DNA from: Bacteroidales bacterium
GTDB lineage: Bacteria > Bacteroidota > Bacteroidia > Bacteroidales > BM520
Length of the DNA stretch: 64,000 nucleotides
Direction: 5' to 3'
NCBI GenBank assembly: GCA_016285515.1
Contig: JAEEQW010000001.1
Coordinates: 1-64,000, forward strand
How positions within the stretch are numbered: position 1 is the first letter of the stretch; every line of letters begins with the position of its first letter. The notes under the pieces were generated by a model. The model had not been told where the DNA came from. It saw only the letters and a list, made by a program, of their open reading frames with translations, and made no database searches. Of the stretch, positions 1 to 64,000 are shown piece by piece. A program made the position numbers and the translations under genes.

Positions 1-150
1 GATAGTTTCGGCGAGACAGCGAAGGCGCTTGAAGCGATAGTCGGATACCGTGATTTCTTGATTCAGTATGCCAAGGACACTAGACAAAACTTTGACGATG
101 AGATTGAGAGTTTAGAAGATTTGATCAAAGAATTAAGAAGTGAAAACTAA
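1..150 (+). CDS. C-terminal end of an unknown protein, cut by the window edge
   Basis: Frame 1 is open from the first base and ends with TAA at 148-150, giving 49 residues of a longer protein. The tail is strongly charged and helical (for example DEIESLEDLIKELRSEN) and looks like a coiled coil. No domain can be recognised and no function is proposed. The start lies outside the window. Confidence 0.6.
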   Translation, partial: DSFGETAKALEAIVGYRDFLIQYAKDTRQNFDDEIESLEDLIKELRSEN

Positions 151-156
151 GAAGCG

Positions 157-415
157 ATGAAGAGGATGGACGGGGTCTTCTCAATTGTCCCGAGTTTCGA
201 AGGGACCTTTGGGAAATATTAAGGCGGATTGAGCCAACTCGTTGTCGGATAATGCTTTGAAGGTTTACACTGATAATGAGTATGCTGCGCAAACTCAACT
301 GCGTTTCAGCAACTTTAAGACAGTTGAGGAGCGTTATCCCGAAACCATTGCCGCTCAAATCGTACGAGGGCATTGTGACAAGTATATTGATTACTATGCG
401 GAAAGAATAGAGTGA
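157..415 (+). pseudogene. Decayed coding remnant of unknown family
   Basis: A 21-codon reading frame starts with ATG at 157 and stops at 222. After an in-frame TGA at 230-232, another frame runs open to TGA at 413-415. It reads like protein (...RFSNFKTVEERYPETIAAQ... and ...DKYIDYYAERIE) but has no start codon and is broken upstream. I infer a gene fragment left behind by deletion. The family is not recognised. The fragment lies between the truncated gene at the edge and the promoter of the next operon. Confidence 0.35.
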
Positions 416-475
416 GAAGACAGACCTGTCGTGAGGCGAACACACCATTTTTTTCAATTTAAATAATATTAACTC

Positions 476-506
476 TTGTTAGAGTCAAAATGTATGCTTA
501 AATTTG
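476..506 (+). promoter_or_regulatory. Bacteroidota-type promoter of the leader RNA and stress operon
   Basis: A -7 box TAAATTTG lies at 499-506 with a TTG -33 element at 476-478, about 20 bases apart, matching the TTTG/TAnnTTTG promoter class of Bacteroidota. Transcription would start near 513, making an RNA leader of about 310 bases before the ATG at 829. Confidence 0.6.
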
Positions 507-577
507 CAGCCAAAATCAAGTATTAACATTATAAACAAATAACGGCCAAAATAAGATAATATAAACAGACATAATAG

Positions 578-751
578 ATAGCGTTAGTAGCTATCCTTGA
601 CCTTCAATTTCCACAACGTCCTCAATAATGAGGACAAAACACATCAAGGATAAGTTGCGAAGCGTCGTGTGGCACGGCGTGGAATGACTTGTTAGATGTG
701 TGGGCGTGGAAACCCGAAGGTCAAGCAAGGATCAAGTTCCACGCTTTTTTT
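578..751 (+). ncRNA. Structured leader RNA A with switch-like alternative pairings and a terminator-like end
   Basis: Seen directly: a short hairpin ATAGC/GCTAT (about 578-594); TATCCTTGA (592-600) exactly complementary to TCAAGGATA (644-652); a perfect hairpin GTCCTC-AATAAT-GAGGAC (618-635); CTTGACCTTC (596-605) exactly complementary to GAAGGTCAAG (716-725); and a terminator-like stem GCGTGGAA/TTCCACGC followed by seven T at about 744-750. The pairings of 592-600 and 596-605 share bases, so they exclude each other. The second would place its partner inside the terminator loop. This is the layout of an attenuator or riboswitch, or of an independent small RNA. No known family is recognised. 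A diverged second copy with the same plan lies at 30085-30250. The operon starts about 78 bases further on. Confidence 0.5.
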
Positions 752-828
752 ATGTCCTTTTGCAAGCCTTGCAAAAAGTAAACGAGATAACGAAAACCCA
801 GTACTTTTGAAAACATAATACAAAGATT

Positions 829-2868
829 ATGAAGAAATACTTTTTTGCCATAGTCCTCCTAATTTGCACCCAACTCTCCGCACAAAATGTCAAACGCCCG
901 GATTCCTACTATTTTAATCGTGGACTGGAGTGTCTGAATGAAGGAAAAGACTCAGATGCCTACGATTATTTTACAAACGAGGTCAACGACAATCCCAATA
1001 ATGGATACGCTTATCTTTGGATGGGATACATTCTCTACAACAACGAGTTATATGGTGACGGCTTGGCTATGATAGAAAAGGCTCAAAAGCTCATACCTTC
1101 AAAAGACAAGGAATACCTTTCAGTCTCTTTCCAAATAAAAGGCGACATCTACCAAAATATAGAAGAGTTTGACAAAGCAATAGACAACTACTCAAAAGCC
1201 ATAAAGACCGATCCATCAAATAGCACTGCCTATCAAGACAGAGCTGATTTACACTATCAGTTAATGCATTATGAATTAGCCGACAAAGACTACGACAAAT
1301 TGATAGAGCTAGAACCCAACGAATACTATGGCTACATGGGAAAAGGTCGCAATGCCAACGCACAACAAAAATATGGCGAGGCCATCCAGCAGTTTGATTA
1401 TGTCATCAAACTTCATGGGAAGGATTACTTTAAGAGTTACGCTTTCCGGGCTGAATCATACATAGGGCTAATGCAGTATGAGAAGGCTGCTGATGACATC
1501 ATTACAGCATTGGCTGGCAACGGGGATGACAAAGCATTTTATCTGATGCAAACAGTCATGGTTGACTCCGCACTGATGACCATGGTCTCGAAACTGAAAA
1601 TCCAGCAACTGAAAGAACCTTCCAGAGCAATATGGCCGTATTGTTTAGGGGTGGTTTATGAGGCTTCGGAAAACTATATCAAGGCTATTGAAAATTATAG
1701 CAAATCGAACTCAATCGATCCTTCTGCTATCACCAGTAATCGCATCTCGACTTGTTTTATGGAAATCGGTGACTACCCACATGCTTTGAAAAATGTTGAA
1801 GATGCCATTGCCATGGATTCCGAAGATATTATGTACAAACTGAACAAAGCCGACTTGGAATATGAGAGTGGTGATATAAGCAACGCTATCAAAGACATTA
1901 CCACATGTATTGAAGCCATACCGGAGTATTTCTATCTTTACTATCGTAGGGGCTTTTACGAAGATAACGCCTTGTTGACCGATGATGCCATCGAGGACTA
2001 CTCCACTTCAATTCTCCTCAATCCAGACTACTTTTACGCTTTTCTTGGTCGTGGCGATATGTATATGAAGAAGGGAATGTCGAAAGAGGCTATGAGCGAC
2101 TATCGTCAGGTGGTTGCAAAAGACACAGTACCGTCTGATGCCTCATGCGCCCAGTATGCTTATTTGGCATTGGGTGAAAGAAGCAAAGCCATTGAATACA
2201 ACCAAAAGGTCTTGGATTCATTCCCTGATAATGCTGGATGCTATTATGATGCGGCCTGCCTATATGCTCTTTTGGGTGAAATTCAACAGTCGCTTGATTA
2301 TTTGAGGATGTCATTCGAAAGGGGTTATCATCGTTTTGCTCATTTGGAAAAAGACGATGATTTGGATGCCGTGCGTCAAACACAGACCTATAAGGATTTG
2401 GTAGCCGAATACAAAACCAAGATTCAATACGCTGACATTGGTGAAAACGCTCAGCATGAAGAAGTGACTGTTGAAATACCCTTAGTCAAAACTGGAGGTG
2501 TTACTGAAGTGGAATGTAATATTAATGGACTGCCTTTGCATTTTGTGTTTGATACAGGAGCGAGCGATGTCACGATGTCAATGGTTGAAGCTACATTTAT
2601 GTTGAAGAACAAATACTTATCGCCATTAGATATTGTTGGAAAACAGAACTATCTTACTGCCGACGGAAACGTAAGCGAAGGCACCGTCATCAACCTGAAG
2701 TCGGTAAAGATTGGCGACTTGGAGCTGACCAATGTCCGAGCTTCGGTGGTGAAAAGCCAGAATGCGCCGTTATTGCTTGGACAAAGCGTGTTGGGCAGGC
2801 TGGGAAAGTTTGAGATTGACAACGAGAAGAGGGTGATTAGGATTACTTATTCGAAAACAACCAATTAG
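829..2868 (+). CDS. Secreted TPR protein with a C-terminal retropepsin-like aspartic protease domain
   Basis: This 679-residue protein begins with a signal peptide (about residues 1-19, ending ...CTQLSAQ). Residues 25-530 are a run of TPR repeats, recognisable by alternating helices such as 'AIDNYSKAIKTDPSNSTAYQ'. The last 130 residues form a retropepsin-type domain: the catalytic motif LHFVFDTGASDVTMS has the DTG/A signature and LLLGQSVLGRLG is the typical second conserved block. Such single-copy domains work as homodimers (family knowledge). The protein should act in the periplasm or on the cell surface, with the TPRs presenting partners or substrates. It is the first gene of the stress operon, directly behind leader RNA A. 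The combination with a downstream Hsp70/AAA+ set is unusual. The protease call rests on the motif; substrates are unknown. Confidence 0.85.
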   Translation: MKKYFFAIVLLICTQLSAQNVKRPDSYYFNRGLECLNEGKDSDAYDYFTNEVNDNPNNGYAYLWMGYILYNNELYGDGLAMIEKAQKLIPSKDKEYLSVSFQIKGDIYQNIEEFDKAIDNYSKAIKTDPSNSTAYQDRADLHYQLMHYELADKDYDKLIELEPNEYYGYMGKGRNANAQQKYGEAIQQFDYVIKLHGKDYFKSYAFRAESYIGLMQYEKAADDIITALAGNGDDKAFYLMQTVMVDSALMTMVSKLKIQQLKEPSRAIWPYCLGVVYEASENYIKAIENYSKSNSIDPSAITSNRISTCFMEIGDYPHALKNVEDAIAMDSEDIMYKLNKADLEYESGDISNAIKDITTCIEAIPEYFYLYYRRGFYEDNALLTDDAIEDYSTSILLNPDYFYAFLGRGDMYMKKGMSKEAMSDYRQVVAKDTVPSDASCAQYAYLALGERSKAIEYNQKVLDSFPDNAGCYYDAACLYALLGEIQQSLDYLRMSFERGYHRFAHLEKDDDLDAVRQTQTYKDLVAEYKTKIQYADIGENAQHEEVTVEIPLVKTGGVTEVECNINGLPLHFVFDTGASDVTMSMVEATFMLKNKYLSPLDIVGKQNYLTADGNVSEGTVINLKSVKIGDLELTNVRASVVKSQNAPLLLGQSVLGRLGKFEIDNEKRVIRITYSKTTN

Positions 2869-2891
2869 TAAAATCACATAATAAAATAAAG

Positions 2892-2999
2892 ATGGAACAA
2901 ATGCAACAGTCTGATAGTGCCAATGGTGAGAATAATGATGTCATCGAAAGTAAATCTGTAAAAATGTACATTCAAAATCCGCATATTTTTCAAGAATAA
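2892..2999 (+). CDS. Small hypothetical protein (35 aa) between operon genes
   Basis: An ATG at 2892 opens a 35-codon frame ending in TAA at 2997-2999. It sits in the 146-base gap between the TPR-protease gene and the next gene, and ends 15 bases before the next ATG. The first part is polar (Gln, Asn, Ser, Glu) and the end is basic/aromatic. No family is recognised. It may be a real microprotein, or the frame may simply be part of the spacer. A weak purine-rich stretch (AAATAAAG) precedes the start. Confidence 0.35.
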   Translation: MEQMQQSDSANGENNDVIESKSVKMYIQNPHIFQE

Positions 3000-3014
3000 G
3001 ATAATAACCACATT

Positions 3015-4871
3015 ATGGATATAATTACCACCAATCCCTTCCGAATCTTAGGTGTTTATTCCAACGCCAAATCTGCTGAAATTGTGTCGAATTGTGATGA
3101 TATGGAAGCATACATCAGCATTGGGCAAACAATCGGTTTTGATTTGGATTTGAACAACTTAATGCCGAATGTAGTTCGTTCAGTTGATTCGGTTGATAAT
3201 GCAAAAAAACGAATTAACCTTCCTAAAGATAAATTGAAATATGCACTGTTTTGGTTTTTCAAGGACTCTTCATCAGCTCATGCATTGTGTCATCTTAAGA
3301 AAGGTGATTTTGATAGTGCAAATAGTGTCTTTGAAATAGAAGACACTTTCTCTACTCTTATAAATCAAGCTGTGGTGGCGATGATACGGGACGATTTAGA
3401 AACAGCTATTTCGTACACCACAGAAATGATTCATGACGATGAACTCCGCACTGCATTTGTAAGTGCCATTTGCGGTAGTACCTTTTTGATTAGTGAGGAT
3501 GAAATGGCACATCTGTATATAGACACGCTGTTGGAAGAGAATAACGTATCGGATTTGATGAATCTGTTCCAAAACAATGGCACCTCGGAGGACGATGACG
3601 ATTATCTAAGAGAAAAAGCTATTGGCGAGCCTATCTCAAGAATCAACTCGGAAATTGCCAAAGCCAAGGCAGTAAAGCGTGATGATGCGGAGGCCAATTA
3701 CAAGGCTGGTATAGCACTGATGAATAATACTAAGAACGACTTGGCAAAGGTGAAAAGTATGCTCGGCACATCCGACATGAAATACCAAATGCTTGCCGAC
3801 GATTTGGCCAAGACCATTTTGCAGTGTGGTATTAACTATTATAATAACACTAATGATGATGATGACATTGAAAATGCACTTGCAATCCAAAAATATGCCA
3901 GCAAAATTGCTGTGGGAAAGATGTGCAAAGACAGATGCAGTCAAAATGTTGCCATTCTTGAAAAGAAAAAGAAAGAATTGCCTCCAATTGTGGTTAAAGT
4001 ACACGATGCAGCAATAAATGCCAGCATTTCAAACAGGATAGTAATAGGAGGACAAACTATTGACAATGCCATTGCGATGATGAAAGAATGTGCTCCCCAT
4101 ATTGTTGCAATAAAAGAGTATCCGGAATTACGCGAATATTACCTTAATATTTCTACTCAAGTTGTAAATGCTGCTTTGTCGAGTGTTATCAAGGAGCATA
4201 ACGATACGTTAGAACGATTTGACAACATCTCTACTTCTTCAGCACTTTCTGCCGTAATGGAAATGCTAAAAAAAGCATGGAAGGCCACGTTAATGATGGA
4301 CAAGTTTGATTTAGTCAGTGACTTTAAGAATGGTAGGTATGCAAAAAATCGAATTGCGTTGAGAAACATGTGCGAAAAAGTGTTAGGTGGATATGGGTTA
4401 CCATCAATATCAGATTTGGACTTTGATCTTCGCACAGAAAAGGAATTGTTTGACAGCTGTAAAAATGCGGCAGACTTTAAAAAGTATATGGATCGGTATC
4501 CCCAAGGCAATTTTTATAGTCAAGCTAAAACGCAATACCAAAATTTACATGCGGCAGAAGAAGAGCGTAAATGGAAAGAACAACAGGCGAAGGAATCTGA
4601 AAATATGATGTATAATGCATGCAAATCCATAAGAGAATATAAAGATTATTTGAAGAAATACCCTAATGGACGATACAAATGGGAAGCTAAACATCAGATA
4701 CAGGAACTAAAAGAAAAAAACAGAAAAGCAGGTTGTACCATTGCAATTATTGCATTGATTCTTGTTGGTGGTATCATTGGTACAATAATAGATAATAGTG
4801 GAAAAGGTTTTTTAATTGGATGTGGAATTGCTATAGTTTTTCTTTTTTCTAGTTTGTTAAAATCACTATAA
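3015..4871 (+). CDS. Large helical membrane protein with a J-domain-like N-terminus
   Basis: The 618-residue product starts with NPFRILGV, followed by helices and an LPKDKLKYALFWF block. This pattern is typical of DnaJ-like N-terminal regions in Hsp70-linked operons. No HPD tripeptide, the motif J-domains need to stimulate Hsp70 ATPase, is visible, so this would be a degenerate J-like domain. The middle (about 70-430) is helical and TPR-like. Residues 450-550 carry two similar stretches of the type 'sCKnaadFKKYMDRYPQGnf' and 'cKSIREYKDYLKKYPNGRY'. The C-terminus has two hydrophobic segments (about 575-597 and 600-616), so the protein should be membrane anchored. It lies two genes before the Hsp70, as expected for a co-chaperone. 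The family is not named with certainty. Confidence 0.7.
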   Translation: MDIITTNPFRILGVYSNAKSAEIVSNCDDMEAYISIGQTIGFDLDLNNLMPNVVRSVDSVDNAKKRINLPKDKLKYALFWFFKDSSSAHALCHLKKGDFDSANSVFEIEDTFSTLINQAVVAMIRDDLETAISYTTEMIHDDELRTAFVSAICGSTFLISEDEMAHLYIDTLLEENNVSDLMNLFQNNGTSEDDDDYLREKAIGEPISRINSEIAKAKAVKRDDAEANYKAGIALMNNTKNDLAKVKSMLGTSDMKYQMLADDLAKTILQCGINYYNNTNDDDDIENALAIQKYASKIAVGKMCKDRCSQNVAILEKKKKELPPIVVKVHDAAINASISNRIVIGGQTIDNAIAMMKECAPHIVAIKEYPELREYYLNISTQVVNAALSSVIKEHNDTLERFDNISTSSALSAVMEMLKKAWKATLMMDKFDLVSDFKNGRYAKNRIALRNMCEKVLGGYGLPSISDLDFDLRTEKELFDSCKNAADFKKYMDRYPQGNFYSQAKTQYQNLHAAEEERKWKEQQAKESENMMYNACKSIREYKDYLKKYPNGRYKWEAKHQIQELKEKNRKAGCTIAIIALILVGGIIGTIIDNSGKGFLIGCGIAIVFLFSSLLKSL

Positions 4872-4884
4872 ATTATATTTGAGT

Positions 4885-5799
4885 ATGTTAAAAAGAAGTA
4901 GTATTCTAATTTGTATGCTGTTCGCTTTTGGATGGGCAACTGCACAAAACTTTGATAGTCTGCGGCAAATCCAAATCTCTGCACTTGAACAGAAAGTGCA
5001 AAATATGAAACAACAAAACACTGCTTTTTCTGGTCAATTGAAAGAATTGAAATCGCAATTTGCTTTGCTTGCATCAGAAAATGAATCTTTCAAATTGGCC
5101 TTGCAGCAAAAGCAACAAACCATTGACATGCTGTCTGAGATGGTTGCCCGTAATTCCGAAAACATTCAGGCAACGGCAGATTCATTAGGCATCAGGCTGC
5201 AAACCACTGATGAGGCCGTCTCGCAAAATGCCGACAGCCTCAAGGCAAAAACCATTTGGGGTGTTGTTGCCTTTATTCTCGCGTTAATGGTTTCTGCTGT
5301 CGTTTGGATGCTTCATAGTAAAGGACAAAAAATATCTGATGACAAGATTGCCTCGCTGAAAAAGCAGGCTGACGAGTTGAACGAAAAGATAGTAAGCCAG
5401 TTCAGCAGTGAAATGAGTGAATTGCAAAAGATTGGCGATGCATTGAAGAACTCCAATGCCAACACAACCGCAGAGCCAGACCATTCTTTGGTGAAAACAC
5501 TTGCCGACCGTATCACGTTCATGGAAATGACGCTTTACAGAATGGATGTTTCCGTCAAGGGTCACAAGCAACTATCAAAATCCATTGCCCAGATGAAAGA
5601 CAACCTTTTAGCAAATGGATACGAAATTGTTGATATGCTTGGCAAAGAGTATAATGATGGCATGAGGGTTACAGCCAATTTTATTGAAGATGAAGAAATT
5701 GAGACGGGCAAACAGATAATAACAGGCATCGTTAAGCCTCAAATCAATTATAAAGGTGTAATGATTCAGTCGGCACAAATAACAGTAAGTCAAAATTAA
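4885..5799 (+). CDS. Coiled-coil membrane protein with signal sequence
   Basis: The ATG at 4885 is preferred over an upstream TTG in the same frame, and gives 304 residues. The protein begins with a cleavable-looking signal (ending ...GWATAQ). It has a long Gln/Leu/Lys-rich coiled coil (about 30-105), one transmembrane helix (about 123-145, WGVVAFILALMVSAVVWML), a second coiled-coil region and a small C-terminal domain. The start is 14 bases after the previous stop, and the Hsp70 gene follows after 16 bases, so it is clearly co-transcribed. No catalytic motif is seen. A structural or sensor role that ties the chaperone set to the envelope is inferred from context only. Confidence 0.7.
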   Translation: MLKRSSILICMLFAFGWATAQNFDSLRQIQISALEQKVQNMKQQNTAFSGQLKELKSQFALLASENESFKLALQQKQQTIDMLSEMVARNSENIQATADSLGIRLQTTDEAVSQNADSLKAKTIWGVVAFILALMVSAVVWMLHSKGQKISDDKIASLKKQADELNEKIVSQFSSEMSELQKIGDALKNSNANTTAEPDHSLVKTLADRITFMEMTLYRMDVSVKGHKQLSKSIAQMKDNLLANGYEIVDMLGKEYNDGMRVTANFIEDEEIETGKQIITGIVKPQINYKGVMIQSAQITVSQN

Positions 5800-5815
5800 A
5801 ATAAAGAAAAATAAT

Positions 5816-8320
5816 ATGGCACAAGTTAAAATGAAATACGGAATTGATCTTGGTACAACCAATTCCGCCATCTGCAAGATGGAAAATGGAGAACCAAATG
5901 TCAAAAAGGCAGACGATTTGAAAGATACTATGGCATCGTGCGTGTCTTTTACGAAAAAACAAGTGATAAAAGTTGGAACGAGTGCTTATAATGACTTACG
6001 TCAAGATAAATCAAGGGCAACTAAGAAATGGGCAACAGGAAACGAGAATGTTTTCCTTGAGTTTAAGCGTACAATGGGACTTGATACGAAATATTCAAGT
6101 TCCAACATGGGACGTGATTATAGTTCGGAAGAACTTTCAGCTGAAGTATTAAAAGCCTTGAAATCTTTTGTTTCTGAAGACAATGTCAATGCTGCTGTTA
6201 TTACAATACCCGCAAAATTTAAGACAGACCAGATTGCGGCCACAAAACGAGCTGCTACATTAGCTGGTATTGAACATTGTGAATTGTTGCAAGAACCTAT
6301 TGCTGCAGCCATGGCATACGGACTAAGTGTGGAAAACAAAAATGGTTATTGGCTTGTATTCGACTTTGGTGGTGGAACTTTCGATGCGGCACTCCTGCGA
6401 GTTGAAGATGGCGTGATGCAAGTTTTTGATACCGATGGTGATAATTACCTGGGTGGAAAGAATTTGGACTATGCGGTTGTGGATGAAATTATTATTCCTT
6501 ATTTGAAAGAAAATTACACAATCGATAATATTCTTGCTGACAATACGAAAAAGCAGATTTTGCGCGATGCCATGAAATTCTATGCGGAACAAGCGAAAAA
6601 CCAACTTTCTTTCAAAGACAAATGCGATGTAACATCCCAACTTGACGAATTTGGCACAGACGATGACGGCAATGACATAGAGTTGGACATGATTATTACC
6701 CAGGAACAATTGAAATCTGTTTTCCAACCAATATTCCAGAAAGCGGTTAATATTTGTAAGGATTTGCTTAAACGTAATAACTTGAATGGTTCACAATTGG
6801 ATTCATTGATTTTAGTAGGTGGACCCACTCATTCGCCTATTGTTCGTCAGATGTTGAAAGAGCAGATAACACCCAATGTGGATACCGGCATAGATCCGAT
6901 GACGGCGGTGGCAAAAGGTGCGGTTTTGTTTGCTTCCACTATTGATAGCGAAGCAAAAGATAACGTGAAAGTTGGAACAATTCTATTGGATATTAAATAC
7001 AAGTCAACAGCGGTAAAAAACGATGCTCCTGTTTCACTTATGCTTGCTCCCAATCAGAAAGATATCCCTTCAAAACTCTATGTGGAAATTGTTCGTGGCG
7101 ATAAGGCATGGTCGAGTGGCAAAATGGAGATTGGCAAAGGTGTTGTTGTCAAATGTAGTCTCAACGAAGGAAAGGCAAATGTTTTTTTAGTTAATGTTTA
7201 TGATGAGAAAGGAACATCGTATCCATGCTTCCCCAATGAAATTAATATCATTCAAGGAGTGAATGTAGGTGCGGCAGTGTTGCCATACCACATAGGTATA
7301 GAGGTGACGGATATGGAACAGGATAAGCAAGTGTTTATCCCTTTGAAAGGATTGGAGAAGAACCAACAAATACCGGCGGTAGGTGTGCGTAATGGATTAA
7401 AAACTATGCGACAGCTACGCCCTGGTATGCCGGAAGACAAATTGGTCATTCCAATTTACCAAGGAGAAAACAATGCCGAAGGCACCAACGCCATTTACAA
7501 CGACCATGTGTTTGATGTGGAGATCACAGGCGACGATGTTCCACTTCTGGTGCCTCAAAACAGCGATATCGATATTACCATTAAAGTTGATCGTTCGCAG
7601 CTGTTGAAATTGGAAGCAACTTTTCCTTTAATTGGTGAGACTATCGAAAAGGAAGTAGATGTAAAATCACGTAAAGGTGTTGATGAATGGGATTTGAAGA
7701 ACCGTTTATGTGAGGCCAAACAAAAGATGGCAGCCCTCCGTTCAGCCAATTCTGTATCTCGATCGGAAATAGAAGATGCTGAAAAAATGTTAAATGATGT
7801 GGAGAGCCGATTTGACGGCGAAAAAAGTTCCGAGGACGGCAAGATGCACCTGTTGGCAGATTTACGCCGTGCATTTCTGAAAATGGAGGAAGTTGAAAAA
7901 CACCACGAATGGGACACCCTCGAAGCTGAGCTTCGTCAAGAGTTTAACCGTCTTGAACGGGCAAATAATGATTTAGGCAACAATCATGACCAAGAAGTAA
8001 ATGAGCTTCGTCGGCAAACTGACACTGTTATTCTCAGCCGTGATGTGAAAATGGGGCGTAAAGTGCTGAGGATGATAGAGGAAGTATTTTTCCAAGCAAC
8101 TTTCATCTATCAATTGATGAACTGTATAGATCATTATGATAAAAATTTTGGCAAATATGCTTGGAAAAACGCAAGTCAGGCACGGCAGTTACTAAATCAA
8201 GGACAAAGTATGATTGCAAGCGGTAACATCAACGAGCGTCAACTACACAGCATTTGCAAAGATGTGATAAGTTTATTGCCGGAAGATGAAAGAAATTCAG
8301 GACCTGGCTTAGGAATGTAA
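5816..8320 (+). CDS. Hsp70 (DnaK-like) chaperone with an unusual C-terminal half
   Basis: The 834-residue protein has all the hallmarks of an Hsp70 nucleotide-binding domain: phosphate-1 loop IDLGTTNSAICKMENG (residues about 7-22), the AAAMAYGL block after QEPI, phosphate-2 VFDFGGGTFDAALL, and adenosine motif LILVGGPTHSP. The first 385 residues are therefore an actin-like ATPase. Residues about 390-620 are a beta-rich region in the place of the substrate-binding domain but strongly diverged from DnaK. The last 200 residues are a long helical/coiled-coil extension. It is larger than DnaK (about 640) and not in a dnaK-dnaJ-grpE setting, so it is a specialised paralogue. The neighbouring J-like, AAA+ and TerB genes suggest a dedicated chaperone machine. 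Confidence 0.95.
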   Translation: MAQVKMKYGIDLGTTNSAICKMENGEPNVKKADDLKDTMASCVSFTKKQVIKVGTSAYNDLRQDKSRATKKWATGNENVFLEFKRTMGLDTKYSSSNMGRDYSSEELSAEVLKALKSFVSEDNVNAAVITIPAKFKTDQIAATKRAATLAGIEHCELLQEPIAAAMAYGLSVENKNGYWLVFDFGGGTFDAALLRVEDGVMQVFDTDGDNYLGGKNLDYAVVDEIIIPYLKENYTIDNILADNTKKQILRDAMKFYAEQAKNQLSFKDKCDVTSQLDEFGTDDDGNDIELDMIITQEQLKSVFQPIFQKAVNICKDLLKRNNLNGSQLDSLILVGGPTHSPIVRQMLKEQITPNVDTGIDPMTAVAKGAVLFASTIDSEAKDNVKVGTILLDIKYKSTAVKNDAPVSLMLAPNQKDIPSKLYVEIVRGDKAWSSGKMEIGKGVVVKCSLNEGKANVFLVNVYDEKGTSYPCFPNEINIIQGVNVGAAVLPYHIGIEVTDMEQDKQVFIPLKGLEKNQQIPAVGVRNGLKTMRQLRPGMPEDKLVIPIYQGENNAEGTNAIYNDHVFDVEITGDDVPLLVPQNSDIDITIKVDRSQLLKLEATFPLIGETIEKEVDVKSRKGVDEWDLKNRLCEAKQKMAALRSANSVSRSEIEDAEKMLNDVESRFDGEKSSEDGKMHLLADLRRAFLKMEEVEKHHEWDTLEAELRQEFNRLERANNDLGNNHDQEVNELRRQTDTVILSRDVKMGRKVLRMIEEVFFQATFIYQLMNCIDHYDKNFGKYAWKNASQARQLLNQGQSMIASGNINERQLHSICKDVISLLPEDERNSGPGLGM

Positions 8321-8321
8321 A

Positions 8322-8843
8322 ATGTTATTGAAATTATTAAGAGAAATGTTTGGCACTTTATTAAGTAAAATATGGGATTTGGTCATCCCTTGCTTTTCTC
8401 ATCCATACGTTGATATTGAACTTAGATCAGATGGATATGGGAAACGGAACAGAGGTTTGATTCCATCAAAAGAACCTGTTTATGTTTCAGAGGCTGTTTA
8501 TGATTATGATTTCCATTGGGATTTTGTCATGATTATTAAGAACAATTCAAATAAACCAGCATTTAATCTTGATATTAAAGATTTGCCAAACTTCTTTCAA
8601 ATAATAACGTCCTTGGACAGAACAGCTTCGTTACAACCGTATGAAAAAATAGAATTAAAATGCATCGTTCATCATTCTGAAATGATGAAAGGTGCTGATT
8701 CTGTTCAGGCACTAAAACCATTTCCGTATTTTACTGACAAAATACAAATTGTTCTTAGTTATCTGAATGAGCGACACAAACGATTTTACACGACTTTTTT
8801 ATATGATAAAAACGGACAAAAGAACGAATACAAAAAGAAATAA
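8322..8843 (+). CDS. Hypothetical protein (173 aa), probable beta-sandwich domain
   Basis: It starts one base after the Hsp70 stop, so it is translationally coupled. A hydrophobic amphipathic N-terminus (residues 1-27) is followed by alternating strands with features of an Ig-like or immunoglobulin-fold domain ('DFVMIIKNNSNKPAFNLDIKDLP'-type pattern, then a hydrophobic strand pair near 'IQIVLSYLN'). The C-terminus is basic. No family is recognised. It may bind membranes through its N-terminal helix. Confidence 0.65.
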   Translation: MLLKLLREMFGTLLSKIWDLVIPCFSHPYVDIELRSDGYGKRNRGLIPSKEPVYVSEAVYDYDFHWDFVMIIKNNSNKPAFNLDIKDLPNFFQIITSLDRTASLQPYEKIELKCIVHHSEMMKGADSVQALKPFPYFTDKIQIVLSYLNERHKRFYTTFLYDKNGQKNEYKKK

Positions 8844-8845
8844 AA

Positions 8846-9127
8846 ATGAAAAAATATTTGGAAATTGTGACCAATATTAAATATTGGTTAATAATCGGCT
8901 CAATAGGTGTATGGGTTATTGTACTCCAGAATTTTGGAGTATTTGGGAAAAAAACTCAAAAAGTATATGTCACTGGCGGTGATATCGATGCCGATGTGCG
9001 TGGCTATGTAAGTGTTGACAATACTGTTGATGTAAATATTGAGGCAGTTAATGGTTACAGAAATGCCTTTTATGGTCCAAGTTATGACGGAACTTATGAT
9101 GCGATACATGTTTATACAGGTAAATAG
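8846..9127 (+). CDS. Small single-pass membrane protein (93 aa)
   Basis: One hydrophobic helix (about residues 13-31, YWLIIGSIGVWVIVLQNFG) is followed by a polar, strand-rich C-terminal domain with Asp/Val/Gly. It starts two bases after the previous stop. The family is unknown. Its size and position suggest an accessory membrane subunit of the operon's complex. Confidence 0.6.
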   Translation: MKKYLEIVTNIKYWLIIGSIGVWVIVLQNFGVFGKKTQKVYVTGGDIDADVRGYVSVDNTVDVNIEAVNGYRNAFYGPSYDGTYDAIHVYTGK

Positions 9128-9139
9128 TTTAGTGATTTT

Positions 9140-10906
9140 ATGCCAATGCTCTCAAAACAACAATCTATCAGCTATTATTCAGTCACTTTCCCGATCAAGG
9201 ACAGCACCTACGCTGAGACCTACCGCGTGAAAGACGCTACTGGAAAGAACTATTTCCTGAAATTATTCAACTATGCCAAACTGCACCATACTCAGTTTGA
9301 TGAAAACGGCGAAGTATTAGAGCTTGTCATTTCCAAACGGCTCACCCATCCGAACCTCACGCACTACTACGACAGTGGTGAACTGACGTTGAACAGGCAG
9401 AAGATGGCTTATATAGTTTATGATTTCATCAGTGGCGAAACTCTTGCTCAAAAAACAGGGCGCGAAAGAGGTTGTTCTGTTTATGAAGCCAAACAATATG
9501 TTTTGGGTGTATTGGAAGGTGTGAAGTTTTTGCACAATCTGCCCGAGCCTGTCATCCACAATGAATTGACAACGGAAAATGTAATGCTTGACATGAAAGA
9601 TAATACACCCAAAATCATTGATTTTGGTCATGCACGATTCCTGTCACAAAGTAGAAATTCATTTCAGAAAGAAGGCTTGAATCCATTTTATATGGCACCA
9701 GAAGCATTCAATGGAATCTTTACGGTGCAATCCGATATTTATTCTGTTGGTGCAATGCTCTACCATTTGCTGTTTGGTTTGCCTCCTTATTATGTTAGTA
9801 TTCCACAATATCAATTGGATAGAATTTCGGTTGTAGACAAAATCCTTAATGAACGTCGAAAGCCTCTTGCCATGCTGATTAAAGATAAGCCAGGTTTGGA
9901 TGAACAGTTGGAAAACACGCTTCGGAAGGCCCTTGCCAACAATGTTGATGACCGATTTCAAAGTGCTGAAGAATTTATAAAAGCCTTGAACAATGAGATG
10001 ATGGTTGAGGACATACCGTCACAAAATAAGCCCAAACCTAAAAGACAGGAAACTAATCGGACTAAAACAGGCAAAGGCTTTGCTGATGTTGCTGGCATGG
10101 ATGAATTAAAGGAACAGATGCGCTTGGAAGTGATAAACGCATTGAATAATCCAGAGGAATACAAGGAGTACGGCATCACTATACCAAACGGAATGTTGCT
10201 TTACGGTCCACCAGGATGCGGCAAGACATTCTTCGCGAAAAAATTCGCAGAGGAAGTTGGATTTAATTTCTTGGTGAAAACACCAGCGGATTTGAAAAGC
10301 CGATACGTGAACGCTACACAAGAGAACATAAAAGCGATGTTCGAAGAAGCGTATGAAAATGCTCCCACTATTATTTTTATCGATGAGATAAACGAATTGG
10401 TTCCTGACCGCAGTGGTGACATTCATGAAATGGCCGAGAGTGCTGTCAACGAAATGCTTTCCCAGATGGACAGAACAGGAGAAAAGGGCGTATTCGTAAT
10501 AGGTGCAAGCAATCTTCCTCAAAAGATTGACACTGCCATTCTTAGAGCAGGGCGATTGGAAAAACATTTTTATGTTGGTCCACCGGATTTAACTGCGCGA
10601 AAATTACTTTTTGAAATGAGCCTTAAGAATCGAAAAGCGTTGGATTTTGGCATAGATTATGAAACATTAGCAAATCTAACTGCAAACTTTGTGTCAGCTG
10701 ATATTCAGTTTATTATTGATGATGCTGCTCGCAAAGCATTGTCAAGACATGAAAAAATATCAATGCGGATTCTTGAAGAAACTATAAAGAGTAAAAAACC
10801 TTCGCTAACAGCTGAACAAATAAGACAATACGAGGCGATTAGAGATAAGTTTGAAGGTGTTGTAGAAAAGACAACAGAAAGAAAACCTATTGGTTTCATA
10901 AAATAA
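9140..10906 (+). CDS. Protein kinase-like domain fused to a AAA+ ATPase
   Basis: The 588-residue fusion has a eukaryotic-type Ser/Thr kinase fold in residues about 10-275 and a AAA+ module in 310-540. In the kinase part the Lys of the VAIK-like strand (YFLKLF) and the DFG motif (IIDFGHARF) are present. The glycine loop is not recognisable, and the catalytic-loop HRDLKPEN is replaced by HNELTTEN (Asp to Glu), so it may be a pseudokinase. The AAA+ part has Walker A GPPGCGKT, Walker B IIFIDEI, sensor-1 Asn in GASNLP and an arginine finger in RAGRLE, close to the FtsH/p97 clade, with a short C-terminal helical lid. No protease domain is attached. In context it is a likely unfoldase or remodelling motor for the Hsp70 set. 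Confidence 0.92.
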   Translation: MPMLSKQQSISYYSVTFPIKDSTYAETYRVKDATGKNYFLKLFNYAKLHHTQFDENGEVLELVISKRLTHPNLTHYYDSGELTLNRQKMAYIVYDFISGETLAQKTGRERGCSVYEAKQYVLGVLEGVKFLHNLPEPVIHNELTTENVMLDMKDNTPKIIDFGHARFLSQSRNSFQKEGLNPFYMAPEAFNGIFTVQSDIYSVGAMLYHLLFGLPPYYVSIPQYQLDRISVVDKILNERRKPLAMLIKDKPGLDEQLENTLRKALANNVDDRFQSAEEFIKALNNEMMVEDIPSQNKPKPKRQETNRTKTGKGFADVAGMDELKEQMRLEVINALNNPEEYKEYGITIPNGMLLYGPPGCGKTFFAKKFAEEVGFNFLVKTPADLKSRYVNATQENIKAMFEEAYENAPTIIFIDEINELVPDRSGDIHEMAESAVNEMLSQMDRTGEKGVFVIGASNLPQKIDTAILRAGRLEKHFYVGPPDLTARKLLFEMSLKNRKALDFGIDYETLANLTANFVSADIQFIIDDAARKALSRHEKISMRILEETIKSKKPSLTAEQIRQYEAIRDKFEGVVEKTTERKPIGFIK

Positions 10907-10911
10907 TAATA

Positions 10912-12027
10912 ATGAGCAGGATTAAATATCGTTTCGCCAATTTTTTAAGGGGTATGGGCAATTGGTTTCTTCAGATTAGCCAAAAACTTTTGCCAACAAA
11001 AATAGACTATTCTCAAGAGGTAGAAGAAAGATTAATAAGGGATTTCGTACCTTCTAACCAAATAGCTGATGAAACAAATGTCAGAAAGGTTAAAAAGAAA
11101 CGGAAACGTAGAAATTGGTTAAGAAAAACATTCATAACCATTGGAATCTTAGCAGGAATAGTTGTTATGTATGTTGTGTGTGCTGAAATCTATTATAAAA
11201 TTATTTGGCCAAGACAGGCTGCAACCGATGATGAATGCCTATTACAAGAAGCTCGCATTCATCCTGAAAAAGCCGAAAAAATAGCTATAATATTCTATGA
11301 AAGATATAAGGATAATGAATATAATCACTGTGTCCGTTGGGATCCATGTGGTATCATGCATGGAAAGTGTCAGTATGACCATTATACAGCTTATAAAACA
11401 GCTTTAAACGTATATGTGCAATATACTGTGGACAACCTTCATAATAACATTGAAATCTTCAATGCTTTATCTGGTTTTAATGTGTACGATAGTACGATAA
11501 ATTCGATACGAAATGCCTTTTTTGATAAAGTGAAAACAGATGCGGAAAATGGAGATGCGCAATCTCAATATTGCATTGCCTGTGAATATGAAAGAAGGGG
11601 TAGGTCTGTACAAGAGTCTTTACAAGAGTTTTATATAAATAGTCTTAATGAAGACTATGCCAGTAAACATAAACATGAAAGAAGGGGTAGGTCTCCTAAT
11701 TATTGTTTTTCTACTTTCGAAGAAAAAGCTGCCTATTGGTTTCTAAAAGCGGCAGAACAAGGATACTTGGCCGCTATGACTAGCCTTGCGGAGTGTTATT
11801 TAGAAGGTTTTGGCGTAGTTAAATCTATTGCGAAAGCAAAAGAATGGTATGAAAAAGCCGCTTATGCGGGTGACGGTTATAGTATGATTTGTCTTGGAGA
11901 TATGTATAGGGATGGTAAAGGTATTATGAGAGATATTGTACTGGCAAAATATTGGTGGGAGAAAGCTCGTGAAACTGGAAAGTGGAAAGAAGAAATTGAT
12001 GTCCGATTACAAAAAATATATAATTAA
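10912..12027 (+). CDS. Membrane-anchored Sel1-repeat protein
   Basis: This 371-residue protein has a basic cytoplasmic N-terminus (KKKRKRRNWLRK), one transmembrane helix (about 76-98) and a C-terminal run of Sel1-like repeats (AAYWFLKAAEQGYLAAMTSLAECYLEGFGV..., ...AKEWYEKAAYAGDGYSMICLGDMYRDGKG..., ...AKYWWEKA). Sel1 repeats are protein-protein interaction scaffolds often tied to envelope stress and protein quality control. An exact 20-base duplication, ATGAAAGAAGGGGTAGGTCT, at 11588-11607 and 11675-11694 encodes a repeated HERRGRS/YERRGRS stretch just before the Sel1 region. This is probably a recent internal duplication. Co-transcribed with the kinase/AAA+ gene (5-base gap). Confidence 0.85.
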   Translation: MSRIKYRFANFLRGMGNWFLQISQKLLPTKIDYSQEVEERLIRDFVPSNQIADETNVRKVKKKRKRRNWLRKTFITIGILAGIVVMYVVCAEIYYKIIWPRQAATDDECLLQEARIHPEKAEKIAIIFYERYKDNEYNHCVRWDPCGIMHGKCQYDHYTAYKTALNVYVQYTVDNLHNNIEIFNALSGFNVYDSTINSIRNAFFDKVKTDAENGDAQSQYCIACEYERRGRSVQESLQEFYINSLNEDYASKHKHERRGRSPNYCFSTFEEKAAYWFLKAAEQGYLAAMTSLAECYLEGFGVVKSIAKAKEWYEKAAYAGDGYSMICLGDMYRDGKGIMRDIVLAKYWWEKARETGKWKEEIDVRLQKIYN

Positions 12028-12045
12028 TAACATATACAATAAATT

Positions 12046-12549
12046 ATGGAACTAAACGAATTATATTTAAAAACCGCGTTTAGCTGCATGGCCTGTGATG
12101 GCGAGATTTCTGCTGAAGAATTAGAACTCGTAAAAGAAAATGCCAATTCATCAACTTTATTTGAAGGTCTTGACATTGAAGAGAAGCTCAACGAGTTTGT
12201 AGCGGAAATTAATGACCAAGGACAAAGTTTCTTGGCTGGATTTATTAGCGATATAGCTAATGCGCAGCTAGACGAGCAACAAGAGTTAGGCCTTGCCCGT
12301 GTTGCAATTCGGATGATTGAGGCTGATAACAAGATTGAGTATTCCGAAATTAGTTTCTTCAAACGGATTCGAAGCAAGCTCAGTGTGTCAGATGAGAAAC
12401 TTCTTGACATCTTCAAGGATGAAACTTTGTTTGATATGTGTCCTGAAGTTGAGCCTGAAGATTTTCTGTTGCCTGATATAATGGCGTATGATGATGCAAA
12501 TTGGGATGTGTCGTTTGAGACAATCAAACTAAACATATTACCTGGATAG
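12046..12549 (+). CDS. TerB-like (tellurite-resistance family) helical protein
   Basis: The 167-residue acidic protein opens with 'LKTAFSCMACDGEISAEELELV' and later has 'LARVAIRMIEADNKIEYSEISFFKRIRSKL'. These two half-domains of paired helices with the D-G-x-I/N-K-I-E-Y acidic turns are typical of TerB-like folds, which bind metals or sense envelope state in Ter-linked stress systems. No other ter genes (terC, terD, terZ) are in the window, so this is a stand-alone TerB used by the Hsp70/AAA+ operon. The exact ligand is unknown. Confidence 0.75.
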   Translation: MELNELYLKTAFSCMACDGEISAEELELVKENANSSTLFEGLDIEEKLNEFVAEINDQGQSFLAGFISDIANAQLDEQQELGLARVAIRMIEADNKIEYSEISFFKRIRSKLSVSDEKLLDIFKDETLFDMCPEVEPEDFLLPDIMAYDDANWDVSFETIKLNILPG

Positions 12550-12602
12550 GGGAATAATCAATGTTAGATTTCTTTATGCGCAAACAAGTAATTGTTTATT
12601 AA

Positions 12603-12869
12603 ATGAGAAAAGGATTATTTTTATTATTTGCAATGCTCTTTTCCGCTATAACTGTTAATGCGGCCATTGTATTTAGTTCTGGAGAAACGGTTGAGAAAGT
12701 ATTGGAACTACCACGCATTGATGAGTTCAAGATGCAAGCCGAGGACGGGAACTGGTATTACCCCAAAGTCAGCATAATGCATAAACAGCTTTCGCTGTTT
12801 TGGATTCCTTTGATAAAAGAGAAAAAGAAAAAAGATAATACAGAAATGCCGTACAATAATGAGATATAG
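12603..12869 (+). CDS. Small secreted protein (88 aa)
   Basis: A clear signal peptide (about 1-20, MRKGLFLLFAMLFSAITVNA) is followed by a short beta-rich domain and a Lys-rich tail. The last 11 bases overlap the start of the M48 protease gene, implying translational coupling. A 13-codon frame (12561-12602) directly before it ends immediately before the ATG and might be a leader peptide, but this is weak. No family is recognised. Confidence 0.65.
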   Translation: MRKGLFLLFAMLFSAITVNAAIVFSSGETVEKVLELPRIDEFKMQAEDGNWYYPKVSIMHKQLSLFWIPLIKEKKKKDNTEMPYNNEI

Positions 12870-14916
12870 TGAAAATCCGAATAGAAGCATTGACCGCAAA
12901 ACTGTTTTTGAGGTTCTTTTCCGCATGGGTTTATGTATTCTTGCCTATGTGCTTATAGTGATATTGTTTTTTGCCATCATGGTGGCATCTTTTGTTTTGC
13001 CAATCTTAGGTTTTATTAATATGGTAGAGGGAGATTCAGGGTATTTTGACGTAAGTGACGTAAGATTGGTTGTTATAGTCATAGCATTATGGATTGGTAC
13101 TGTAACTGCTTTTGTTTATGTCATCATTCCTCTTTTCAAATTTAAGAGACCTTCGGTTGAATACAAGGTAGAGGTAAACGAAAAGAATTGTCCCGATCTT
13201 TATAATCGTATAGTTTTGCTGTGTAAAAAGGTGGGTGTTAGAAAGCCAAGGCACATTTATCTTGATGCGGATGCCAATGCTTATGTTTATATGAATAACA
13301 AATTGGGTGGGTTACTGTTTTGGGGGCGAAAAAATCTTAATATCGGTCTGGGGTTATTTTCTGGTCTTAGTATTCAGGAGATAGAATCCATAATAGCGCA
13401 TGAATTGGGGCATTTTTCACAAAAAAGCATGAAGTTGACTAATGTGCTCTACTATATTCACACAATATTACGGAATTTAGTTATTAGTAAACCCGATGAG
13501 CAGCCGGAAGACTCAGAAGACAACCATCTTGGAAAAGATGTTTCTGATTTTATGATTGGATTCGTCAGGTTTATTACATATAGGCTTTTCCTGTTTGAAC
13601 AGAAAGGGTATTCAAGGTTGTCGTTACAGATGGAATACGATGCAGATGCCATATCTTGTCAAACGGTTGGGTCGGATGACTTTGTTTCTGCTTTATGTAA
13701 GGCCAGAAGTGTGGGAGGAAGGATTGGGGCATATGACAAACTTGTGTTTAAGGGTCTATGTGAGAAAAAAATTCCAAAGGATTATTTTTACGTCTTTAAC
13801 CAATTGGAACATTTCTTTGAGTCTTTTGATGGAATATCAATTAGTTATGACAAACGAATGTTAGAAATGCTGCCGCAATTCTGTACTCGAATAAGCATAA
13901 ATAGCATTTGGGATACCCATCCAGCAACACAAGACAGGATAAAAGCGGCAAAACAATTATCAATACCAACGCCTGAGGATAGTATTGTTTCAGCATGGTC
14001 GGTAATTTCTGACGAAATTGTAAAACAGGTTGGTGATAAAAGAATCGAAGAATTGAAATTGGTTGCTTCAGTGCAATGGAAAGATTTCAAACAACCTGAA
14101 ACTATTGATGCTGAAGATTTAATTGAAGAGTATCCCAAAAACGAGGTTTCTCCTTGGTTCTACATTATCATGTACAGACATTTGTGCATAAATAGTCTTG
14201 ATAACACATCAAATGGAATTGTTGAGGAAAATCCTTTTACCAGAGAGAATTCCTTATTGATTAAGAGTTACGAGGTTGCTAGAGCTGACATGGATACATT
14301 AATAGAATTGAATCGACAAAACCCACAGCAAGAAATCAATTATGACGGGAAGCATTATTTATCCTTAGAGGAACCTATACAGCGGCATATCGATTATTTG
14401 AACAATTTGTCAGAAAAATGTTCGCAAATTGATAATAAGGCAATGTCATATTTATTGAGTTGCGCAAAGAATGTAGAATTGCTGAAACAAAAATATAACA
14501 ACTATTTTGCATTGATAAAAGCATATAATGAATGTACTGCCAATTCATTTGTTGACGGGATGAGACTTCTTTTCGAAGTTGATAATCGTTGGACTATTTA
14601 TAACAAATATTTTAAGGACCATCCAGATTTACATACTAAATACGCTGACGCAGTGCTAAATGTATATTCCTTCTTTGAAAGAGTCTGTCCAATCATTGTT
14701 AACCATCTCAATGAGACGGACCAAAAGACACTTAGAACAATTCTTGGAGATGGATTCCATCCAATTACTGACCCCAAAGATCTTGAGCGAATACTTGAAT
14801 TGTTTAAGAGTCTATATGGAGCCTTAGATAATGCTTGTGGCTATTCTTTGAAAGAGCTTTATGACTATGCCGCAATAGTGGTTCTTGGAACCGAGGATGT
14901 TAATGACAACAATTAA
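12859..14916 (+). CDS. M48-family zinc metalloprotease, membrane bound
   Basis: The 685-residue protein has two N-terminal transmembrane helices (about 19-48 and 67-93), then a Ste24/HtpX-like catalytic domain. The zinc motif is IIAHELGHFS (HExxH, about residue 180), preceded by the characteristic 'PRHIYLDADANAYVYM' block. The third zinc ligand is probably the Glu/Asp of 'MEYDADAIS' about 80 residues later. The C-terminal half (about 350-685) is a large helical extension not typical for HtpX (about 290 aa). M48 enzymes clear misfolded membrane proteins, which fits the chaperone operon. The extension may recruit substrates. Confidence 0.9.
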   Translation: MRYSENPNRSIDRKTVFEVLFRMGLCILAYVLIVILFFAIMVASFVLPILGFINMVEGDSGYFDVSDVRLVVIVIALWIGTVTAFVYVIIPLFKFKRPSVEYKVEVNEKNCPDLYNRIVLLCKKVGVRKPRHIYLDADANAYVYMNNKLGGLLFWGRKNLNIGLGLFSGLSIQEIESIIAHELGHFSQKSMKLTNVLYYIHTILRNLVISKPDEQPEDSEDNHLGKDVSDFMIGFVRFITYRLFLFEQKGYSRLSLQMEYDADAISCQTVGSDDFVSALCKARSVGGRIGAYDKLVFKGLCEKKIPKDYFYVFNQLEHFFESFDGISISYDKRMLEMLPQFCTRISINSIWDTHPATQDRIKAAKQLSIPTPEDSIVSAWSVISDEIVKQVGDKRIEELKLVASVQWKDFKQPETIDAEDLIEEYPKNEVSPWFYIIMYRHLCINSLDNTSNGIVEENPFTRENSLLIKSYEVARADMDTLIELNRQNPQQEINYDGKHYLSLEEPIQRHIDYLNNLSEKCSQIDNKAMSYLLSCAKNVELLKQKYNNYFALIKAYNECTANSFVDGMRLLFEVDNRWTIYNKYFKDHPDLHTKYADAVLNVYSFFERVCPIIVNHLNETDQKTLRTILGDGFHPITDPKDLERILELFKSLYGALDNACGYSLKELYDYAAIVVLGTEDVNDNN

Positions 14917-14922
14917 GAAAAA

Positions 14923-15327
14923 ATGTCACGTCTTTTTAACCTTTGCACCGACTTCCTTGTTTTTCTCACAAGGGTATTTCATACGAGTTACAGACGTATT
15001 TCAGTATGGGTAAATATCTATATCCAAGGAATGGTGTTGTTTTTGGCAGCGGCAACATATTGTGTCGTAACGTTAGTTAAACATGGCATTTCAGACCTAT
15101 CCATGTTTTCTTGGATTTGGTTGTTAATGGCTGTGCTGCAAATGGTTGTTGTGATTTGGGCTTGCTGGCGATACAGACCGCCTTTGGAAAAGGCTTTTGA
15201 TATGTGTTATTTGGATTTAGAGCGGCTGTCTTCTCGAATCCGTGTGCCATATACATGGCTCAACATAATTATATTCATTGTCATTTATTTGATTCTTCTC
15301 TTTTTCGATATCTTTCTTCTGAAATGA
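14923..15327 (+). CDS. Small integral membrane protein (134 aa)
   Basis: Three hydrophobic helices can be seen (about 32-50, 62-82 and 112-132) with a basic loop between. It starts six bases after the protease gene and its stop overlaps the next start (ATGA). It is probably a partner of the M48 membrane protease. The family is not recognised. Confidence 0.65.
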   Translation: MSRLFNLCTDFLVFLTRVFHTSYRRISVWVNIYIQGMVLFLAAATYCVVTLVKHGISDLSMFSWIWLLMAVLQMVVVIWACWRYRPPLEKAFDMCYLDLERLSSRIRVPYTWLNIIIFIVIYLILLFFDIFLLK

Positions 15328-15461
15328 AAGCAAATTGTTTTGTTAGTCTAATGGTGGCAATGACTTTAATGGGCTGTGTTCGGACACAATCAAATGAAGT
15401 AAGAAATAAGTCGGAAGTTCAAGCAATACTATTGGGAGTTATGATGGTCGGAGAGCGATGA
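15324..15461 (+). CDS. Very small lipoprotein (45 aa), last gene of the operon
   Basis: The ATG at 15324 overlaps the TGA of the previous gene (ATGA). The product begins MKANCFVSLMVAMTLMGC: a short signal with a lipobox (LMGC), so a lipoprotein of about 28 mature residues is predicted. The remaining sequence is polar. Short entericidin-like lipoproteins are often missed in annotation. The overlap and lipobox support a real gene. Confidence 0.5.
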   Translation: MKANCFVSLMVAMTLMGCVRTQSNEVRNKSEVQAILLGVMMVGER

Positions 15462-15718
15462 AAGAATAATTGATGATTGCCATGCGGAAGAGAAAGAGAT
15501 GAAATGCTGAGCTTTGTCGGGTTACAGTTCCAGGGCGAGTGGGAATTGTACTCCTGCTCGATGTTGACGGCGTCCGCGTGCGTTTACTGCAGTTCAGACA
15601 CCTTGAAAATTACCGATTAGTGCAGTTTAGGTTATGAAAAAGTTGCAGATTGGTGCATTTTATGTTTGTAATTGATTGAAAATTTGTATTTTTGCAAAAA
15701 CAAAAAACCGCTGACGCT
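15462..15718 (+). promoter_or_regulatory. Promoter with a repeat pair before the ATPase gene
   Basis: The 257-base gap holds no convincing gene. Two imperfect copies of GATTrGTGCAkTTTA lie at 15615-15629 and 15648-15662, with starts exactly 33 bases apart. Directly after them come a -33 TTTG (15665-15668) and a -7 box TATTTTTG (15687-15694). The ATG at 15719 follows 24 bases later. Two repeats on the same DNA face right before the promoter look like operator sites, perhaps for the ATPase itself or a linked factor. Confidence 0.5.
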
Positions 15719-17011
15719 ATGAATGAATTGGAAAGAGTGTTGCGCGACCAGCGCGAAGAACTTGAGAGCACCGATTACAGCCAGTTCGTCACCCGCAAGG
15801 AGGAGGAACAGATGGATTTGACGAGCCCCATTGCCCAAATTGTCATAGGGGTGCGCCGCTGCGGAAAATCGACGCTGTGCCAGAAGGTTCTCAAGCAGAG
15901 CGGCGTGTCGTTCGCATACGCCAACTTCGACGATGCCGTGTTGGCATCCTTGAAAGCCAACGAGATGAGTCTCTTGATGGAGACGCTTTACAGGATTTAC
16001 GGCGAGTTCACCCATCTTTTCCTGGACGAGGTGCAGAATGTGGACCAATGGCCCTTGTTTGTCAACAGCCTTTTGCGGAAGCAGATACACCTGGTCCTTA
16101 CGGGCAGCAACGCCAACCTCCTGAGCGATGACCTGAGCACGCATATTACCGGACGCTACAACGAAATCAGGCTGTACCCCTTCTCTTTCGGGGACTATTG
16201 CGTGGCCAAGGAGGTTGACACCGAGGGGTTGACCACCAAGGCGGAAGGGCTGCGCCGTCATGCACTCGACGAGTTCCTGATGCAGGGAGGCCTGCCCGAG
16301 ACCTTCGCCATGAAGAGCCAGGGGAAATACGTGCGCTCGCTTCTCGACGCTATCATCAACAAGGACATCTGCAAGCGTTACAAGATACGTTACAAGAAGA
16401 CCCTGCAGCAGATAGCAAACGGGCTTCTTGACCGTTTTTGCCAGGAAGTCAACTACCAGGACGTACAGGAGAAGTACCGCCTGAAGTCCATCCACACCGC
16501 CAAGAACTACGTAAGCTATATCGAGAAGGCCTATCTCGTCCGACTGGTACCACGCTACTCGTTCAAAAGCATAGAGCGCCAGAGCTACAGGAAGGTCTAT
16601 GCCATCGATACGGCGTTTGTCACCGACCATGCCGACGTGCTTCAGACTGAAAGCTGGGGCTGGCGTTTGGAGAACATTGTCTGCATTGAACTGCTTCGAC
16701 GCATGGAATACGCCACCCAGGAGCTGTTCTATATCAGGGAGAACCGCAGCTATGAGGTTGACTTCGCCGTGGTTGACCAGAGCCATGTTACCGAGCTGGT
16801 TCAGGTGACCTACGACTTCAGCACTCCCTCGACCAGATTGTACAACCGGGAGGTGGGAGGATTGTTGAAAGGGGCGGCTGCTACGCACTGCAATAACCTC
16901 ACCCTTGTGATGATGCACGGTGAGACGCGCGACATCCAGGAGGATGAATACACTGTCCATTGCGTGTCTGTCACCGATTGGCTGTTGGCACACCCAAGTT
17001 TATCAAAATAA
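15719..17011 (+). CDS. AAA-family ATPase with DUF4143-type nuclease-like C-terminus, GC-rich
   Basis: The start at 15719 is chosen because the only upstream in-frame alternative (TTG 15692) lies inside the -7 promoter box. The 430-residue product has Walker A GVRRCGKST (residues about 41-49) and Walker B HLFLDEVQNV, then a winged-helix-like middle, and a C-terminal PD-(D/E)xK-like fold suggested by 'YEVDFAVV' and the strand after it. This is the AAA_14/DUF4143 architecture, common in Bacteroidota and of unknown cellular role. Base composition is unlike its neighbours: sampled 60-base blocks are 58-67% GC against about 37% in the operon before it. This suggests acquisition from another lineage. 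A long antisense frame exists but is only a shadow of the high GC. Confidence 0.88.
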   Translation: MNELERVLRDQREELESTDYSQFVTRKEEEQMDLTSPIAQIVIGVRRCGKSTLCQKVLKQSGVSFAYANFDDAVLASLKANEMSLLMETLYRIYGEFTHLFLDEVQNVDQWPLFVNSLLRKQIHLVLTGSNANLLSDDLSTHITGRYNEIRLYPFSFGDYCVAKEVDTEGLTTKAEGLRRHALDEFLMQGGLPETFAMKSQGKYVRSLLDAIINKDICKRYKIRYKKTLQQIANGLLDRFCQEVNYQDVQEKYRLKSIHTAKNYVSYIEKAYLVRLVPRYSFKSIERQSYRKVYAIDTAFVTDHADVLQTESWGWRLENIVCIELLRRMEYATQELFYIRENRSYEVDFAVVDQSHVTELVQVTYDFSTPSTRLYNREVGGLLKGAAATHCNNLTLVMMHGETRDIQEDEYTVHCVSVTDWLLAHPSLSK

Positions 17012-17058
17012 AATAGGGTAGGCAGCTCGGCCGACGGTCCTTCAGGCTGTATGTCGGT

Positions 17059-18858
17059 TTACTCCTTCTCCTGCTCCGCCATTTTTGTTTTGATATGTTC
17101 TAGCGTATTATATTTTTGTACCTTGCTGGGGATATTCTCGCCAAAAATGACTTTTTCAATTTCAATGCTTTTTTGGATTTTTTCCAAAGCCGTTGTATAG
17201 TCACCCGTCTTGTAATAAACCATGCCCATGCCAAAGATCACCATAGCCGTGGACGGGTGTATTTCTCCCACAACAGTTTCAAGGATTGAAAGAGATTGTG
17301 TATAGTATTCCATTGCCTTATCGTAATTCTCTTGTTTGGTGTAGATGTTCCCTATGTTAAAATATATCAGGCCTACAGTGGGATGAGTTTTGCCGAGTGT
17401 TGATTCACATGCGTTTCTGGCAATCTCATAATATTCCATTGCCCTTGTATAATCCTCCAGCTTTTCATGTACAATGCCAGTCTGGAAATAAATATAACCT
17501 GCATCCGGTGAATTTTTACCATAAATCGGCTCTTTTATCTTCAGTGCTTTGTCAAAACAATCCAAAGCATTGTCATATTCCTTTAACCGAGTATATAAGA
17601 TACCCAAATTGATATAGCATGCAGCCACATCGACATGGTTCTCCCCATAACAAGCCTTGGAGATAGCAAGCCCTTTTTGGTAATACTCCATAGTTTTGTC
17701 AATGTCTCCATAGTTGAAATATATTGCGCCGATGTTGTTATAACATTCGGCCACCCCAGGATTGTTTTCACCAAAAACGGATTTACGGATAGTGAATGAT
17801 TTGGTCAAGTTCTCCATGGCTGTTTCAAAATCCCCCTGGTAATAGTTTATTATTCCGATTGCAGAATAAAACATGGCAGTGTTTTCATCTTCTTCGCCAT
17901 ATTGAAGTAGGGATTGCCGCAGTCCGGATTGGTAGTATTCAAGTGCCTTGCCATAATCGGCGATATAGCTTTCAATGAACATGCCGGCATCATACAGCCA
18001 ATCCACATTCGTGGTATCCAAGCTGGCCCTGAGTTCCAGATAATATGCCGCTGTGTCGTTCAGATACTGAGCTTTGAAGTTTTCGTAATAGCTGAAGCAA
18101 CGTTTTGCCAATTCGTCAACGTTAGCGGTGTGAACGGCCTCAGCCTTTTTCAGCTTGCTCTTCTGCTCCTGTATCGCCAGTCCTTTCTGTTTCTCCTCCT
18201 CAATCTGCTGAATAACGTTTCCTTTGGTGTTAAGAAGCGAGTCGGCTTTGGTAAGTTCACCGTTTTCTATGCAATATGACACTTTTCGGTAGAACTCATC
18301 CAGCTGGTCATAGTCCAACTCAGAGTAGCGTTTTGCCATGTCGGAGATAAGCTGTTCGTTGCTTTCCTGATCCTGGTATAGTTTCTGCAACGCCTGACGA
18401 TATTCCTCATCCGAGATTTTCTGCTGTTCTTTTAGAGCCTCTATCGCGTCTTCACGCTCCTGCAGCTGTTTCTGAAGGTTACGCCGTATCTTCCGCTCAG
18501 CGTTGAGCTTGTCCTGTAGCTGCTGCTCAGGAGTCTCCATCACGAAATAAATGGGATTACCCGAAGGCTTGTATATCCTTGAACAGGCCTCGGCATCGAT
18601 GAGCTGGTAGCCTTTTTTGCACACCGAGTCGAAGCTGATTTGATTGTCGCTTATAGGGAACGAGAACTCGCCGTCGTCCTTGTTGACAAGCACTGGGGTG
18701 CGGCCCTTTACCGCCACCATGGCACCCTTCAGTCCCTCGCCTGGTACCAGCTGTCCGTTCATCATACGACCCTTGGTCTTGACATAACCCTTCTGGGTTT
18801 GGGCAAAAACCTGTGTCGCAAATAATAAAACCAACGCTAAAAACAAGTATTTTTTCAT
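17059..18858 (-). CDS. Secreted TPR protein, kinesin-light-chain type
   Basis: The 599-residue product has a signal peptide (about 1-19) and a small beta-rich domain (about 20-110, a CarboxypepD_reg-like region with 'KGYVKTKGRMMNGQLVPGE'). A long coiled coil follows (about 110-235, many Glu/Gln/Lys). At least seven 42-residue TPRs of the kinesin-light-chain type come next ('AMEYYQKGLAISKACYGENH'-like units, each ending G-x-x-H/N-P). Such proteins are common periplasmic or inner-membrane sensors in Bacteroidota, often linked to DNA-binding or histidine kinase domains. None is present here. The gene stands alone between the ATPase and the fucosidase. Function unknown; scaffold role inferred. 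Confidence 0.8.
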   Translation of the reverse strand: MKKYLFLALVLLFATQVFAQTQKGYVKTKGRMMNGQLVPGEGLKGAMVAVKGRTPVLVNKDDGEFSFPISDNQISFDSVCKKGYQLIDAEACSRIYKPSGNPIYFVMETPEQQLQDKLNAERKIRRNLQKQLQEREDAIEALKEQQKISDEEYRQALQKLYQDQESNEQLISDMAKRYSELDYDQLDEFYRKVSYCIENGELTKADSLLNTKGNVIQQIEEEKQKGLAIQEQKSKLKKAEAVHTANVDELAKRCFSYYENFKAQYLNDTAAYYLELRASLDTTNVDWLYDAGMFIESYIADYGKALEYYQSGLRQSLLQYGEEDENTAMFYSAIGIINYYQGDFETAMENLTKSFTIRKSVFGENNPGVAECYNNIGAIYFNYGDIDKTMEYYQKGLAISKACYGENHVDVAACYINLGILYTRLKEYDNALDCFDKALKIKEPIYGKNSPDAGYIYFQTGIVHEKLEDYTRAMEYYEIARNACESTLGKTHPTVGLIYFNIGNIYTKQENYDKAMEYYTQSLSILETVVGEIHPSTAMVIFGMGMVYYKTGDYTTALEKIQKSIEIEKVIFGENIPSKVQKYNTLEHIKTKMAEQEKE

Positions 18859-19007
18859 ATTGTGTTATTTTGCCGACAAAATTGGGAATTATTTTTCAAA
18901 AAAACAAATAAAAAAAACAGATGGCAATAAACCGGGCTTTTGTGATTATAGTACCGGTACCGGCAGCCACGGTCAGAGTGGTGTGTCAGGTCACCTCCGG
19001 TTTGCGT
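18859..19007. other. Intergenic spacer between two minus-strand genes
   Basis: This 149-base spacer carries the upstream region of the TPR gene. It has an AT-rich stretch near 18890-18915 and a GGTACCGG-type palindrome near 18952-18964. I see no gene or convincing terminator. Confidence 0.3.
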
Positions 19008-20423
19008 CTATTTGCAGATAAACACTATCGCGTTCTCGCAAGGAGGGTTCTGGCGCAGTTTTGCAGGAACCGTTATTCTGTAAGTGTCATCGGTCTTTTT
19101 TATCGTTGCCTTTGCTGAGGCGCCCATCACCTTTATCTGACCGTTTTTCAGGTTGCTGCTGCATTTGAAGTCGAAATACTCCGGCAGAGTTTCACCTTCA
19201 TCGAGGAGATAAATGGCATAGACGTGACCGTCCTTGCTATTGGTGAAACGTACTTTGCCGTCGCAGTAAGGGTAGAGCGGACGTGTGGAATAGATAGCCT
19301 GTCCGTTGACTTTCATCCATTTGCCGATGTCGTGCAAACGCTGAACCGCTGTCGGGTGCAGTCTGCCATCAGGTCCCGGACCGACGTTCAGAAGATAGTT
19401 CCCTCCTTTTGCCACAATATCTACAAGATTGTGAATCAACTTGTTGGCTGATTTGTAAACATCTTTGTCACTGTATGACCATGAATCGCCCATCGACATG
19501 CAGGTTTCCCATGGATAAGGGAGCAGAGTGTCGGGGATAGCCTGTTCAGGTGTCTGGTAGTTTTCGTATTTGCCGTGGACAGAACGGTCAACAATTATGA
19601 GGTCAGGGTTGTTGTCACGTGCCATAGCCGCAATCTTCGGCATGTCAATGTCCTGAACCCACTGCTGGCATCCGAGCCATTCGCGGGTTTCGTCGTCAAT
19701 GCTCCATTCGGGACGTATCCAGCCACCGTCAAGCCATAGGATGTCGATGTCACCGTAGTTGTGCGTCAGCTCATGGATTTGGTTGTAGGTGAAATCGCAG
19801 TATTTCTGCCAGCGTTCGGGATAAGTTGTCGGGTTGTAGTTGACATTTCTGTCGGGAGTTGCCCATTCAGGTGCCCAATAGTCGGGACAATGCCAGTCGG
19901 GTTTTGAGAAATACAATCCTGTCCATAAACCATTGTTTCTGAATGCGTTGACTATGTCAGCAGTTATGTCGGGATTTTCATGTTTTGAATATGGACAACT
20001 TGGGTCTGTGACGGAATAGTCGGTATATTTTGTATCGTACATGCAGAATCCATCGTGGTGTTTGGTGGTGAAGACAACGTATTTCATACCTGCTTCCTTA
20101 GCCAGTTCAGCTATGTGCCCGGCATCGAAGTCGGTAGGGTTGAAGGTTTTGTTTAATGCTTGATATTCAGCAACATATTTGTTGTATGGAACGCCGCCGC
20201 GGTCAATCCAGGGTTCGTTGCATATCGACCATGATTCCACAACACCCCATTGTGAATATATGCCCCAATGCATCATAAAGCCGAACTTGAGGTCCTGCCA
20301 TTCACTGATGCGGTTGAGGATTACAGGATCGGTCTCCGGCAGTTGTACCGCCGGTTTCACGTTCTGTGAATAATTTGTGAATGCTGCAAATAGGATTAAA
20401 ATTACTGTAAATGTTTTTTTCAT
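19008..20423 (-). CDS. Alpha-L-fucosidase, glycoside hydrolase family 29
   Basis: The start is placed at the ATG at 20421-20423 (MKKTFTVIL...), because the longer frame adds 22 residues that run across the promoter box. The 471-residue protein has a signal peptide ending near NYSQ. GH29 signatures include FGFMMHWGIYSQWG near the N-terminus, 'YVVFTTKHHDGFCMYD', and DILWLDGGW, whose Asp is the expected catalytic nucleophile. The C-terminal 90 residues form a beta-sandwich, as in bacterial GH29. It should release fucose from host or plant glycans in the periplasm. No SusC/SusD pair is nearby, so this is not a classic utilisation locus. Confidence 0.93.
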   Translation of the reverse strand: MKKTFTVILILFAAFTNYSQNVKPAVQLPETDPVILNRISEWQDLKFGFMMHWGIYSQWGVVESWSICNEPWIDRGGVPYNKYVAEYQALNKTFNPTDFDAGHIAELAKEAGMKYVVFTTKHHDGFCMYDTKYTDYSVTDPSCPYSKHENPDITADIVNAFRNNGLWTGLYFSKPDWHCPDYWAPEWATPDRNVNYNPTTYPERWQKYCDFTYNQIHELTHNYGDIDILWLDGGWIRPEWSIDDETREWLGCQQWVQDIDMPKIAAMARDNNPDLIIVDRSVHGKYENYQTPEQAIPDTLLPYPWETCMSMGDSWSYSDKDVYKSANKLIHNLVDIVAKGGNYLLNVGPGPDGRLHPTAVQRLHDIGKWMKVNGQAIYSTRPLYPYCDGKVRFTNSKDGHVYAIYLLDEGETLPEYFDFKCSSNLKNGQIKVMGASAKATIKKTDDTYRITVPAKLRQNPPCENAIVFICK

Positions 20424-20445
20424 AATATAATCAGTTTGTTTTTTG

Positions 20446-20453
20446 CAAAGATA
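20446..20453 (-). promoter_or_regulatory. -7 promoter box of the fucosidase gene
   Basis: On the minus strand the box reads TATCTTTG, followed by a purine and A-rich leader of about 22 bases to the ATG. A CTTG element about 21 bases upstream can serve as the -33 site. This matches the Bacteroidota consensus. Confidence 0.6.
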
Positions 20454-20668
20454 CTCCATTTTCGCGAACAAATTCAAGAAACAAACCACTTGTCCTTAAA
20501 AGATGGCATACTGCCTCTCCAATCGCGTTTTCCGATTTAAATGAACACATGCAAAGAAGACAAATTAATCCTTGCGTTTCCGCCTGCTTGGACAAAGAGA
20601 CTTATTTGTTGGAACAAAAGAAATCAACTCGTACTTCCAAAGGAACGTGGCATCTTTAAAAAAAACAT

Positions 20669-20676
20669 TATCTTTG
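20669..20676 (+). promoter_or_regulatory. -7 promoter box of the beta-helix protein gene
   Basis: TATCTTTG lies 17 bases before the ATG at 20693. The -33 element is unclear. The 269-base divergent region between fucosidase and this gene holds both promoters and otherwise nothing recognisable. Confidence 0.5.
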
Positions 20677-20692
20677 CGTAAAATTTTACGAA

Positions 20693-22444
20693 ATGAAAAA
20701 ACTGCTTGTTTCAATAATGTTTTTGTTGTCCGTAGTTTTGTCTGTTCAGGCACAAAATATTGATACACTGACAATTGGACAAAATGGAAACCATGACTTC
20801 AAAACTGTTTCAGCTGCTTTTGACAGCCTTTACAACCGTGGTGTTGGCAACAGTATCATGCTGCTTGTCACCGCGGATTATATCCCTGACGACAGCCTTT
20901 ACCATGAGACGTTCCCAATCACAGTACAGGATGTCAAAGGAACTGATGCTGAGACAACCATTACATTGAAATTGGCAGAGGATATTAATGTTACCCTGAA
21001 GGATTCGGCAGATTGTATCTTTTATCTCGATAATGCAAAGCACTTTTCAATTTATGGTGACGGCAGGCTTAATGTTGTAAATGAAAGCAAAGTCAATGGC
21101 ACAGCAGGAATCAGATTATATGGTAATTGCGACGATATTGTAATTGACGGATGCAATATTATGGCAGAGGTGGCTGACAGTTGTTCGTATGGCATATCAG
21201 CTGAATGTCATTATGGCGAATATCCTATTGTGTTGTCAAACAACAATATATCACGTGCAACATACGGAATGTTTGTCACGGATGATTCAGATAAAAAAGG
21301 AAGGGATATCATCATCGACGGCAATTCAATAGGTGATGTGAGAGACGGTTATCATATCACGTCTTGCGGGATTTGTGTAAGTGTGGCAAATAGCCATAAA
21401 GATGTTTCCAGCAGATTCGTGATTTCAGACAACAAAATATTCAGCGTTATGGGAGGTGTCCTTCCTACAGGCATTACCGTGTATGATGGCTCAGGAACCA
21501 TCAGCAACAATTTGATTCTCGATATTGTTAATAATAACCAAGCGCATGAAACCAATGCCGCATACGGTATGTTAATAATGTCGGCAAATGATTCTGTTGA
21601 ATGTTACAATAACATGATTTCCCACGTTGCGGCAGACAATGCGTATGGAATATATACACATACAGACAACTCATTGTCAGAGTTTTACTATAATTCGATT
21701 TATCTTTGCGAGGATAATTCCGAATATCTCGATAATGTTGCCCAAAGCTCCTGCTTCTTGATTGACGGTCTCGATAACGGAAGCAGATTTTTCATGAAGA
21801 ACAACATACTTCTCAATAATTTCGGAGACATCTATGGTCAGCCTGTAACAGATGCTACCTGCATAGGAATCAGAAATGTGGCTGACGATTTGGTGCCGTT
21901 ACTGAATAATAGGGTGAATATAGTTCATAATATTTTTTATGCTGATGACATGGAAGACGGTTTTTCTGTTTTTAATATGACTTCTGACAGTGTTTACTGG
22001 TATTATGATATAAGTGCTTGGAACACAATGAATAATGATACAACAAACTATGATATGAATCCTGTATTCACTTCTACCAGTCTGCTGATGATTGCTGAAA
22101 GCAATGCTCTCGGAACTCCGATTGACGGCATTACGGCGGACTATTTTAAAACAACCCGTAACCAGTGGCATCCGGATATTGGAGCCTGCGAAATAGCACA
22201 TCACGGAACATCAGACTTTACAGATGAGATTGACTTGAAAGCATATTATTCTAACGGAAATATAAAAGTCATTGCCGACAAAATGCTGAAGGGTGATGTG
22301 TATGTTGTTGATATGGCGGGCAGAGTTGTGACGTACAATAGGATAGACGGTTATTCTGCTGAAATTCCATTCAGCGGAGAATCAGGTGTTTACGTTGTTA
22401 TCATTACCGGGAAGACAAATATTTCCAAAAAAATATTCATTTAG
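20693..22444 (+). CDS. Secreted right-handed beta-helix protein with type IX secretion signal
   Basis: The 583-residue product has a signal peptide (about 1-21, ending SVQAQ). The body is rich in short strand-turn units ('DGCNIMAEVADSCSYGISAECHYG'-type), with many 'N-N-x-I' turns. This is typical of parallel beta-helices seen in pectate-lyase-like and polysaccharide-binding proteins. The last 75 residues are a type A sorting domain of the type IX secretion system ('VYVVDMAGRVV... GVYVVIITGKTNISKKIFI'). It should be exported through the SprA translocon and attached to the surface. No catalytic residues could be assigned. Confidence 0.85.
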   Translation: MKKLLVSIMFLLSVVLSVQAQNIDTLTIGQNGNHDFKTVSAAFDSLYNRGVGNSIMLLVTADYIPDDSLYHETFPITVQDVKGTDAETTITLKLAEDINVTLKDSADCIFYLDNAKHFSIYGDGRLNVVNESKVNGTAGIRLYGNCDDIVIDGCNIMAEVADSCSYGISAECHYGEYPIVLSNNNISRATYGMFVTDDSDKKGRDIIIDGNSIGDVRDGYHITSCGICVSVANSHKDVSSRFVISDNKIFSVMGGVLPTGITVYDGSGTISNNLILDIVNNNQAHETNAAYGMLIMSANDSVECYNNMISHVAADNAYGIYTHTDNSLSEFYYNSIYLCEDNSEYLDNVAQSSCFLIDGLDNGSRFFMKNNILLNNFGDIYGQPVTDATCIGIRNVADDLVPLLNNRVNIVHNIFYADDMEDGFSVFNMTSDSVYWYYDISAWNTMNNDTTNYDMNPVFTSTSLLMIAESNALGTPIDGITADYFKTTRNQWHPDIGACEIAHHGTSDFTDEIDLKAYYSNGNIKVIADKMLKGDVYVVDMAGRVVTYNRIDGYSAEIPFSGESGVYVVIITGKTNISKKIFI

Positions 22445-22562
22445 TTCCCGTAATTTTTGGGAGACTCTTGTAAACGGAACAAAGGTTAGTTCTGACGCGC
22501 GGAGCGCACTGCTCGGGCTGCTCGTGCGGAGCGAACTCGACCAATAGCGGCCGAGCTGCCAC

Positions 22563-22953
22563 TCAGGTGGAGGTCGTGTCCAAGGCATGGCTCCAAAGCT
22601 GCTCGTCCTGCCCTAAATTGTTTTTCAGGAAACGGAGATAGAACAGGGAATACAAATCGGTAAGCTGGTAGAGGATATTGCGTTGCTTCTTGCCAAAGGA
22701 GTGATAACTGCGGATAAAGTCGCAACGTTGCAGGTTGTCGAGCACTTCCGAGAGATAGCCGTTGTCGGTCAGATTGGCGGCTTCGATGATTTCCTGTCGC
22801 GACAAGCCTTTTCCCCTGGTGGCAAGTGCTTCAATCACAGTTTTGTACAATTCAGAATCGTTGAACAGCGACTTGAAAAGGAAATCGAACTCGTTTCGCA
22901 ATGGCGCGTTTTGGGCAAAGAACAGCGCGACCGATGAGTCGTTTCTTGAAATT
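22563..22953 (-). pseudogene. Remnant of a DUF234/AAA-type ATPase
   Basis: On the minus strand a frame open from about 22953 to the stop at 22563 reads 'NDSSVALFFAQNAPL' and then the helix-turn-helix region of archaeal-type ATPases ('EALATRGKGLSRQEII...' and 'GYLSEVLDNLQRCDFI'), ending in 'YSLFYLRFLK'. The whole P-loop half and the nuclease-like C-terminus are missing, and there is no start codon. I read this as a truncated ATPase related in type to the DUF4143 genes. The upstream side directly abuts the hairpin pair at 22959-23053, which would have been its promoter region. Confidence 0.65.
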
Positions 22954-22958
22954 TATTA

Positions 22959-23053
22959 GTGCGCTAACCATATTTTTTAGATAGGTTAGCGCACCAATTG
23001 AGCATTGAAATACTGCGCTAACTATGTTTTTTAGATAGGTTAGCGCAGTATTT
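22959..23053. repeat. Two near-identical long inverted repeats in tandem
   Basis: Hairpin 1: GTGCGCTAACC (22959-22969) pairs with GGTTAGCGCAC (22984-22994) around a 14-base loop. Hairpin 2: AAATACTGCGCTAAC (23008-23022) pairs with GTTAGCGCAGTATTT (23039-23053), a 15-base perfect stem. The two cores, including the loop TTTTTTAGATAG, are nearly the same and 54 bases apart. Only two units exist, so this is not a CRISPR array. Position before the ATPase remnant suggests a palindromic operator or a mobile hairpin element. Confidence 0.8.
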
Positions 23054-23209
23054 TCGGTGCTTTTATCCAATTAAATGGACGCTTATTCTCCAGCGTTCTC
23101 CATCCACCCGTGGCAGTTATTTTTCAAAAAATAGTCACCTTATATTTTACTGTCTGACTTTTTCCAGAGTTTTCTTAATGTGATTTTATTTGGTTTGATT
23201 AATTTTTAT

Positions 23210-23217
23210 TATTTTTG
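23210..23217 (+). promoter_or_regulatory. -7 promoter box of the transaldolase-suf operon
   Basis: TATTTTTG lies 16 bases before the ATG at 23234, with a TTTG element about 17 bases upstream (23189-23192). Confidence 0.5.
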
Positions 23218-23233
23218 TAAAAAAAATTAAGAC

Positions 23234-23893
23234 ATGAAATTTTTCATTGATACTGCAAATTTAGACCAGATAAGGGAAGCCCAGGATTTGGGCGTTCTCG
23301 ATGGCGTGACTACGAATCCTTCATTGATGGCCAAGGAGGGAATCAAAGGTAAAGAGGCTATTTTCCAACATTATAAGTCAATATGTGACATCGTTGACGG
23401 TGATGTCAGTGCCGAAGTCTTCTCAACGGATTTCGAAGGCATGGTAAGGGAGGGTGAAGAGCTCCTTAAGATTGACCCTAAGATTACTGTCAAGCTGCCA
23501 TGCACCAAGGACGGAATAAAGGCTGTCAAGTATTTCAGCAGCAGAGGCAAGAAGACCAACTGTACGCTTGTGTTTTCTGTTGGACAGGCTTTGCTTGCGG
23601 CTAAGGCCGGTGCCAAATACGTGTCGCCTTTCATCGGTCGTCTCGATGACATCTCTGCTGACGGTGTTGGGTTGGTCAAGGAGATAGTGGATGTTTACAG
23701 ATTCTACGGCTACAAGACCATGGTTCTCGCTGCATCTGTCCGCCATACTCGTCATATTGTTCAGTGCCTTGAAGTTGGGGCTGACGTCGCAACATGCCCT
23801 CTGAAGGCTATCCTCGGCCTGCTCAACCATCCTCTGACTGACAAGGGGCTTGCCACTTTCATTAGTGATGCCAACAAAATGATGGAAAAATAA
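23234..23893 (+). CDS. tal: Transaldolase of the TalC/fructose-6-phosphate aldolase group
   Basis: The 219-residue length and opening [16 protein letters not shown] place it in the small TalC/FSA family. The Schiff-base Lys is in [14 protein letters not shown]. At the position that separates FSA (Tyr) from transaldolase (Phe), the motif reads SPFIGRLDD, that is Phe. I therefore predict a transaldolase of the pentose phosphate pathway rather than an aldolase. The stop overlaps the sufB start (TAATG), so it is translationally coupled to the SUF genes. Confidence 0.88.
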
Positions 23894-25353
23894 TGAACAA
23901 CGAAAAATCAGATAATCAGATTGTCAGCGAAATAGCCAATGCAGAGTACAAGTATGGTTTCGTTACGGATATCGAAGCGGATGTTGTGCCCAAAGGTCTC
24001 AATGAGGATATAATACGCATGATTTCCGCCAAGAAGGAGGAACCTGAGTGGCTTTTGGAATTCCGCCTGAACGCTTATCGCAAATGGTTGACAATGAAGG
24101 AGCCTCATTGGGGACATGTCGATTATGAACCTATTGATTATCAGGATATAATATATTATTCTGCCCCTAAGAAGAAGAAACAGACCAATTTCGATGAAGT
24201 TGATCCTGAACTTCTTTCCACCTTCAACAAGTTGGGCATTCCATTAGATGAACAGAAACGTCTCGTCAACAGTTCCGATGTGGCTTATGATGCTGTTTTC
24301 GACAGTGTGTCGGTGAAGACGACATTTCAGGATACGCTTGGCAAATACGGAATTATTTTCTGTTCTTTCAGCGAGGCGGTCAAAAACCATCCTGACCTTG
24401 TCCGTCAGTATCTCAGCACAGCAGTTCCGCCTGACGACAATTTCTTCGCTGCACTCAATTCAGCGGTATTCAGCGACGGTTCTTTCTGTTACATTCCAAA
24501 GGGAGTGACCTGCCCGATTGAACTGTCAACGTATTTCAGAATTAATGCTGCGCAGACCGGCCAGTTTGAACGTACTCTCATTATTGCCGATGTGGGTGCT
24601 TCAGTAAGATATATGGAAGGCTGTACGGCACCGCAACGTGATGAAAACCAGCTTCATGCGGCTATAGTCGAAATAATAGTCATGAAGGATGCCGAGGTGA
24701 AATATTCCACGGTCCAGAACTGGTATCCGGGTGACAAGGAAGGCAAAGGCGGCATTTACAACTTTGTCACTAAACGTGGCGTATGCAAGGGCGACAATGC
24801 AAAGCTGTCGTGGGTGCAGGTTGAGACAGGTTCGGCCAGAACCTGGAAATATCCGAGTTGCATACTGCAAGGTGACAATTCGGTCGGCGAATTCTATTCG
24901 GTGGCTGTGACTAACAATTATCAGCAGGCTGACACCGGCACCAAAATGATTCATATCGGAAAAAATACAAAAAGCACAATCATATCGAAAGGCATTTCTG
25001 CGGGATACAGCGACAATTCGTACCGTGGACGTGTGTTTATGGCCAAGGGTGCTACAAATTCACGCAACTATTCGCAGTGTGATTCGCTGCTTTTAGGCGA
25101 CAAATGCGGAGCTCATACTTACCCGAATATCCAGGCTGAAAACGATTCATCGGTGATAGAACACGAGGCCACGACTTCAAGGATTTCTGAAGAACAACTC
25201 TTTTATTGTCAGCAACGTGGAATCTCTATAGAAAAGGCTATTGGCCTGATTGTCAATGGATATGCTAACGAAGTGCTCAACAGACTGCCTATGGAATTTG
25301 CAGTCGAGGCGAAAAAACTTCTTGCCGTAAGTCTTGAAGGTACTGTGGGTTAA
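23893..25353 (+). CDS. sufB: SufB, Fe-S cluster scaffold protein
   Basis: The 486-residue length matches SufB. Conserved blocks include '[21 protein letters not shown]', '[20 protein letters not shown]', '[23 protein letters not shown]' and '[13 protein letters not shown]' with the conserved Cys of the C-terminal beta-helix, then the terminal [13 protein letters not shown]. It forms the SufBC2D complex that assembles Fe-S clusters in the cytoplasm. The gene is coupled to the transaldolase and followed by sufC, sufD and sufS. Confidence 0.97.
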
Positions 25354-25370
25354 TAATTAATTCTTTGAAA

Positions 25371-26117
25371 ATGAAATTATTGGAAATAAAGAACCTTTGG
25401 GTTTCAATAAACGGAAAACAAATATTAAAGGGATTGTCACTCGACATCAATGCGGGTGAGGTCCATGCAGTCATGGGACCAAACGGAACAGGCAAAAGTA
25501 CTCTCGCTTCTGTCATTGCCGGCAGGTCGATATTCAACATAGACGAGGGTGAACTCATTTATAAGGGTAAAGACTTGACCAAACTCAGCGTTGACGAGCG
25601 TGCCAAGGAAGGTATCTTCCTAAGTTTCCAGTATCCTGTGGAAATACCGGGCGTGAGCATGGTGAATTTCATGAGAAATGCTATTGATGAAAAACGCAAA
25701 TATTTCGGACAGGATCCAATTTCGATGCATGAGTTCATTAATCTGATGGAAGAGAAAAAGAGACTTGTCGAAATGAAAGACACTCTTACGCAACGTTCTG
25801 TGAATGAAGGCTTTTCGGGTGGTGAAAAGAAGAAAAACGAAATCTTCCAAATGGCTATGCTCGAACCACAGCTTTCCATCCTCGATGAGACTGACTCAGG
25901 CCTCGACATTGATGCTCTCAGGATTGTCTCCAACGGTGTCAACAAATTGAGAACACCTGACAATTCTTTTATTGTGATCACTCATTACCAGCGACTTCTG
26001 AATTATATCGTTCCTGATGTTGTACACGTTCTCTATGATGGGAAAATTATCAAGAGTGGCAGTAAGGAGCTCGCCATGGAACTTGAGAAAGACGGTTATG
26101 AGCAATTTATCAAGTAA
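25371..26117 (+). CDS. sufC: SufC, ATPase of the Fe-S assembly complex
   Basis: The ATG at 25371 is used; an in-frame TTG six bases upstream is less likely. The 248-residue ABC-type ATPase shows Walker A GPNGTGKST, an ABC signature FSGGEKKKNE, and Walker B LSILDETDSGLD with the SufC-specific aspartate-rich end, then the H-loop ITHYQR. It powers SufBC2D. It lies 17 bases after sufB and 11 before sufD. Confidence 0.97.
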   Translation: MKLLEIKNLWVSINGKQILKGLSLDINAGEVHAVMGPNGTGKSTLASVIAGRSIFNIDEGELIYKGKDLTKLSVDERAKEGIFLSFQYPVEIPGVSMVNFMRNAIDEKRKYFGQDPISMHEFINLMEEKKRLVEMKDTLTQRSVNEGFSGGEKKKNEIFQMAMLEPQLSILDETDSGLDIDALRIVSNGVNKLRTPDNSFIVITHYQRLLNYIVPDVVHVLYDGKIIKSGSKELAMELEKDGYEQFIK

Positions 26118-26128
26118 CAGCTTCCGAT

Positions 26129-27460
26129 ATGTTTGAAATTAATAAAAATATAACCGGTTTTATCGAGGACATGACTTATCGTGAGCAGCCTTATCTGTTC
26201 AGAATGAAGCGGATGGAGGCAGCCAATTCTCTGCGGCAGAATGGTTTTGTGTTTCAGAACCAAAGTCCTGTGTCGGTGAAATTTCTGAAGAAAAAATTCG
26301 CTTTGGATGTGGAAAATGCCAATACAGACATTGGTTTCAACTGCACTCTCGAAAACTTTTCGCCTTTGGTCTATTGTCTTGTGAACGGCAGGAATATTGT
26401 CGATTACGGCAAATCGGACAATAAAATCATAGTTGAAAATATTATGAATGTCGCTGACAAAGTCAATGAATTATTCGGCAGTCTTTGTGACATAGATGAA
26501 AACGGTTTTTATGCTTTGAACACGGCTGCTTTTACCGGCGGTTTTTACATTGAAGTCCCTGATGACACGGTGATGGAACTTCCTCTGCAGTTGGTTTCAG
26601 TCTTTAACAGCGACTGTGACAGCATGTTCAATGTGAGGAATCTGATAGTATTGGGGAAGAATTCGCAGTTGAAGTTGATTCAGTGCGATGACACATTTTC
26701 CGACCACGATTTCTTCGTCAATAATCTTACTGAGATTTTCGTCCGCGAGGATGCACATCTTGATTATTACAAACTTCACAATATTTCAAATGATTCAGCG
26801 GCAGTGAATTCCGTTTTCATTGAACAGGAATCGCATAGTGTGGTCAAGACTTTCAACATGGAACTTAATGCTGGATACCTGTCAGGTAATCAGAATGTTG
26901 TGCTTGGCGGTGATTTTGCTGAGACGTATGCATACGGCATTTATCTTGCCGACAGGGAGCAGGAAATGGACAATTACGTCAATGTCGAGCATATAGGCAC
27001 TGACTGTGTCAGTCAGCAAATCTTCAAAGGAATCATCGATGATTCGGCACGTTCGATGTTTACAGGTAAAATCATAGTTCACAGGGACTCGCAGCGTACC
27101 GAGGCATCGCAGGTTGACAAGAACATTCTTCTTACAAGCAAGGCCAAGGCATACGCAAAACCTTATCTTGAGATTTATGCCGATGATGTGAAATGCAGCC
27201 ATGGCGCCACTGTCGGACAGCTTGATGAAGAGGCTTTGTTTTATATGCAGCAACGTGGAATTTCGTATGAAAATGCCCGCAAGCTTTTGTTGAATGCCTT
27301 CGTGGCAGAGGTGATCGACAAGATTAATATTGAGCCAATCAAAATGCGTGTCAGTGATATGGTCAAGAAACGTCTGATGGGTGAACTGACTGTGTGTGAC
27401 AACTGTGTTTTGCGTTGCAGCAATGCAAAACGTCAGACCAAATATTTCGATAATATCTAA
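26129..27460 (+). CDS. sufD: SufD, partner of SufB
   Basis: The 443-residue protein has the beta-helix core of SufB/SufD. The C-terminal block 'YADDVKCSHGATVGQLDEEALFYMQQRGIS' is the conserved SufD signature, with the His and Cys of the SufB-SufD interface. The N-terminus is more variable, as usual. It acts in the SufBC2D scaffold. Confidence 0.95.
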   Translation: MFEINKNITGFIEDMTYREQPYLFRMKRMEAANSLRQNGFVFQNQSPVSVKFLKKKFALDVENANTDIGFNCTLENFSPLVYCLVNGRNIVDYGKSDNKIIVENIMNVADKVNELFGSLCDIDENGFYALNTAAFTGGFYIEVPDDTVMELPLQLVSVFNSDCDSMFNVRNLIVLGKNSQLKLIQCDDTFSDHDFFVNNLTEIFVREDAHLDYYKLHNISNDSAAVNSVFIEQESHSVVKTFNMELNAGYLSGNQNVVLGGDFAETYAYGIYLADREQEMDNYVNVEHIGTDCVSQQIFKGIIDDSARSMFTGKIIVHRDSQRTEASQVDKNILLTSKAKAYAKPYLEIYADDVKCSHGATVGQLDEEALFYMQQRGISYENARKLLLNAFVAEVIDKINIEPIKMRVSDMVKKRLMGELTVCDNCVLRCSNAKRQTKYFDNI

Positions 27461-27461
27461 G

Positions 27462-28667
27462 ATGAATATCAGAGAACAGTTCCCTATACTGAAAATTACA
27501 GCCAACGGTAAGCCGTTGGTGTATTTGGACAATGGGGCGACAACACAGAAACCGCAGTGTGTAATCGACAGAATAGTAAAGTATTACACTGAAGAGAACA
27601 GCAATATCCACCGTGGAACGCATTATCTGAGCGAACTGAGTACACAGGCGTTCGAGCATAGCCGCGATACGGTGGCAAAGTTCATCAATGCCGGAAAACG
27701 TGAGGAAATTGTTTTCACCAAAGGTACGACAGATTCAATCAACCTTGTCGCCGATACGTTTTCAACAAGGTATCTTGCTGAAGGTGATGAGGTTATAGTA
27801 ACGCAGTTGGAGCATCATTCCAATATTGTGCCCTGGCAGATTGCCTGTGAAAAAAAAGGTGCTGTGCTGAAGGTGTTGCCCATCACTGAGAAAGGTGATT
27901 TGATGGTGGAAAAGTTGCCGGAACTGATGACCGATAGGACGAGAATTATTGCTTTTGCCCACGTTTCCAATGTTCTTGGAACAATAAATCCGGTTAAGGA
28001 TATAGTTGCAATTGCACATAGTCGCGGCATACCCGTTTTAGTTGACGGTGCTCAGGGAATCCCGCACATTAAAGTTGACGTGCAAGAACTTGACTGCGAT
28101 TTCTACTGTTTCTCGGGACATAAGATGTATGCTCCGATGGGTGTGGGAGTACTTTATGGTAAGGAGAAGTGGCTCAATGACCTGCCTCCTTATCAGGGTG
28201 GCGGCGAGATGATTGGAACAGTCACCTTTGCAAGGACCACTTACAATGACTTGCCTTACAAATTTGAGGCGGGAACCCCGAATGTTGAAGCTGTGCTTGG
28301 GCTTGAGACTGCCATTGATTTCATGGACAACATCGGTTATGATGCGATAATGCGGCATGAAAACGAGTTGCTCAAATATTGTACCGAGGAACTGAAAAAG
28401 ACAGATGGAGTAAGGATTTACGGTGAGTCTGAATTCAAGTCTGGAGTGATTTCGTTTCTGATAAATGGTATCCATCCCTTTGATGTGGGTACGTTGCTTG
28501 ACAAGATTAGCGGAGTTGCTGTCAGAACCGGACATCACTGTGCCGAGCCGCTGATGGACTTTTACGGAATCCCGGGAACTGTGCGTGCATCTTTTGCCGT
28601 CTATAACACTTTGGAGGAAGTCGATGTCTTCATCAGCGGACTTAAAAAGGCAGTCATGATGCTATGA
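27462..28667 (+). CDS. sufS: SufS, cysteine desulfurase
   Basis: The ATG at 27462, one base after the sufD stop, gives 401 residues (MNIREQFPIL...). This is a group II desulfurase. It has the substrate-binding N-terminus LVYLDNGATTQKP, the PLP Lys in CFSGHKMYAPMGVGVLYG and the catalytic Cys in RTGHHCAEPLM. It delivers sulfur to SufE, whose gene lies at 36992. Confidence 0.96.
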   Translation: MNIREQFPILKITANGKPLVYLDNGATTQKPQCVIDRIVKYYTEENSNIHRGTHYLSELSTQAFEHSRDTVAKFINAGKREEIVFTKGTTDSINLVADTFSTRYLAEGDEVIVTQLEHHSNIVPWQIACEKKGAVLKVLPITEKGDLMVEKLPELMTDRTRIIAFAHVSNVLGTINPVKDIVAIAHSRGIPVLVDGAQGIPHIKVDVQELDCDFYCFSGHKMYAPMGVGVLYGKEKWLNDLPPYQGGGEMIGTVTFARTTYNDLPYKFEAGTPNVEAVLGLETAIDFMDNIGYDAIMRHENELLKYCTEELKKTDGVRIYGESEFKSGVISFLINGIHPFDVGTLLDKISGVAVRTGHHCAEPLMDFYGIPGTVRASFAVYNTLEEVDVFISGLKKAVMML

Positions 28668-29596
28668 AAGATGAAACAAACTCACAGTACACTTCAACAG
28701 GTACGGTAAAATCTGAAAGTCCTGATGCCGCAACATCTGTTAATGATGGGGTGGCCACCATAGAATCACTTATCCTTCAGCATTCATCGCGTGGAATGTA
28801 CATTTTGCGCAGATATATGCCTGCTGACTATTGTATGAAGGCTGCGGAAGACTTACTGCGACAGCAACGCGGCAAGGTGCTGATTTGCACCGGATTTTAC
28901 TGTTTCGGCACCGGTGAGACTGATGGACCGGTCGGCACTTACTTTCTTGCTAAGGCCCTGAAAGAGCTGGGGTATAGCCCCGTCATTGTAACAGACATGT
29001 ATTCAATGCGTTACTTCATAGCCGACCCAAGTTATCAATTGGTTGAGTATGATAATGAATCATTTGAGAATATCGAAGGAAACAACTCTTATGCTGATAT
29101 AAATAATCGTAGTTATATTGAAGACTGTGTGGCGATGATTTCCATAGAACGTTGCGGGAGGGCTTCCGACGGTAGGTATTACAATATGAAAGGTGTTGAC
29201 ATTTCTCGGTTCACATCGGGTATAGACGACATTTTCATCCGCAGTAAATGCTTGACCATCGGCATCGGTGATGGCGGCAACGAAATTGGAATGGGCAATT
29301 TGGAGGACATCATCAGGGAGGAGATAAATATTATCCCTTCATCGGTCAAGGTTGATGATTTAATCATTGCAACAGTCTCAAATTGGGGCGCGTATGGTTT
29401 TATGGCGGCATTAGGAAAACTGACCGGCAAAAGTCTTCTTCCATCAGCTGATGATGTTCGGGAATATCTGAGATACATCGTCATTTTGGGTGCTGTTGAC
29501 GGCATCAAAGGCGAAGGTCATTACAGTGTTGACGGATTCGGTCCGGAAGTTGATGGAGAGATTATTGACGCATTATCGTCAATTTGTGATGATTGA
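28664..29596 (+). CDS. DUF4392 / D-glutamate cyclase-like protein
   Basis: The 310-residue product overlaps the sufS stop (ATGA). The core 'LICTGFYCFGTGETDGPVGTYFLAKAL' and 'IGDGGNEIGMGN' match the DUF4392 domain found at the C-terminus of D-glutamate cyclase, which turns D-glutamate into 5-oxo-D-proline. Here it is a stand-alone domain with an extra N-terminal stretch of about 35 polar residues. The link to Fe-S assembly is not explained. The family assignment is firm, the reaction is inferred. Confidence 0.8.
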   Translation: MKDETNSQYTSTGTVKSESPDAATSVNDGVATIESLILQHSSRGMYILRRYMPADYCMKAAEDLLRQQRGKVLICTGFYCFGTGETDGPVGTYFLAKALKELGYSPVIVTDMYSMRYFIADPSYQLVEYDNESFENIEGNNSYADINNRSYIEDCVAMISIERCGRASDGRYYNMKGVDISRFTSGIDDIFIRSKCLTIGIGDGGNEIGMGNLEDIIREEINIIPSSVKVDDLIIATVSNWGAYGFMAALGKLTGKSLLPSADDVREYLRYIVILGAVDGIKGEGHYSVDGFGPEVDGEIIDALSSICDD

Positions 29597-29677
29597 CGCA
29601 TCATATCAGGACAAACCGTTCTCATTCGAAAATTCGCAGGCCATACGAAACGGTCAGTAAATCGTAGTGGTAAATCC

Positions 29678-29702
29678 TGTAGGGACACACCGCGTGTGTC
29701 CG
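29678..29702. repeat. Short palindromic repeat beginning TGTAGGG
   Basis: TGTAGGGACACACCGCGTGT continues to TCCG at 29702. The inner part GGACACACC-G-CGTGTGTCC is nearly palindromic. Similar 'TGTAGGG...' palindromes are scattered through gut Bacteroidales genomes. It lies directly before the next repeat block. Confidence 0.5.
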
Positions 29703-29716
29703 CCAACGAAATTCAG

Positions 29717-29782
29717 CTGCCGTGGTACGACAGCCCTACATACGAATTGACAATGCGGCTGCCGTGGTACGACAGCCCTACA
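29717..29782. repeat. Interspersed repeat, first pair of units
   Basis: Two copies of a 24-base unit with core GTGGTACGACAGCCC lie at 29717-29740 and 29759-29782, exactly 42 bases apart and joined by TACGAATTGACAATGCGG. The same pair, with the same spacing, occurs at 33065-33130, and degraded units at 34837-34883. It is a dispersed non-coding repeat (MITE-like or REP-like). Confidence 0.8.
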
Positions 29783-29874
29783 AGACCCCCTGTTGGAATT
29801 CTTCATTTTTTTGAGGATTAGATCTCGGTTATACATTTTTTTGTCCATCCAGCTTATTATTCGGGATTATTATG

Positions 29875-30014
29875 TAATTTTGCAAGGTTAATTCCATCAT
29901 GCCATGAAAGAAGGCATCCATCAAGTGGCCATAAACATGAAAGCCGCTGGTGTGGACAATACCCTCATTCTCGCCACGACAGAATTGACAAAAGAAGAAA
30001 TAAACTATTTTTGA
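29875..30014 (+). pseudogene. Promoter plus 3' remnant of an Rpn/PD-(D/E)xK transposase-type gene
   Basis: A -7 box TAATTTTG (29875-29882) precedes an ATG at 29904 and a 36-codon frame ending in TGA at 30012-30014. The product (...HQVAINMKAAGVDNTLILAT... then TELTKEEINYF) resembles the extreme C-terminus of Rpn-family recombination-promoting nucleases, whose tails read 'ia.nm.akG.d...Ia..TgLt.eeI'. All catalytic parts are missing. I infer a remnant fused by deletion to a promoter. Confidence 0.5.
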
Positions 30015-30084
30015 AAACATATTTCATAACCTAAAAAACAAACCGCACAAAACAGAAATAATATAACATAATTAACCACCTGAG

Positions 30085-30250
30085 CTTTACGCTCTTGTTC
30101 TCTCAGTTGAAAACTGGACACTTTCAAATCAAGTGAGAATAAGTGCTTTAAGTTCGCGCCGATAGGCGTGGGCTTTTTGTATTTATCTACTTGATTGGTC
30201 GTCCAGTAAACCACAACTGAAGGTAATGCAAAAAGTTTCACGCTTTTTTT
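30085..30250 (+). ncRNA. Structured leader RNA B, diverged copy of leader A
   Basis: Nested exact pairings: TCAGTTG (30103-30109) with CAACTGA (30214-30220), ACTGGAC (30113-30119) with GTCCAGT (30201-30207), AATCAAGT (30127-30134) with ACTTGATT (30189-30196), and an inner hairpin CGCC-GATA-GGCG (30157-30168). A competing terminator-like stem pairs GCGTG..CTTTTT (30166-30178) with AAAAAG..CACGC (30230-30243), followed by seven T. It shares the 3' end TTyCACGCTTTTTTTATG with leader A. It lies before the TGA-recoded segment and the secreted-protein gene. Confidence 0.5.
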
Positions 30251-30304
30251 ATGCCCATTTGAGAACTAACGGTGAAATAAAAAAACTAATAACTAATTAT
30301 TTAA

Positions 30305-31582
30305 CAACAAATTAAAAAGAAAGGAGGCAAAAAAAGAAGTCCGGAAAGGAATCAAAAATGTGGTAAACGCATTAAACATTGATTTAGACCGATTACATGA
30401 ATCGAAGCTTCAGGTGGTAACGGTGGTTGAGGCAACTTTTTCGGTGTCCAGTGGAGTCCTATGTATGTCACACGAATGTCATGAGATCAGCCTGTGGAAA
30501 GCGGTTATTTCGCCATAACACCAATAAAAAGTTGATTAAATTGATTAAATGTATGGGTTTGAGACATACCATATATAGAAATTAATAAAAGAGGAAAAGA
30601 CTACAAATTACGAGTTTGGTCATGAATAACCAGGATAAATTGAGATTTAGCAGTGACACCTTTCGGTTTGAGTAGTAGCGAGAATACGACAGAATTTTAT
30701 GTTAATCCAAATGGTATCAGTATGTTTTGAAGTCCATATTTTTTCAGAGGTACTGGAAACAATGCTGTCAGATGACTAAGTGTAAACTGACCAATTTTTG
30801 CATGACATTCAGGAAACTACATATATATGTATGCAAATTGAAATTGAGCAGATGATGAAAATCGTAGTTATGAGATACTGTGAGAAAATGAACTTGCTGT
30901 CGGTACCAGATGATGAGCTTTCATTTACTTCACGCAAAGAACTGGAACTTACAACAATATCACAGGTTGAGAGTATCCATGAGTCATCCATGAACGAAAT
31001 GGTATAATAAATACTGTTTGATGTAATCCTAGTGATCCTCCTGCAAATGCTCCTCAATGAATATTATGATGAAATATTTCTCCACAAACACAATGTACAA
31101 TACAAAATCGGACATGACATAATTTTCATGGAGTTCTTGCATGAGATTTGGCGGTTGATAAAGGAGATGCATACAACTCACTCATGGTTTGAGTAAACAC
31201 AGATAATCCACAAGCTACACTTGATGTCAATGGATCACTTAGATTAGGAAGCAATTGTATGCCAAATAATATGACATGTAATGCGTCAAATGCTGGAACA
31301 ATGATGTACCTTGAGAAAATAGATTTAACTTCAACTCCAATAGAATATCAATGAAGTTTAGTTATATGTATTGCTAATGGTGTAAATATAAATACACAAC
31401 AACAAATCATAGTAAATTACGTACGGTATGATATAATGAGATGACTGACAGGAACAAGTTTAGAACAATTATGATTCGACGCAAATAATTGACCTTGTAT
31501 AATACCAAAACCAAGTGCAAGAGTATTCCCAATACCACTTAATGACGACATACATGACTTCATACCCGAAATTGATAATTAA
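30305..31582 (+). CDS. TGA-recoded open frame (TGA = Gly, translation table 25): tail-fibre-like or surface protein, 5' truncated
   Basis: No standard-code gene fits this region. In the frame ending with TAA at 31580-31582, no TAA or TAG occurs back to 30302-30304, while about 31 TGA codons do. Read as glycine they fall where glycine is expected: 'GVNTDNPQATLDVNGSLRLG', 'VWSGITRINGDLAVTPFG', 'AGDLAVDKGDAYNS'. TGG is used for Trp in the same frame, which argues against the TGA = Trp code. The 'NPQATLDVNGSLRLG' motif is typical of phage tail fibres and large surface proteins, and the protein is Gly/Asn-rich and beta-rich throughout. Table 25 is known from Absconditabacteria (SR1) and Gracilibacteria. 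No start codon is visible. The true left boundary lies between 30327 and about 30385. In this host, UGA would stop translation, so it is presumably silent here. Confidence 0.85.
30314..30326. repeat. Left copy of a 13-base direct repeat bracketing the recoded segment
   Basis: AAAAAGAAAGGAG, which also serves as a ribosome-binding-like sequence, recurs at 31654-31666, 1340 bases away. The right copy is nine bases before the ATG at 31675. This looks like the junction of an insertion or of a chimeric join. Confidence 0.6.
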
Positions 31583-31586
31583 AAAC

Positions 31587-31614
31587 TTGACTTTAAATAC
31601 TTTTTCACTATAGT
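31587..31614 (+). promoter_or_regulatory. Sigma70-type promoter, foreign to the host
   Basis: TTGACT (31587-31592) and TATAGT (31609-31614) are 16 bases apart, with TATAAT directly after. This is the classic -35/-10 type and not the Bacteroidota type, so the foreign segment extends at least to here. Confidence 0.5.
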
Positions 31615-31653
31615 TATAATACAAGATATATACAAAATAAAAAAATAATCAAA

Positions 31654-31666
31654 AAAAAGAAAGGAG
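31654..31666. repeat. Right copy of the 13-base direct repeat; ribosome-binding site of the next gene
   Basis: AAAAAGAAAGGAG, identical to 30314-30326. It precedes the ATG at 31675 with good spacing for a ribosome-binding site. Confidence 0.6.
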
Positions 31667-31674
31667 AAATAAAA

Positions 31675-32979
31675 ATGAAAAAGATTTTTCTAATAATTAT
31701 TTGTGCTCTTTTTTGCTTGATAGAAGTTTCGGCACAAGACACTATTGTCACAATTCCACAATTATCACAACAGTTTCCCAAAAGGATAAATGCTTGTGTT
31801 AATAAGTACGATCGAGTACTTCTGTATGCTCCAGACAATTGCTCTACCTTCAAATTTGAAATAAACGGCGAGTGGATCTATAATGTTAGCCCAATAATAT
31901 TTGAAACAACGACTACCGGTTGTTGGTTCAATGGATGTGGATACGATTTAGGTTTTGGCGTCTACTTCATAGAACCAAACGTCCCAGACGAGACCACTAC
32001 ATCTTATTGGAAGAGACAGTATGAGCCGATTACTCTTGAGGCACCCAGTGGGTACACCTACTTGTGGAATAATGGTTACAAGACACAAACTATCGAAGTC
32101 ACTGAACCAGGTACTTACACCTGTGCTGTGTCCGATATGTGTGCGACAGCCGTCCTGACCTATATTGTGCAGGACAACGTAGAGATCGATCTCGCTACCT
32201 GTGACCTTGAATCAAACTTGAACATGGTCACATGGCGAGTCACCGAGGAACAAGCCGAGTATATCGATTACGTTATCTTGAAACGTGACGGTCTACAAGT
32301 CGGCTCCGCCGACTACACCGACGGCTACTTCCTTGACAACATAGGAAGTGGATCCGCTTCCAGAACTTATACTGTGACAGCAGTTGCAAGTGACGGAACG
32401 GACTGTCCAATAGTTAGTTATCCTAAGGAGACTATTCACATGGCTTACTTGATTGGCTTGAACGCCACGATAGAAGTCAACTGGAATATCCCCACTGGCT
32501 ATGACCTATTGGGATATAACATCTGCAAATGGTCCCCAGATAAATCCCTCCCCTCCGGGGAGGAGGGCCACGAAGTGGCGATGGGGGTCATGGATGGAGA
32601 CTTGACAATCATCGACTTCGTAGGTGCGAGTGTGACAAGCTACACCTGCACAGGCGATCAGTTCTACGAAGGCTACGTCGTTGTCCAAGGCGTCGAAGGC
32701 ACCAAGGATGGCGAAAGCCGTCTACTCTCAAACAGAAGTGACAAAAAAATAGACGGCCTTGTCAATACAGGCAATATAAGTCACTTCAACGTGTATCCTA
32801 ACCCAACGGACGGTGAATTTACCGTCGTTGGTACTACAGACTTGACCATTTACAACATACTTGGTCAGGTTGTGACTACAAGCCATGAGCAAGATAGTAC
32901 ACACAAGTTGTCACTAAGCTCAGGCATCTACTTCGTCAAATCTGGCGAAGGTTTGGTGAAGGAAATCGTGGTGGAATAA
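31675..32979 (+). CDS. Secreted protein with type IX secretion signal
   Basis: The 434-residue product begins with a signal peptide (ending EVSAQ). Residues 120-165 form an Ig/PKD-like domain of the type 'GYTYLWNNGYKTQTIEV', common in Bacteroidota surface proteins. A fibronectin-like part follows. The C-terminus is a type A sorting domain ('FNVYPNPTDGEFTVVG...IYNILGQVV...SGIYFVKSGEG'). A repeat element has inserted in frame at about residues 290-306. It is the natural downstream partner of leader RNA B if the foreign segment is removed. The role is unknown. Confidence 0.85.
   Translation: MKKIFLIIICALFCLIEVSAQDTIVTIPQLSQQFPKRINACVNKYDRVLLYAPDNCSTFKFEINGEWIYNVSPIIFETTTTGCWFNGCGYDLGFGVYFIEPNVPDETTTSYWKRQYEPITLEAPSGYTYLWNNGYKTQTIEVTEPGTYTCAVSDMCATAVLTYIVQDNVEIDLATCDLESNLNMVTWRVTEEQAEYIDYVILKRDGLQVGSADYTDGYFLDNIGSGSASRTYTVTAVASDGTDCPIVSYPKETIHMAYLIGLNATIEVNWNIPTGYDLLGYNICKWSPDKSLPSGEEGHEVAMGVMDGDLTIIDFVGASVTSYTCTGDQFYEGYVVVQGVEGTKDGESRLLSNRSDKKIDGLVNTGNISHFNVYPNPTDGEFTVVGTTDLTIYNILGQVVTTSHEQDSTHKLSLSSGIYFVKSGEGLVKEIVVE
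32544..32590. repeat. GC-rich palindromic repeat inside the coding sequence
   Basis: The stretch has CCCTCCCCTCC followed by GGGGAGGAGGG and then CCACGAAGTGGCGATGGGG. It stands out from its AT-richer surroundings and codes for 'SLPSGEEGHEVAMGV' without breaking the frame. It resembles dispersed 'CCCTCCCC..GGGGAGGG' elements of Bacteroidales intergenic DNA. Confidence 0.6.
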
Positions 32980-33064
32980 TCCGTGGCCATTGTAGAGCTG
33001 TCACATGGTTGCTGAGCATATCGAAGCATTGTGGCAGCCGCACCATTCGAATTGCGAAACGCGT

Positions 33065-33130
33065 CTGCCGTGGTACGACAGCCCTACATACGAATTGACA
33101 ATGCGGCTGCCGTGGTACGACAGCCCTACA
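33065..33130. repeat. Interspersed repeat, second pair of units
   Basis: Units at 33065-33088 and 33107-33130 repeat the 29717-29782 pair with the same 42-base spacing and the same joining sequence. Together the two pairs bracket the block that holds leader B, the recoded segment and the secreted-protein gene. Confidence 0.8.
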
Positions 33131-33166
33131 AAACCTCCCGTCGAGCAAATCCGATGGGAGGTTTTT
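33131..33166 (+). terminator. Rho-independent terminator
   Basis: AAACCTCCC (33131-33139) pairs with GGGAGGTTT (33156-33164) and runs into a T stretch. It lies downstream of the secreted-protein gene. Confidence 0.65.
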
Positions 33167-33196
33167 CGTTCAGAAATCGCAAAAGTTACTGCCATA

Positions 33197-33237
33197 ACTT
33201 GACGGAATCTTGAAAAATTTAGCACATTCCGTCAAGT
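33197..33237. terminator. Long inverted repeat, possible terminator of the minus-strand ATPase
   Basis: ACTTGACGGAAT (33197-33208) is exactly complementary to ATTCCGTCAAGT (33226-33237), with a 17-base loop. It lies just past the end of the minus-strand reading frame at 33241. A palindromic operator is the alternative. Confidence 0.45.
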
Positions 33238-33240
33238 AAT

Positions 33241-33348
33241 CTACTTTTCTTCCGAAGCAAATAGATGTTCCAACGTCACTTGTGATTGCGCTATGTCGCT
33301 GTAAATGTTGTGTTTCACGCCGTAGGTGGTGACCATGGTGTAAAAGTC
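33241..33348 (-). pseudogene. C-terminal remnant of another AAA ATPase, in frame behind the stop of the next gene
   Basis: On the minus strand, 35 sense codons and a TAG end in 'TTYGVKHNIYSDIAQSQVTLEHLF'-like sequence, the characteristic tail of a second family of Bacteroidota AAA ATPases with a PD-(D/E)xK domain. It starts directly after, and in the same frame as, the TAG stop of the DUF4143 gene at 33349. It has no start of its own. It is a fossil, or is read only if the TAG is suppressed. Confidence 0.55.
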
Positions 33349-34698
33349 CTACTGCAACCCAGACAAATCCACCCGATATACCACATCAATAGTAGTCTGC
33401 TTCTCCAAGAAAGCCACCATGTAGATGGGTAGATACAACACTTTTCCGTCTTGAGAGACATTTTCATTGGTGAACACCAAGGCTTGCGGTATATGATATT
33501 CGGCATTGGTCATTACATTTGAGAGGGCGTTGTGCCTTTGGTAATCTTTGCCCGATTTCACTTCGATGGGTACAATCTCTCCGTCTTTTTCAATGATAAA
33601 ATCCAATTCCCCTTGCTTTTTGCTGTTGAAGTAATACAAGTCGAAACCTCGGGCATGCAGCTCCTGTGCAACGACGTTCTCGTAAATTGAACCGAAATTG
33701 ATGCCCTTGGCGTTGGTAAGCAACTGCAACTGAATGCCATCGGCATATTGGCAGGCCAACAATCCGATGTCGTTTTGAAACAACTTGAACAGATTGCGTG
33801 AGCGTGACAGTTTCAGCGGAGCAACAGGTTCATCTGAATTGAAAACTGGCAATGCTACACCAGCCTCTTTCAGCCAAATGAAACTGTTTTCATAACGCGA
33901 GAACTTTAAATTCTCGTTCAAGTTCTTGAGAATGAATCTCTTGTTCTTTGCGTTGAGTTCTGAAGGTATCAATTCGAAAATTTCTTCTATATAAAGCTTG
34001 TGATTTCGGTCATACTTGGCAATGTCACGCTTGTAGAGCCGGATGATGGCCTGCTGCTCAGCCAGCACTTCCTGAAGGTTGTTCGTGTCAAGGTATTTCT
34101 GCACTACGGCGGGCATGCCCCCTACGATGAGATACAAACGAAACAACTCCATAATCTTTTTATGGACAAAATCGTCAACAGACCGTTTTTGCTCCCAAGC
34201 CGTCTTGATTTCGTCCCATATCCTTTGGTTTACACCCAGAGCCATAAAAAACTCCTCAATATCAAGCGGAAACATTTCTTTGATGTCCATATAACCGACT
34301 GGTTCTGAACGCAAATCTTTCAATTCAACGCCTAAAAGCGACCCGCTCATAATGTAACGGTAACTGCCTTCCTCAACAAGAAATTTGATGGCTGTCACGA
34401 TTTCGGGACATTCCTGGACCTCGTCGAAAAAAACAAGGGTTTGTCCTTCAATGAGCGGTTGATTGGTCAAAGCAGAAAGCCGCAACAACATGTCTTTACT
34501 GTTTTTTGCATTGGAAATCACTTCGATGGCTTCTGGCATTTCGATGAAATTGATTTCGACCAAACTCTTGAAATGCGTAGTCCCAAAATGGCGGATAGAG
34601 AAGGATTTCCCTGTTTGTCGCGCCCCAGTGATTAGCAAAGCCTTCTTGTCGTTTTTATAATACTTTTCTAAGTAGCTGTCAATCTTTCTGTTAAGCAT
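33349..34698 (-). CDS. AAA ATPase with DUF4143 domain
   Basis: The start at 34696-34698 (MLNRKIDSYL...) is chosen over the longer frame because the upstream 52 codons run across the promoter and its repeats. The 449-residue product has Walker A GARQTGKS, Walker B LVFFDEVQECPE, the sensor region YIMSGS, a winged-helix part and a C-terminal PD-(D/E)xK-like motif (GELDFIIEKDGEIVPIEVKSG with catalytic-type E...D...E-x-K). This family is abundant in Bacteroidota; roles in defence or addiction are suspected but not established. Confidence 0.9.
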   Translation of the reverse strand: MLNRKIDSYLEKYYKNDKKALLITGARQTGKSFSIRHFGTTHFKSLVEINFIEMPEAIEVISNAKNSKDMLLRLSALTNQPLIEGQTLVFFDEVQECPEIVTAIKFLVEEGSYRYIMSGSLLGVELKDLRSEPVGYMDIKEMFPLDIEEFFMALGVNQRIWDEIKTAWEQKRSVDDFVHKKIMELFRLYLIVGGMPAVVQKYLDTNNLQEVLAEQQAIIRLYKRDIAKYDRNHKLYIEEIFELIPSELNAKNKRFILKNLNENLKFSRYENSFIWLKEAGVALPVFNSDEPVAPLKLSRSRNLFKLFQNDIGLLACQYADGIQLQLLTNAKGINFGSIYENVVAQELHARGFDLYYFNSKKQGELDFIIEKDGEIVPIEVKSGKDYQRHNALSNVMTNAEYHIPQALVFTNENVSQDGKVLYLPIYMVAFLEKQTTIDVVYRVDLSGLQ

Positions 34699-34700
34699 AA

Positions 34701-34780
34701 TTTGTCCGTTTTTCCAATGCAAAAATACTACTTTTTGTCCGTTTTTCCAATGTTTTTCTGAGTTTTTTGTCCGTTTTGTG
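34701..34780 (-). promoter_or_regulatory. Repeat operator over the ATPase promoter
   Basis: TTTGTCCGTTTTTCCAATG occurs at 34701-34719 and 34734-34752 (33 bases apart), and a partial third copy starts at 34766. On the minus strand the -7 box TATTTTTG lies at 34720-34727, between the first two copies. The -33 TTG (34748-34750) lies inside the second. The repeats therefore cover the promoter and should control it. Confidence 0.65.
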
Positions 34781-34836
34781 AAATTAGTGAATAGACACAT
34801 TGCGGCAGCTGTACCAGGCATGAATTGACCATGCGG

Positions 34837-34883
34837 CTGCCGTGGTACGAACAATTCGGCTGCCGTGATACGACAGCCCTACA
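34837..34883. repeat. Degraded third copy of the interspersed repeat
   Basis: A truncated unit (34837-34850) is followed by a nearly complete one with one change (34860-34883, GTGATACGACAGCCC). Same family as 29717-29782. Confidence 0.7.
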
Positions 34884-34946
34884 AATCCTAGACATGGGAA
34901 GGTGGAAAAATTATAAAACTTTTGGTTGCGGTTTTTTGAAAATATG

Positions 34947-34954
34947 TATCTTTG
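34947..34954 (+). promoter_or_regulatory. -7 promoter box of the next ATPase gene
   Basis: TATCTTTG with an upstream TTG about 18 bases away. The leader to the ATG at 35028 is about 73 bases. Unlike the other two ATPase genes, no repeat pair is visible here. Confidence 0.55.
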
Positions 34955-35027
34955 CTGTCGATTTTTCATTCAAAATCGGAGTTGTTAGTACGTTTTTTCA
35001 ATCAAAATTTTGTAAAATATTGATATT

Positions 35028-36167
35028 ATGTATAATAGGGTATTATCATTGTCGGAGTCAGAAACCAATAGCCTTTTCCTGTTTGGGGCGAGGCAGACGG
35101 GAAAGACAAGTTTGCTTCGGGAGCGTTTTCCGAATTGCATCTATTATGATTTGCTTGAGTTCGATACAATGATGCGGTTTAGGCAACGTCCATCCTTGTT
35201 GCGCGACTTGCTCATGGAAGTGCCCAATGGGAGTCTGGTTGTCATTGATGAGATTCAACAGGTACCTGAACTGCTCAATGAAATTCATTTACTCATTTCG
35301 CGAAAACATATTAGGTTTATTCTTTGTGGTTCGAGTGCACGGAAACTGCGGCGTAATTCGGTCAACACCTTGGGCGGGCGTGCCTTGCCGACCTATCTGT
35401 ATCCTTTGGTGAGTGCCGAAATCCCTGATTTCAACCTGATTAGGGCGGTGAACAATGGCATGATGCCAGCTATATATCCGCTTGACAATCCTCGCCGACA
35501 GATTCAAGCATACGTTGATGTCTATTTGAAAGAGGAAATTATGGCTGAGGCTTTGGTGCGCAATCTGATGGGCTTCAGCAATTTCCTTAGGGCGGCTGCC
35601 ATAACCAACGGTGAGATAGTGAACTTTCAGAACATTGCACAAGATTGCGGTGTGGGCGCAAAAACGGTGAAGGAGTATTTTTCCATTCTCACTGACACGT
35701 TGATAGGTTACATGATTCCTGCTTATACGAGGACGAATAAGCGCAGTGTCGTGCAGGCACCTCGTTTCTATTTTTTCGATGTTGCTATCCCCAATTTTTT
35801 GCTGAACCGCAGCGAACTTTTCCCTGGTTCGCCAGAGTTTGGTCACGCTTTTGAGCATTTTTTCATGCAAGAGTTGGTGGCCTACTTGGGATACCACAAT
35901 AGCATTGAGCCGCTTTCCTATTGGAGGACATATACAGGCTTGGAAGTTGATGCAGTGATAGGTGAGGCAAGGGTTGCCATTGAGTTCAAGTCGGTGACGG
36001 AAGTCAGGACATCACATTTGAAAAACCTTAAGCGGTTTGCGGTGGATTTCCCTAACGCACGGCTGATTATAGTCACATTAGATAAACTCAGTCGCAAGAT
36101 GGGCAATGTTGAAAGCTATTATGCGTATGATTTCCTAAAGATGCTTTGGGAAGGGAAGATTATCTGA
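35028..36167 (+). CDS. AAA ATPase with DUF4143 domain
   Basis: The 379-residue product has Walker A GARQTGKT (about residues 20-27), Walker B LVVIDEIQQVPE, 'FILCGSSARKLRR' as sensor 1, a winged-helix linker ('IAQDCGVGAKTVKEYFSIL') and a C-terminal nuclease-like part with LEVDAVIG and VAIEFKS. Shorter N-terminus than the copy at 33349 and only distant similarity, so it is not a recent duplicate. Function unknown. Confidence 0.9.
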   Translation: MYNRVLSLSESETNSLFLFGARQTGKTSLLRERFPNCIYYDLLEFDTMMRFRQRPSLLRDLLMEVPNGSLVVIDEIQQVPELLNEIHLLISRKHIRFILCGSSARKLRRNSVNTLGGRALPTYLYPLVSAEIPDFNLIRAVNNGMMPAIYPLDNPRRQIQAYVDVYLKEEIMAEALVRNLMGFSNFLRAAAITNGEIVNFQNIAQDCGVGAKTVKEYFSILTDTLIGYMIPAYTRTNKRSVVQAPRFYFFDVAIPNFLLNRSELFPGSPEFGHAFEHFFMQELVAYLGYHNSIEPLSYWRTYTGLEVDAVIGEARVAIEFKSVTEVRTSHLKNLKRFAVDFPNARLIIVTLDKLSRKMGNVESYYAYDFLKMLWEGKII

Positions 36168-36293
36168 TTTGGACTCAGCAATATTTCATCATGGGCATTA
36201 GTGGAGTCAACAAGCTGGGACAGATTCTTGTCGTATGGGTGATTATGAGATATAATGAAATGCATTTTTCTTGCTAGTATCGGCAAAAACTTG

Positions 36294-36301
36294 TATCTTT
36301 G
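36294..36301 (+). promoter_or_regulatory. -7 promoter box of the nitroreductase gene
   Basis: TATCTTTG with a TTG at 36271-36273, 20 bases upstream, 21 bases before the ATG. Confidence 0.6.
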
Positions 36302-36322
36302 CAGTTACAAATTTGACATGCT

Positions 36323-36979
36323 ATGAACAAAAATAAAATTGCAATAATTGTACTTGCGGCATTACTTTTGATAACAGGTGGATTTCTGTACAAGACATTG
36401 GATGAAATGAAGAATATTAAAAATCAAACTACTGGAGAAATGAAAAATGTTGTTTTGGAAAATCTAAAAACGAGACGCAGTATCAGAAGTTTTAAGAAGA
36501 TGCAGGTGACTGACGAGGATTTGAATGCCGTTCTCGAAGCCGGAACATACGCACCAAGCGGCATGAACAAACAGCCGTCATTGATGGTTGTTGTCCAAAA
36601 TCCCGACACAATCACCAAAATTGCAAAACTCAACGCAAGTGTCTTTGGACCTGTTGATGACTCCAACTTCAAAAACCCTTTCTATGGTGCTCCGACATTA
36701 GTGATAGTTTTTGCTGACACCACATCACATACTTACTTGGAAGACGGTTCGTTGGTAATGGGCAATCTGCTCAATGCCGCTCATGCAGTGGGCCTTGGCT
36801 CATGTTGGATTCATCGTGCCCGTGAGGTCTTCCAGATGCCGGAAGGAAAAGCACTCATGAAACAGTGGGGAATACCTGAAAACTATGTCGGAATAGGCAA
36901 CTGCATTCTTGGTTACCCTGAAGGGGAATACCCTGTTGCAAGACCGCGTAAGGCTGACTATATCCGTAAAGTTGACTAA
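36323..36979 (+). CDS. Nitroreductase-family protein with an N-terminal membrane anchor
   Basis: The 218-residue protein starts with one hydrophobic helix (about 5-25), unusual for this family of soluble flavoproteins. A typical FMN-dependent nitroreductase domain follows: RRSIRSFKKMQVTDEDL, the FMN-binding APSGMNKQPS, the 'DGSLVMGNLLNAAHAVGLGSCWIHRA' dimer motif and GYPEGE. It should be an NAD(P)H-dependent flavoprotein at the membrane. It opens a run with sufE and a SufT-like gene. Confidence 0.9.
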   Translation: MNKNKIAIIVLAALLLITGGFLYKTLDEMKNIKNQTTGEMKNVVLENLKTRRSIRSFKKMQVTDEDLNAVLEAGTYAPSGMNKQPSLMVVVQNPDTITKIAKLNASVFGPVDDSNFKNPFYGAPTLVIVFADTTSHTYLEDGSLVMGNLLNAAHAVGLGSCWIHRAREVFQMPEGKALMKQWGIPENYVGIGNCILGYPEGEYPVARPRKADYIRKVD

Positions 36980-36991
36980 TAACATTTTGAC

Positions 36992-37411
36992 ATGACTATC
37001 AAGGAAAAATCTGACCAGTTGGTCGAGGAGTTCGGCTATTTCGACAGTCTGGAGGATAAATACAGTTATATTATCGACCTCGGCAAGTCACTGCCTGTGA
37101 TTGACGACAAGTATAAAACCCCTGAATACACTATTAATGGTTGTCAGTCTCAGGTGTGGTTACATGCTGATTATCAAGAAGGTAGGATTTTGTTTACCGC
37201 TGACAGTGACGCTATTATCACGAAAGGGATCATTGCGATGCTGGTAAAAGTATTTTCCGATGCCACTCCGGATGAGATTTATGATGCCGACTTGGATTTT
37301 ATAGATAAAATAGGTTTAAAGGAATTTTTATCGCCGACACGCTCCAACGGACTGATGTCGATGGTAAAGCAAATGAAAATGTATGCATACGCTCTCAGAC
37401 AAGGAAAATGA
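36992..37411 (+). CDS. sufE: SufE, sulfur acceptor of SufS
   Basis: The 139-residue SufE has the conserved Cys in INGCQSQVWL (about residue 51), which takes the persulfide from SufS, and the typical end 'LSPTRSNGLMSMVKQMKMYA'. It is separated from the main suf operon by about 8 kb of accessory DNA, and overlaps the next gene by 29 bases. Confidence 0.95.
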   Translation: MTIKEKSDQLVEEFGYFDSLEDKYSYIIDLGKSLPVIDDKYKTPEYTINGCQSQVWLHADYQEGRILFTADSDAIITKGIIAMLVKVFSDATPDEIYDADLDFIDKIGLKEFLSPTRSNGLMSMVKQMKMYAYALRQGK

Positions 37412-37700
37412 AATAGTCGAAGCCCTCAAGAAAGTTTACGACCCCGAAATACCTGTGAATATCTACGATATGGGTCTGATATACGATGTCACTGAAAATG
37501 ACGGTGACGTGAAAGTTCTTATGTCGCTGACGGCCCCAAACTGTCCTGAGGCAGAACGAATGCCTGAAATAGTCAAAAACACTTTGGTTATGAATATTCC
37601 TGACCTTAAATCCGTAAATGTGGAAGTCACTTTTGAACCGGCATGGCAGCCATCAATGATGTCGGATGAGGCCAAGATTGCAATGGATATGTTGTTTTGA
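37383..37700 (+). CDS. SufT-like DUF59 (MIP18) protein
   Basis: The 105-residue protein has 'VYDPEIPVNIYDMGLIYDV' and 'MSLTAPNCPEAERMP', with the conserved Cys. This is the DUF59 domain of Fe-S maturation factors (SufT/PaaD type). It overlaps sufE out of frame by 29 bases, so translation is coupled. Role: helper in Fe-S cluster maturation. Confidence 0.92.
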   Translation: MHTLSDKENEIVEALKKVYDPEIPVNIYDMGLIYDVTENDGDVKVLMSLTAPNCPEAERMPEIVKNTLVMNIPDLKSVNVEVTFEPAWQPSMMSDEAKIAMDMLF

Positions 37701-37724
37701 TTTTTAATTTAATAGTCAATAAAA

Positions 37725-39629
37725 TTGGATTCTACAAAATATAAGTTGTTGTCGCAAATATTGCGTCCAAGCGATCTGAGAAGGCTTAAATTGGAACAGC
37801 TTAATGACGTATGTGAGGAATTGCGCAAATATATAATTGAGGTCATAAGCCAACATCCGGGACATATAGGTTCAAGCCTTGGTGCGGTGGAATTGGCTGT
37901 AGCTATTCATTATGTGTTTGACACTCCGTATGATAACGTTATTTGGGACGTTGGACATCAGGCATACGCTCACAAGATTCTCACTGAAAGACGTGACAAG
38001 TTTACAACTATTCGTCAGTTTGGCGGTATAAGCGGTTTTCCGAAAATGTCGGAAAGCGAGTATGACTCCTTCGGCGCGGGGCATGCTTCAACATCAGTGT
38101 CGGCGGCACTTGGCATGGCTCTTTCCGCCCAGTTCAAGGGTGAGTTTACCCGTCAGACTATTGCAGTGGTCGGTGACGGTGCGGCAACCGGAGGCATGAT
38201 TTATGAGGCACTCAACAATGCCGGTGCCACCAAGGCCAATATGATTATTATTCTCAACGATAACGGAATCGCCATCGACAAAAACACGGGGGCAATGAAG
38301 GATTACCTGATGTCGCTTTCGTTGTCGAAAAAATATAATAATTTCCGTGACAGAATATGGAACGGTTTGGTTAACAGAAACGAACGCCTTCACATTGAAA
38401 AGAACCATTTTGTCATACAGCAGCTCAAGAGAGGCATGAAGGCCTCCATCCTTGGGAAAAACAACTTGTTTGAGGATCTTGGTGTGAGATATTTCGGAAC
38501 GGCAAATGGTAATGATGTCCTGCAGATTATTGACATTCTGCAGCAGATAAAGGAAATCAAGGGACCAAAGATTTTACATTGCATTACCGTTAAAGGCAGA
38601 GGGTTGGCTGCTGCCGAACAAGATCAGACCAAGTTCCATGCTCCGGGAGTATTCAATCCTGAGACTGGAGAAACTATAAAAGAACCAGCTTTATGTCCGC
38701 CGAAATTCCAGGATGTTTTTGGAGAAACAATTGTACGTCTTGCAAAGGAAAACGAGGATATAGTTGGAATATCTCCTGCGATGCTGTCAGGTTCATCTCT
38801 TGACAAGATGATGGAAGTTATGCCCGACCGTTGCTTTGATGTCGGCATAGCCGAAGAACATGCAGTCACTTTTGCTGCCGGTCTTGCTGCCCGTAAAATG
38901 CGGCCTTATCTTGCTATTTATTCGACTTTCCTGCAACGCGGATACGACCAGGTTATCCACGATGTGGCATTGCAGAAGCTGCCTGTGGTGTTCTGCATTG
39001 ACAGAGCCGGTCTCGTCGGCGAGGATGGTCCAACACATCACGGCGCATTTGACCTTGCGTATCTGAGGACAATTCCTAACATGATTATTTCTGCTGCTAT
39101 GGATGAGTTCCAACTGCAGAATCTGATGTTTACAGCTCAATACACCACTTTGCCGATGTCTATAAGATATCCTCGCGGAAAAGGCTCAAACATCAATTGG
39201 CGTTTGGATAAACTGAGTCAAATTGCTATCGGCAGAGGCCGCAAACTCGTTGAAGGCAAAGATGTTGCCATTATCACAATAGGAAAACCAGGTAATTTCG
39301 TCAGTAAGGCACTTGAAATCCTTAAGGAACGCAACATCGATGTTCATCCTTCACATTACGACATGATATTTTTGAAACCTATCGATGTTGACCTTCTTGA
39401 AGATGCCTGCACAAAGCACAAATATATCATTACGGTTGAAGACGGTACAATTATCGGTGGTTTGGGTTCTGCTGTGCTTGAATTTATACACGACCGCGGT
39501 TACGACTGCAAGGTGAAGAGACTGGGTATTCCTGACGATTTCATTGAACAGGGCAAACCAGCCGAACTTTATCATCTGTGCGGCTTCGATGCCGAAGGAA
39601 TAGCCAATGCAGTTATTAGTGTCAAGTAA
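37725..39629 (+). CDS. dxs: 1-deoxy-D-xylulose-5-phosphate synthase
   Basis: The protein (634 aa) probably starts at TTG 37725, since no in-frame ATG lies before conserved sequence. Motifs: GHIGSSLGAVELAVAIHYVFD, VGHQAYAHKILT, the thiamine diphosphate motif GDGAATGGMIYEALNNAG, and in the second half the pyrimidine domain 'FDVGIAEEHAVTFAAGLA' and DRAGLVGEDGPTHHG. It makes the first precursor of the MEP isoprenoid pathway. Confidence 0.96.
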   Translation: MDSTKYKLLSQILRPSDLRRLKLEQLNDVCEELRKYIIEVISQHPGHIGSSLGAVELAVAIHYVFDTPYDNVIWDVGHQAYAHKILTERRDKFTTIRQFGGISGFPKMSESEYDSFGAGHASTSVSAALGMALSAQFKGEFTRQTIAVVGDGAATGGMIYEALNNAGATKANMIIILNDNGIAIDKNTGAMKDYLMSLSLSKKYNNFRDRIWNGLVNRNERLHIEKNHFVIQQLKRGMKASILGKNNLFEDLGVRYFGTANGNDVLQIIDILQQIKEIKGPKILHCITVKGRGLAAAEQDQTKFHAPGVFNPETGETIKEPALCPPKFQDVFGETIVRLAKENEDIVGISPAMLSGSSLDKMMEVMPDRCFDVGIAEEHAVTFAAGLAARKMRPYLAIYSTFLQRGYDQVIHDVALQKLPVVFCIDRAGLVGEDGPTHHGAFDLAYLRTIPNMIISAAMDEFQLQNLMFTAQYTTLPMSIRYPRGKGSNINWRLDKLSQIAIGRGRKLVEGKDVAIITIGKPGNFVSKALEILKERNIDVHPSHYDMIFLKPIDVDLLEDACTKHKYIITVEDGTIIGGLGSAVLEFIHDRGYDCKVKRLGIPDDFIEQGKPAELYHLCGFDAEGIANAVISVK

Positions 39630-40599
39630 AAAGTTTTTATTCGTTCTTGTTGGGCTGACCTTTGCTTTTCAGCTGTTTGCGCAGGATTACAGGGTCTGCG
39701 AATACGGGTTGAAAGCTCCGGTCGAACTTGTAATGCCGCGCAATTCATTTAGCCAATGTGATTATAGTCCGTGGATACTTGTTTTCGATGATGAATTCGA
39801 TGGCAACAGTTTGGATATGTCGAAATGGAATTATGGTCCAAGAACGAGATACAGCAATAATGAACAGCAATATTACACTCATGGTGAGAATATTGAAGTC
39901 AGTGACGGGACTTTGAAATTGATTGCGAAGAGAGATACTTTATATGCCAGGGCAGCCGATTGGTTCGATGATGATGAAGAGTTATATGCCGATGGAAAGT
40001 ATCGGGGAAGAAATCTGAGGTTTTTCTATTATACATCGGCTGATATTGAAACCAAAGACAAGTTTGCGTACGGGAAATATGAGGCAAGGATAAAGATTCC
40101 TAAAGGAAAGGGCTTTTGGCCTGCCTTCTGGCTTTTCGGTGCAGAGCCGGTTTATAATGAAATTGACATATTCGAATTTTGGAATGAGTACTCCAATAAC
40201 GAATTTCTTCCTGACAAGTTATCAAAGGTCGATTACATGACAGTCCATTATGACCACGATGATGACGGAATTATCACAAGATGTGGGTCACACTATGAAG
40301 ATGTTGATTTGTCGGAGGATTTTCACATCTACACATTGATTTGGGAGAAATACAGGATAGAATGGTATGTTGACGGGAAATTGAAATGGACTGTATGCAG
40401 ATATTATAATAAGGATGGACGTGCAACTGACTGTTTCATAGATGCGATGCATGAATATCTGTTGAATGGGCTTTTCCCGCAGGATCCAATGAATATAATA
40501 TTGAATTTTGCCATTCAGGATGGCATCAACTCTCCCGACAGCATAACAGTTTTCCCTAGTCAGATGGAAGTTGACTGGGTGCGGTATTATCAGCGATAA
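39607..40599 (+). CDS. Family 16 glycoside hydrolase (beta-glucanase type)
   Basis: The 330-residue protein has a signal peptide (about 8-25, FLFVLVGLTFAFQLFAQ). The GH16 catalytic signature is NEIDIFEFW (E-I-D-I-F-E; nucleophile and acid/base Glu), preceded by 'GFWPAFWLFG' and followed by the strand 'IEWYVDGKLKW'. It is likely a beta-1,3- or 1,3-1,4-glucanase exported to the periplasm. It overlaps the dxs end by 23 bases. Confidence 0.92.
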   Translation: MQLLVSSKKFLFVLVGLTFAFQLFAQDYRVCEYGLKAPVELVMPRNSFSQCDYSPWILVFDDEFDGNSLDMSKWNYGPRTRYSNNEQQYYTHGENIEVSDGTLKLIAKRDTLYARAADWFDDDEELYADGKYRGRNLRFFYYTSADIETKDKFAYGKYEARIKIPKGKGFWPAFWLFGAEPVYNEIDIFEFWNEYSNNEFLPDKLSKVDYMTVHYDHDDDGIITRCGSHYEDVDLSEDFHIYTLIWEKYRIEWYVDGKLKWTVCRYYNKDGRATDCFIDAMHEYLLNGLFPQDPMNIILNFAIQDGINSPDSITVFPSQMEVDWVRYYQR

Positions 40600-40643
40600 G
40601 TTATTCTGCAACCAATGGCAGGATACAAGTTTTCACCTGAATC

Positions 40644-42026
40644 CTAAAGAATATTCTTCTCTTTCTCGATAGCTTCATCAAACTGCTCGGGTGTAATCAA
40701 ACCTGACTTCAGGGCTTCCTCACGTAATGTGGTGCCGTTGACAAAGGCTGAACGTGCAATGTGTGAAGCATTGTCGTAGCCTATTATTGGTGACAGGGCG
40801 GTCACAAGCATCAGAGAGTTGTCGAGATTACGATTTATTACTGGCAGATTGGGCTCTATGCCTTCCACACAATGAACTGTAAAAGAATGAGATGCTTCAG
40901 CAAGCAAACGGGCTGACTCTATAAGGCAGTAGCCGAGCAGAGGCTTGAAGACATTGAGCTGGAAGTGGCCTTGACTGTTGGCGAAGGCTATCGTGTTGTT
41001 GTTACCAAAGATTTTGGCGCAGACCATTGTCACGACTTCACATTGTGTCGGGTTGATTTTACCGGGCATAATGGAGGAGCCCAATTCGTTGGATGGGATG
41101 AACAGCTCTCCTATGCCGCAGCGTGGACCGGATGCATACAGCCTGATGTCGCTTGCTATCTTGTAAAGACTCATTGCGGTTGTGTTAAGGGCAGCAGATG
41201 CGTTGGTGATGGCATCGTGGATTTCAAGTGATTCGAATTTGTTGTCAGATACTTTGAATTCGTATCCGCTGTAGTTGTTGATGAATTCCACAGCTTTGAG
41301 GTCGAATCCCGGAGGTGCGTTGAGGCCAGTGCCCGTTGCGGTGCCGCCGATGGCAAGTACCGACAGAGGTTCAAGAGCATCCTTGATGTAGCCTATGCAG
41401 TGCTTGATCTGTGATGCGTATGCCGAGAACTCCTGTCCTAACGAAACCGGTGTCGCGTCCATCAGATGGGTTCGTCCCGTCTTGATTATCGGCATAAACT
41501 CATCGGCTTTAAACTGCAGTGCTGACTGAAGGGTTACGAGGGCAGGAAGCGTATGCTCGCTGATAACTTTCGTACAGGCGATGTACAATGCTGAAGGGAA
41601 GACGTCATTGGTTGACTGTGAGCGGTTCACATCGTCATTCGGGTGCAGGTATTTCACCTTGTCGATGAGGTTGCCGCCGTTGAGTATATGGCCAATGTTG
41701 GCGATGACTTCGTTGACATTCATGTTGGTCTGCGTGCCGGAGCCGGACTGCCAGATGAAGAGCGGAAACTGGTCATCGTATTCACCTTCCATTATCTTGT
41801 CACAGGCTTTCATTATCAGATTGGCTTTTACGTGCGATATGGCGTTAAGGGTATCGTTGGCTGCGGCAGCAGCCTTCTTTACCAATGCCAGCGCATAGAT
41901 GACTTCCATTGGCATCGGGAAGATTGAGAATTCAAAATTGTTGCAGGCACGCTGCGTATTCGGGCCCCATAATTTGTCTTCTTCGACAATTACTTCGCCT
42001 AAAGTGTCTTTTTCTATTCTTTCCAT
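40644..42026 (-). CDS. fumC: Fumarate hydratase, class II
   Basis: The 460-residue enzyme has the superfamily motif GSSIMPGKINPTQCE, the 'SGTQTNMNVNEVIAN' block, 'TGRTHLMDATPVSLGQE' with the catalytic His and 'IGGTATGTGLNAPPGF'. The opening 'IEKDTLGEVIVEEDKLWGPNTQRACNNF' fits fumarase. Aspartate ammonia-lyase is the less likely alternative. It functions in the reductive or oxidative citric acid cycle branch. Confidence 0.93.
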   Translation of the reverse strand: MERIEKDTLGEVIVEEDKLWGPNTQRACNNFEFSIFPMPMEVIYALALVKKAAAAANDTLNAISHVKANLIMKACDKIMEGEYDDQFPLFIWQSGSGTQTNMNVNEVIANIGHILNGGNLIDKVKYLHPNDDVNRSQSTNDVFPSALYIACTKVISEHTLPALVTLQSALQFKADEFMPIIKTGRTHLMDATPVSLGQEFSAYASQIKHCIGYIKDALEPLSVLAIGGTATGTGLNAPPGFDLKAVEFINNYSGYEFKVSDNKFESLEIHDAITNASAALNTTAMSLYKIASDIRLYASGPRCGIGELFIPSNELGSSIMPGKINPTQCEVVTMVCAKIFGNNNTIAFANSQGHFQLNVFKPLLGYCLIESARLLAEASHSFTVHCVEGIEPNLPVINRNLDNSLMLVTALSPIIGYDNASHIARSAFVNGTTLREEALKSGLITPEQFDEAIEKEKNIL

Positions 42027-42037
42027 AATGAACTGTT

Positions 42038-43127
42038 TTAACTGTTGCCGAATTGCATCAGGTAGGTCTTTATCATGTCGTTGAGGTCACCATCCATGAT
42101 GGCCTGAACGTTGGATGTTTCATAGCCTGTGCGAAGGTCCTTCACGAGTTTGTAGGGCTGCATGACATACGAGCGGATCTGCGAGCCCCATTCGATTTTT
42201 TTCTTGGAGTCTTCGATTTCTTCCTGTGCTTTTTTTCTTTTTCTCATTTCGATTTCATAAAGCTGTGATTTGAGCATCTGCAATGCTTTTTCTTTATTCT
42301 GTAACTGTGAGCGCGTTTCCTGGCACTCGATTATGATGCCAGTCGGCTCGTGTTTCAGTCTCACTGCTGTTTCCACCTTATTGACGTTCTGACCGCCCGG
42401 ACCGCTTGAACGGAAGGTGTCCCATTTGATGTCGGACGGATTGACCTCTATGTCAATGTTGTCATCGATGACGGGATAGACATATACTGATGCGAAGGAA
42501 GTGTGACGGCGGCTGTTGGAATCGAAGGGTGAAATCCTTACGAGACGGTGGACTCCGTTTTCACCTTTGAGATATCCGAATGCAAAATCGCCTTCAAATT
42601 CAAGACTTACTGAACTGATGCCTGCAACATCTCCAGGGATAAGGCTTAATGTTTTGATGGTGTAGTTGTTGCGTTCACCCCAGCGGATGTACATGCGCAT
42701 GAGCATTTCTGCCCAATCGTGGCTTTCGGTGCCGCCGGCACCCGGATTGATGTTGAGAATGGCTCCGAACTTGTCGCTTTCGTCACTGAGCATGTTCAGA
42801 AATTCCAGGTCTTCTATTGACTTGAGAGTCTTGAGATAAGCGTTGTCAAGGTCTTCTTCAGTACATTCATCGGCCTCTCTGAATTCCTGCATTATGCTGA
42901 GATCGTCATATTCATTGGACGCATCTGAATATTTGTCGGTCCAGGTTTTGATGTCTTTGATTTGTTTGAGTAGTTTTTCAGCTTCCTTTGAGTCGTTCCA
43001 GAAATCAGGCTGACGTGTCTGTTGCTCTAAAGCGTTTATCGTATCGAGTTTGTTGTCAATGTCAAAGGTACCTCCTTAAGGCTTCAAGCCTCTTGCCAAG
43101 GTCCTTTATGTTGTCGGATGTGTACAT
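42038..43127 (-). CDS. prfB: Peptide chain release factor 2 with programmed +1 frameshift
   Basis: The ATG at 43125-43127 opens 21 codons ([21 protein letters not shown]) that end at CTT TGA C (43061-43067). An internal Shine-Dalgarno AGGAGG just upstream is the classic prfB +1 shift signal. After the shift, 341 codons continue to 42038. The GGQ motif is in SGPGGQNVN and the SPF-type UGA-recognition motif in [16 protein letters not shown]2 releases at UAA and UGA, so this organism uses UGA as stop. Confidence 0.97.
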
Positions 43128-43177
43128 GAAATATTCTGTTGTTAAAATGATATGCAAAAATAATCAAAATAATGAAA

Positions 43178-43588
43178 TCAGAAACCTCTTGAATACATAT
43201 AGGCTTTTATTTTCTGTTCCTTTTGGATGTCGTCGTCGGGAATGGTTTTCCCTTTCGCTTCTTCGAGATTTTTGCGTATTTCTTCGTAGAGGTTTTCGTC
43301 GAGCTGGGCTAAAGCGTTTTCAATGTAATTTTCAGGAATCTGTTTGCAGCGTAGCTGGTAAGCTATTTTTATCTTACCCCATTTGCTGTATCTGAGGCTG
43401 TCGTTGGCAAATGCGCATGCATAACGCTGTTCGTCGATGAAGTTGTTCTCTGTCAGTTTGTTTACGATATCGTCTTGAGATTCCTTTGGAACATTGAATT
43501 TGAACATCCATTTATAGACATCCTGCCTGCACATTTCCTTTTTGGAACATGAGCCTGTAAGTCGTGTATATGCGTCTTCTGCTGTCAT
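43178..43588 (-). CDS. recX: RecX-family regulatory protein
   Basis: The 136-residue helical protein has three RecX-type three-helix repeats ('AEDAYTRLTGSCSKKEMCRQDVYKWM', '..VNKLTENNFIDEQRYACAFANDSLRYSKWGKIKIAYQLRCKQI', 'IENALAQLDENLYEEIRKNLEEAKGK'). It should inhibit or modulate RecA. It overlaps the sirtuin stop by four bases. Confidence 0.88.
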   Translation of the reverse strand: MTAEDAYTRLTGSCSKKEMCRQDVYKWMFKFNVPKESQDDIVNKLTENNFIDEQRYACAFANDSLRYSKWGKIKIAYQLRCKQIPENYIENALAQLDENLYEEIRKNLEEAKGKTIPDDDIQKEQKIKAYMYSRGF

Positions 43589-44307
43589 TCTTTGAGGAGT
43601 TTGTCAACAAGTTGGGGAACGCCAATGGTGGCTTTTTCCTTAATGATGGTGAGATTTGACACTCTGGAGGAAGGTTCCGCTTTCGGATCGATGAGGTATT
43701 TCACGCTGTCGCTTTTCGCGTAATACATCAATGATGCGGCAGGATAAACCTGTAGAGATGTCCCTATGATAATCAGTATCTCGGCCTTTTGAACCAAATC
43801 CACTGCCGGTTCTATGTTCGGGACAGCTTCATTAAAGAAAACGATGTATGGGCGCAACAGGTCACCGCAAATTGGACATTTGTCGTTTTCACCCTGTTTC
43901 CATGTCTCCTTTTCGCCATGCTTTAATGTTTCTAACTTAAACACGTGGTCATCGGGATGACTTGTGCAGCAAACCTTGCGGAGTTCGCCGTGAAGATGAA
44001 GAATGTTGGATGAGCCGGCACGTTCGTGAAGGTCATCGACATTCTGCGTGACGATGTTGACATTATATTTCGTTTCGAGTTTTGTCAGTTCTATATGTGC
44101 CTTGTTAGGTTGCACTTCATCAAGTTGTTTGCGGCGCTGGTTGTAGAAATCTATCACCACTGGACGATTCCAATCCAATGCGTCATGCGTGCATATCTCT
44201 TCTACTTTGTAATTGCACCATAAACCGTCGGAATCTCGGAAAGTAGGCACACCGCTCTCGGCGCTGATGCCTGCACCTGTGAGTATTACTATGTTTTTTC
44301 TGTTCAT
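43585..44307 (-). CDS. cobB: NAD-dependent protein deacylase (sirtuin, CobB type)
   Basis: The ATG at 44305-44307 (MNRKNIVILTGAGISAESGVPTFR...) is preferred, as the family starts right before the GAGxSxxSG NAD motif. The 240-residue enzyme has TQNVDDLHERAG and HLHGEL with the catalytic His, two zinc Cys pairs (KVCCTS, CPICG) and GTSLQVYPAAS. It removes acyl groups from lysine. Confidence 0.93.
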   Translation of the reverse strand: MNRKNIVILTGAGISAESGVPTFRDSDGLWCNYKVEEICTHDALDWNRPVVIDFYNQRRKQLDEVQPNKAHIELTKLETKYNVNIVTQNVDDLHERAGSSNILHLHGELRKVCCTSHPDDHVFKLETLKHGEKETWKQGENDKCPICGDLLRPYIVFFNEAVPNIEPAVDLVQKAEILIIIGTSLQVYPAASLMYYAKSDSVKYLIDPKAEPSSRVSNLTIIKEKATIGVPQLVDKLLKE

Positions 44308-44359
44308 TTTTTTGTTATTATATTCAACTTCAAACAAATGCAAATATAAACATTTTTTT

Positions 44360-44367
44360 TATCTTTG
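44360..44367 (+). promoter_or_regulatory. -7 promoter box of ruvA-sprA
   Basis: TATCTTTG lies 24 bases before the ruvA ATG, in the divergent 84-base gap to the sirtuin gene. Confidence 0.55.
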
Positions 44368-44391
44368 CATGTTTATAGCTGAGATTATAAA

Positions 44392-44976
44392 ATGTACGAG
44401 TATATTTTCGGAAAATTGGTTCGTTCAAACCCCACTTATTGCGTAATTGATTGTAACGGAATAGGTTATAATATTCTTATTTCGGTAAATACTTATGCCG
44501 CAATCAAGGATTTGACCGATGTGAAGCTTTACCTGCATCACATTTTACGCGATGATTCGGAGAATCTTTTTGGTTTTTTTACAGAAAAGGAACGCAAAAT
44601 TTTCAGATTTCTGATAACCGTATCCGGTGTCGGTGCCAATACTGCACGGGTTATCCTTTCGTCTCTGACAGCCGATGAATTATACTCGACAATCGTTGAC
44701 GGCAACTACAAACGTCTGAAAGCTGTAAAGGGTATCGGAGAGAAAACAGCGCAGAGAATAGTTGTGGATTTAAGAGACAAACTGACAAAAGTTGATTTTG
44801 ATATCGAAGTTAATGCCTTAAAACACAATAATAATTTTGATGAAGCGTTATCTGCTTTAACGATGCTCGGTTTCCCTAAATCTGCGGTGGAGAAAGCGTT
44901 GAGGAGCACTGTGGAAAGCAAGGGTAGTGAATTATCGGTGGAGGATCTTGTAAAAGAGACCCTGAAAATCATGTGA
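44392..44976 (+). CDS. ruvA: Holliday junction helicase subunit RuvA
   Basis: The 194-residue protein has an OB-fold N-terminus (MYEYIFGKLVRSNPTYCVIDCNGIGYN), two helix-hairpin-helix motifs (SGVGANTARVIL and VKGIGEKTAQRIVVDLRDKL) and the C-terminal RuvB-binding domain. Gene order ruvA-sprA-gcvH is common in Bacteroidota. Confidence 0.96.
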   Translation: MYEYIFGKLVRSNPTYCVIDCNGIGYNILISVNTYAAIKDLTDVKLYLHHILRDDSENLFGFFTEKERKIFRFLITVSGVGANTARVILSSLTADELYSTIVDGNYKRLKAVKGIGEKTAQRIVVDLRDKLTKVDFDIEVNALKHNNNFDEALSALTMLGFPKSAVEKALRSTVESKGSELSVEDLVKETLKIM

Positions 44977-44984
44977 TTGAATTA

Positions 44985-47900
44985 ATGAAGAATATAAACT
45001 GTCATTTGTCTGTAACTCTATTAATCCTTACCCTTTGGGCATTTTTTGTTCCTGAGGCTCATGGTGCTGCTCCTTTGTATGCGCCGCAAGAACCGGATAC
45101 AATTCTCAGATTCCCTTTTAAGAATGACGATGGTACCAATCCATATTTCCGTAATAATGACCTGTATCTCAAAGATCCTGAAAATATTAAGACTACAGTT
45201 GAATATGACCCGGAAACCAACCAGTATGTCATCAAAAAGAAAATCGGCGATATGGATTACAGAATTCCATATTACATGGATTATGATGACTATATGCAGT
45301 ATCAGCTTGACAAGATGATGTTTGATTACTGGAAGGAACGTTCAGCCACGGCAGGTCAGGATGCCCGCCAGGGACTGATACCTACTATTAACATCAAGAG
45401 TGAGGCTTTCGACAAGATATTCGGTTCAAATACAATTGATATACGGCCGCAAGGTTCTGCAGAGCTGAAATTCGGTATTCTCCATAACAACCGCGATGAC
45501 CAGAATCTTGACGTAAGACAAAGGAAAACCACGAGTTTTGACTTTGACATGAAACTGAAACTCAGCCTTATGGCAAAAATAGGTGAGAAGATTCAGTTCA
45601 ACCTCAATTTCGATAATGATGCAATGAATTTTGAACTCGACAACGAATTCAAACTGGCTTACGAAGGGGAGGAGGACGATATCCTAAAACTGATTGAGGC
45701 AGGTAATGTCACATTGCCTCTCAACAGTTCACTTATTACAGGCAGCCAGAAACTGTTCGGTATCAAGACGAAACTGCAATTCGGCAGATTGACGTTGACA
45801 GCGTTGGTTTCAAAGCAGAATACAACATCCAAGACTGTCAGCTCGTCCGGCGGCGTGCAGAACACTCCGTTCAAAATCAAGTCATCGGAATACGATGAAA
45901 ACCGCCACTTCTTCCTGTCACAATATTTCAGGGACAACTATGAAAGAGCACTGTCAACGCTGCCTATCATAACTTCTGATGTCACTATCACCAAGATTGA
46001 GGTCTGGGTGACAAACATAGGCGCAGCCGTTACCGACAACAGAAACATCATAGCATTTACAGATCTTGGTGAACATAACCCGAGCAATCAGTTTCTTTTC
46101 AATAAAGACAATATCCTTTATCCGGATGATGACCGTAACACGCTGCCAGATGTGATTTTCAGCGGAGACACGTCCCAGCTTCGTGACATCAGTACAGTTT
46201 TCGCATATCTGAGTTCTCTTCCTGGGGCTGATTTAGTTGAAGGTGTTGACTATGACAAGATTGAGAGTGCCCGAAAACTGAAATCATCTGAATACACTTT
46301 CAACAGAGTATTAGGCTTCATTTCTCTGAACACGGCACTGACTTCCAGCCAAGTGTTGGCTGTGGCGTATCAATATACAGTTAACGGTGAGATTTATCAG
46401 GTCGGTGAATTCTCCGATGGTGGTATCAACAGTCCACAGAATCTCATTGTCAAATTGTTGCGTCCTACTTCGGTAAACACCAAAAGTCCTCTGTGGAACC
46501 TGATGATGAAGAACGTTTATTCATTGGGAGCCTATCAGCTTTCATCCGAAGATTTTGTTCTGAACATCCTGTATTCTGGCAACGACAACGGTGTGGCTTC
46601 AGGTTATTTCAACGAAGGTCCTGACAGCATCAAAGGTGTGCCTCTGTTGCATCTTCTCAATCTTGATACCCTTGACTCACAACTCAATCCTATTGAAGGT
46701 GGTGATGGTTTGTTCGATTTCATCGGCAGTGCCGCAACAGCGGGAGGTACCATTCAGACCAACAACGGCAGGGTGTTCTTCCCTGTTCTGGAACCTTTCG
46801 GCTCACATCTTCACAAGATACTGCCTGAATCAATGGCAAAACGATATGCATTCGATTCGCTTTATACCAATACCAAGACTGTGGCCAAGCAGATGACGGA
46901 GAAGGATAAATTCCTGCTCTCCGGCTACTATTCGTCATCAGGAGGGTCGCAGATAAGCCTCAACACCTACAATATAGCCCAGGGCTCCGTTGTGGTAAAG
47001 GCCGGCGGTATGACATTGACTGAAAACGTGGACTACACCGTGGATTATACATTCGGTACGGTAACAATTCTCAATGAGGGAATCCTTAATTCGGGAACTA
47101 CAGTGCAATGTTCTGTTGAAAGTGAAAACACCACCGGTTATGAAAACACTCAGCATCTGATGGGTGTGAGAGCCGATTATCTTGCAAATCCTAACCTCAA
47201 TATCGGTGCCACAATGCTTTATCTGCACGAAGTTCCAATATCCACCAAAGTAAGTTATGGCGATGAGGCTATTTCAAATATGATTTGGGGCATGGATCTC
47301 AATTATCATAAGGAGGCTCCTTTTATTACAAGAATGGTTGACGCTCTTCCGCTGATAAGTACCAAGGCAACTTCAACCATGAATTTCAGTGGTGAGTTTG
47401 CCGAGTTTATTCCTGGTCATCCGAAGGTAACCGGCTCATCGGGAACTTCTTATCTTGATGACTTTGAATCGGCAAAACAGACAATTGACATTTCAACGCA
47501 ATCATATTGGTTTCTGTCTTCTGTCCCAAGTTATTTTCCTGAATTTAACAGTGGTGAAAGGAAGTCGGGCTACAGACGTGCAAAAATGGCATGGTATGTC
47601 ATTGACCCTCTGTTCTATAGCACTGGAAGCTCATATATTCCACCTAATGTCACCAAGGATGAACTTTCCAACCATCTTGTCAGAATGGTTAAGGAAACTG
47701 AACTTTTCCCAAAGTCGGAATCGAGCAACAACGTGCCTGTTAACCTCACGGTCTTCAATGTGGCTTTCTATCCTGAGGAAAGAGGACCTTATAACTATAA
47801 TGTTGACGATTTGAAAGCAGATGGTACTCTTGAAAATCCGGAGAACAATTGGGGCGGTATCATGAGGAAGATGGAGACCACTGATTTTGAGGCAAATAAT

Positions 47901-50900
47901 ATTGAATACATTGAGTTCTGGCTGATGGACCCATTCATTGATCCGGACGGTGACGGTCCTCAGGAACCTTATAATACCAAAGGTGGTAAACTTGTCTTCA
48001 ACCTCGGTGAAATATCGGAGGATATCCTCAAAGATGGAAAGAAGAGTTTTGAGCACGGACTTCCCATAAATGACGAAATCGCTAACGTTGATACTACCGT
48101 TTGGGGAAGAGTGCCTACCAAACAGGCTCTGGTTACAACCTTTGATCCGGATTACAAATCCCGTCCTTATCAGGATATAGGTTATGACGGGCTGAACAGT
48201 ACCCGTGAAGGCAATCAAGGGATAAACTCCGATGAGTACAGTTTCTTCAAAGAGTCGTACATAGATAAGTTATTGAACAGATTTGGTGAGGCGTCACAGG
48301 CATACGTTAATGCTGTAAATGACCCTTCAGCCGATGATTTCCATTATTTCAGAGGTTCCGATTATGATGGGGATGACCGTTATTCAAGTATTCTGGAACG
48401 TTATAAAAACTATAATGGTCCGGAAGGCAACTCCTGCGCTCAGGAACTTTCCCCAGAAACTTATTCCACTTGTGCCACCACAATTCCTAACATGGAGGAT
48501 ATCAATAATGACAATACCCTTAATCAGACCGAAAAATTTTACGAATACATTATTAATTTGAGTCCTGATGAAATGGAGGTCGGTAAAAACTATATTACTG
48601 AAGTTTATGTTGCCAACAATATAACGCTTACTAATGGTGACCGTGCTTCAGTAAAATGGTATCAGTTTAAAATCCCTGTAAATCAACCTGATAGAAATGT
48701 CGGCCAAATGACTGACTTCACTTCAATCCGCTTTATGAGAATGCTGCTTTCGGATTTTTCGGAACATGTTGTTTTGAGATTCTGTGAATTTAAGCTTGTC
48801 AAAGGTGATTGGAGAAGATATACTAATGATTTGCTTTATCCAGGCGAATATATTGTTGATGAGTCTGTCAATCAGACCCAGTTCGATGTCGCTTCTGTAA
48901 GTCTCGAGGAAAATGGCAGCGATTATGAGGTTGTGCCTTACGTTCTTCCTCCAGGAATTATACGTGAAAGAGACTATTCAACCACCAATCAGGCCCAGCA
49001 GGATGAAACATCCCTTTCAATATCGGTCAATAACCTTGTTGACGGTGATGCCCGCGGTGCATATAAAAACTGCCAGTTCGATTTCAGAAACTATAAGAAC
49101 CTGCAGCTTTATGTACATGCCCATGCTGCCACATCTGAAGGGAATACAAAACTTACTTCTCTTCCTGATGGTCAGGTCACTTTGTTTATTCGTATAGGGT
49201 CCGACTTCACGGAAAATTACTATGAATATGAAGTTCCTCTTAAGATAACTCCTTGGCGTACAGCGACTTCTAATTCAGACCTTATTTGGCCGGAAGAAAA
49301 TCAGATTAATATTTCCTTTGCCAACCTCGTTGCTGTGAAGAATGAAAGAAAGGAGCTGATGATGGAAGAAGGGTCCAATGTCTCGACGGCGTTGCCTTTC
49401 TCGCGGCAGGATCCCGACAATTTGAAAAACAAGATTACCATTCTCGGTACGCCTACCACCAGTGATGTGGAAGCTATTATGATTGGTATCAGAAATCCTA
49501 AACAGACCATTTATTCGACAAGTGATGACGGAGAGCCGATATCAGTTGTTGCATGGGTTGACGAGCTGCGTCTGACCAACTTCAACGAAGATGCAGGATG
49601 GGCTGCAACAGCAAACTTTTCGACTACTCTTGCCGATTTGGGAAACATTGCCGTGTCGGGCTTATATACGACTCCGGGCTTCGGCGGCATAGCAACTTCC
49701 GTGAGCGAACGTTCGCAGGCAACCACTGCCAACATCTACACTTCACTTAATCTCGAACTCGGCAAATTCATGCCTCAGGACTGGGGTGTCCATATACCTG
49801 TACACGTTGACTATTCAAACGAAGTGGAAACCCCTGAATACGACCCGCTTGATCCTGATGTGTATCTTAACGACAGACTCGCTATTCTACAAGGTGAAGA
49901 TAAAAAGGCTTATAAAAACAAAACTCAGGATATAGTCCAGAAAACAAATATCAATTTCGTGAATGTAAGAAAGGACAGGACTGCCAAAGATACGAGCAAG
50001 CCTCATTTCTGGGATTTGGAGAATTTTGATGTGACTTATTCATATTCAAAGGTCCATGAAAGTGATATTGACATTGAAAACTATGACAAGATAGTTCATA
50101 CAGCCGCTTTGGGCTATACATATAATGGCGAACCGAAGAATATCAAGCCGTTCGAAAAAGTCAGCTTCCTGAAAGGGAAATGGTTCTCATTAATCAGAGA
50201 TTTCAACTTCTATTATGCCCCTAAGACATTTACATTCAGGACAACAACAGATAAAAACTATACCGAGCGTCTTCTCAGAAACAAGACTGACGATGACGTG
50301 ATAATGAAGCCTTCAGTTTCGCGTCTGTGGAATTGGAACAGAATATACACTCTCAAATACGATTTTTCCACTGCGCTGAAGTTTGACTATGCTGCAACGG
50401 CAAATTCTTACATTGATGAGCCTTCAGGTATTCTTACCGATCCTGTTTATTACAGGCAGCAGGTTTGGTCTTCCATCAAGAGTTTGGGAAGACTGAACAC
50501 TTTCAATCAGACATTCAGTGTCAACTGGACAGTGCCTATCAACAAAATTCCGCTTCTGTCATGGGTTTCTATGACGGCAAAGTACGATGGTACGGTCAAT
50601 TGGACAGCTTCGGCTGCTTCTGTTCAGGAAAGAATGGGTAATACCATCCAAAACTCCTCTAATGTGAATATCACATCATCTATGAGGATATCGAAGTTAT
50701 ATGAATATATCCCGTACGTAAATAAAGTCGTCAAGTCGGGAGGAAGTCGTAGTCGTCAGACACAGCAGAAGCAGAAACAGGTCAAGCAGGAAGCCGATAC
50801 CGTAAAAAATAATAACATCAATGTGGCAAAAATATTGGGTGACGGTGCGTTGAAACTTATTTTCGGATTGAAGGACGTTAGCGTTTCTTATCAGGGTACA

Positions 50901-52235
50901 AGCGGCATTGTCCTTCCAGGATATATTCCGGAGCCTGACAATTTCGGCTATACATGGTCGCAGAAGGCACCTACCGTCGGATTCCTCCTCGGCAGCCAAA
51001 AGGACATCAGGCCTGTTGCAGTTGCCAACGGATGGCTGACTACCGATACTGTTAATAATAATCAGTACAGCCAGAATGTGACTCGAAATATCACTTATCG
51101 CGGCAATTATGAGCCATTTACCAGCTTCAAGATTGAAATAACCGGTAATTATCGGGAAACCAGTTCGGAATCAGAAATCTATAAGGCCGATGCCCAGGGT
51201 GAATTCCATCATTATTCACCAGTCACTTCCGGCAGTTATCAGGTGTCATATCTGATGATAAGTTCTGCTTTCGGCAGAAAACGGGGTGGAGACGGCAGCG
51301 ATGAATACTCACGCTTCTTCGAATTGTTGAAGAATTACAGGGAAACTGTAGCCGTGAGATATGCTCAGCAGAATCCTAACTGGAATGGCACTATGGTTTA
51401 TGATTCTATTGCAAATGGTTATTTCCCTTCCGGTTATGGTGCTGTGCAGCAGGAAGTTGTGACATCCGCTTTCCTTGCTGCATACGGTGGAACAGACCCT
51501 GGCAAGATTAAATTGACGTCATTCCCGGCAATACCTCTTCCAAACTGGAATTTCACATACAATGGGCTGTCCAAACTTCCGATGTTCAAGGATATCTTTA
51601 GAAATGTGGCATTGAAACACCAATATAAATGTACGTATAATGTTGCTAATTTCGGTAACAACCTTTATTATACGTCAAATGAAGGCTTCCCTTCAGCACT
51701 CAACGATGCTGGCAACTTCATCCCTGAATATGAAATTGCAAATATTCAGGTTTCAGAACAGTTCTCACCTCTCATCGGTATCGATGTCACCATGAAAAAC
51801 AGTCTGACTGCAAGTTTCCAATTCAAGAAATCCCGTACTCTGAATCTGAGTTTCACCAATAATCAGCTGACGGATAACTCTACAAATGAGTTTGTTATAG
51901 GTTTGGGCTATCGTTTCAAGGATGTGAAATTCTCCATCAGGTCAGTAACAGGTTCCGGTAAGATTACTAACCTTAAGAGTGATATTAATGTCAAGTTTGA
52001 TTTCAGCATGAAGGACAATATTACTATCCTGAGACGTATTGATGAGGGAATAAACGACATATCTGCCGGACAGAAGATTTATTCCATCAACGTGACTGCT
52101 GATTATCAGATTTCCAGAAACTTAACATTGGCGTATTATTACAATCAGGCCATAAACAGACCTTATTTGAGCAGTTCGGTGAAGAACTCCACATTAAGTA
52201 CTGGAATCACAGTCAAATTCTCTTTGGCTCAATAA
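44985..52235 (+). CDS. sprA: SprA, outer-membrane translocon of the type IX secretion system
   Basis: The ATG at 44985 is chosen over an in-frame GTG at 44973 that overlaps ruvA. The product has about 2416 residues, close to known SprA proteins. It has a signal peptide (about 1-27) and a repetitive beta-barrel architecture with aromatic-ending strands. Conserved N-terminal blocks include FPFKNDDGTNPYF, DMDYRIPYYMDYDDYMQYQL and LIPTINIKSEAFDKIFGS. SprA is the 36-strand pore through which type IX cargo passes. At least three cargo proteins with matching C-termini are encoded in this window. Confidence 0.96.
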   Translation: MKNINCHLSVTLLILTLWAFFVPEAHGAAPLYAPQEPDTILRFPFKNDDGTNPYFRNNDLYLKDPENIKTTVEYDPETNQYVIKKKIGDMDYRIPYYMDYDDYMQYQLDKMMFDYWKERSATAGQDARQGLIPTINIKSEAFDKIFGSNTIDIRPQGSAELKFGILHNNRDDQNLDVRQRKTTSFDFDMKLKLSLMAKIGEKIQFNLNFDNDAMNFELDNEFKLAYEGEEDDILKLIEAGNVTLPLNSSLITGSQKLFGIKTKLQFGRLTLTALVSKQNTTSKTVSSSGGVQNTPFKIKSSEYDENRHFFLSQYFRDNYERALSTLPIITSDVTITKIEVWVTNIGAAVTDNRNIIAFTDLGEHNPSNQFLFNKDNILYPDDDRNTLPDVIFSGDTSQLRDISTVFAYLSSLPGADLVEGVDYDKIESARKLKSSEYTFNRVLGFISLNTALTSSQVLAVAYQYTVNGEIYQVGEFSDGGINSPQNLIVKLLRPTSVNTKSPLWNLMMKNVYSLGAYQLSSEDFVLNILYSGNDNGVASGYFNEGPDSIKGVPLLHLLNLDTLDSQLNPIEGGDGLFDFIGSAATAGGTIQTNNGRVFFPVLEPFGSHLHKILPESMAKRYAFDSLYTNTKTVAKQMTEKDKFLLSGYYSSSGGSQISLNTYNIAQGSVVVKAGGMTLTENVDYTVDYTFGTVTILNEGILNSGTTVQCSVESENTTGYENTQHLMGVRADYLANPNLNIGATMLYLHEVPISTKVSYGDEAISNMIWGMDLNYHKEAPFITRMVDALPLISTKATSTMNFSGEFAEFIPGHPKVTGSSGTSYLDDFESAKQTIDISTQSYWFLSSVPSYFPEFNSGERKSGYRRAKMAWYVIDPLFYSTGSSYIPPNVTKDELSNHLVRMVKETELFPKSESSNNVPVNLTVFNVAFYPEERGPYNYNVDDLKADGTLENPENNWGGIMRKMETTDFEANNIEYIEFWLMDPFIDPDGDGPQEPYNTKGGKLVFNLGEISEDILKDGKKSFEHGLPINDEIANVDTTVWGRVPTKQALVTTFDPDYKSRPYQDIGYDGLNSTREGNQGINSDEYSFFKESYIDKLLNRFGEASQAYVNAVNDPSADDFHYFRGSDYDGDDRYSSILERYKNYNGPEGNSCAQELSPETYSTCATTIPNMEDINNDNTLNQTEKFYEYIINLSPDEMEVGKNYITEVYVANNITLTNGDRASVKWYQFKIPVNQPDRNVGQMTDFTSIRFMRMLLSDFSEHVVLRFCEFKLVKGDWRRYTNDLLYPGEYIVDESVNQTQFDVASVSLEENGSDYEVVPYVLPPGIIRERDYSTTNQAQQDETSLSISVNNLVDGDARGAYKNCQFDFRNYKNLQLYVHAHAATSEGNTKLTSLPDGQVTLFIRIGSDFTENYYEYEVPLKITPWRTATSNSDLIWPEENQINISFANLVAVKNERKELMMEEGSNVSTALPFSRQDPDNLKNKITILGTPTTSDVEAIMIGIRNPKQTIYSTSDDGEPISVVAWVDELRLTNFNEDAGWAATANFSTTLADLGNIAVSGLYTTPGFGGIATSVSERSQATTANIYTSLNLELGKFMPQDWGVHIPVHVDYSNEVETPEYDPLDPDVYLNDRLAILQGEDKKAYKNKTQDIVQKTNINFVNVRKDRTAKDTSKPHFWDLENFDVTYSYSKVHESDIDIENYDKIVHTAALGYTYNGEPKNIKPFEKVSFLKGKWFSLIRDFNFYYAPKTFTFRTTTDKNYTERLLRNKTDDDVIMKPSVSRLWNWNRIYTLKYDFSTALKFDYAATANSYIDEPSGILTDPVYYRQQVWSSIKSLGRLNTFNQTFSVNWTVPINKIPLLSWVSMTAKYDGTVNWTASAASVQERMGNTIQNSSNVNITSSMRISKLYEYIPYVNKVVKSGGSRSRQTQQKQKQVKQEADTVKNNNINVAKILGDGALKLIFGLKDVSVSYQGTSGIVLPGYIPEPDNFGYTWSQKAPTVGFLLGSQKDIRPVAVANGWLTTDTVNNNQYSQNVTRNITYRGNYEPFTSFKIEITGNYRETSSESEIYKADAQGEFHHYSPVTSGSYQVSYLMISSAFGRKRGGDGSDEYSRFFELLKNYRETVAVRYAQQNPNWNGTMVYDSIANGYFPSGYGAVQQEVVTSAFLAAYGGTDPGKIKLTSFPAIPLPNWNFTYNGLSKLPMFKDIFRNVALKHQYKCTYNVANFGNNLYYTSNEGFPSALNDAGNFIPEYEIANIQVSEQFSPLIGIDVTMKNSLTASFQFKKSRTLNLSFTNNQLTDNSTNEFVIGLGYRFKDVKFSIRSVTGSGKITNLKSDINVKFDFSMKDNITILRRIDEGINDISAGQKIYSINVTADYQISRNLTLAYYYNQAINRPYLSSSVKNSTLSTGITVKFSLAQ

Positions 52236-52281
52236 AAAAAATAAAAATTTTATAAAAACACTTATATATTGAATTTAATAC

Positions 52282-52289
52282 TAAATTTG
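52282..52289 (+). promoter_or_regulatory. -7 promoter box of gcvH
   Basis: TAAATTTG in an AT-rich 80-base gap after sprA, 26 bases before the gcvH ATG. Confidence 0.5.
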
Positions 52290-52315
52290 CAGAAAATTTA
52301 ATTTTAAAAAAAGAT

Positions 52316-52696
52316 ATGAATATTCCTGAAAATTTAAAGTACACAAAAGACCATGAATGGTTGAGAATTGAAGGCGAATTTGCTTTCGTTGGAATTACTG
52401 ATTATGCTCAAAGTCAATTGGGAGATGTTGCGTTTGTAGATGTGACTACAGTAGGCGAAACACTCGAAAAGGAAGAATCCATTGGCACCATTGAGGCAGT
52501 AAAGACAGTGTCAGACGTTTTTATGCCAGTATCTGGTGATATTCTCGAGTTGAATTCTGCTTTGGAAGGAGATCCTGCATTGATCAACAGTGATCCATAC
52601 GGAGAAGGCTGGATAGTTAAGATAAAGATGACTGATCCGAGCGAAATCAATGATCTTCTCGATGCAAAAGCATACGAAGACTATTTGGGAGAATGA
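52316..52696 (+). CDS. gcvH: Glycine cleavage system H protein
   Basis: The 126-residue protein has the lipoylation site in '[18 protein letters not shown]' (Lys of EAVK) and the typical start '[32 protein letters not shown]'. It carries the aminomethyl group in glycine cleavage. The other gcv genes are not in the window. Confidence 0.97.
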
Positions 52697-52730
52697 TTTT
52701 TATGACAATCTGAATTAAAAAATAAAAATT

Positions 52731-53420
52731 ATGAATAAAAGAAAAACTGAAAAGACCGACCTTGAAAGCAAACGACTTCTGTTTGTTGAAATAGGTTTGG
52801 TTGTTGCGCTGGCAGTAATTCTTGCTGCTTTCGAATGGAGACAGTATGACATTCAGAAGGTGGAAATTGACCAGCGCGAAGACGTGGAAGTCATGGAAGA
52901 CATCGTCATCCAGACTGAACAGAAGGAGAAGACTCCGCCTCCAAAGGCAGTCCAGACCTCCACTACTATCCTTAATGTTGTTAAGAATGATATTGAAATC
53001 GAGAATGAAATCATCATCGATGTTGAGACTGATGAAGACATGGAAATCGAAGAATATGTTCCTATAGAAGTTGAGGAAGAGGAAGTTGAAGAACAGGAAA
53101 TATTCATTATTGTTGAAAATCAGCCTGAATTTCCAGGTGGTGAACAGGCTCTTTACAAGTTCATTCGTGATAATGTCAAATATCCGTCACTGGCTCGTGA
53201 AACCGGTATTGAAGGAACTGTGTATATCCAGTTCGTCGTTGAACCGGATGGCAGGGTCTCCAATGTGAAGGTTGTCCGTAGCGTAGGCGGTGGCTGCGAC
53301 GAAGAAGCTGTCAGAGTTGTCAAGGCTATGCCTAAATGGAAACCAGGTTCACAGAGAGGTAAAAACGTCAGGGTTTCATTCACCCTTCCTATCAAATTCT
53401 CTCTCCAGAAGGCCGGTTGA
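52731..53420 (+). CDS. TonB-family energy transducer
   Basis: The 229-residue protein has one membrane helix (about 18-37, RLLFVEIGLVVALAVILAAF), an acidic and proline-containing periplasmic spacer (very rich in Glu/Val, about 40-125) and a C-terminal TonB domain ('PEFPGGEQALYKFIRDNVKYPSLARETGIEGTVYIQFVVEPDGRV'). The spacer is unusually acidic for a TonB protein, which normally uses Pro/Lys repeats. No exbB or exbD is nearby. Confidence 0.9.
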   Translation: MNKRKTEKTDLESKRLLFVEIGLVVALAVILAAFEWRQYDIQKVEIDQREDVEVMEDIVIQTEQKEKTPPPKAVQTSTTILNVVKNDIEIENEIIIDVETDEDMEIEEYVPIEVEEEEVEEQEIFIIVENQPEFPGGEQALYKFIRDNVKYPSLARETGIEGTVYIQFVVEPDGRVSNVKVVRSVGGGCDEEAVRVVKAMPKWKPGSQRGKNVRVSFTLPIKFSLQKAG

Positions 53421-53440
53421 TTTGTTTAAGAATTAAAGGA

Positions 53441-53473
53441 AAGACGTCATGCAAAACATGGCGTCTTTTTTTT
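53441..53473. terminator. Terminator between convergent genes
   Basis: AAGACGTCATG (53441-53451) pairs with CATGGCGTCTT (53457-53467) except for one T/G position, followed by seven T. It can serve the TonB-like gene and lies just past the uvrC stop. Confidence 0.75.
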
Positions 53474-53475
53474 AT

Positions 53476-55119
53476 CTATTTCAATTGACTTTTGCTTCGT
53501 TTGTTGCGGTGGTGGGTGATGCCGAAACGGTGCGCTTCATCACGTATCTGCTGGATGATCTTGAGAGTCTCGCTGTCTTTGCTGAGATATAACGGATATT
53601 GGTCTCCCGGGAAGTAGATTTCTTCAAGTCTCTTGGCAATGCCTATGATGGCGACCTTGCCGCGAAGCCCGAGTTCGTCAAGACTTTCCAAGGCTGCACT
53701 CAGCTGGCCTTTCCCGCCGTCAATTACAATCAGGTCGGGCATTTCGAGGTTCTCGTTCAAAACACGCGTATAACGCCTTGTGATGATTTCCCGCATGGAT
53801 GCAAAGTCATCCGCTCCGACAACAGTTTTTATGTTAAAATGACGATATTCTTTTTTCGCCGGTTTGCAGTCGATGAAACATGACATCGATGCAACTGGAT
53901 TTGTCCCCTGTAAGTTGGAGTTATCGAAACATTCTATTCTGTGCGGCTCCACCGACATACGTAAATCTTCCTTCATCTGATTGAGGATGCGCGTCTTATG
54001 ACGGTCAGGATCTATCAGGTCAAGCTTCTTCTGCCTGTCCATGATGTAATATTTCAGGTTGCGTTCGGAAAGATTGAGGAGCTGTTTCTTGTCACCAGCC
54101 TTTGGCACAATGTATTTTGCACCTGGTATTTCAATCGAAGGCTCAAAGGGAACGATTATCTCAGTTGCGGTGCTGTGATGCTTTTCGCGCATGTCTGCTA
54201 TTGTCATAAGCAGCATGTCATCATCGGTTTCATCAAGTATTTTTTTCATCTCTATGGTATGAACTTGAACCACAGCCCCTTCCACAATTTTAATGTAGTT
54301 GATAAAGGAAATTTTGTTGTCAGTTGCTATGGAAAACACATCGTAATCATGCATTTTTGCACTGAGAACAGTTGACTTGCTCTGATAATTCCTTATCAGG
54401 TCGATTTTTTCTTTCATTTCCTGAGCTTTTTCATACTGCATTGTGTCAGAATATTCGTACATCCTTGTCTCCAAATCTTTGATAACCACAGATATATTGC
54501 CGGAAATAATATGGCGCACGTTTGCGATTGTAGTATCGTATTCTTCTTCGCTTTGCAGTCCCTGACACGGCCCTTTGCATTTCCCTATGTGATATTTCAG
54601 ACATAATTTGACTTTCTTTTTCCTGATGTTTTCAGCAGAAAGATTAGAACTGCAGGAACGCAGGGGATATACTTTTGAGATGAGGTCTAAGACTGTTCTG
54701 AGTACCCGTACTGATGCATATGGCCCGAAATATTCGGAGCCGTCTTCGCTTTTGTTACGTGTTTTCACGACACGCGGGAACGACTCCTTCTTGATGCAAA
54801 TCCACGGATAGCTTTTGTCGTCTTTCAGACGGATGTTGTATCTCGGCTGATATTTTTTTATCAGATTGTTTTCGAGAAGCAGCGCATCGACTTCTGAATT
54901 GACGACAATGGTTTTCACATCAGCGATTTTGCTTACGAGAACTTTGGTTTTTCCCGAAATATCTTTGTCAAAATACTGTGATACACGGCGTTTCAGCACT
55001 TTAGCCTTGCCTACATAGATAACTGTCCCTTCTTCATCAAAATATTGATAAACGCCTGGACACTCAGGAAGAAGCTTCAGCGTGTTTGAAAGCCGTTGTT
55101 TGTCGTCCTTTAGCAGCAT
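53476..55119 (-). CDS. uvrC: UvrC excinuclease subunit lacking the C-terminal HhH domain
   Basis: The 547-residue protein has the GIY-YIG nuclease start ('CPGVYQYFDEEGTVIYVGKAK'), the zinc-type Cys block (CLKYHIGKCKGPCQG), the UVR motif around 'YEKAQEMKEKIDLIRNYQ', and the RNase H-like second nuclease ('IECFDNSNLQGTNPVASMSCF' with the catalytic Asp; 'LIVIDGGKGQL'; 'RDEAHRFGITHHR'). It then stops after RNKRSKSQLK. UvrC is usually about 600 residues and continues into a tandem helix-hairpin-helix domain of about 50-60 residues, missing here. No HhH coding sequence is found in any frame before the terminator. Confidence 0.93.
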   Translation of the reverse strand: MLLKDDKQRLSNTLKLLPECPGVYQYFDEEGTVIYVGKAKVLKRRVSQYFDKDISGKTKVLVSKIADVKTIVVNSEVDALLLENNLIKKYQPRYNIRLKDDKSYPWICIKKESFPRVVKTRNKSEDGSEYFGPYASVRVLRTVLDLISKVYPLRSCSSNLSAENIRKKKVKLCLKYHIGKCKGPCQGLQSEEEYDTTIANVRHIISGNISVVIKDLETRMYEYSDTMQYEKAQEMKEKIDLIRNYQSKSTVLSAKMHDYDVFSIATDNKISFINYIKIVEGAVVQVHTIEMKKILDETDDDMLLMTIADMREKHHSTATEIIVPFEPSIEIPGAKYIVPKAGDKKQLLNLSERNLKYYIMDRQKKLDLIDPDRHKTRILNQMKEDLRMSVEPHRIECFDNSNLQGTNPVASMSCFIDCKPAKKEYRHFNIKTVVGADDFASMREIITRRYTRVLNENLEMPDLIVIDGGKGQLSAALESLDELGLRGKVAIIGIAKRLEEIYFPGDQYPLYLSKDSETLKIIQQIRDEAHRFGITHHRNKRSKSQLK

Positions 55120-56171
55120 TATTGATTGTCTCTGAATGAATCCCAGCCCTGAGCCTTGATTTGTATGGCCTTGGAGTCCTTAGTGATAAGGTATAGTGCT
55201 GAAGGATTGTCGGTGATATGCCCTATGAATGAAATCTGAGGTATTTCTTTGAGTTTCTCGTAGTCATCCTGTTTGATGGTGAAAAGCAGTTCATAGTCTT
55301 CACCCCCGTTCATCGCGGCAGTGACCGGACTTATTTTGAACTCGTCGGCAGTGAGCATTGTCTGCGGGTCAATAGGGATTTTGTCTTCATAGATGTTACA
55401 GCCTTTGTTTGATTCCTTGCAGATGTGATGAAGTTCCGATGCAAGTCCGTCTGAGATGTCAATCATGGAGGTCGGGACGATGTCTTTTGCACGCAATATG
55501 TCAATAATGTCGAAGCGGGCTTCAGGTTTTAGAAAACGCTGGATAACATATTCGTAGCCTGTGAGGTCGGGTTGGAAATTGGGATTTGCCGCCCATGTTT
55601 TCTTTTCTCTTTCGAGGACAAGCAGACCCATATATGATGCGCCTAAATTGCCGGAAACGCATATCAGGTCATTGAAGCGGGCACCGCTACGGTATGCGAT
55701 CTGATTGAGATTGGCTTCTCCAATCACGGTTACAGATATGCACAGCCCGCTAAGACTTGAGGTGGTGTCACCCCCTACAAGGTCAACTCCATAGTTTTTG
55801 CACGCCAATGCCATGCCATTGTAGATTTCTTGTATTGCCTCAATGCTATATCGACTTGATATTGCGATACTTACTACAATCTGTTTGGGCTTGCCGTTCA
55901 TGGCGTACACATCCGAAAAATTGACTACCGCCGCCTTGTATCCCAAATGCCGGAGTGGAGTATATGACATGTCGAAATGAGTCCCTTCAATCAGCATGTC
56001 TGTTGAAATCAGAATTTTCTTGTTGGGGTACGACAATACGGCGCAGTCATCCCCAATTCCCTTTATTGTGGATGTGTTTGTTATTTTGAATGATTCTGTG
56101 ATTTTGTCAATCAGTTTGAACTCACCGATAGAACTAATCTCTGTTTTAGTCTCCTTATCCTCAAACATCAT
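55119..56171 (-). CDS. thiL: Thiamine-monophosphate kinase
   Basis: The start is placed at the tandem ATG at 56166-56171, as a TACCTTTG promoter box lies only about 30 bases upstream. The 350-residue enzyme has 'IKGIGDDCAVL', DVYAMNGKPKQIVV, LVGGDTTSS, SGNLGASYMGL and 'MIDISDGLASELHHI', then GGEDYELLFT. It makes thiamine diphosphate. It overlaps the uvrC start by one base. Confidence 0.95.
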   Translation of the reverse strand: MMFEDKETKTEISSIGEFKLIDKITESFKITNTSTIKGIGDDCAVLSYPNKKILISTDMLIEGTHFDMSYTPLRHLGYKAAVVNFSDVYAMNGKPKQIVVSIAISSRYSIEAIQEIYNGMALACKNYGVDLVGGDTTSSLSGLCISVTVIGEANLNQIAYRSGARFNDLICVSGNLGASYMGLLVLEREKKTWAANPNFQPDLTGYEYVIQRFLKPEARFDIIDILRAKDIVPTSMIDISDGLASELHHICKESNKGCNIYEDKIPIDPQTMLTADEFKISPVTAAMNGGEDYELLFTIKQDDYEKLKEIPQISFIGHITDNPSALYLITKDSKAIQIKAQGWDSFRDNQ

Positions 56172-56376
56172 TTTTGTTGATTTTTTTCTTTGCAAAGGTA
56201 GAAAAAATAACGATATTATTTGAATTTTTGTTTATCTTAGCGGATTGTTCATTCTTTGGAAAAACTGATGAAAAGTATTGGAAAAAAGATAGATGTTTGG
56301 TGCATTTATATTGCTGATGCTTAGGTGGATTCGATTATTGGACTAATATAGGACGTCGATTAATATTTGTATGATT

Positions 56377-58656
56377 ATGAAAAGGATATGGTTATTCATC
56401 GTGAGTTTTGTCCTGGCTTTCAGTGGATATGGTCAGACGGTGGGTTTGGTTCTCAGCGGAGGCGGCGCCAAAGGAATGGCACATATTGGAGTCATCAAAG
56501 CTCTTGAAGAATATGACATACCGATTGATTATGTGGCCGGCACTTCAGCTGGTGCCATCGTAGGGGCATTGTATGCTTCCGGCTATACCGTTGATGAGAT
56601 GATCTCGATATTCGAATCCGGCGTCATGGAGAAATATCTCAAATCGAAGGCGACGTACAATTCCGGATATCTCACCAAGGAGCTTCCAGATGATGCCGCA
56701 TGGTTTAATTTCAAATTTGACATAGATAGCGTTTTTTCATTCGATATTATCCGTCCGAGCCTAATGCTTTCCAATGACATCGATTTCGGCATGCTGCAGT
56801 TTTTTGCTCAGGCAACGACTGTCTGTGGCGGCGATTTCGACAGCCTTATGATTCCTTTCAGATGTGTTGCCTCCTCGGTTAACGACAATAAAGCCTACAT
56901 ATTTCGCGAAGGCAAATTGGAAACGGCTGTCCGTGCTTCAATGTCGTTTCCGTTTGTTTTTGCACCGGTGCGGTACGAGGATAAGGTCTTGCTTGACGGC
57001 GGAATGTATGATAACTTCCCGGTAGGTGTGCTGAATGATGACTTCAAGCCGGATATTATCATCGGAAGCAATGTGTCTTCCAACTTCGCGCCAGCCACGG
57101 AAGATGACATCATCTCCGTAGTGGAGAACGTGTTTATGGTTAATGTTGACAGATCTTTGCCTAATGACGGAGTTCTTATAAATCCCAATGTGCGTGATGT
57201 GGGCCTACTTGATTTCAGTAATGTCGGGAGGATTGCCGACAGCGGCTATTGGGCATGTCTTGAACAGATTCCTGCCATTCTTGACAAGGTGAACAGAAAA
57301 GTCACTGCTGAAGAGCGCCAGGAAAAACGTAATGAGTTCAATTACAAGAAACCGCCTCTGTTTTTCGATCAGGTTGTGGCCGATAACCTTGACTATTTGC
57401 AACGCGATTATGTTGAGGTTATGGTAAGCAGAAACCATAAGCTGCTTTCCGCCCGTGAAATTTTGGACAATTATTCGGTTCTTCTTACCGACGACATGAT
57501 TGACAAAGTCACCCCTGAGGCTGTATATAACACTTATACGGGATATTATGATCTTCATCTGAAAATTAAGAAAAACAAGACCTTTCAGGTGGGAGTCGGT
57601 GGCAATATGTCAATCGGTGGCCCGAGTGACGGATATATCGCCCTCACTGCAAGGGGTTTCACCAATTTTTCATGGAATGCAATTACAAAAGCCCATATTG
57701 GTACTTTTTATAAGGCTTTCGACATTGGCGTCCGCATCGACTATCCTTCCGCAAAACTCCTTTATGGATTATTCAATATAGGTATAAACAACAAAGATTA
57801 TCGGGGAACTTCCTTTAATCTCTACAACAATAAAAATGCAAATTATATCATTCAGGATGAATTCCATGTGCTGATGCAGACTGGCATATCCATTGACCAG
57901 CGTTCCGACGTCTCCCTTACCGGCGGCTATTTCAGCACCACTGATGATTATTACAATACAGTGGCATTTTCAAGTGAAGACAAATCTGACGAAGATTATT
58001 TCAGCGCAGGAATTATCGGAGCAAAACTGCTTAACAACACGCTGAATGACAGATTCTTCCCTACGGAGGGCAGGAAGATTTCACTTCAGTTTAATGCTAT
58101 TATTGGTCAGGAGACATATAGAGCCGGGACGACATCACTTTACAATTCGTTTGACAAGCAAAAACGCGACTGGCTGAGGCTGAAGGTTTCGTATGATGAA
58201 TATTATAAATTTTCCAACCTGTTCACTTTGGCTGCCAAAGTGCAGGGCGAAATGTCTGACCAGCAATTATGGGTCAATTATCAGACGTCAATTCTTCATG
58301 CAAGTGCCTTTGAACCTTTCGATGATGCCAAACTGAGGTTTATGGAAGAAAATCGTGCCTACAATTATCTTGCTGCCGGTGTGAAAGTGATATTCTCGCT
58401 TCCGATGAATTTGATGATTGAGGGCGGCGGATATATCTTTTCACCATTTTTCAATATCACTGAAGGACCTGATCAGACAGTTTATTTCGGACCTTTCTTC
58501 ACCAGATTCAGTGCCATGGCAAATGCGAGAATAGTATTAAAGAATAATACTGCACCTATTAGTCTGAATTTCAGTATATATGACAATAGAACCGCACCTT
58601 TTGCCATTACTTTCAACATAGGATATATCCTATTCAACAAATATGCTCTTGATTAG
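56377..58656 (+). CDS. Patatin-like phospholipase fused to an Omp85-type beta-barrel
   Basis: The second ATG (56377) gives a good signal peptide (MKRIWLFIVSFVLAFSGYGQ); the first at 56371 is possible. Residues 20-310 are a patatin domain: oxyanion hole SGGGAKGMAHIG, nucleophile Ser in GTSAG and Asp in LLDGGMYDN. A POTRA-like domain follows (about 330-400), then a 16-strand-type barrel to the terminal aromatic-rich strand. This matches the PlpD-type (type Vd) architecture. The enzyme acts on phospholipids at or outside the outer membrane. Confidence 0.93.
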   Translation: MKRIWLFIVSFVLAFSGYGQTVGLVLSGGGAKGMAHIGVIKALEEYDIPIDYVAGTSAGAIVGALYASGYTVDEMISIFESGVMEKYLKSKATYNSGYLTKELPDDAAWFNFKFDIDSVFSFDIIRPSLMLSNDIDFGMLQFFAQATTVCGGDFDSLMIPFRCVASSVNDNKAYIFREGKLETAVRASMSFPFVFAPVRYEDKVLLDGGMYDNFPVGVLNDDFKPDIIIGSNVSSNFAPATEDDIISVVENVFMVNVDRSLPNDGVLINPNVRDVGLLDFSNVGRIADSGYWACLEQIPAILDKVNRKVTAEERQEKRNEFNYKKPPLFFDQVVADNLDYLQRDYVEVMVSRNHKLLSAREILDNYSVLLTDDMIDKVTPEAVYNTYTGYYDLHLKIKKNKTFQVGVGGNMSIGGPSDGYIALTARGFTNFSWNAITKAHIGTFYKAFDIGVRIDYPSAKLLYGLFNIGINNKDYRGTSFNLYNNKNANYIIQDEFHVLMQTGISIDQRSDVSLTGGYFSTTDDYYNTVAFSSEDKSDEDYFSAGIIGAKLLNNTLNDRFFPTEGRKISLQFNAIIGQETYRAGTTSLYNSFDKQKRDWLRLKVSYDEYYKFSNLFTLAAKVQGEMSDQQLWVNYQTSILHASAFEPFDDAKLRFMEENRAYNYLAAGVKVIFSLPMNLMIEGGGYIFSPFFNITEGPDQTVYFGPFFTRFSAMANARIVLKNNTAPISLNFSIYDNRTAPFAITFNIGYILFNKYALD

Positions 58657-58706
58657 TGAGTATATTTTATTTTGGTTAAGTTTGACTTCTATTCTGAAAA
58701 AAACTG

Positions 58707-58714
58707 TATATTTG
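58707..58714 (+). promoter_or_regulatory. -7 promoter box of the DUF349 gene
   Basis: TATATTTG with TTTG at 58681-58684. The leader to the ATG at 58807 is about 85 bases, without an evident structure. Confidence 0.55.
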
Positions 58715-58806
58715 CAGATTATTTGAAAATTTTTAACTATTGCTTTCGTTACATGTCAAAGTGTATCGAAACTATTCTAATCTGTAATCTTTAAAACAGA
58801 AAAACT

Positions 58807-60744
58807 ATGAACGAGAATGAACTTTCACCTGTAGAAAATCAGGAACTCACCGCATCTCCTGCACAGGATGGTGCCGAACAAAATGTAATAGAATCTCAGG
58901 TATCAGTAACTGAACCTGTAGCAGCAGAAGAATATGCTGCTGAAGAGGAAAAAGTTGCCGATGAAACACAAATTGCTGAAAATGAGCAATTCGTTAATGA
59001 AATCGAATTGATTGACTGTACGGCTCTTTCAAGAGATGAGCTGATAGAGAAACTTTCGGAATTACTTCAGAATGACGACATTGAAGCTATCAAGGCCAAT
59101 GTTGCTGCCATCAAAGTTGCTTTTCATGAGAAAACAAGAGAAGAGAGAAAAGAAACTGCAATTGATGAGACTTCTGAACCAAGTGAGGATGAAGAAAAAA
59201 CGGCAGCTCCGGAAGACGCAGACCCATTGGAGAAAAAATTCAATGAGGTCTTCAATATTTATCGCCAGAAACGTGCTAAATATCTCGAACAACTTGAGGA
59301 ACAGAAGAAAGTTAATCTCGTTGAAAAACAACAGATACTTGAACAGATGAAGGAACTCGTCAACTCAGACGAAACCCTGAAGACGACTTATGACCAGTTC
59401 AGGTCATTGCAGGAAAAATGGAAAAGCATTGGTATTGTTCCTAAAAATGAAGCCAACAACCTTTGGCAGAATTACCATTTCCTCGTAGAGAAATTCTTTG
59501 ATAAGGTTAGAATCAACAGAGAGTTACGTGATCTCGACTATCAGAAGAACCTCGAAGCTAAAATAGCCCTCTGCGAAAAAACAGAAGAACTGCTTATCGA
59601 AAAATCAACCAAGAAGGCTTTTACAAAATTACAGGAATATCGTGAGGAATGGAAACAGATTGGCCCTGTACCTTCAGACAAGAGAGACGAACTTTGGGAG
59701 AGATTCAAGACGGCTGCCGATAAGATAAACGCTCAACGCAAAGAACAATATCAGGCCATCAAGGAACAGCAAGACAACAACTATGCTGCAAAACTCGCTC
59801 TTGTTGAACAATCTGAGAAACTGCTTGAAACAACTCCTACCACATTGGCTGAATGGCAGTCGGTAAGCGACCAGCTCAACGAAATATTCAAAATGTGGAA
59901 GACCATAGGCCCTGCTGCCAAAGTTCAGAATGATGAAATATGGAACAAGTTCAAACCTATGCTTGACAGTTTCTTTGCCCAAAAGAAAGAATATTTCGAT
60001 CAGCTGAAGAGTCAGCTTCAGAACAACTATAACATGAAACTTGACCTTTGCACTCAGGCTGAAGCCGTCAAGGATAGTGATGATTGGGCTGCTGCAACAC
60101 AGACACTCATCAACCTCCAGAAAGAATGGAAGACCATAGGCCCAACACCTAAGAAACAGTCGGAAAAGATATGGAAACGCTTCAGAGCAGCCTGCGATGA
60201 ATTCTTTGAAAGAAAGGAAAAATTCTATTCCAGCATCAATGAAGTCAATGAGGAGAACTTGAAAAAGAAACAGGCACTCATAGAAGAAATCAAGAACTTT
60301 ACGATTGATGAATCCAATGTCCAGGAAAGCCTTTCAGAATTGAAGAAACTTCAAAGACAATGGATGGAAATCGGCCATGTTCCTAAGAAAGACAAAGATG
60401 CTATCCAGCAGGAATACCGTAATGCGATCAATGAAAAATTTGACAAACTGAAAAGTATAGGTGCTGATATTGCCAACTATAATTTCAGGACGAAAATTGA
60501 ACAGTATAAGGAAAACCCTAACGGTAGCCAGCTTATCAATAAAGAACGCAACTCCTTGATTAACAGGATTCAGACAATGAAAGAGGATGTTGCCCTTTGG
60601 GAAAATAACATTGGTTTCCTCTCAAACTCCAAGAACTCCACCATACTGAAGGATGAGTTCGAAAAGAAGATCGAGAAGACGAAACAGGAAATAGCTCTTT
60701 TGGAAGCTAAAGTTAAATATCTTGATGAAGGCGGAAACCAATAA
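58807..60744 (+). CDS. DUF349 repeat protein
   Basis: The 645-residue coiled-coil protein has an acidic, Glu/Ala-rich N-terminus (about 1-140). Five DUF349 repeats of about 70 residues follow, each with a 'W-K-x-I-G-P-x-P-K-x-x-x-x-x-x-W-x-R-F' signature (for example 'EEWKQIGPVPSDKRDELWERF' and 'KEWKTIGPTPKKQSEKIWKRF'). The last repeat is degenerate (RQWMEIGHVPKKDKD). DUF349 proteins are widespread in Bacteroidota, with no firmly known function. Cytoplasmic by absence of a signal peptide. Confidence 0.92.
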   Translation: MNENELSPVENQELTASPAQDGAEQNVIESQVSVTEPVAAEEYAAEEEKVADETQIAENEQFVNEIELIDCTALSRDELIEKLSELLQNDDIEAIKANVAAIKVAFHEKTREERKETAIDETSEPSEDEEKTAAPEDADPLEKKFNEVFNIYRQKRAKYLEQLEEQKKVNLVEKQQILEQMKELVNSDETLKTTYDQFRSLQEKWKSIGIVPKNEANNLWQNYHFLVEKFFDKVRINRELRDLDYQKNLEAKIALCEKTEELLIEKSTKKAFTKLQEYREEWKQIGPVPSDKRDELWERFKTAADKINAQRKEQYQAIKEQQDNNYAAKLALVEQSEKLLETTPTTLAEWQSVSDQLNEIFKMWKTIGPAAKVQNDEIWNKFKPMLDSFFAQKKEYFDQLKSQLQNNYNMKLDLCTQAEAVKDSDDWAAATQTLINLQKEWKTIGPTPKKQSEKIWKRFRAACDEFFERKEKFYSSINEVNEENLKKKQALIEEIKNFTIDESNVQESLSELKKLQRQWMEIGHVPKKDKDAIQQEYRNAINEKFDKLKSIGADIANYNFRTKIEQYKENPNGSQLINKERNSLINRIQTMKEDVALWENNIGFLSNSKNSTILKDEFEKKIEKTKQEIALLEAKVKYLDEGGNQ

Positions 60745-62779
60745 GATATATTGTGCTTTTTTTGTAATTGTTTTGTTACACCTGGGATCTCCTTTGAAAT
60801 CTCAGGTGTTTCAAAATGATACCATTCGGTTGTGTCATGCTGACAGCGTTCTTCTGGAAGCAGGTGGCGGCTATGGGTCCTACCTATGGAATACTGCCGA
60901 AACCACATCGTCCATATATGCGAAATACAGCGGTCTGTTTCAAGTTGAGGTTAATTCAGGTCAGGGGAATGTGATACGTGATTCCGTGTATGTGAGTCTT
61001 GGTCGGCCAGAACTGGCATTTCACGATACCTTGGCTTGCTTTGGCTCTGATTTGGAATTATATCTCGAACATACTGAACCGGTAACACTTGTAGGTTATT
61101 ATCCATTTACCAGTGATTCCTATTTTGCTTCTGCCAATGAATTTGTGGATTACAGCGGTTATGGCAATACTGTCAATATGTATCCTTCAACAGTAAGGTT
61201 TATGAATGGCCGTGAGAGCGGTACCGATGCGGTACAGATGCGAAATTCCTCGTTTTTTATATATGGTAACGACACCAATTACTTCTCAAGAGTGTTTACA
61301 ATTCACTGCTGGCTCTGCCCTGATTCCGCATACGGAACAAATGGTGGCTCTGACAGCACTTATTACATATTCAATCATTGGGAGTCCTTTACCAAGGATA
61401 ATGCAAAAAGTTCGTTTGCATTGGTTGTCAACAATAAAGGTCAACTATCGTTCATGACATCCAACGGCATTGATATGCAGTCATTTACTGTAACCGATTC
61501 CCTTTACTATCTGGAATGTTCCAAATGGACAATGGTAGATGTCGTCTGTTCAATGAACAAACTGATGATTTTTATTGATACTCAAAAAGTTGTTGATGAC
61601 CCCATACATGTGTTTCCGCAAAAACTTGAATCCAAAATAAATCTTTATCATGTTGGCAGTTCGCCGGCTCCTTCATACAATCATAACTATAGCGGTGGAA
61701 TTGCTGATTTACGACTGTATATCAGCGACTTGACCGATTCAGAGTTATATAATCTGTTTACAATCAACAGAACATATAATTACGAATATGACTGGAGCAG
61801 AGAGAATGTTCCACTTGATGAATACGATAGGGTGATTATCGTTAATCCGACTGATTCCATAGGTGGATATTACAAGGTGGATGTATCGGATGAGATGGGT
61901 GTATGGCATGACGAAAGATGCCCTGATTCAGTATTTGTAAGAGCTTATCCGGAGATTGTAGTTGAAATGAATCAGATAAGCATTGGCTGTCCCGGAACCA
62001 GTGAAGGAGGTTTTATAGTCAATGTTAGTGGTGGTGTGCCAAAATCCGACTCATCAAATGTCTCCACAAAATATGATATCACATGGCCCAGAGGATATCC
62101 TCATGTCGATTCCCTCGGATGGGTGTCGCATCTTCCTGAAGGAACTTTCACTGTAACGGTAACCGATTCAGTAGGGTGTGAATTATCACAGACTATTGAC
62201 ATAGAAGTGCATCCCGCTATCAATGACTCCATATCAGTCGAGCCGTCAGTTATTTACCGTCAGAAACCGCAGGCCAAATTCAAAGTCAGTTTCAATTCGG
62301 AGTGTTACATTGACAGTTATTATTGGAATTTGGGCGATGGTACGATTTCCACGGAACCTGAAGTGGAACATAATTATGGCAATATACCTGATGATGTCAG
62401 TTCTTTTGTCATTGTGAGCGTTCTGACCGATGAATACGGGTGCGTTGATTCTGCTACCTACACACTTGAGGTCAAGGAGGCAGAACTTGTCATCCCTAAT
62501 GTTTTCACACCTAATGGAGATGGAGTGAATGAAACCTTTAAAGTTACAGTTGCCGATGACGAAGGCATCATGCTTTCAGATATTTTTGAGAGCAATTCTC
62601 TTACTGTATATAACCGTCAAGGCAGGATAGTATATCAGAAACAGAACTATGAATCGGAAGAGTTTGACGGCAAAGGACTTTCCGACGGTGTGTATTTCTA
62701 TGTGCTGATTTGCAAAGGCCAGATAAAAACCGAGACATACAGAGGCTACGTGCATATTTTCACTGGAACACAGGAATAG
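60725..62779 (+). CDS. Secreted LamG-like protein with type B (gliding-motility type) sorting domain
   Basis: The ATG at 60725 overlaps the DUF349 stop by 20 bases. The 684-residue product has a signal peptide (about 7-27) and an Ig-like start with 'GSYLWNTAETTSSIYAKYSGLFQVEV'. A LamG/concanavalin-type domain (about 115-345), a PKD domain ('YYWNLGDGTISTEPEVEHNYG') and a type B C-terminal domain ('IPNVFTPNGDGVNETFKV...VYNRQGRIVYQKQNY...SDGVYFYVLICKG') follow. It is a surface-exposed adhesin-like cargo of the type IX system. Confidence 0.9.
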   Translation: MKAETNKIYCAFFVIVLLHLGSPLKSQVFQNDTIRLCHADSVLLEAGGGYGSYLWNTAETTSSIYAKYSGLFQVEVNSGQGNVIRDSVYVSLGRPELAFHDTLACFGSDLELYLEHTEPVTLVGYYPFTSDSYFASANEFVDYSGYGNTVNMYPSTVRFMNGRESGTDAVQMRNSSFFIYGNDTNYFSRVFTIHCWLCPDSAYGTNGGSDSTYYIFNHWESFTKDNAKSSFALVVNNKGQLSFMTSNGIDMQSFTVTDSLYYLECSKWTMVDVVCSMNKLMIFIDTQKVVDDPIHVFPQKLESKINLYHVGSSPAPSYNHNYSGGIADLRLYISDLTDSELYNLFTINRTYNYEYDWSRENVPLDEYDRVIIVNPTDSIGGYYKVDVSDEMGVWHDERCPDSVFVRAYPEIVVEMNQISIGCPGTSEGGFIVNVSGGVPKSDSSNVSTKYDITWPRGYPHVDSLGWVSHLPEGTFTVTVTDSVGCELSQTIDIEVHPAINDSISVEPSVIYRQKPQAKFKVSFNSECYIDSYYWNLGDGTISTEPEVEHNYGNIPDDVSSFVIVSVLTDEYGCVDSATYTLEVKEAELVIPNVFTPNGDGVNETFKVTVADDEGIMLSDIFESNSLTVYNRQGRIVYQKQNYESEEFDGKGLSDGVYFYVLICKGQIKTETYRGYVHIFTGTQE

Positions 62780-62825
62780 CATGTTTAAAAAAGAAATTTT
62801 TAATTCATAATTATTATTTAAATAT

Positions 62826-62833
62826 TATTTTTG
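62826..62833 (+). promoter_or_regulatory. -7 promoter box of the regulator/receptor pair
   Basis: TATTTTTG in an AT-rich stretch. The leader of about 95 bases to the ATG at 62932 shows no recognisable riboswitch. Confidence 0.5.
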
Positions 62834-62931
62834 CAGTTGTAAACAAAGACTTATACCAGAGATTCCGGCGGATGCCAAAATCGAAGCTAACAGTCTGAAA
62901 ATGAACTTAAATCTAATCCCAAGGTATTCTG

Positions 62932-63189
62932 ATGGAAAAGAGAATAGGAACAGTATTAATACAGATTGAGAATCGTGAAAACGTTGCACTGCTCAACGAT
63001 ATCATCTCCAGACATTCTCAAATCATTATCGGGCGGCAAGGTCTGCCACGAAGCAATGGTAAAAATATTATTTCCCTTATTTTAGAAGGTACTACGGATG
63101 AAATTGGTTCTCTTACAGGACAGCTCGGGCGTCTGCAAGGAATTGATGTCAAATCAGTATTACTAAAAAATAAGGAATATGAAATGTAA
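62932..63189 (+). CDS. ACT-like TM1266-family iron-only hydrogenase system regulator
   Basis: The 85-residue protein opens 'KRIGTVLIQIENRENVALLNDII' and has the 'GRQGLP' block and 'IISLILEGTTDEIGSLTGQLGRLQGIDVKSVLL'. This is the small ACT-like family linked to [FeFe] hydrogenase maturation genes. Those genes would be expected beyond the window. It overlaps the next gene by 11 bases. Confidence 0.85.
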   Translation: MEKRIGTVLIQIENRENVALLNDIISRHSQIIIGRQGLPRSNGKNIISLILEGTTDEIGSLTGQLGRLQGIDVKSVLLKNKEYEM

Positions 63190-64000
63190 ATTTATTTTTG
63201 CAACTTTAGGCCTTGCCATGTTGCTTGGCTTCAATTCAAACAAATCTTTCGCTCAGGTAAGAGCTGACAACTCCAATTACGTGCCTTCAAACGACACCAC
63301 AATTTCAAACGAGGAACCAATACGTCTCGGAGAAATTGAAATATCTAGTTCCAGAATAAACCGTAAACTCAAGGAAATTCCTGCATCCCTCAATGTGACA
63401 AACGCGCTTACGCTTCAGAAAAAATCAGACCTGTCACTTGCCTACATACTTAATTATGAACCGGGCGTGGCAATGGGCGGTGACGGCGTATGGTCAACAT
63501 ACGTCAATGTACGTGGTCTCGGTGAACAGCGTCTCGTCACTCTCGTTGATGGTGACAGGATTGAGACGGCTACTGACCTTACAGCGTCACTTAGTATGAT
63601 TGATGTCAATGATATTGACAGGGTTGAAATCATCAAGGGTGCACAGTCGGTACTTTATGGCACCGGTGCTATGGGCGGCATAGTCAACGTCATAACAAAA
63701 GACGGTCATTTTGCCGACAAGCCATACGTTTCAGGGAACGTGACTTCAGCTTATTCAACGGTGAATCATTACACTTCTAACAATATTTCAGTCAATACTG
63801 GAGCAAAAAAATGGTATTTCCGTCTGAGCGGTTCATACGGTAATGCCGGCAACATCATGACTCCTGAAGGTGAAATTCCCAATAGCCAGTTCACAACCAA
63901 TAACATAGCCGCTAAAGCTGGGTTCAACCCTTTTAAGAACCATGTGTTTAAAGTCCAGTTTCAGCGTAACTGGTCAACAAATGTGGGAATACCGGGTGGT
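63179..64000 (+). CDS. TonB-dependent outer-membrane receptor, N-terminal part
   Basis: The ATG at 63179-63181 opens a frame with no stop before the window edge (274 codons). A signal peptide (about 1-28, ending KSFAQ) is followed by a plug domain: 'LGEIEISSSRINRKLKEIPASLNVT', 'YVNVRGLGEQRLVTLVDGDRIE' and 'VEIIKGAQSVLYGTGAMGGIVNVITK'. The substrate cannot be told. Co-transcribed with the TM1266-type gene, so perhaps linked to metal or cofactor uptake. Confidence 0.92.
   Translation, partial: MKCKFIFATLGLAMLLGFNSNKSFAQVRADNSNYVPSNDTTISNEEPIRLGEIEISSSRINRKLKEIPASLNVTNALTLQKKSDLSLAYILNYEPGVAMGGDGVWSTYVNVRGLGEQRLVTLVDGDRIETATDLTASLSMIDVNDIDRVEIIKGAQSVLYGTGAMGGIVNVITKDGHFADKPYVSGNVTSAYSTVNHYTSNNISVNTGAKKWYFRLSGSYGNAGNIMTPEGEIPNSQFTTNNIAAKAGFNPFKNHVFKVQFQRNWSTNVGIPGG

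Follow-up and report, generated by a model that had tools for sequence, protein, structure and literature searches.

A gene fragment that appears to write glycine as TGA, within a Bacteroidales-type contig of the standard genetic code

Introduction

The reading of TGA as glycine (NCBI translation table 25, here code 25) is the genetic code of Absconditabacteria (SR1) and Gracilibacteria. These bacteria are very small and probably host-dependent and, to our knowledge, their hosts are largely unknown. Gene transfer between phyla is well known. Code-25 genomes and TGA-dense prophages have already been described. Nine predicted Gracilibacteria phages are also targeted by other bacteria; five of the nine matched Bacteroidetes spacers, and all nine are compatible with code 11 (PMC10746230). 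In river mats, co-occurrence lends moderate support to a pairing of Absconditabacteria with Bacteroidetes (PMC8406219). Among groundwater MAGs, six transfers from Bacteroidota to Patescibacteria were inferred, mostly not recent (PMC12455944).

The locus described here lies in a window of 64,000 nt (positions 1 to 64,000 of contig JAEEQW010000001.1, assembly GCA_016285515.1). It would involve the same two phyla as the groundwater transfers, but the DNA would have gone into a Bacteroidales-type genome and across a genetic-code border. Searches of the open-licence literature gave no earlier account of a standard-code chromosome that carries a TGA = Gly gene, which does not in itself prove novelty.

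Results

The plus strand at 30305..31582 consists of a single frame of 425 codons with 31 in-frame TGA, no TAA or TAG, and a terminal TAA at 31580-31582. The other two plus-strand frames of the same stretch contain 25 and 23 TAA/TAG codons. Across 2000 Markov shuffles, the longest TAA/TAG-free run over all six frames reached at most 318 codons (mean 132). Such a long frame, free of TAA and TAG and with many in-frame TGA codons, has the form of a table 25 gene, and coding periodicity is evident from its GC content at the three codon positions (0.40/0.43/0.21).

The first-pass annotation had described one frame with about 31 TGA codons, no TAA or TAG and a normal TAA end, and these features are confirmed. 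Its span (30305-31582) holds for the frame and fails for the start of the gene, as position 30305 is merely the codon following the upstream in-frame stop. Since the opening ~30 codons are unlike the remainder, and neither a start codon nor a signal peptide was found ahead of the protein, the coding part is likely a 5'-truncated fragment beginning at about 30395 (30395..31582, +), with its left edge between about 30240 and 30460. The encoded product is likely a Gly/Asn-rich protein of the extracellular (secreted) type with an LDVNG motif, present as its C-terminal ~395 codons. None of the 124 one-step routes to TAA or TAG in the frame has been taken (0/124), which bounds the neutral divergence since transfer to about 7% or less. 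Because the frame is undecayed, the stretch either arrived recently or does not belong to the chromosome.

The assignment of TGA to glycine in this frame is well supported by codon counts and alignment. The codons include 31 TGA, 27 GGN and 3 TGG. Tryptophan is written TGG, and a reading of TGA as tryptophan would make the protein 8% Trp, in line with the argument of the first-pass annotation against that code. In the motif VGVNTDNPQATLDVNGSLRLGSN (31187..31261, +; residues 295-317), the TGA at codon 296 falls on a glycine that all nine aligned proteins share. The motif, of the form VGxxT-P-LDVNG, recurs in proteins from genomes that belong to the same class as a named Gracilibacteria MAG. In one relative, L016 (62% identity across 29 aa), the corresponding frame contains 56 TGA and 29 GGN, and its own genome appears to use TGA as glycine. 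At three glycine positions the codons are exchanged between the two, with TGA here and GGT there once, and GGA here and TGA there twice. Within this short motif, TGA is found where the relatives have glycine. The code-25-trained codon model is positive in the frame over most of about 30450-31500, where the host codon model is mostly strongly negative; the codon usage of this part is like that of code-25 genomes. The first-pass proposal that TGA means glycine agrees with codon 296, the codon exchanges with L016 and the codon model.

As in the table 25 genes of Gracilibacteria and Absconditabacteria, glycine is written by a mixture of TGA and GGN (31:27), tryptophan by TGG, the third positions are AT-rich and the stop is TAA. 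The fragment differs from those genes in being placed in a chromosome where TGA is a stop, and in retaining just the C-terminal part. In respect to the extracellular proteins of Patescibacteria, the likeness lies in the motif VGxxT-x2-P-x-A-x-LDVNG-x2-R, and some of these relatives also share the subsequent C(D/N)(A/S)-x-GT stretch. The difference is that residues 1-285 of the fragment have no detected relative, and that the N-terminus is missing from the truncated piece, and with it any signal peptide.

None of 353 code-25-class genomes, 380 genomes drawn from the phylum of that class and 60 relatives of the host yielded a close homologue of the table-25 protein outside the short motif. Searches against Pfam, PHROGs, PDB sequences, and phage and plasmid records gave nothing, and pattern scans of IMG/VR for the protein's own peptides gave none; a Pfam match to Latrotoxin_C (E 0.27) was rejected as noise. 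Absence is weak evidence here, as homologue searches count TGA as a stop or an unknown residue, and the sequences of surface proteins change quickly. The table-25 search that the first-pass annotation had proposed as a check yields motif-level matches in the code-25 class, and neither a close homologue nor a phage match. AlphaFold2 prediction on the single sequence (pLDDT 29) was useless. The source named in that annotation, a code-25 bacterium or its phage, is well supported by the codon usage and the TGA/GGN exchanges, and the donor group would be of the Gracilibacteria/Absconditabacteria type.

The host uses the standard code. It reads TGA as stop: prfB (RF2), with the canonical frameshift site AGGAGG..CTTTGAC, is present on the same contig (42056..43087, -), 35 of the 194 long genes on the contig have TGA as the final stop, and no tRNA-Gly(UCA), nor any other UCA anticodon, is found among the 36 tRNAs detected in 2.05 of the 2.58 Mb of the genome (~80%). 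The marks of a code-25 organism, a lost RF2 and a tRNA-Gly(UCA), are not observed. An internal TAA in prfB was rejected, since it is the normal frameshift site taken in the wrong frame. Further code-25-like frames were looked for in the same 2.05 of 2.58 Mb, and none was found.

The contig is 330 kb long. Upstream of the TGA frame lie the suf operon and a D-glutamate-cyclase-like gene (28664..29596, +), which itself ends in TGA. Directly downstream is a T9SS cargo gene in the standard code (Por_Secre_tail; 31675..32979, +), followed by AAA_14/DUF4143 genes. The assignment to a Bacteroidales-type chromosome rests on this gene content. Three AAA_14/DUF4143 genes are present in the window (15692-17011, 33349-34854 and 35028-36167), and two of them adjoin the variable block described below. 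The interval from the glutamate-cyclase-like gene to the TGA frame contains two short protein-like remnants, at 29898-30011 (+) and 30005-30241 (-), which have no match in Pfam. Rfam gave no match in the region.

In the close sister species G002, a genome of the same genus, both flanks of the block are 96.5-98.2% identical to the host (divergence 1.8-3.5%), and the aligned junctions place 29606 almost directly next to 32989. The glutamate-cyclase-like gene is the left anchor of this comparison, and the AAA_14/DUF4143 gene at 33349..34854 (-), 98% identical to the sister, is the right one. The 3.4 kb missing in G002 (29607..32988) comprise the TGA frame, debris and the T9SS gene. With the block missing and the flanks joined, the neighbourhood of the frame is a genuine variable spot, not conserved sequence. 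The empty site demonstrates variation of the block; alone it does not prove that the TGA frame belongs to the same molecule. To this extent (330-kb contig, T9SS and Suf genes, RF2 and the empty site) the assembly agrees with the first-pass placement in a Bacteroidales chromosome.

Sister comparison and genome BLAST identify a dispersed repeat bracketing the block, with the left copy at 29717..29793 (+) and the right one at 33065..33141 (+), 96% identical over 77 bp. Members of this family of short repeats, GCTGCCGTGGTACGACAGCCCTACA and related sequences, occur at 29660-29800, 32989-33141, 34822-34884 and in many other places of the genome (BLAST over 2.05 Mb gives about 40 pieces), and they bracket variable blocks.

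At the edges of the insert, a 13-nt exact direct repeat, AAAAAGAAAGGAG, is found at 30314..30326 (+) and at 31654..31666 (+), the second copy lying within the T9SS gene's leader. It is the longest word common to both edges. A match of this length was equalled in 7 of 500 shuffles (about 1.4%), so the bracketing repeat is weakly unusual and suggestive only. The left edge is overlapped, in another frame, by a protein-like standard-code frame X (LFNNKLKRKEAKKEVRKGIKNVVNALNIDLDRLHESKL..., KLKRKEAKKEVRKGIKNVVNALNIDLDRLHESKLQVV; 30297..30461, +), whose matches to Bacteroidales and code-25 genes did not rise above noise. At 31654-31677 the T9SS gene is preceded by a strong Shine-Dalgarno-like leader, a feature of few host genes (38 of 1369). 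An origin of this leader from the code-25 donor was not supported, with such a leader in 0 of 25-27 genes of code-25 loci vs 38/1369 in the host.

Discussion

The reading that we favor is that a fragment of a code-25 gene, from a bacterium or its phage, was recently inserted in a standard-code Bacteroidales-type chromosome, at joins given by the assembly (probability of roughly 0.58). About 1.2 kb of donor DNA would have entered a Bacteroidales-type cell and been joined into a variable intergenic spot, a hotspot flanked by repeats, through illegitimate recombination at short homology. The fragment would now be dead, recently acquired cargo that yields no full protein, as translation halts at the first TGA and the fragment lacks a start codon. 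Decoding of TGA as an amino acid by the host, or by an element within it, with expression of the gene in place, would suit a frame that is intact when TGA is read as glycine. It is highly improbable in view of the RF2 gene with its TGA frameshift site, the host genes that end in TGA, the 36 tRNAs without a UCA anticodon, and a fragment that has neither start codon nor signal peptide.

The insertion is weighed above an assembly chimera, in which a code-25 stretch from a Gracilibacteria or Absconditabacteria cell of the same sample was misjoined into the Bacteroidales-type contig; this is doubtful, though still a serious competitor. A misjoin would agree with the undecayed state of the frame and with its being the sole one of its kind in 2.05 Mb, the genome is a draft of 54 contigs, many of 2-5 kb, and the abundance of dispersed repeats in this region invites assembly errors. 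Against it, the assembly would have had to err twice independently, at points 1.2-1.4 kb apart that both lie in unique sequence of a 330-kb contig. The dispersed repeats are some 0.5-0.7 kb from one edge and 1.4 kb from the other, the edges have no common word longer than 13 nt, and the surrounding block truly varies between sister species. The weak points of the insertion reading are the want of a close homologue beyond the motif, and frame X at the left edge, which it does not explain. A sub-case of the insertion reading, overlapping with it in probability, is the entry of a tail or fibre gene of a code-25 phage into a Bacteroidales cell. We regard it as unlikely. LDVNG-motif proteins are present in IMG/VR contigs too, and the published spacer matches tie predicted Gracilibacteria phages also to Bacteroidetes (PMC10746230), but the motif-bearing IMG/VR proteins matching P0001 are without TGA, no phage gene, structural or for integration, adjoins the fragment, and the searches of PHROGs, phage records and IMG/VR patterns for its own peptides gave no match. 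Moreover, the code-11 compatibility noted above extends to all nine Gracilibacteria phages shared with other bacteria, although two phages of Absconditabacteria were TGA-dense (PMC10746230).

The stronger form of the favored insertion reading has a TGA = Gly bacterium as the source of a genuine, recent transfer into the chromosome of a standard-code Bacteroidales-type bacterium, marking physical contact between them (epibiont and host, or predator and prey); we hold this tentatively, at somewhat under even odds. Standard gene callers do not see a code-25 gene that lies in a code-11 chromosome, and selection cannot act on its protein. Fragments of this kind would serve as neutral markers for the bacteria that exchange DNA with Gracilibacteria and Absconditabacteria and, if the transfer is true, the untranslatable DNA marks physical contact of the two bacteria. 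Table-25 scans of the intergenic gaps in standard-code genomes would make these DNA-exchange partners directly testable.
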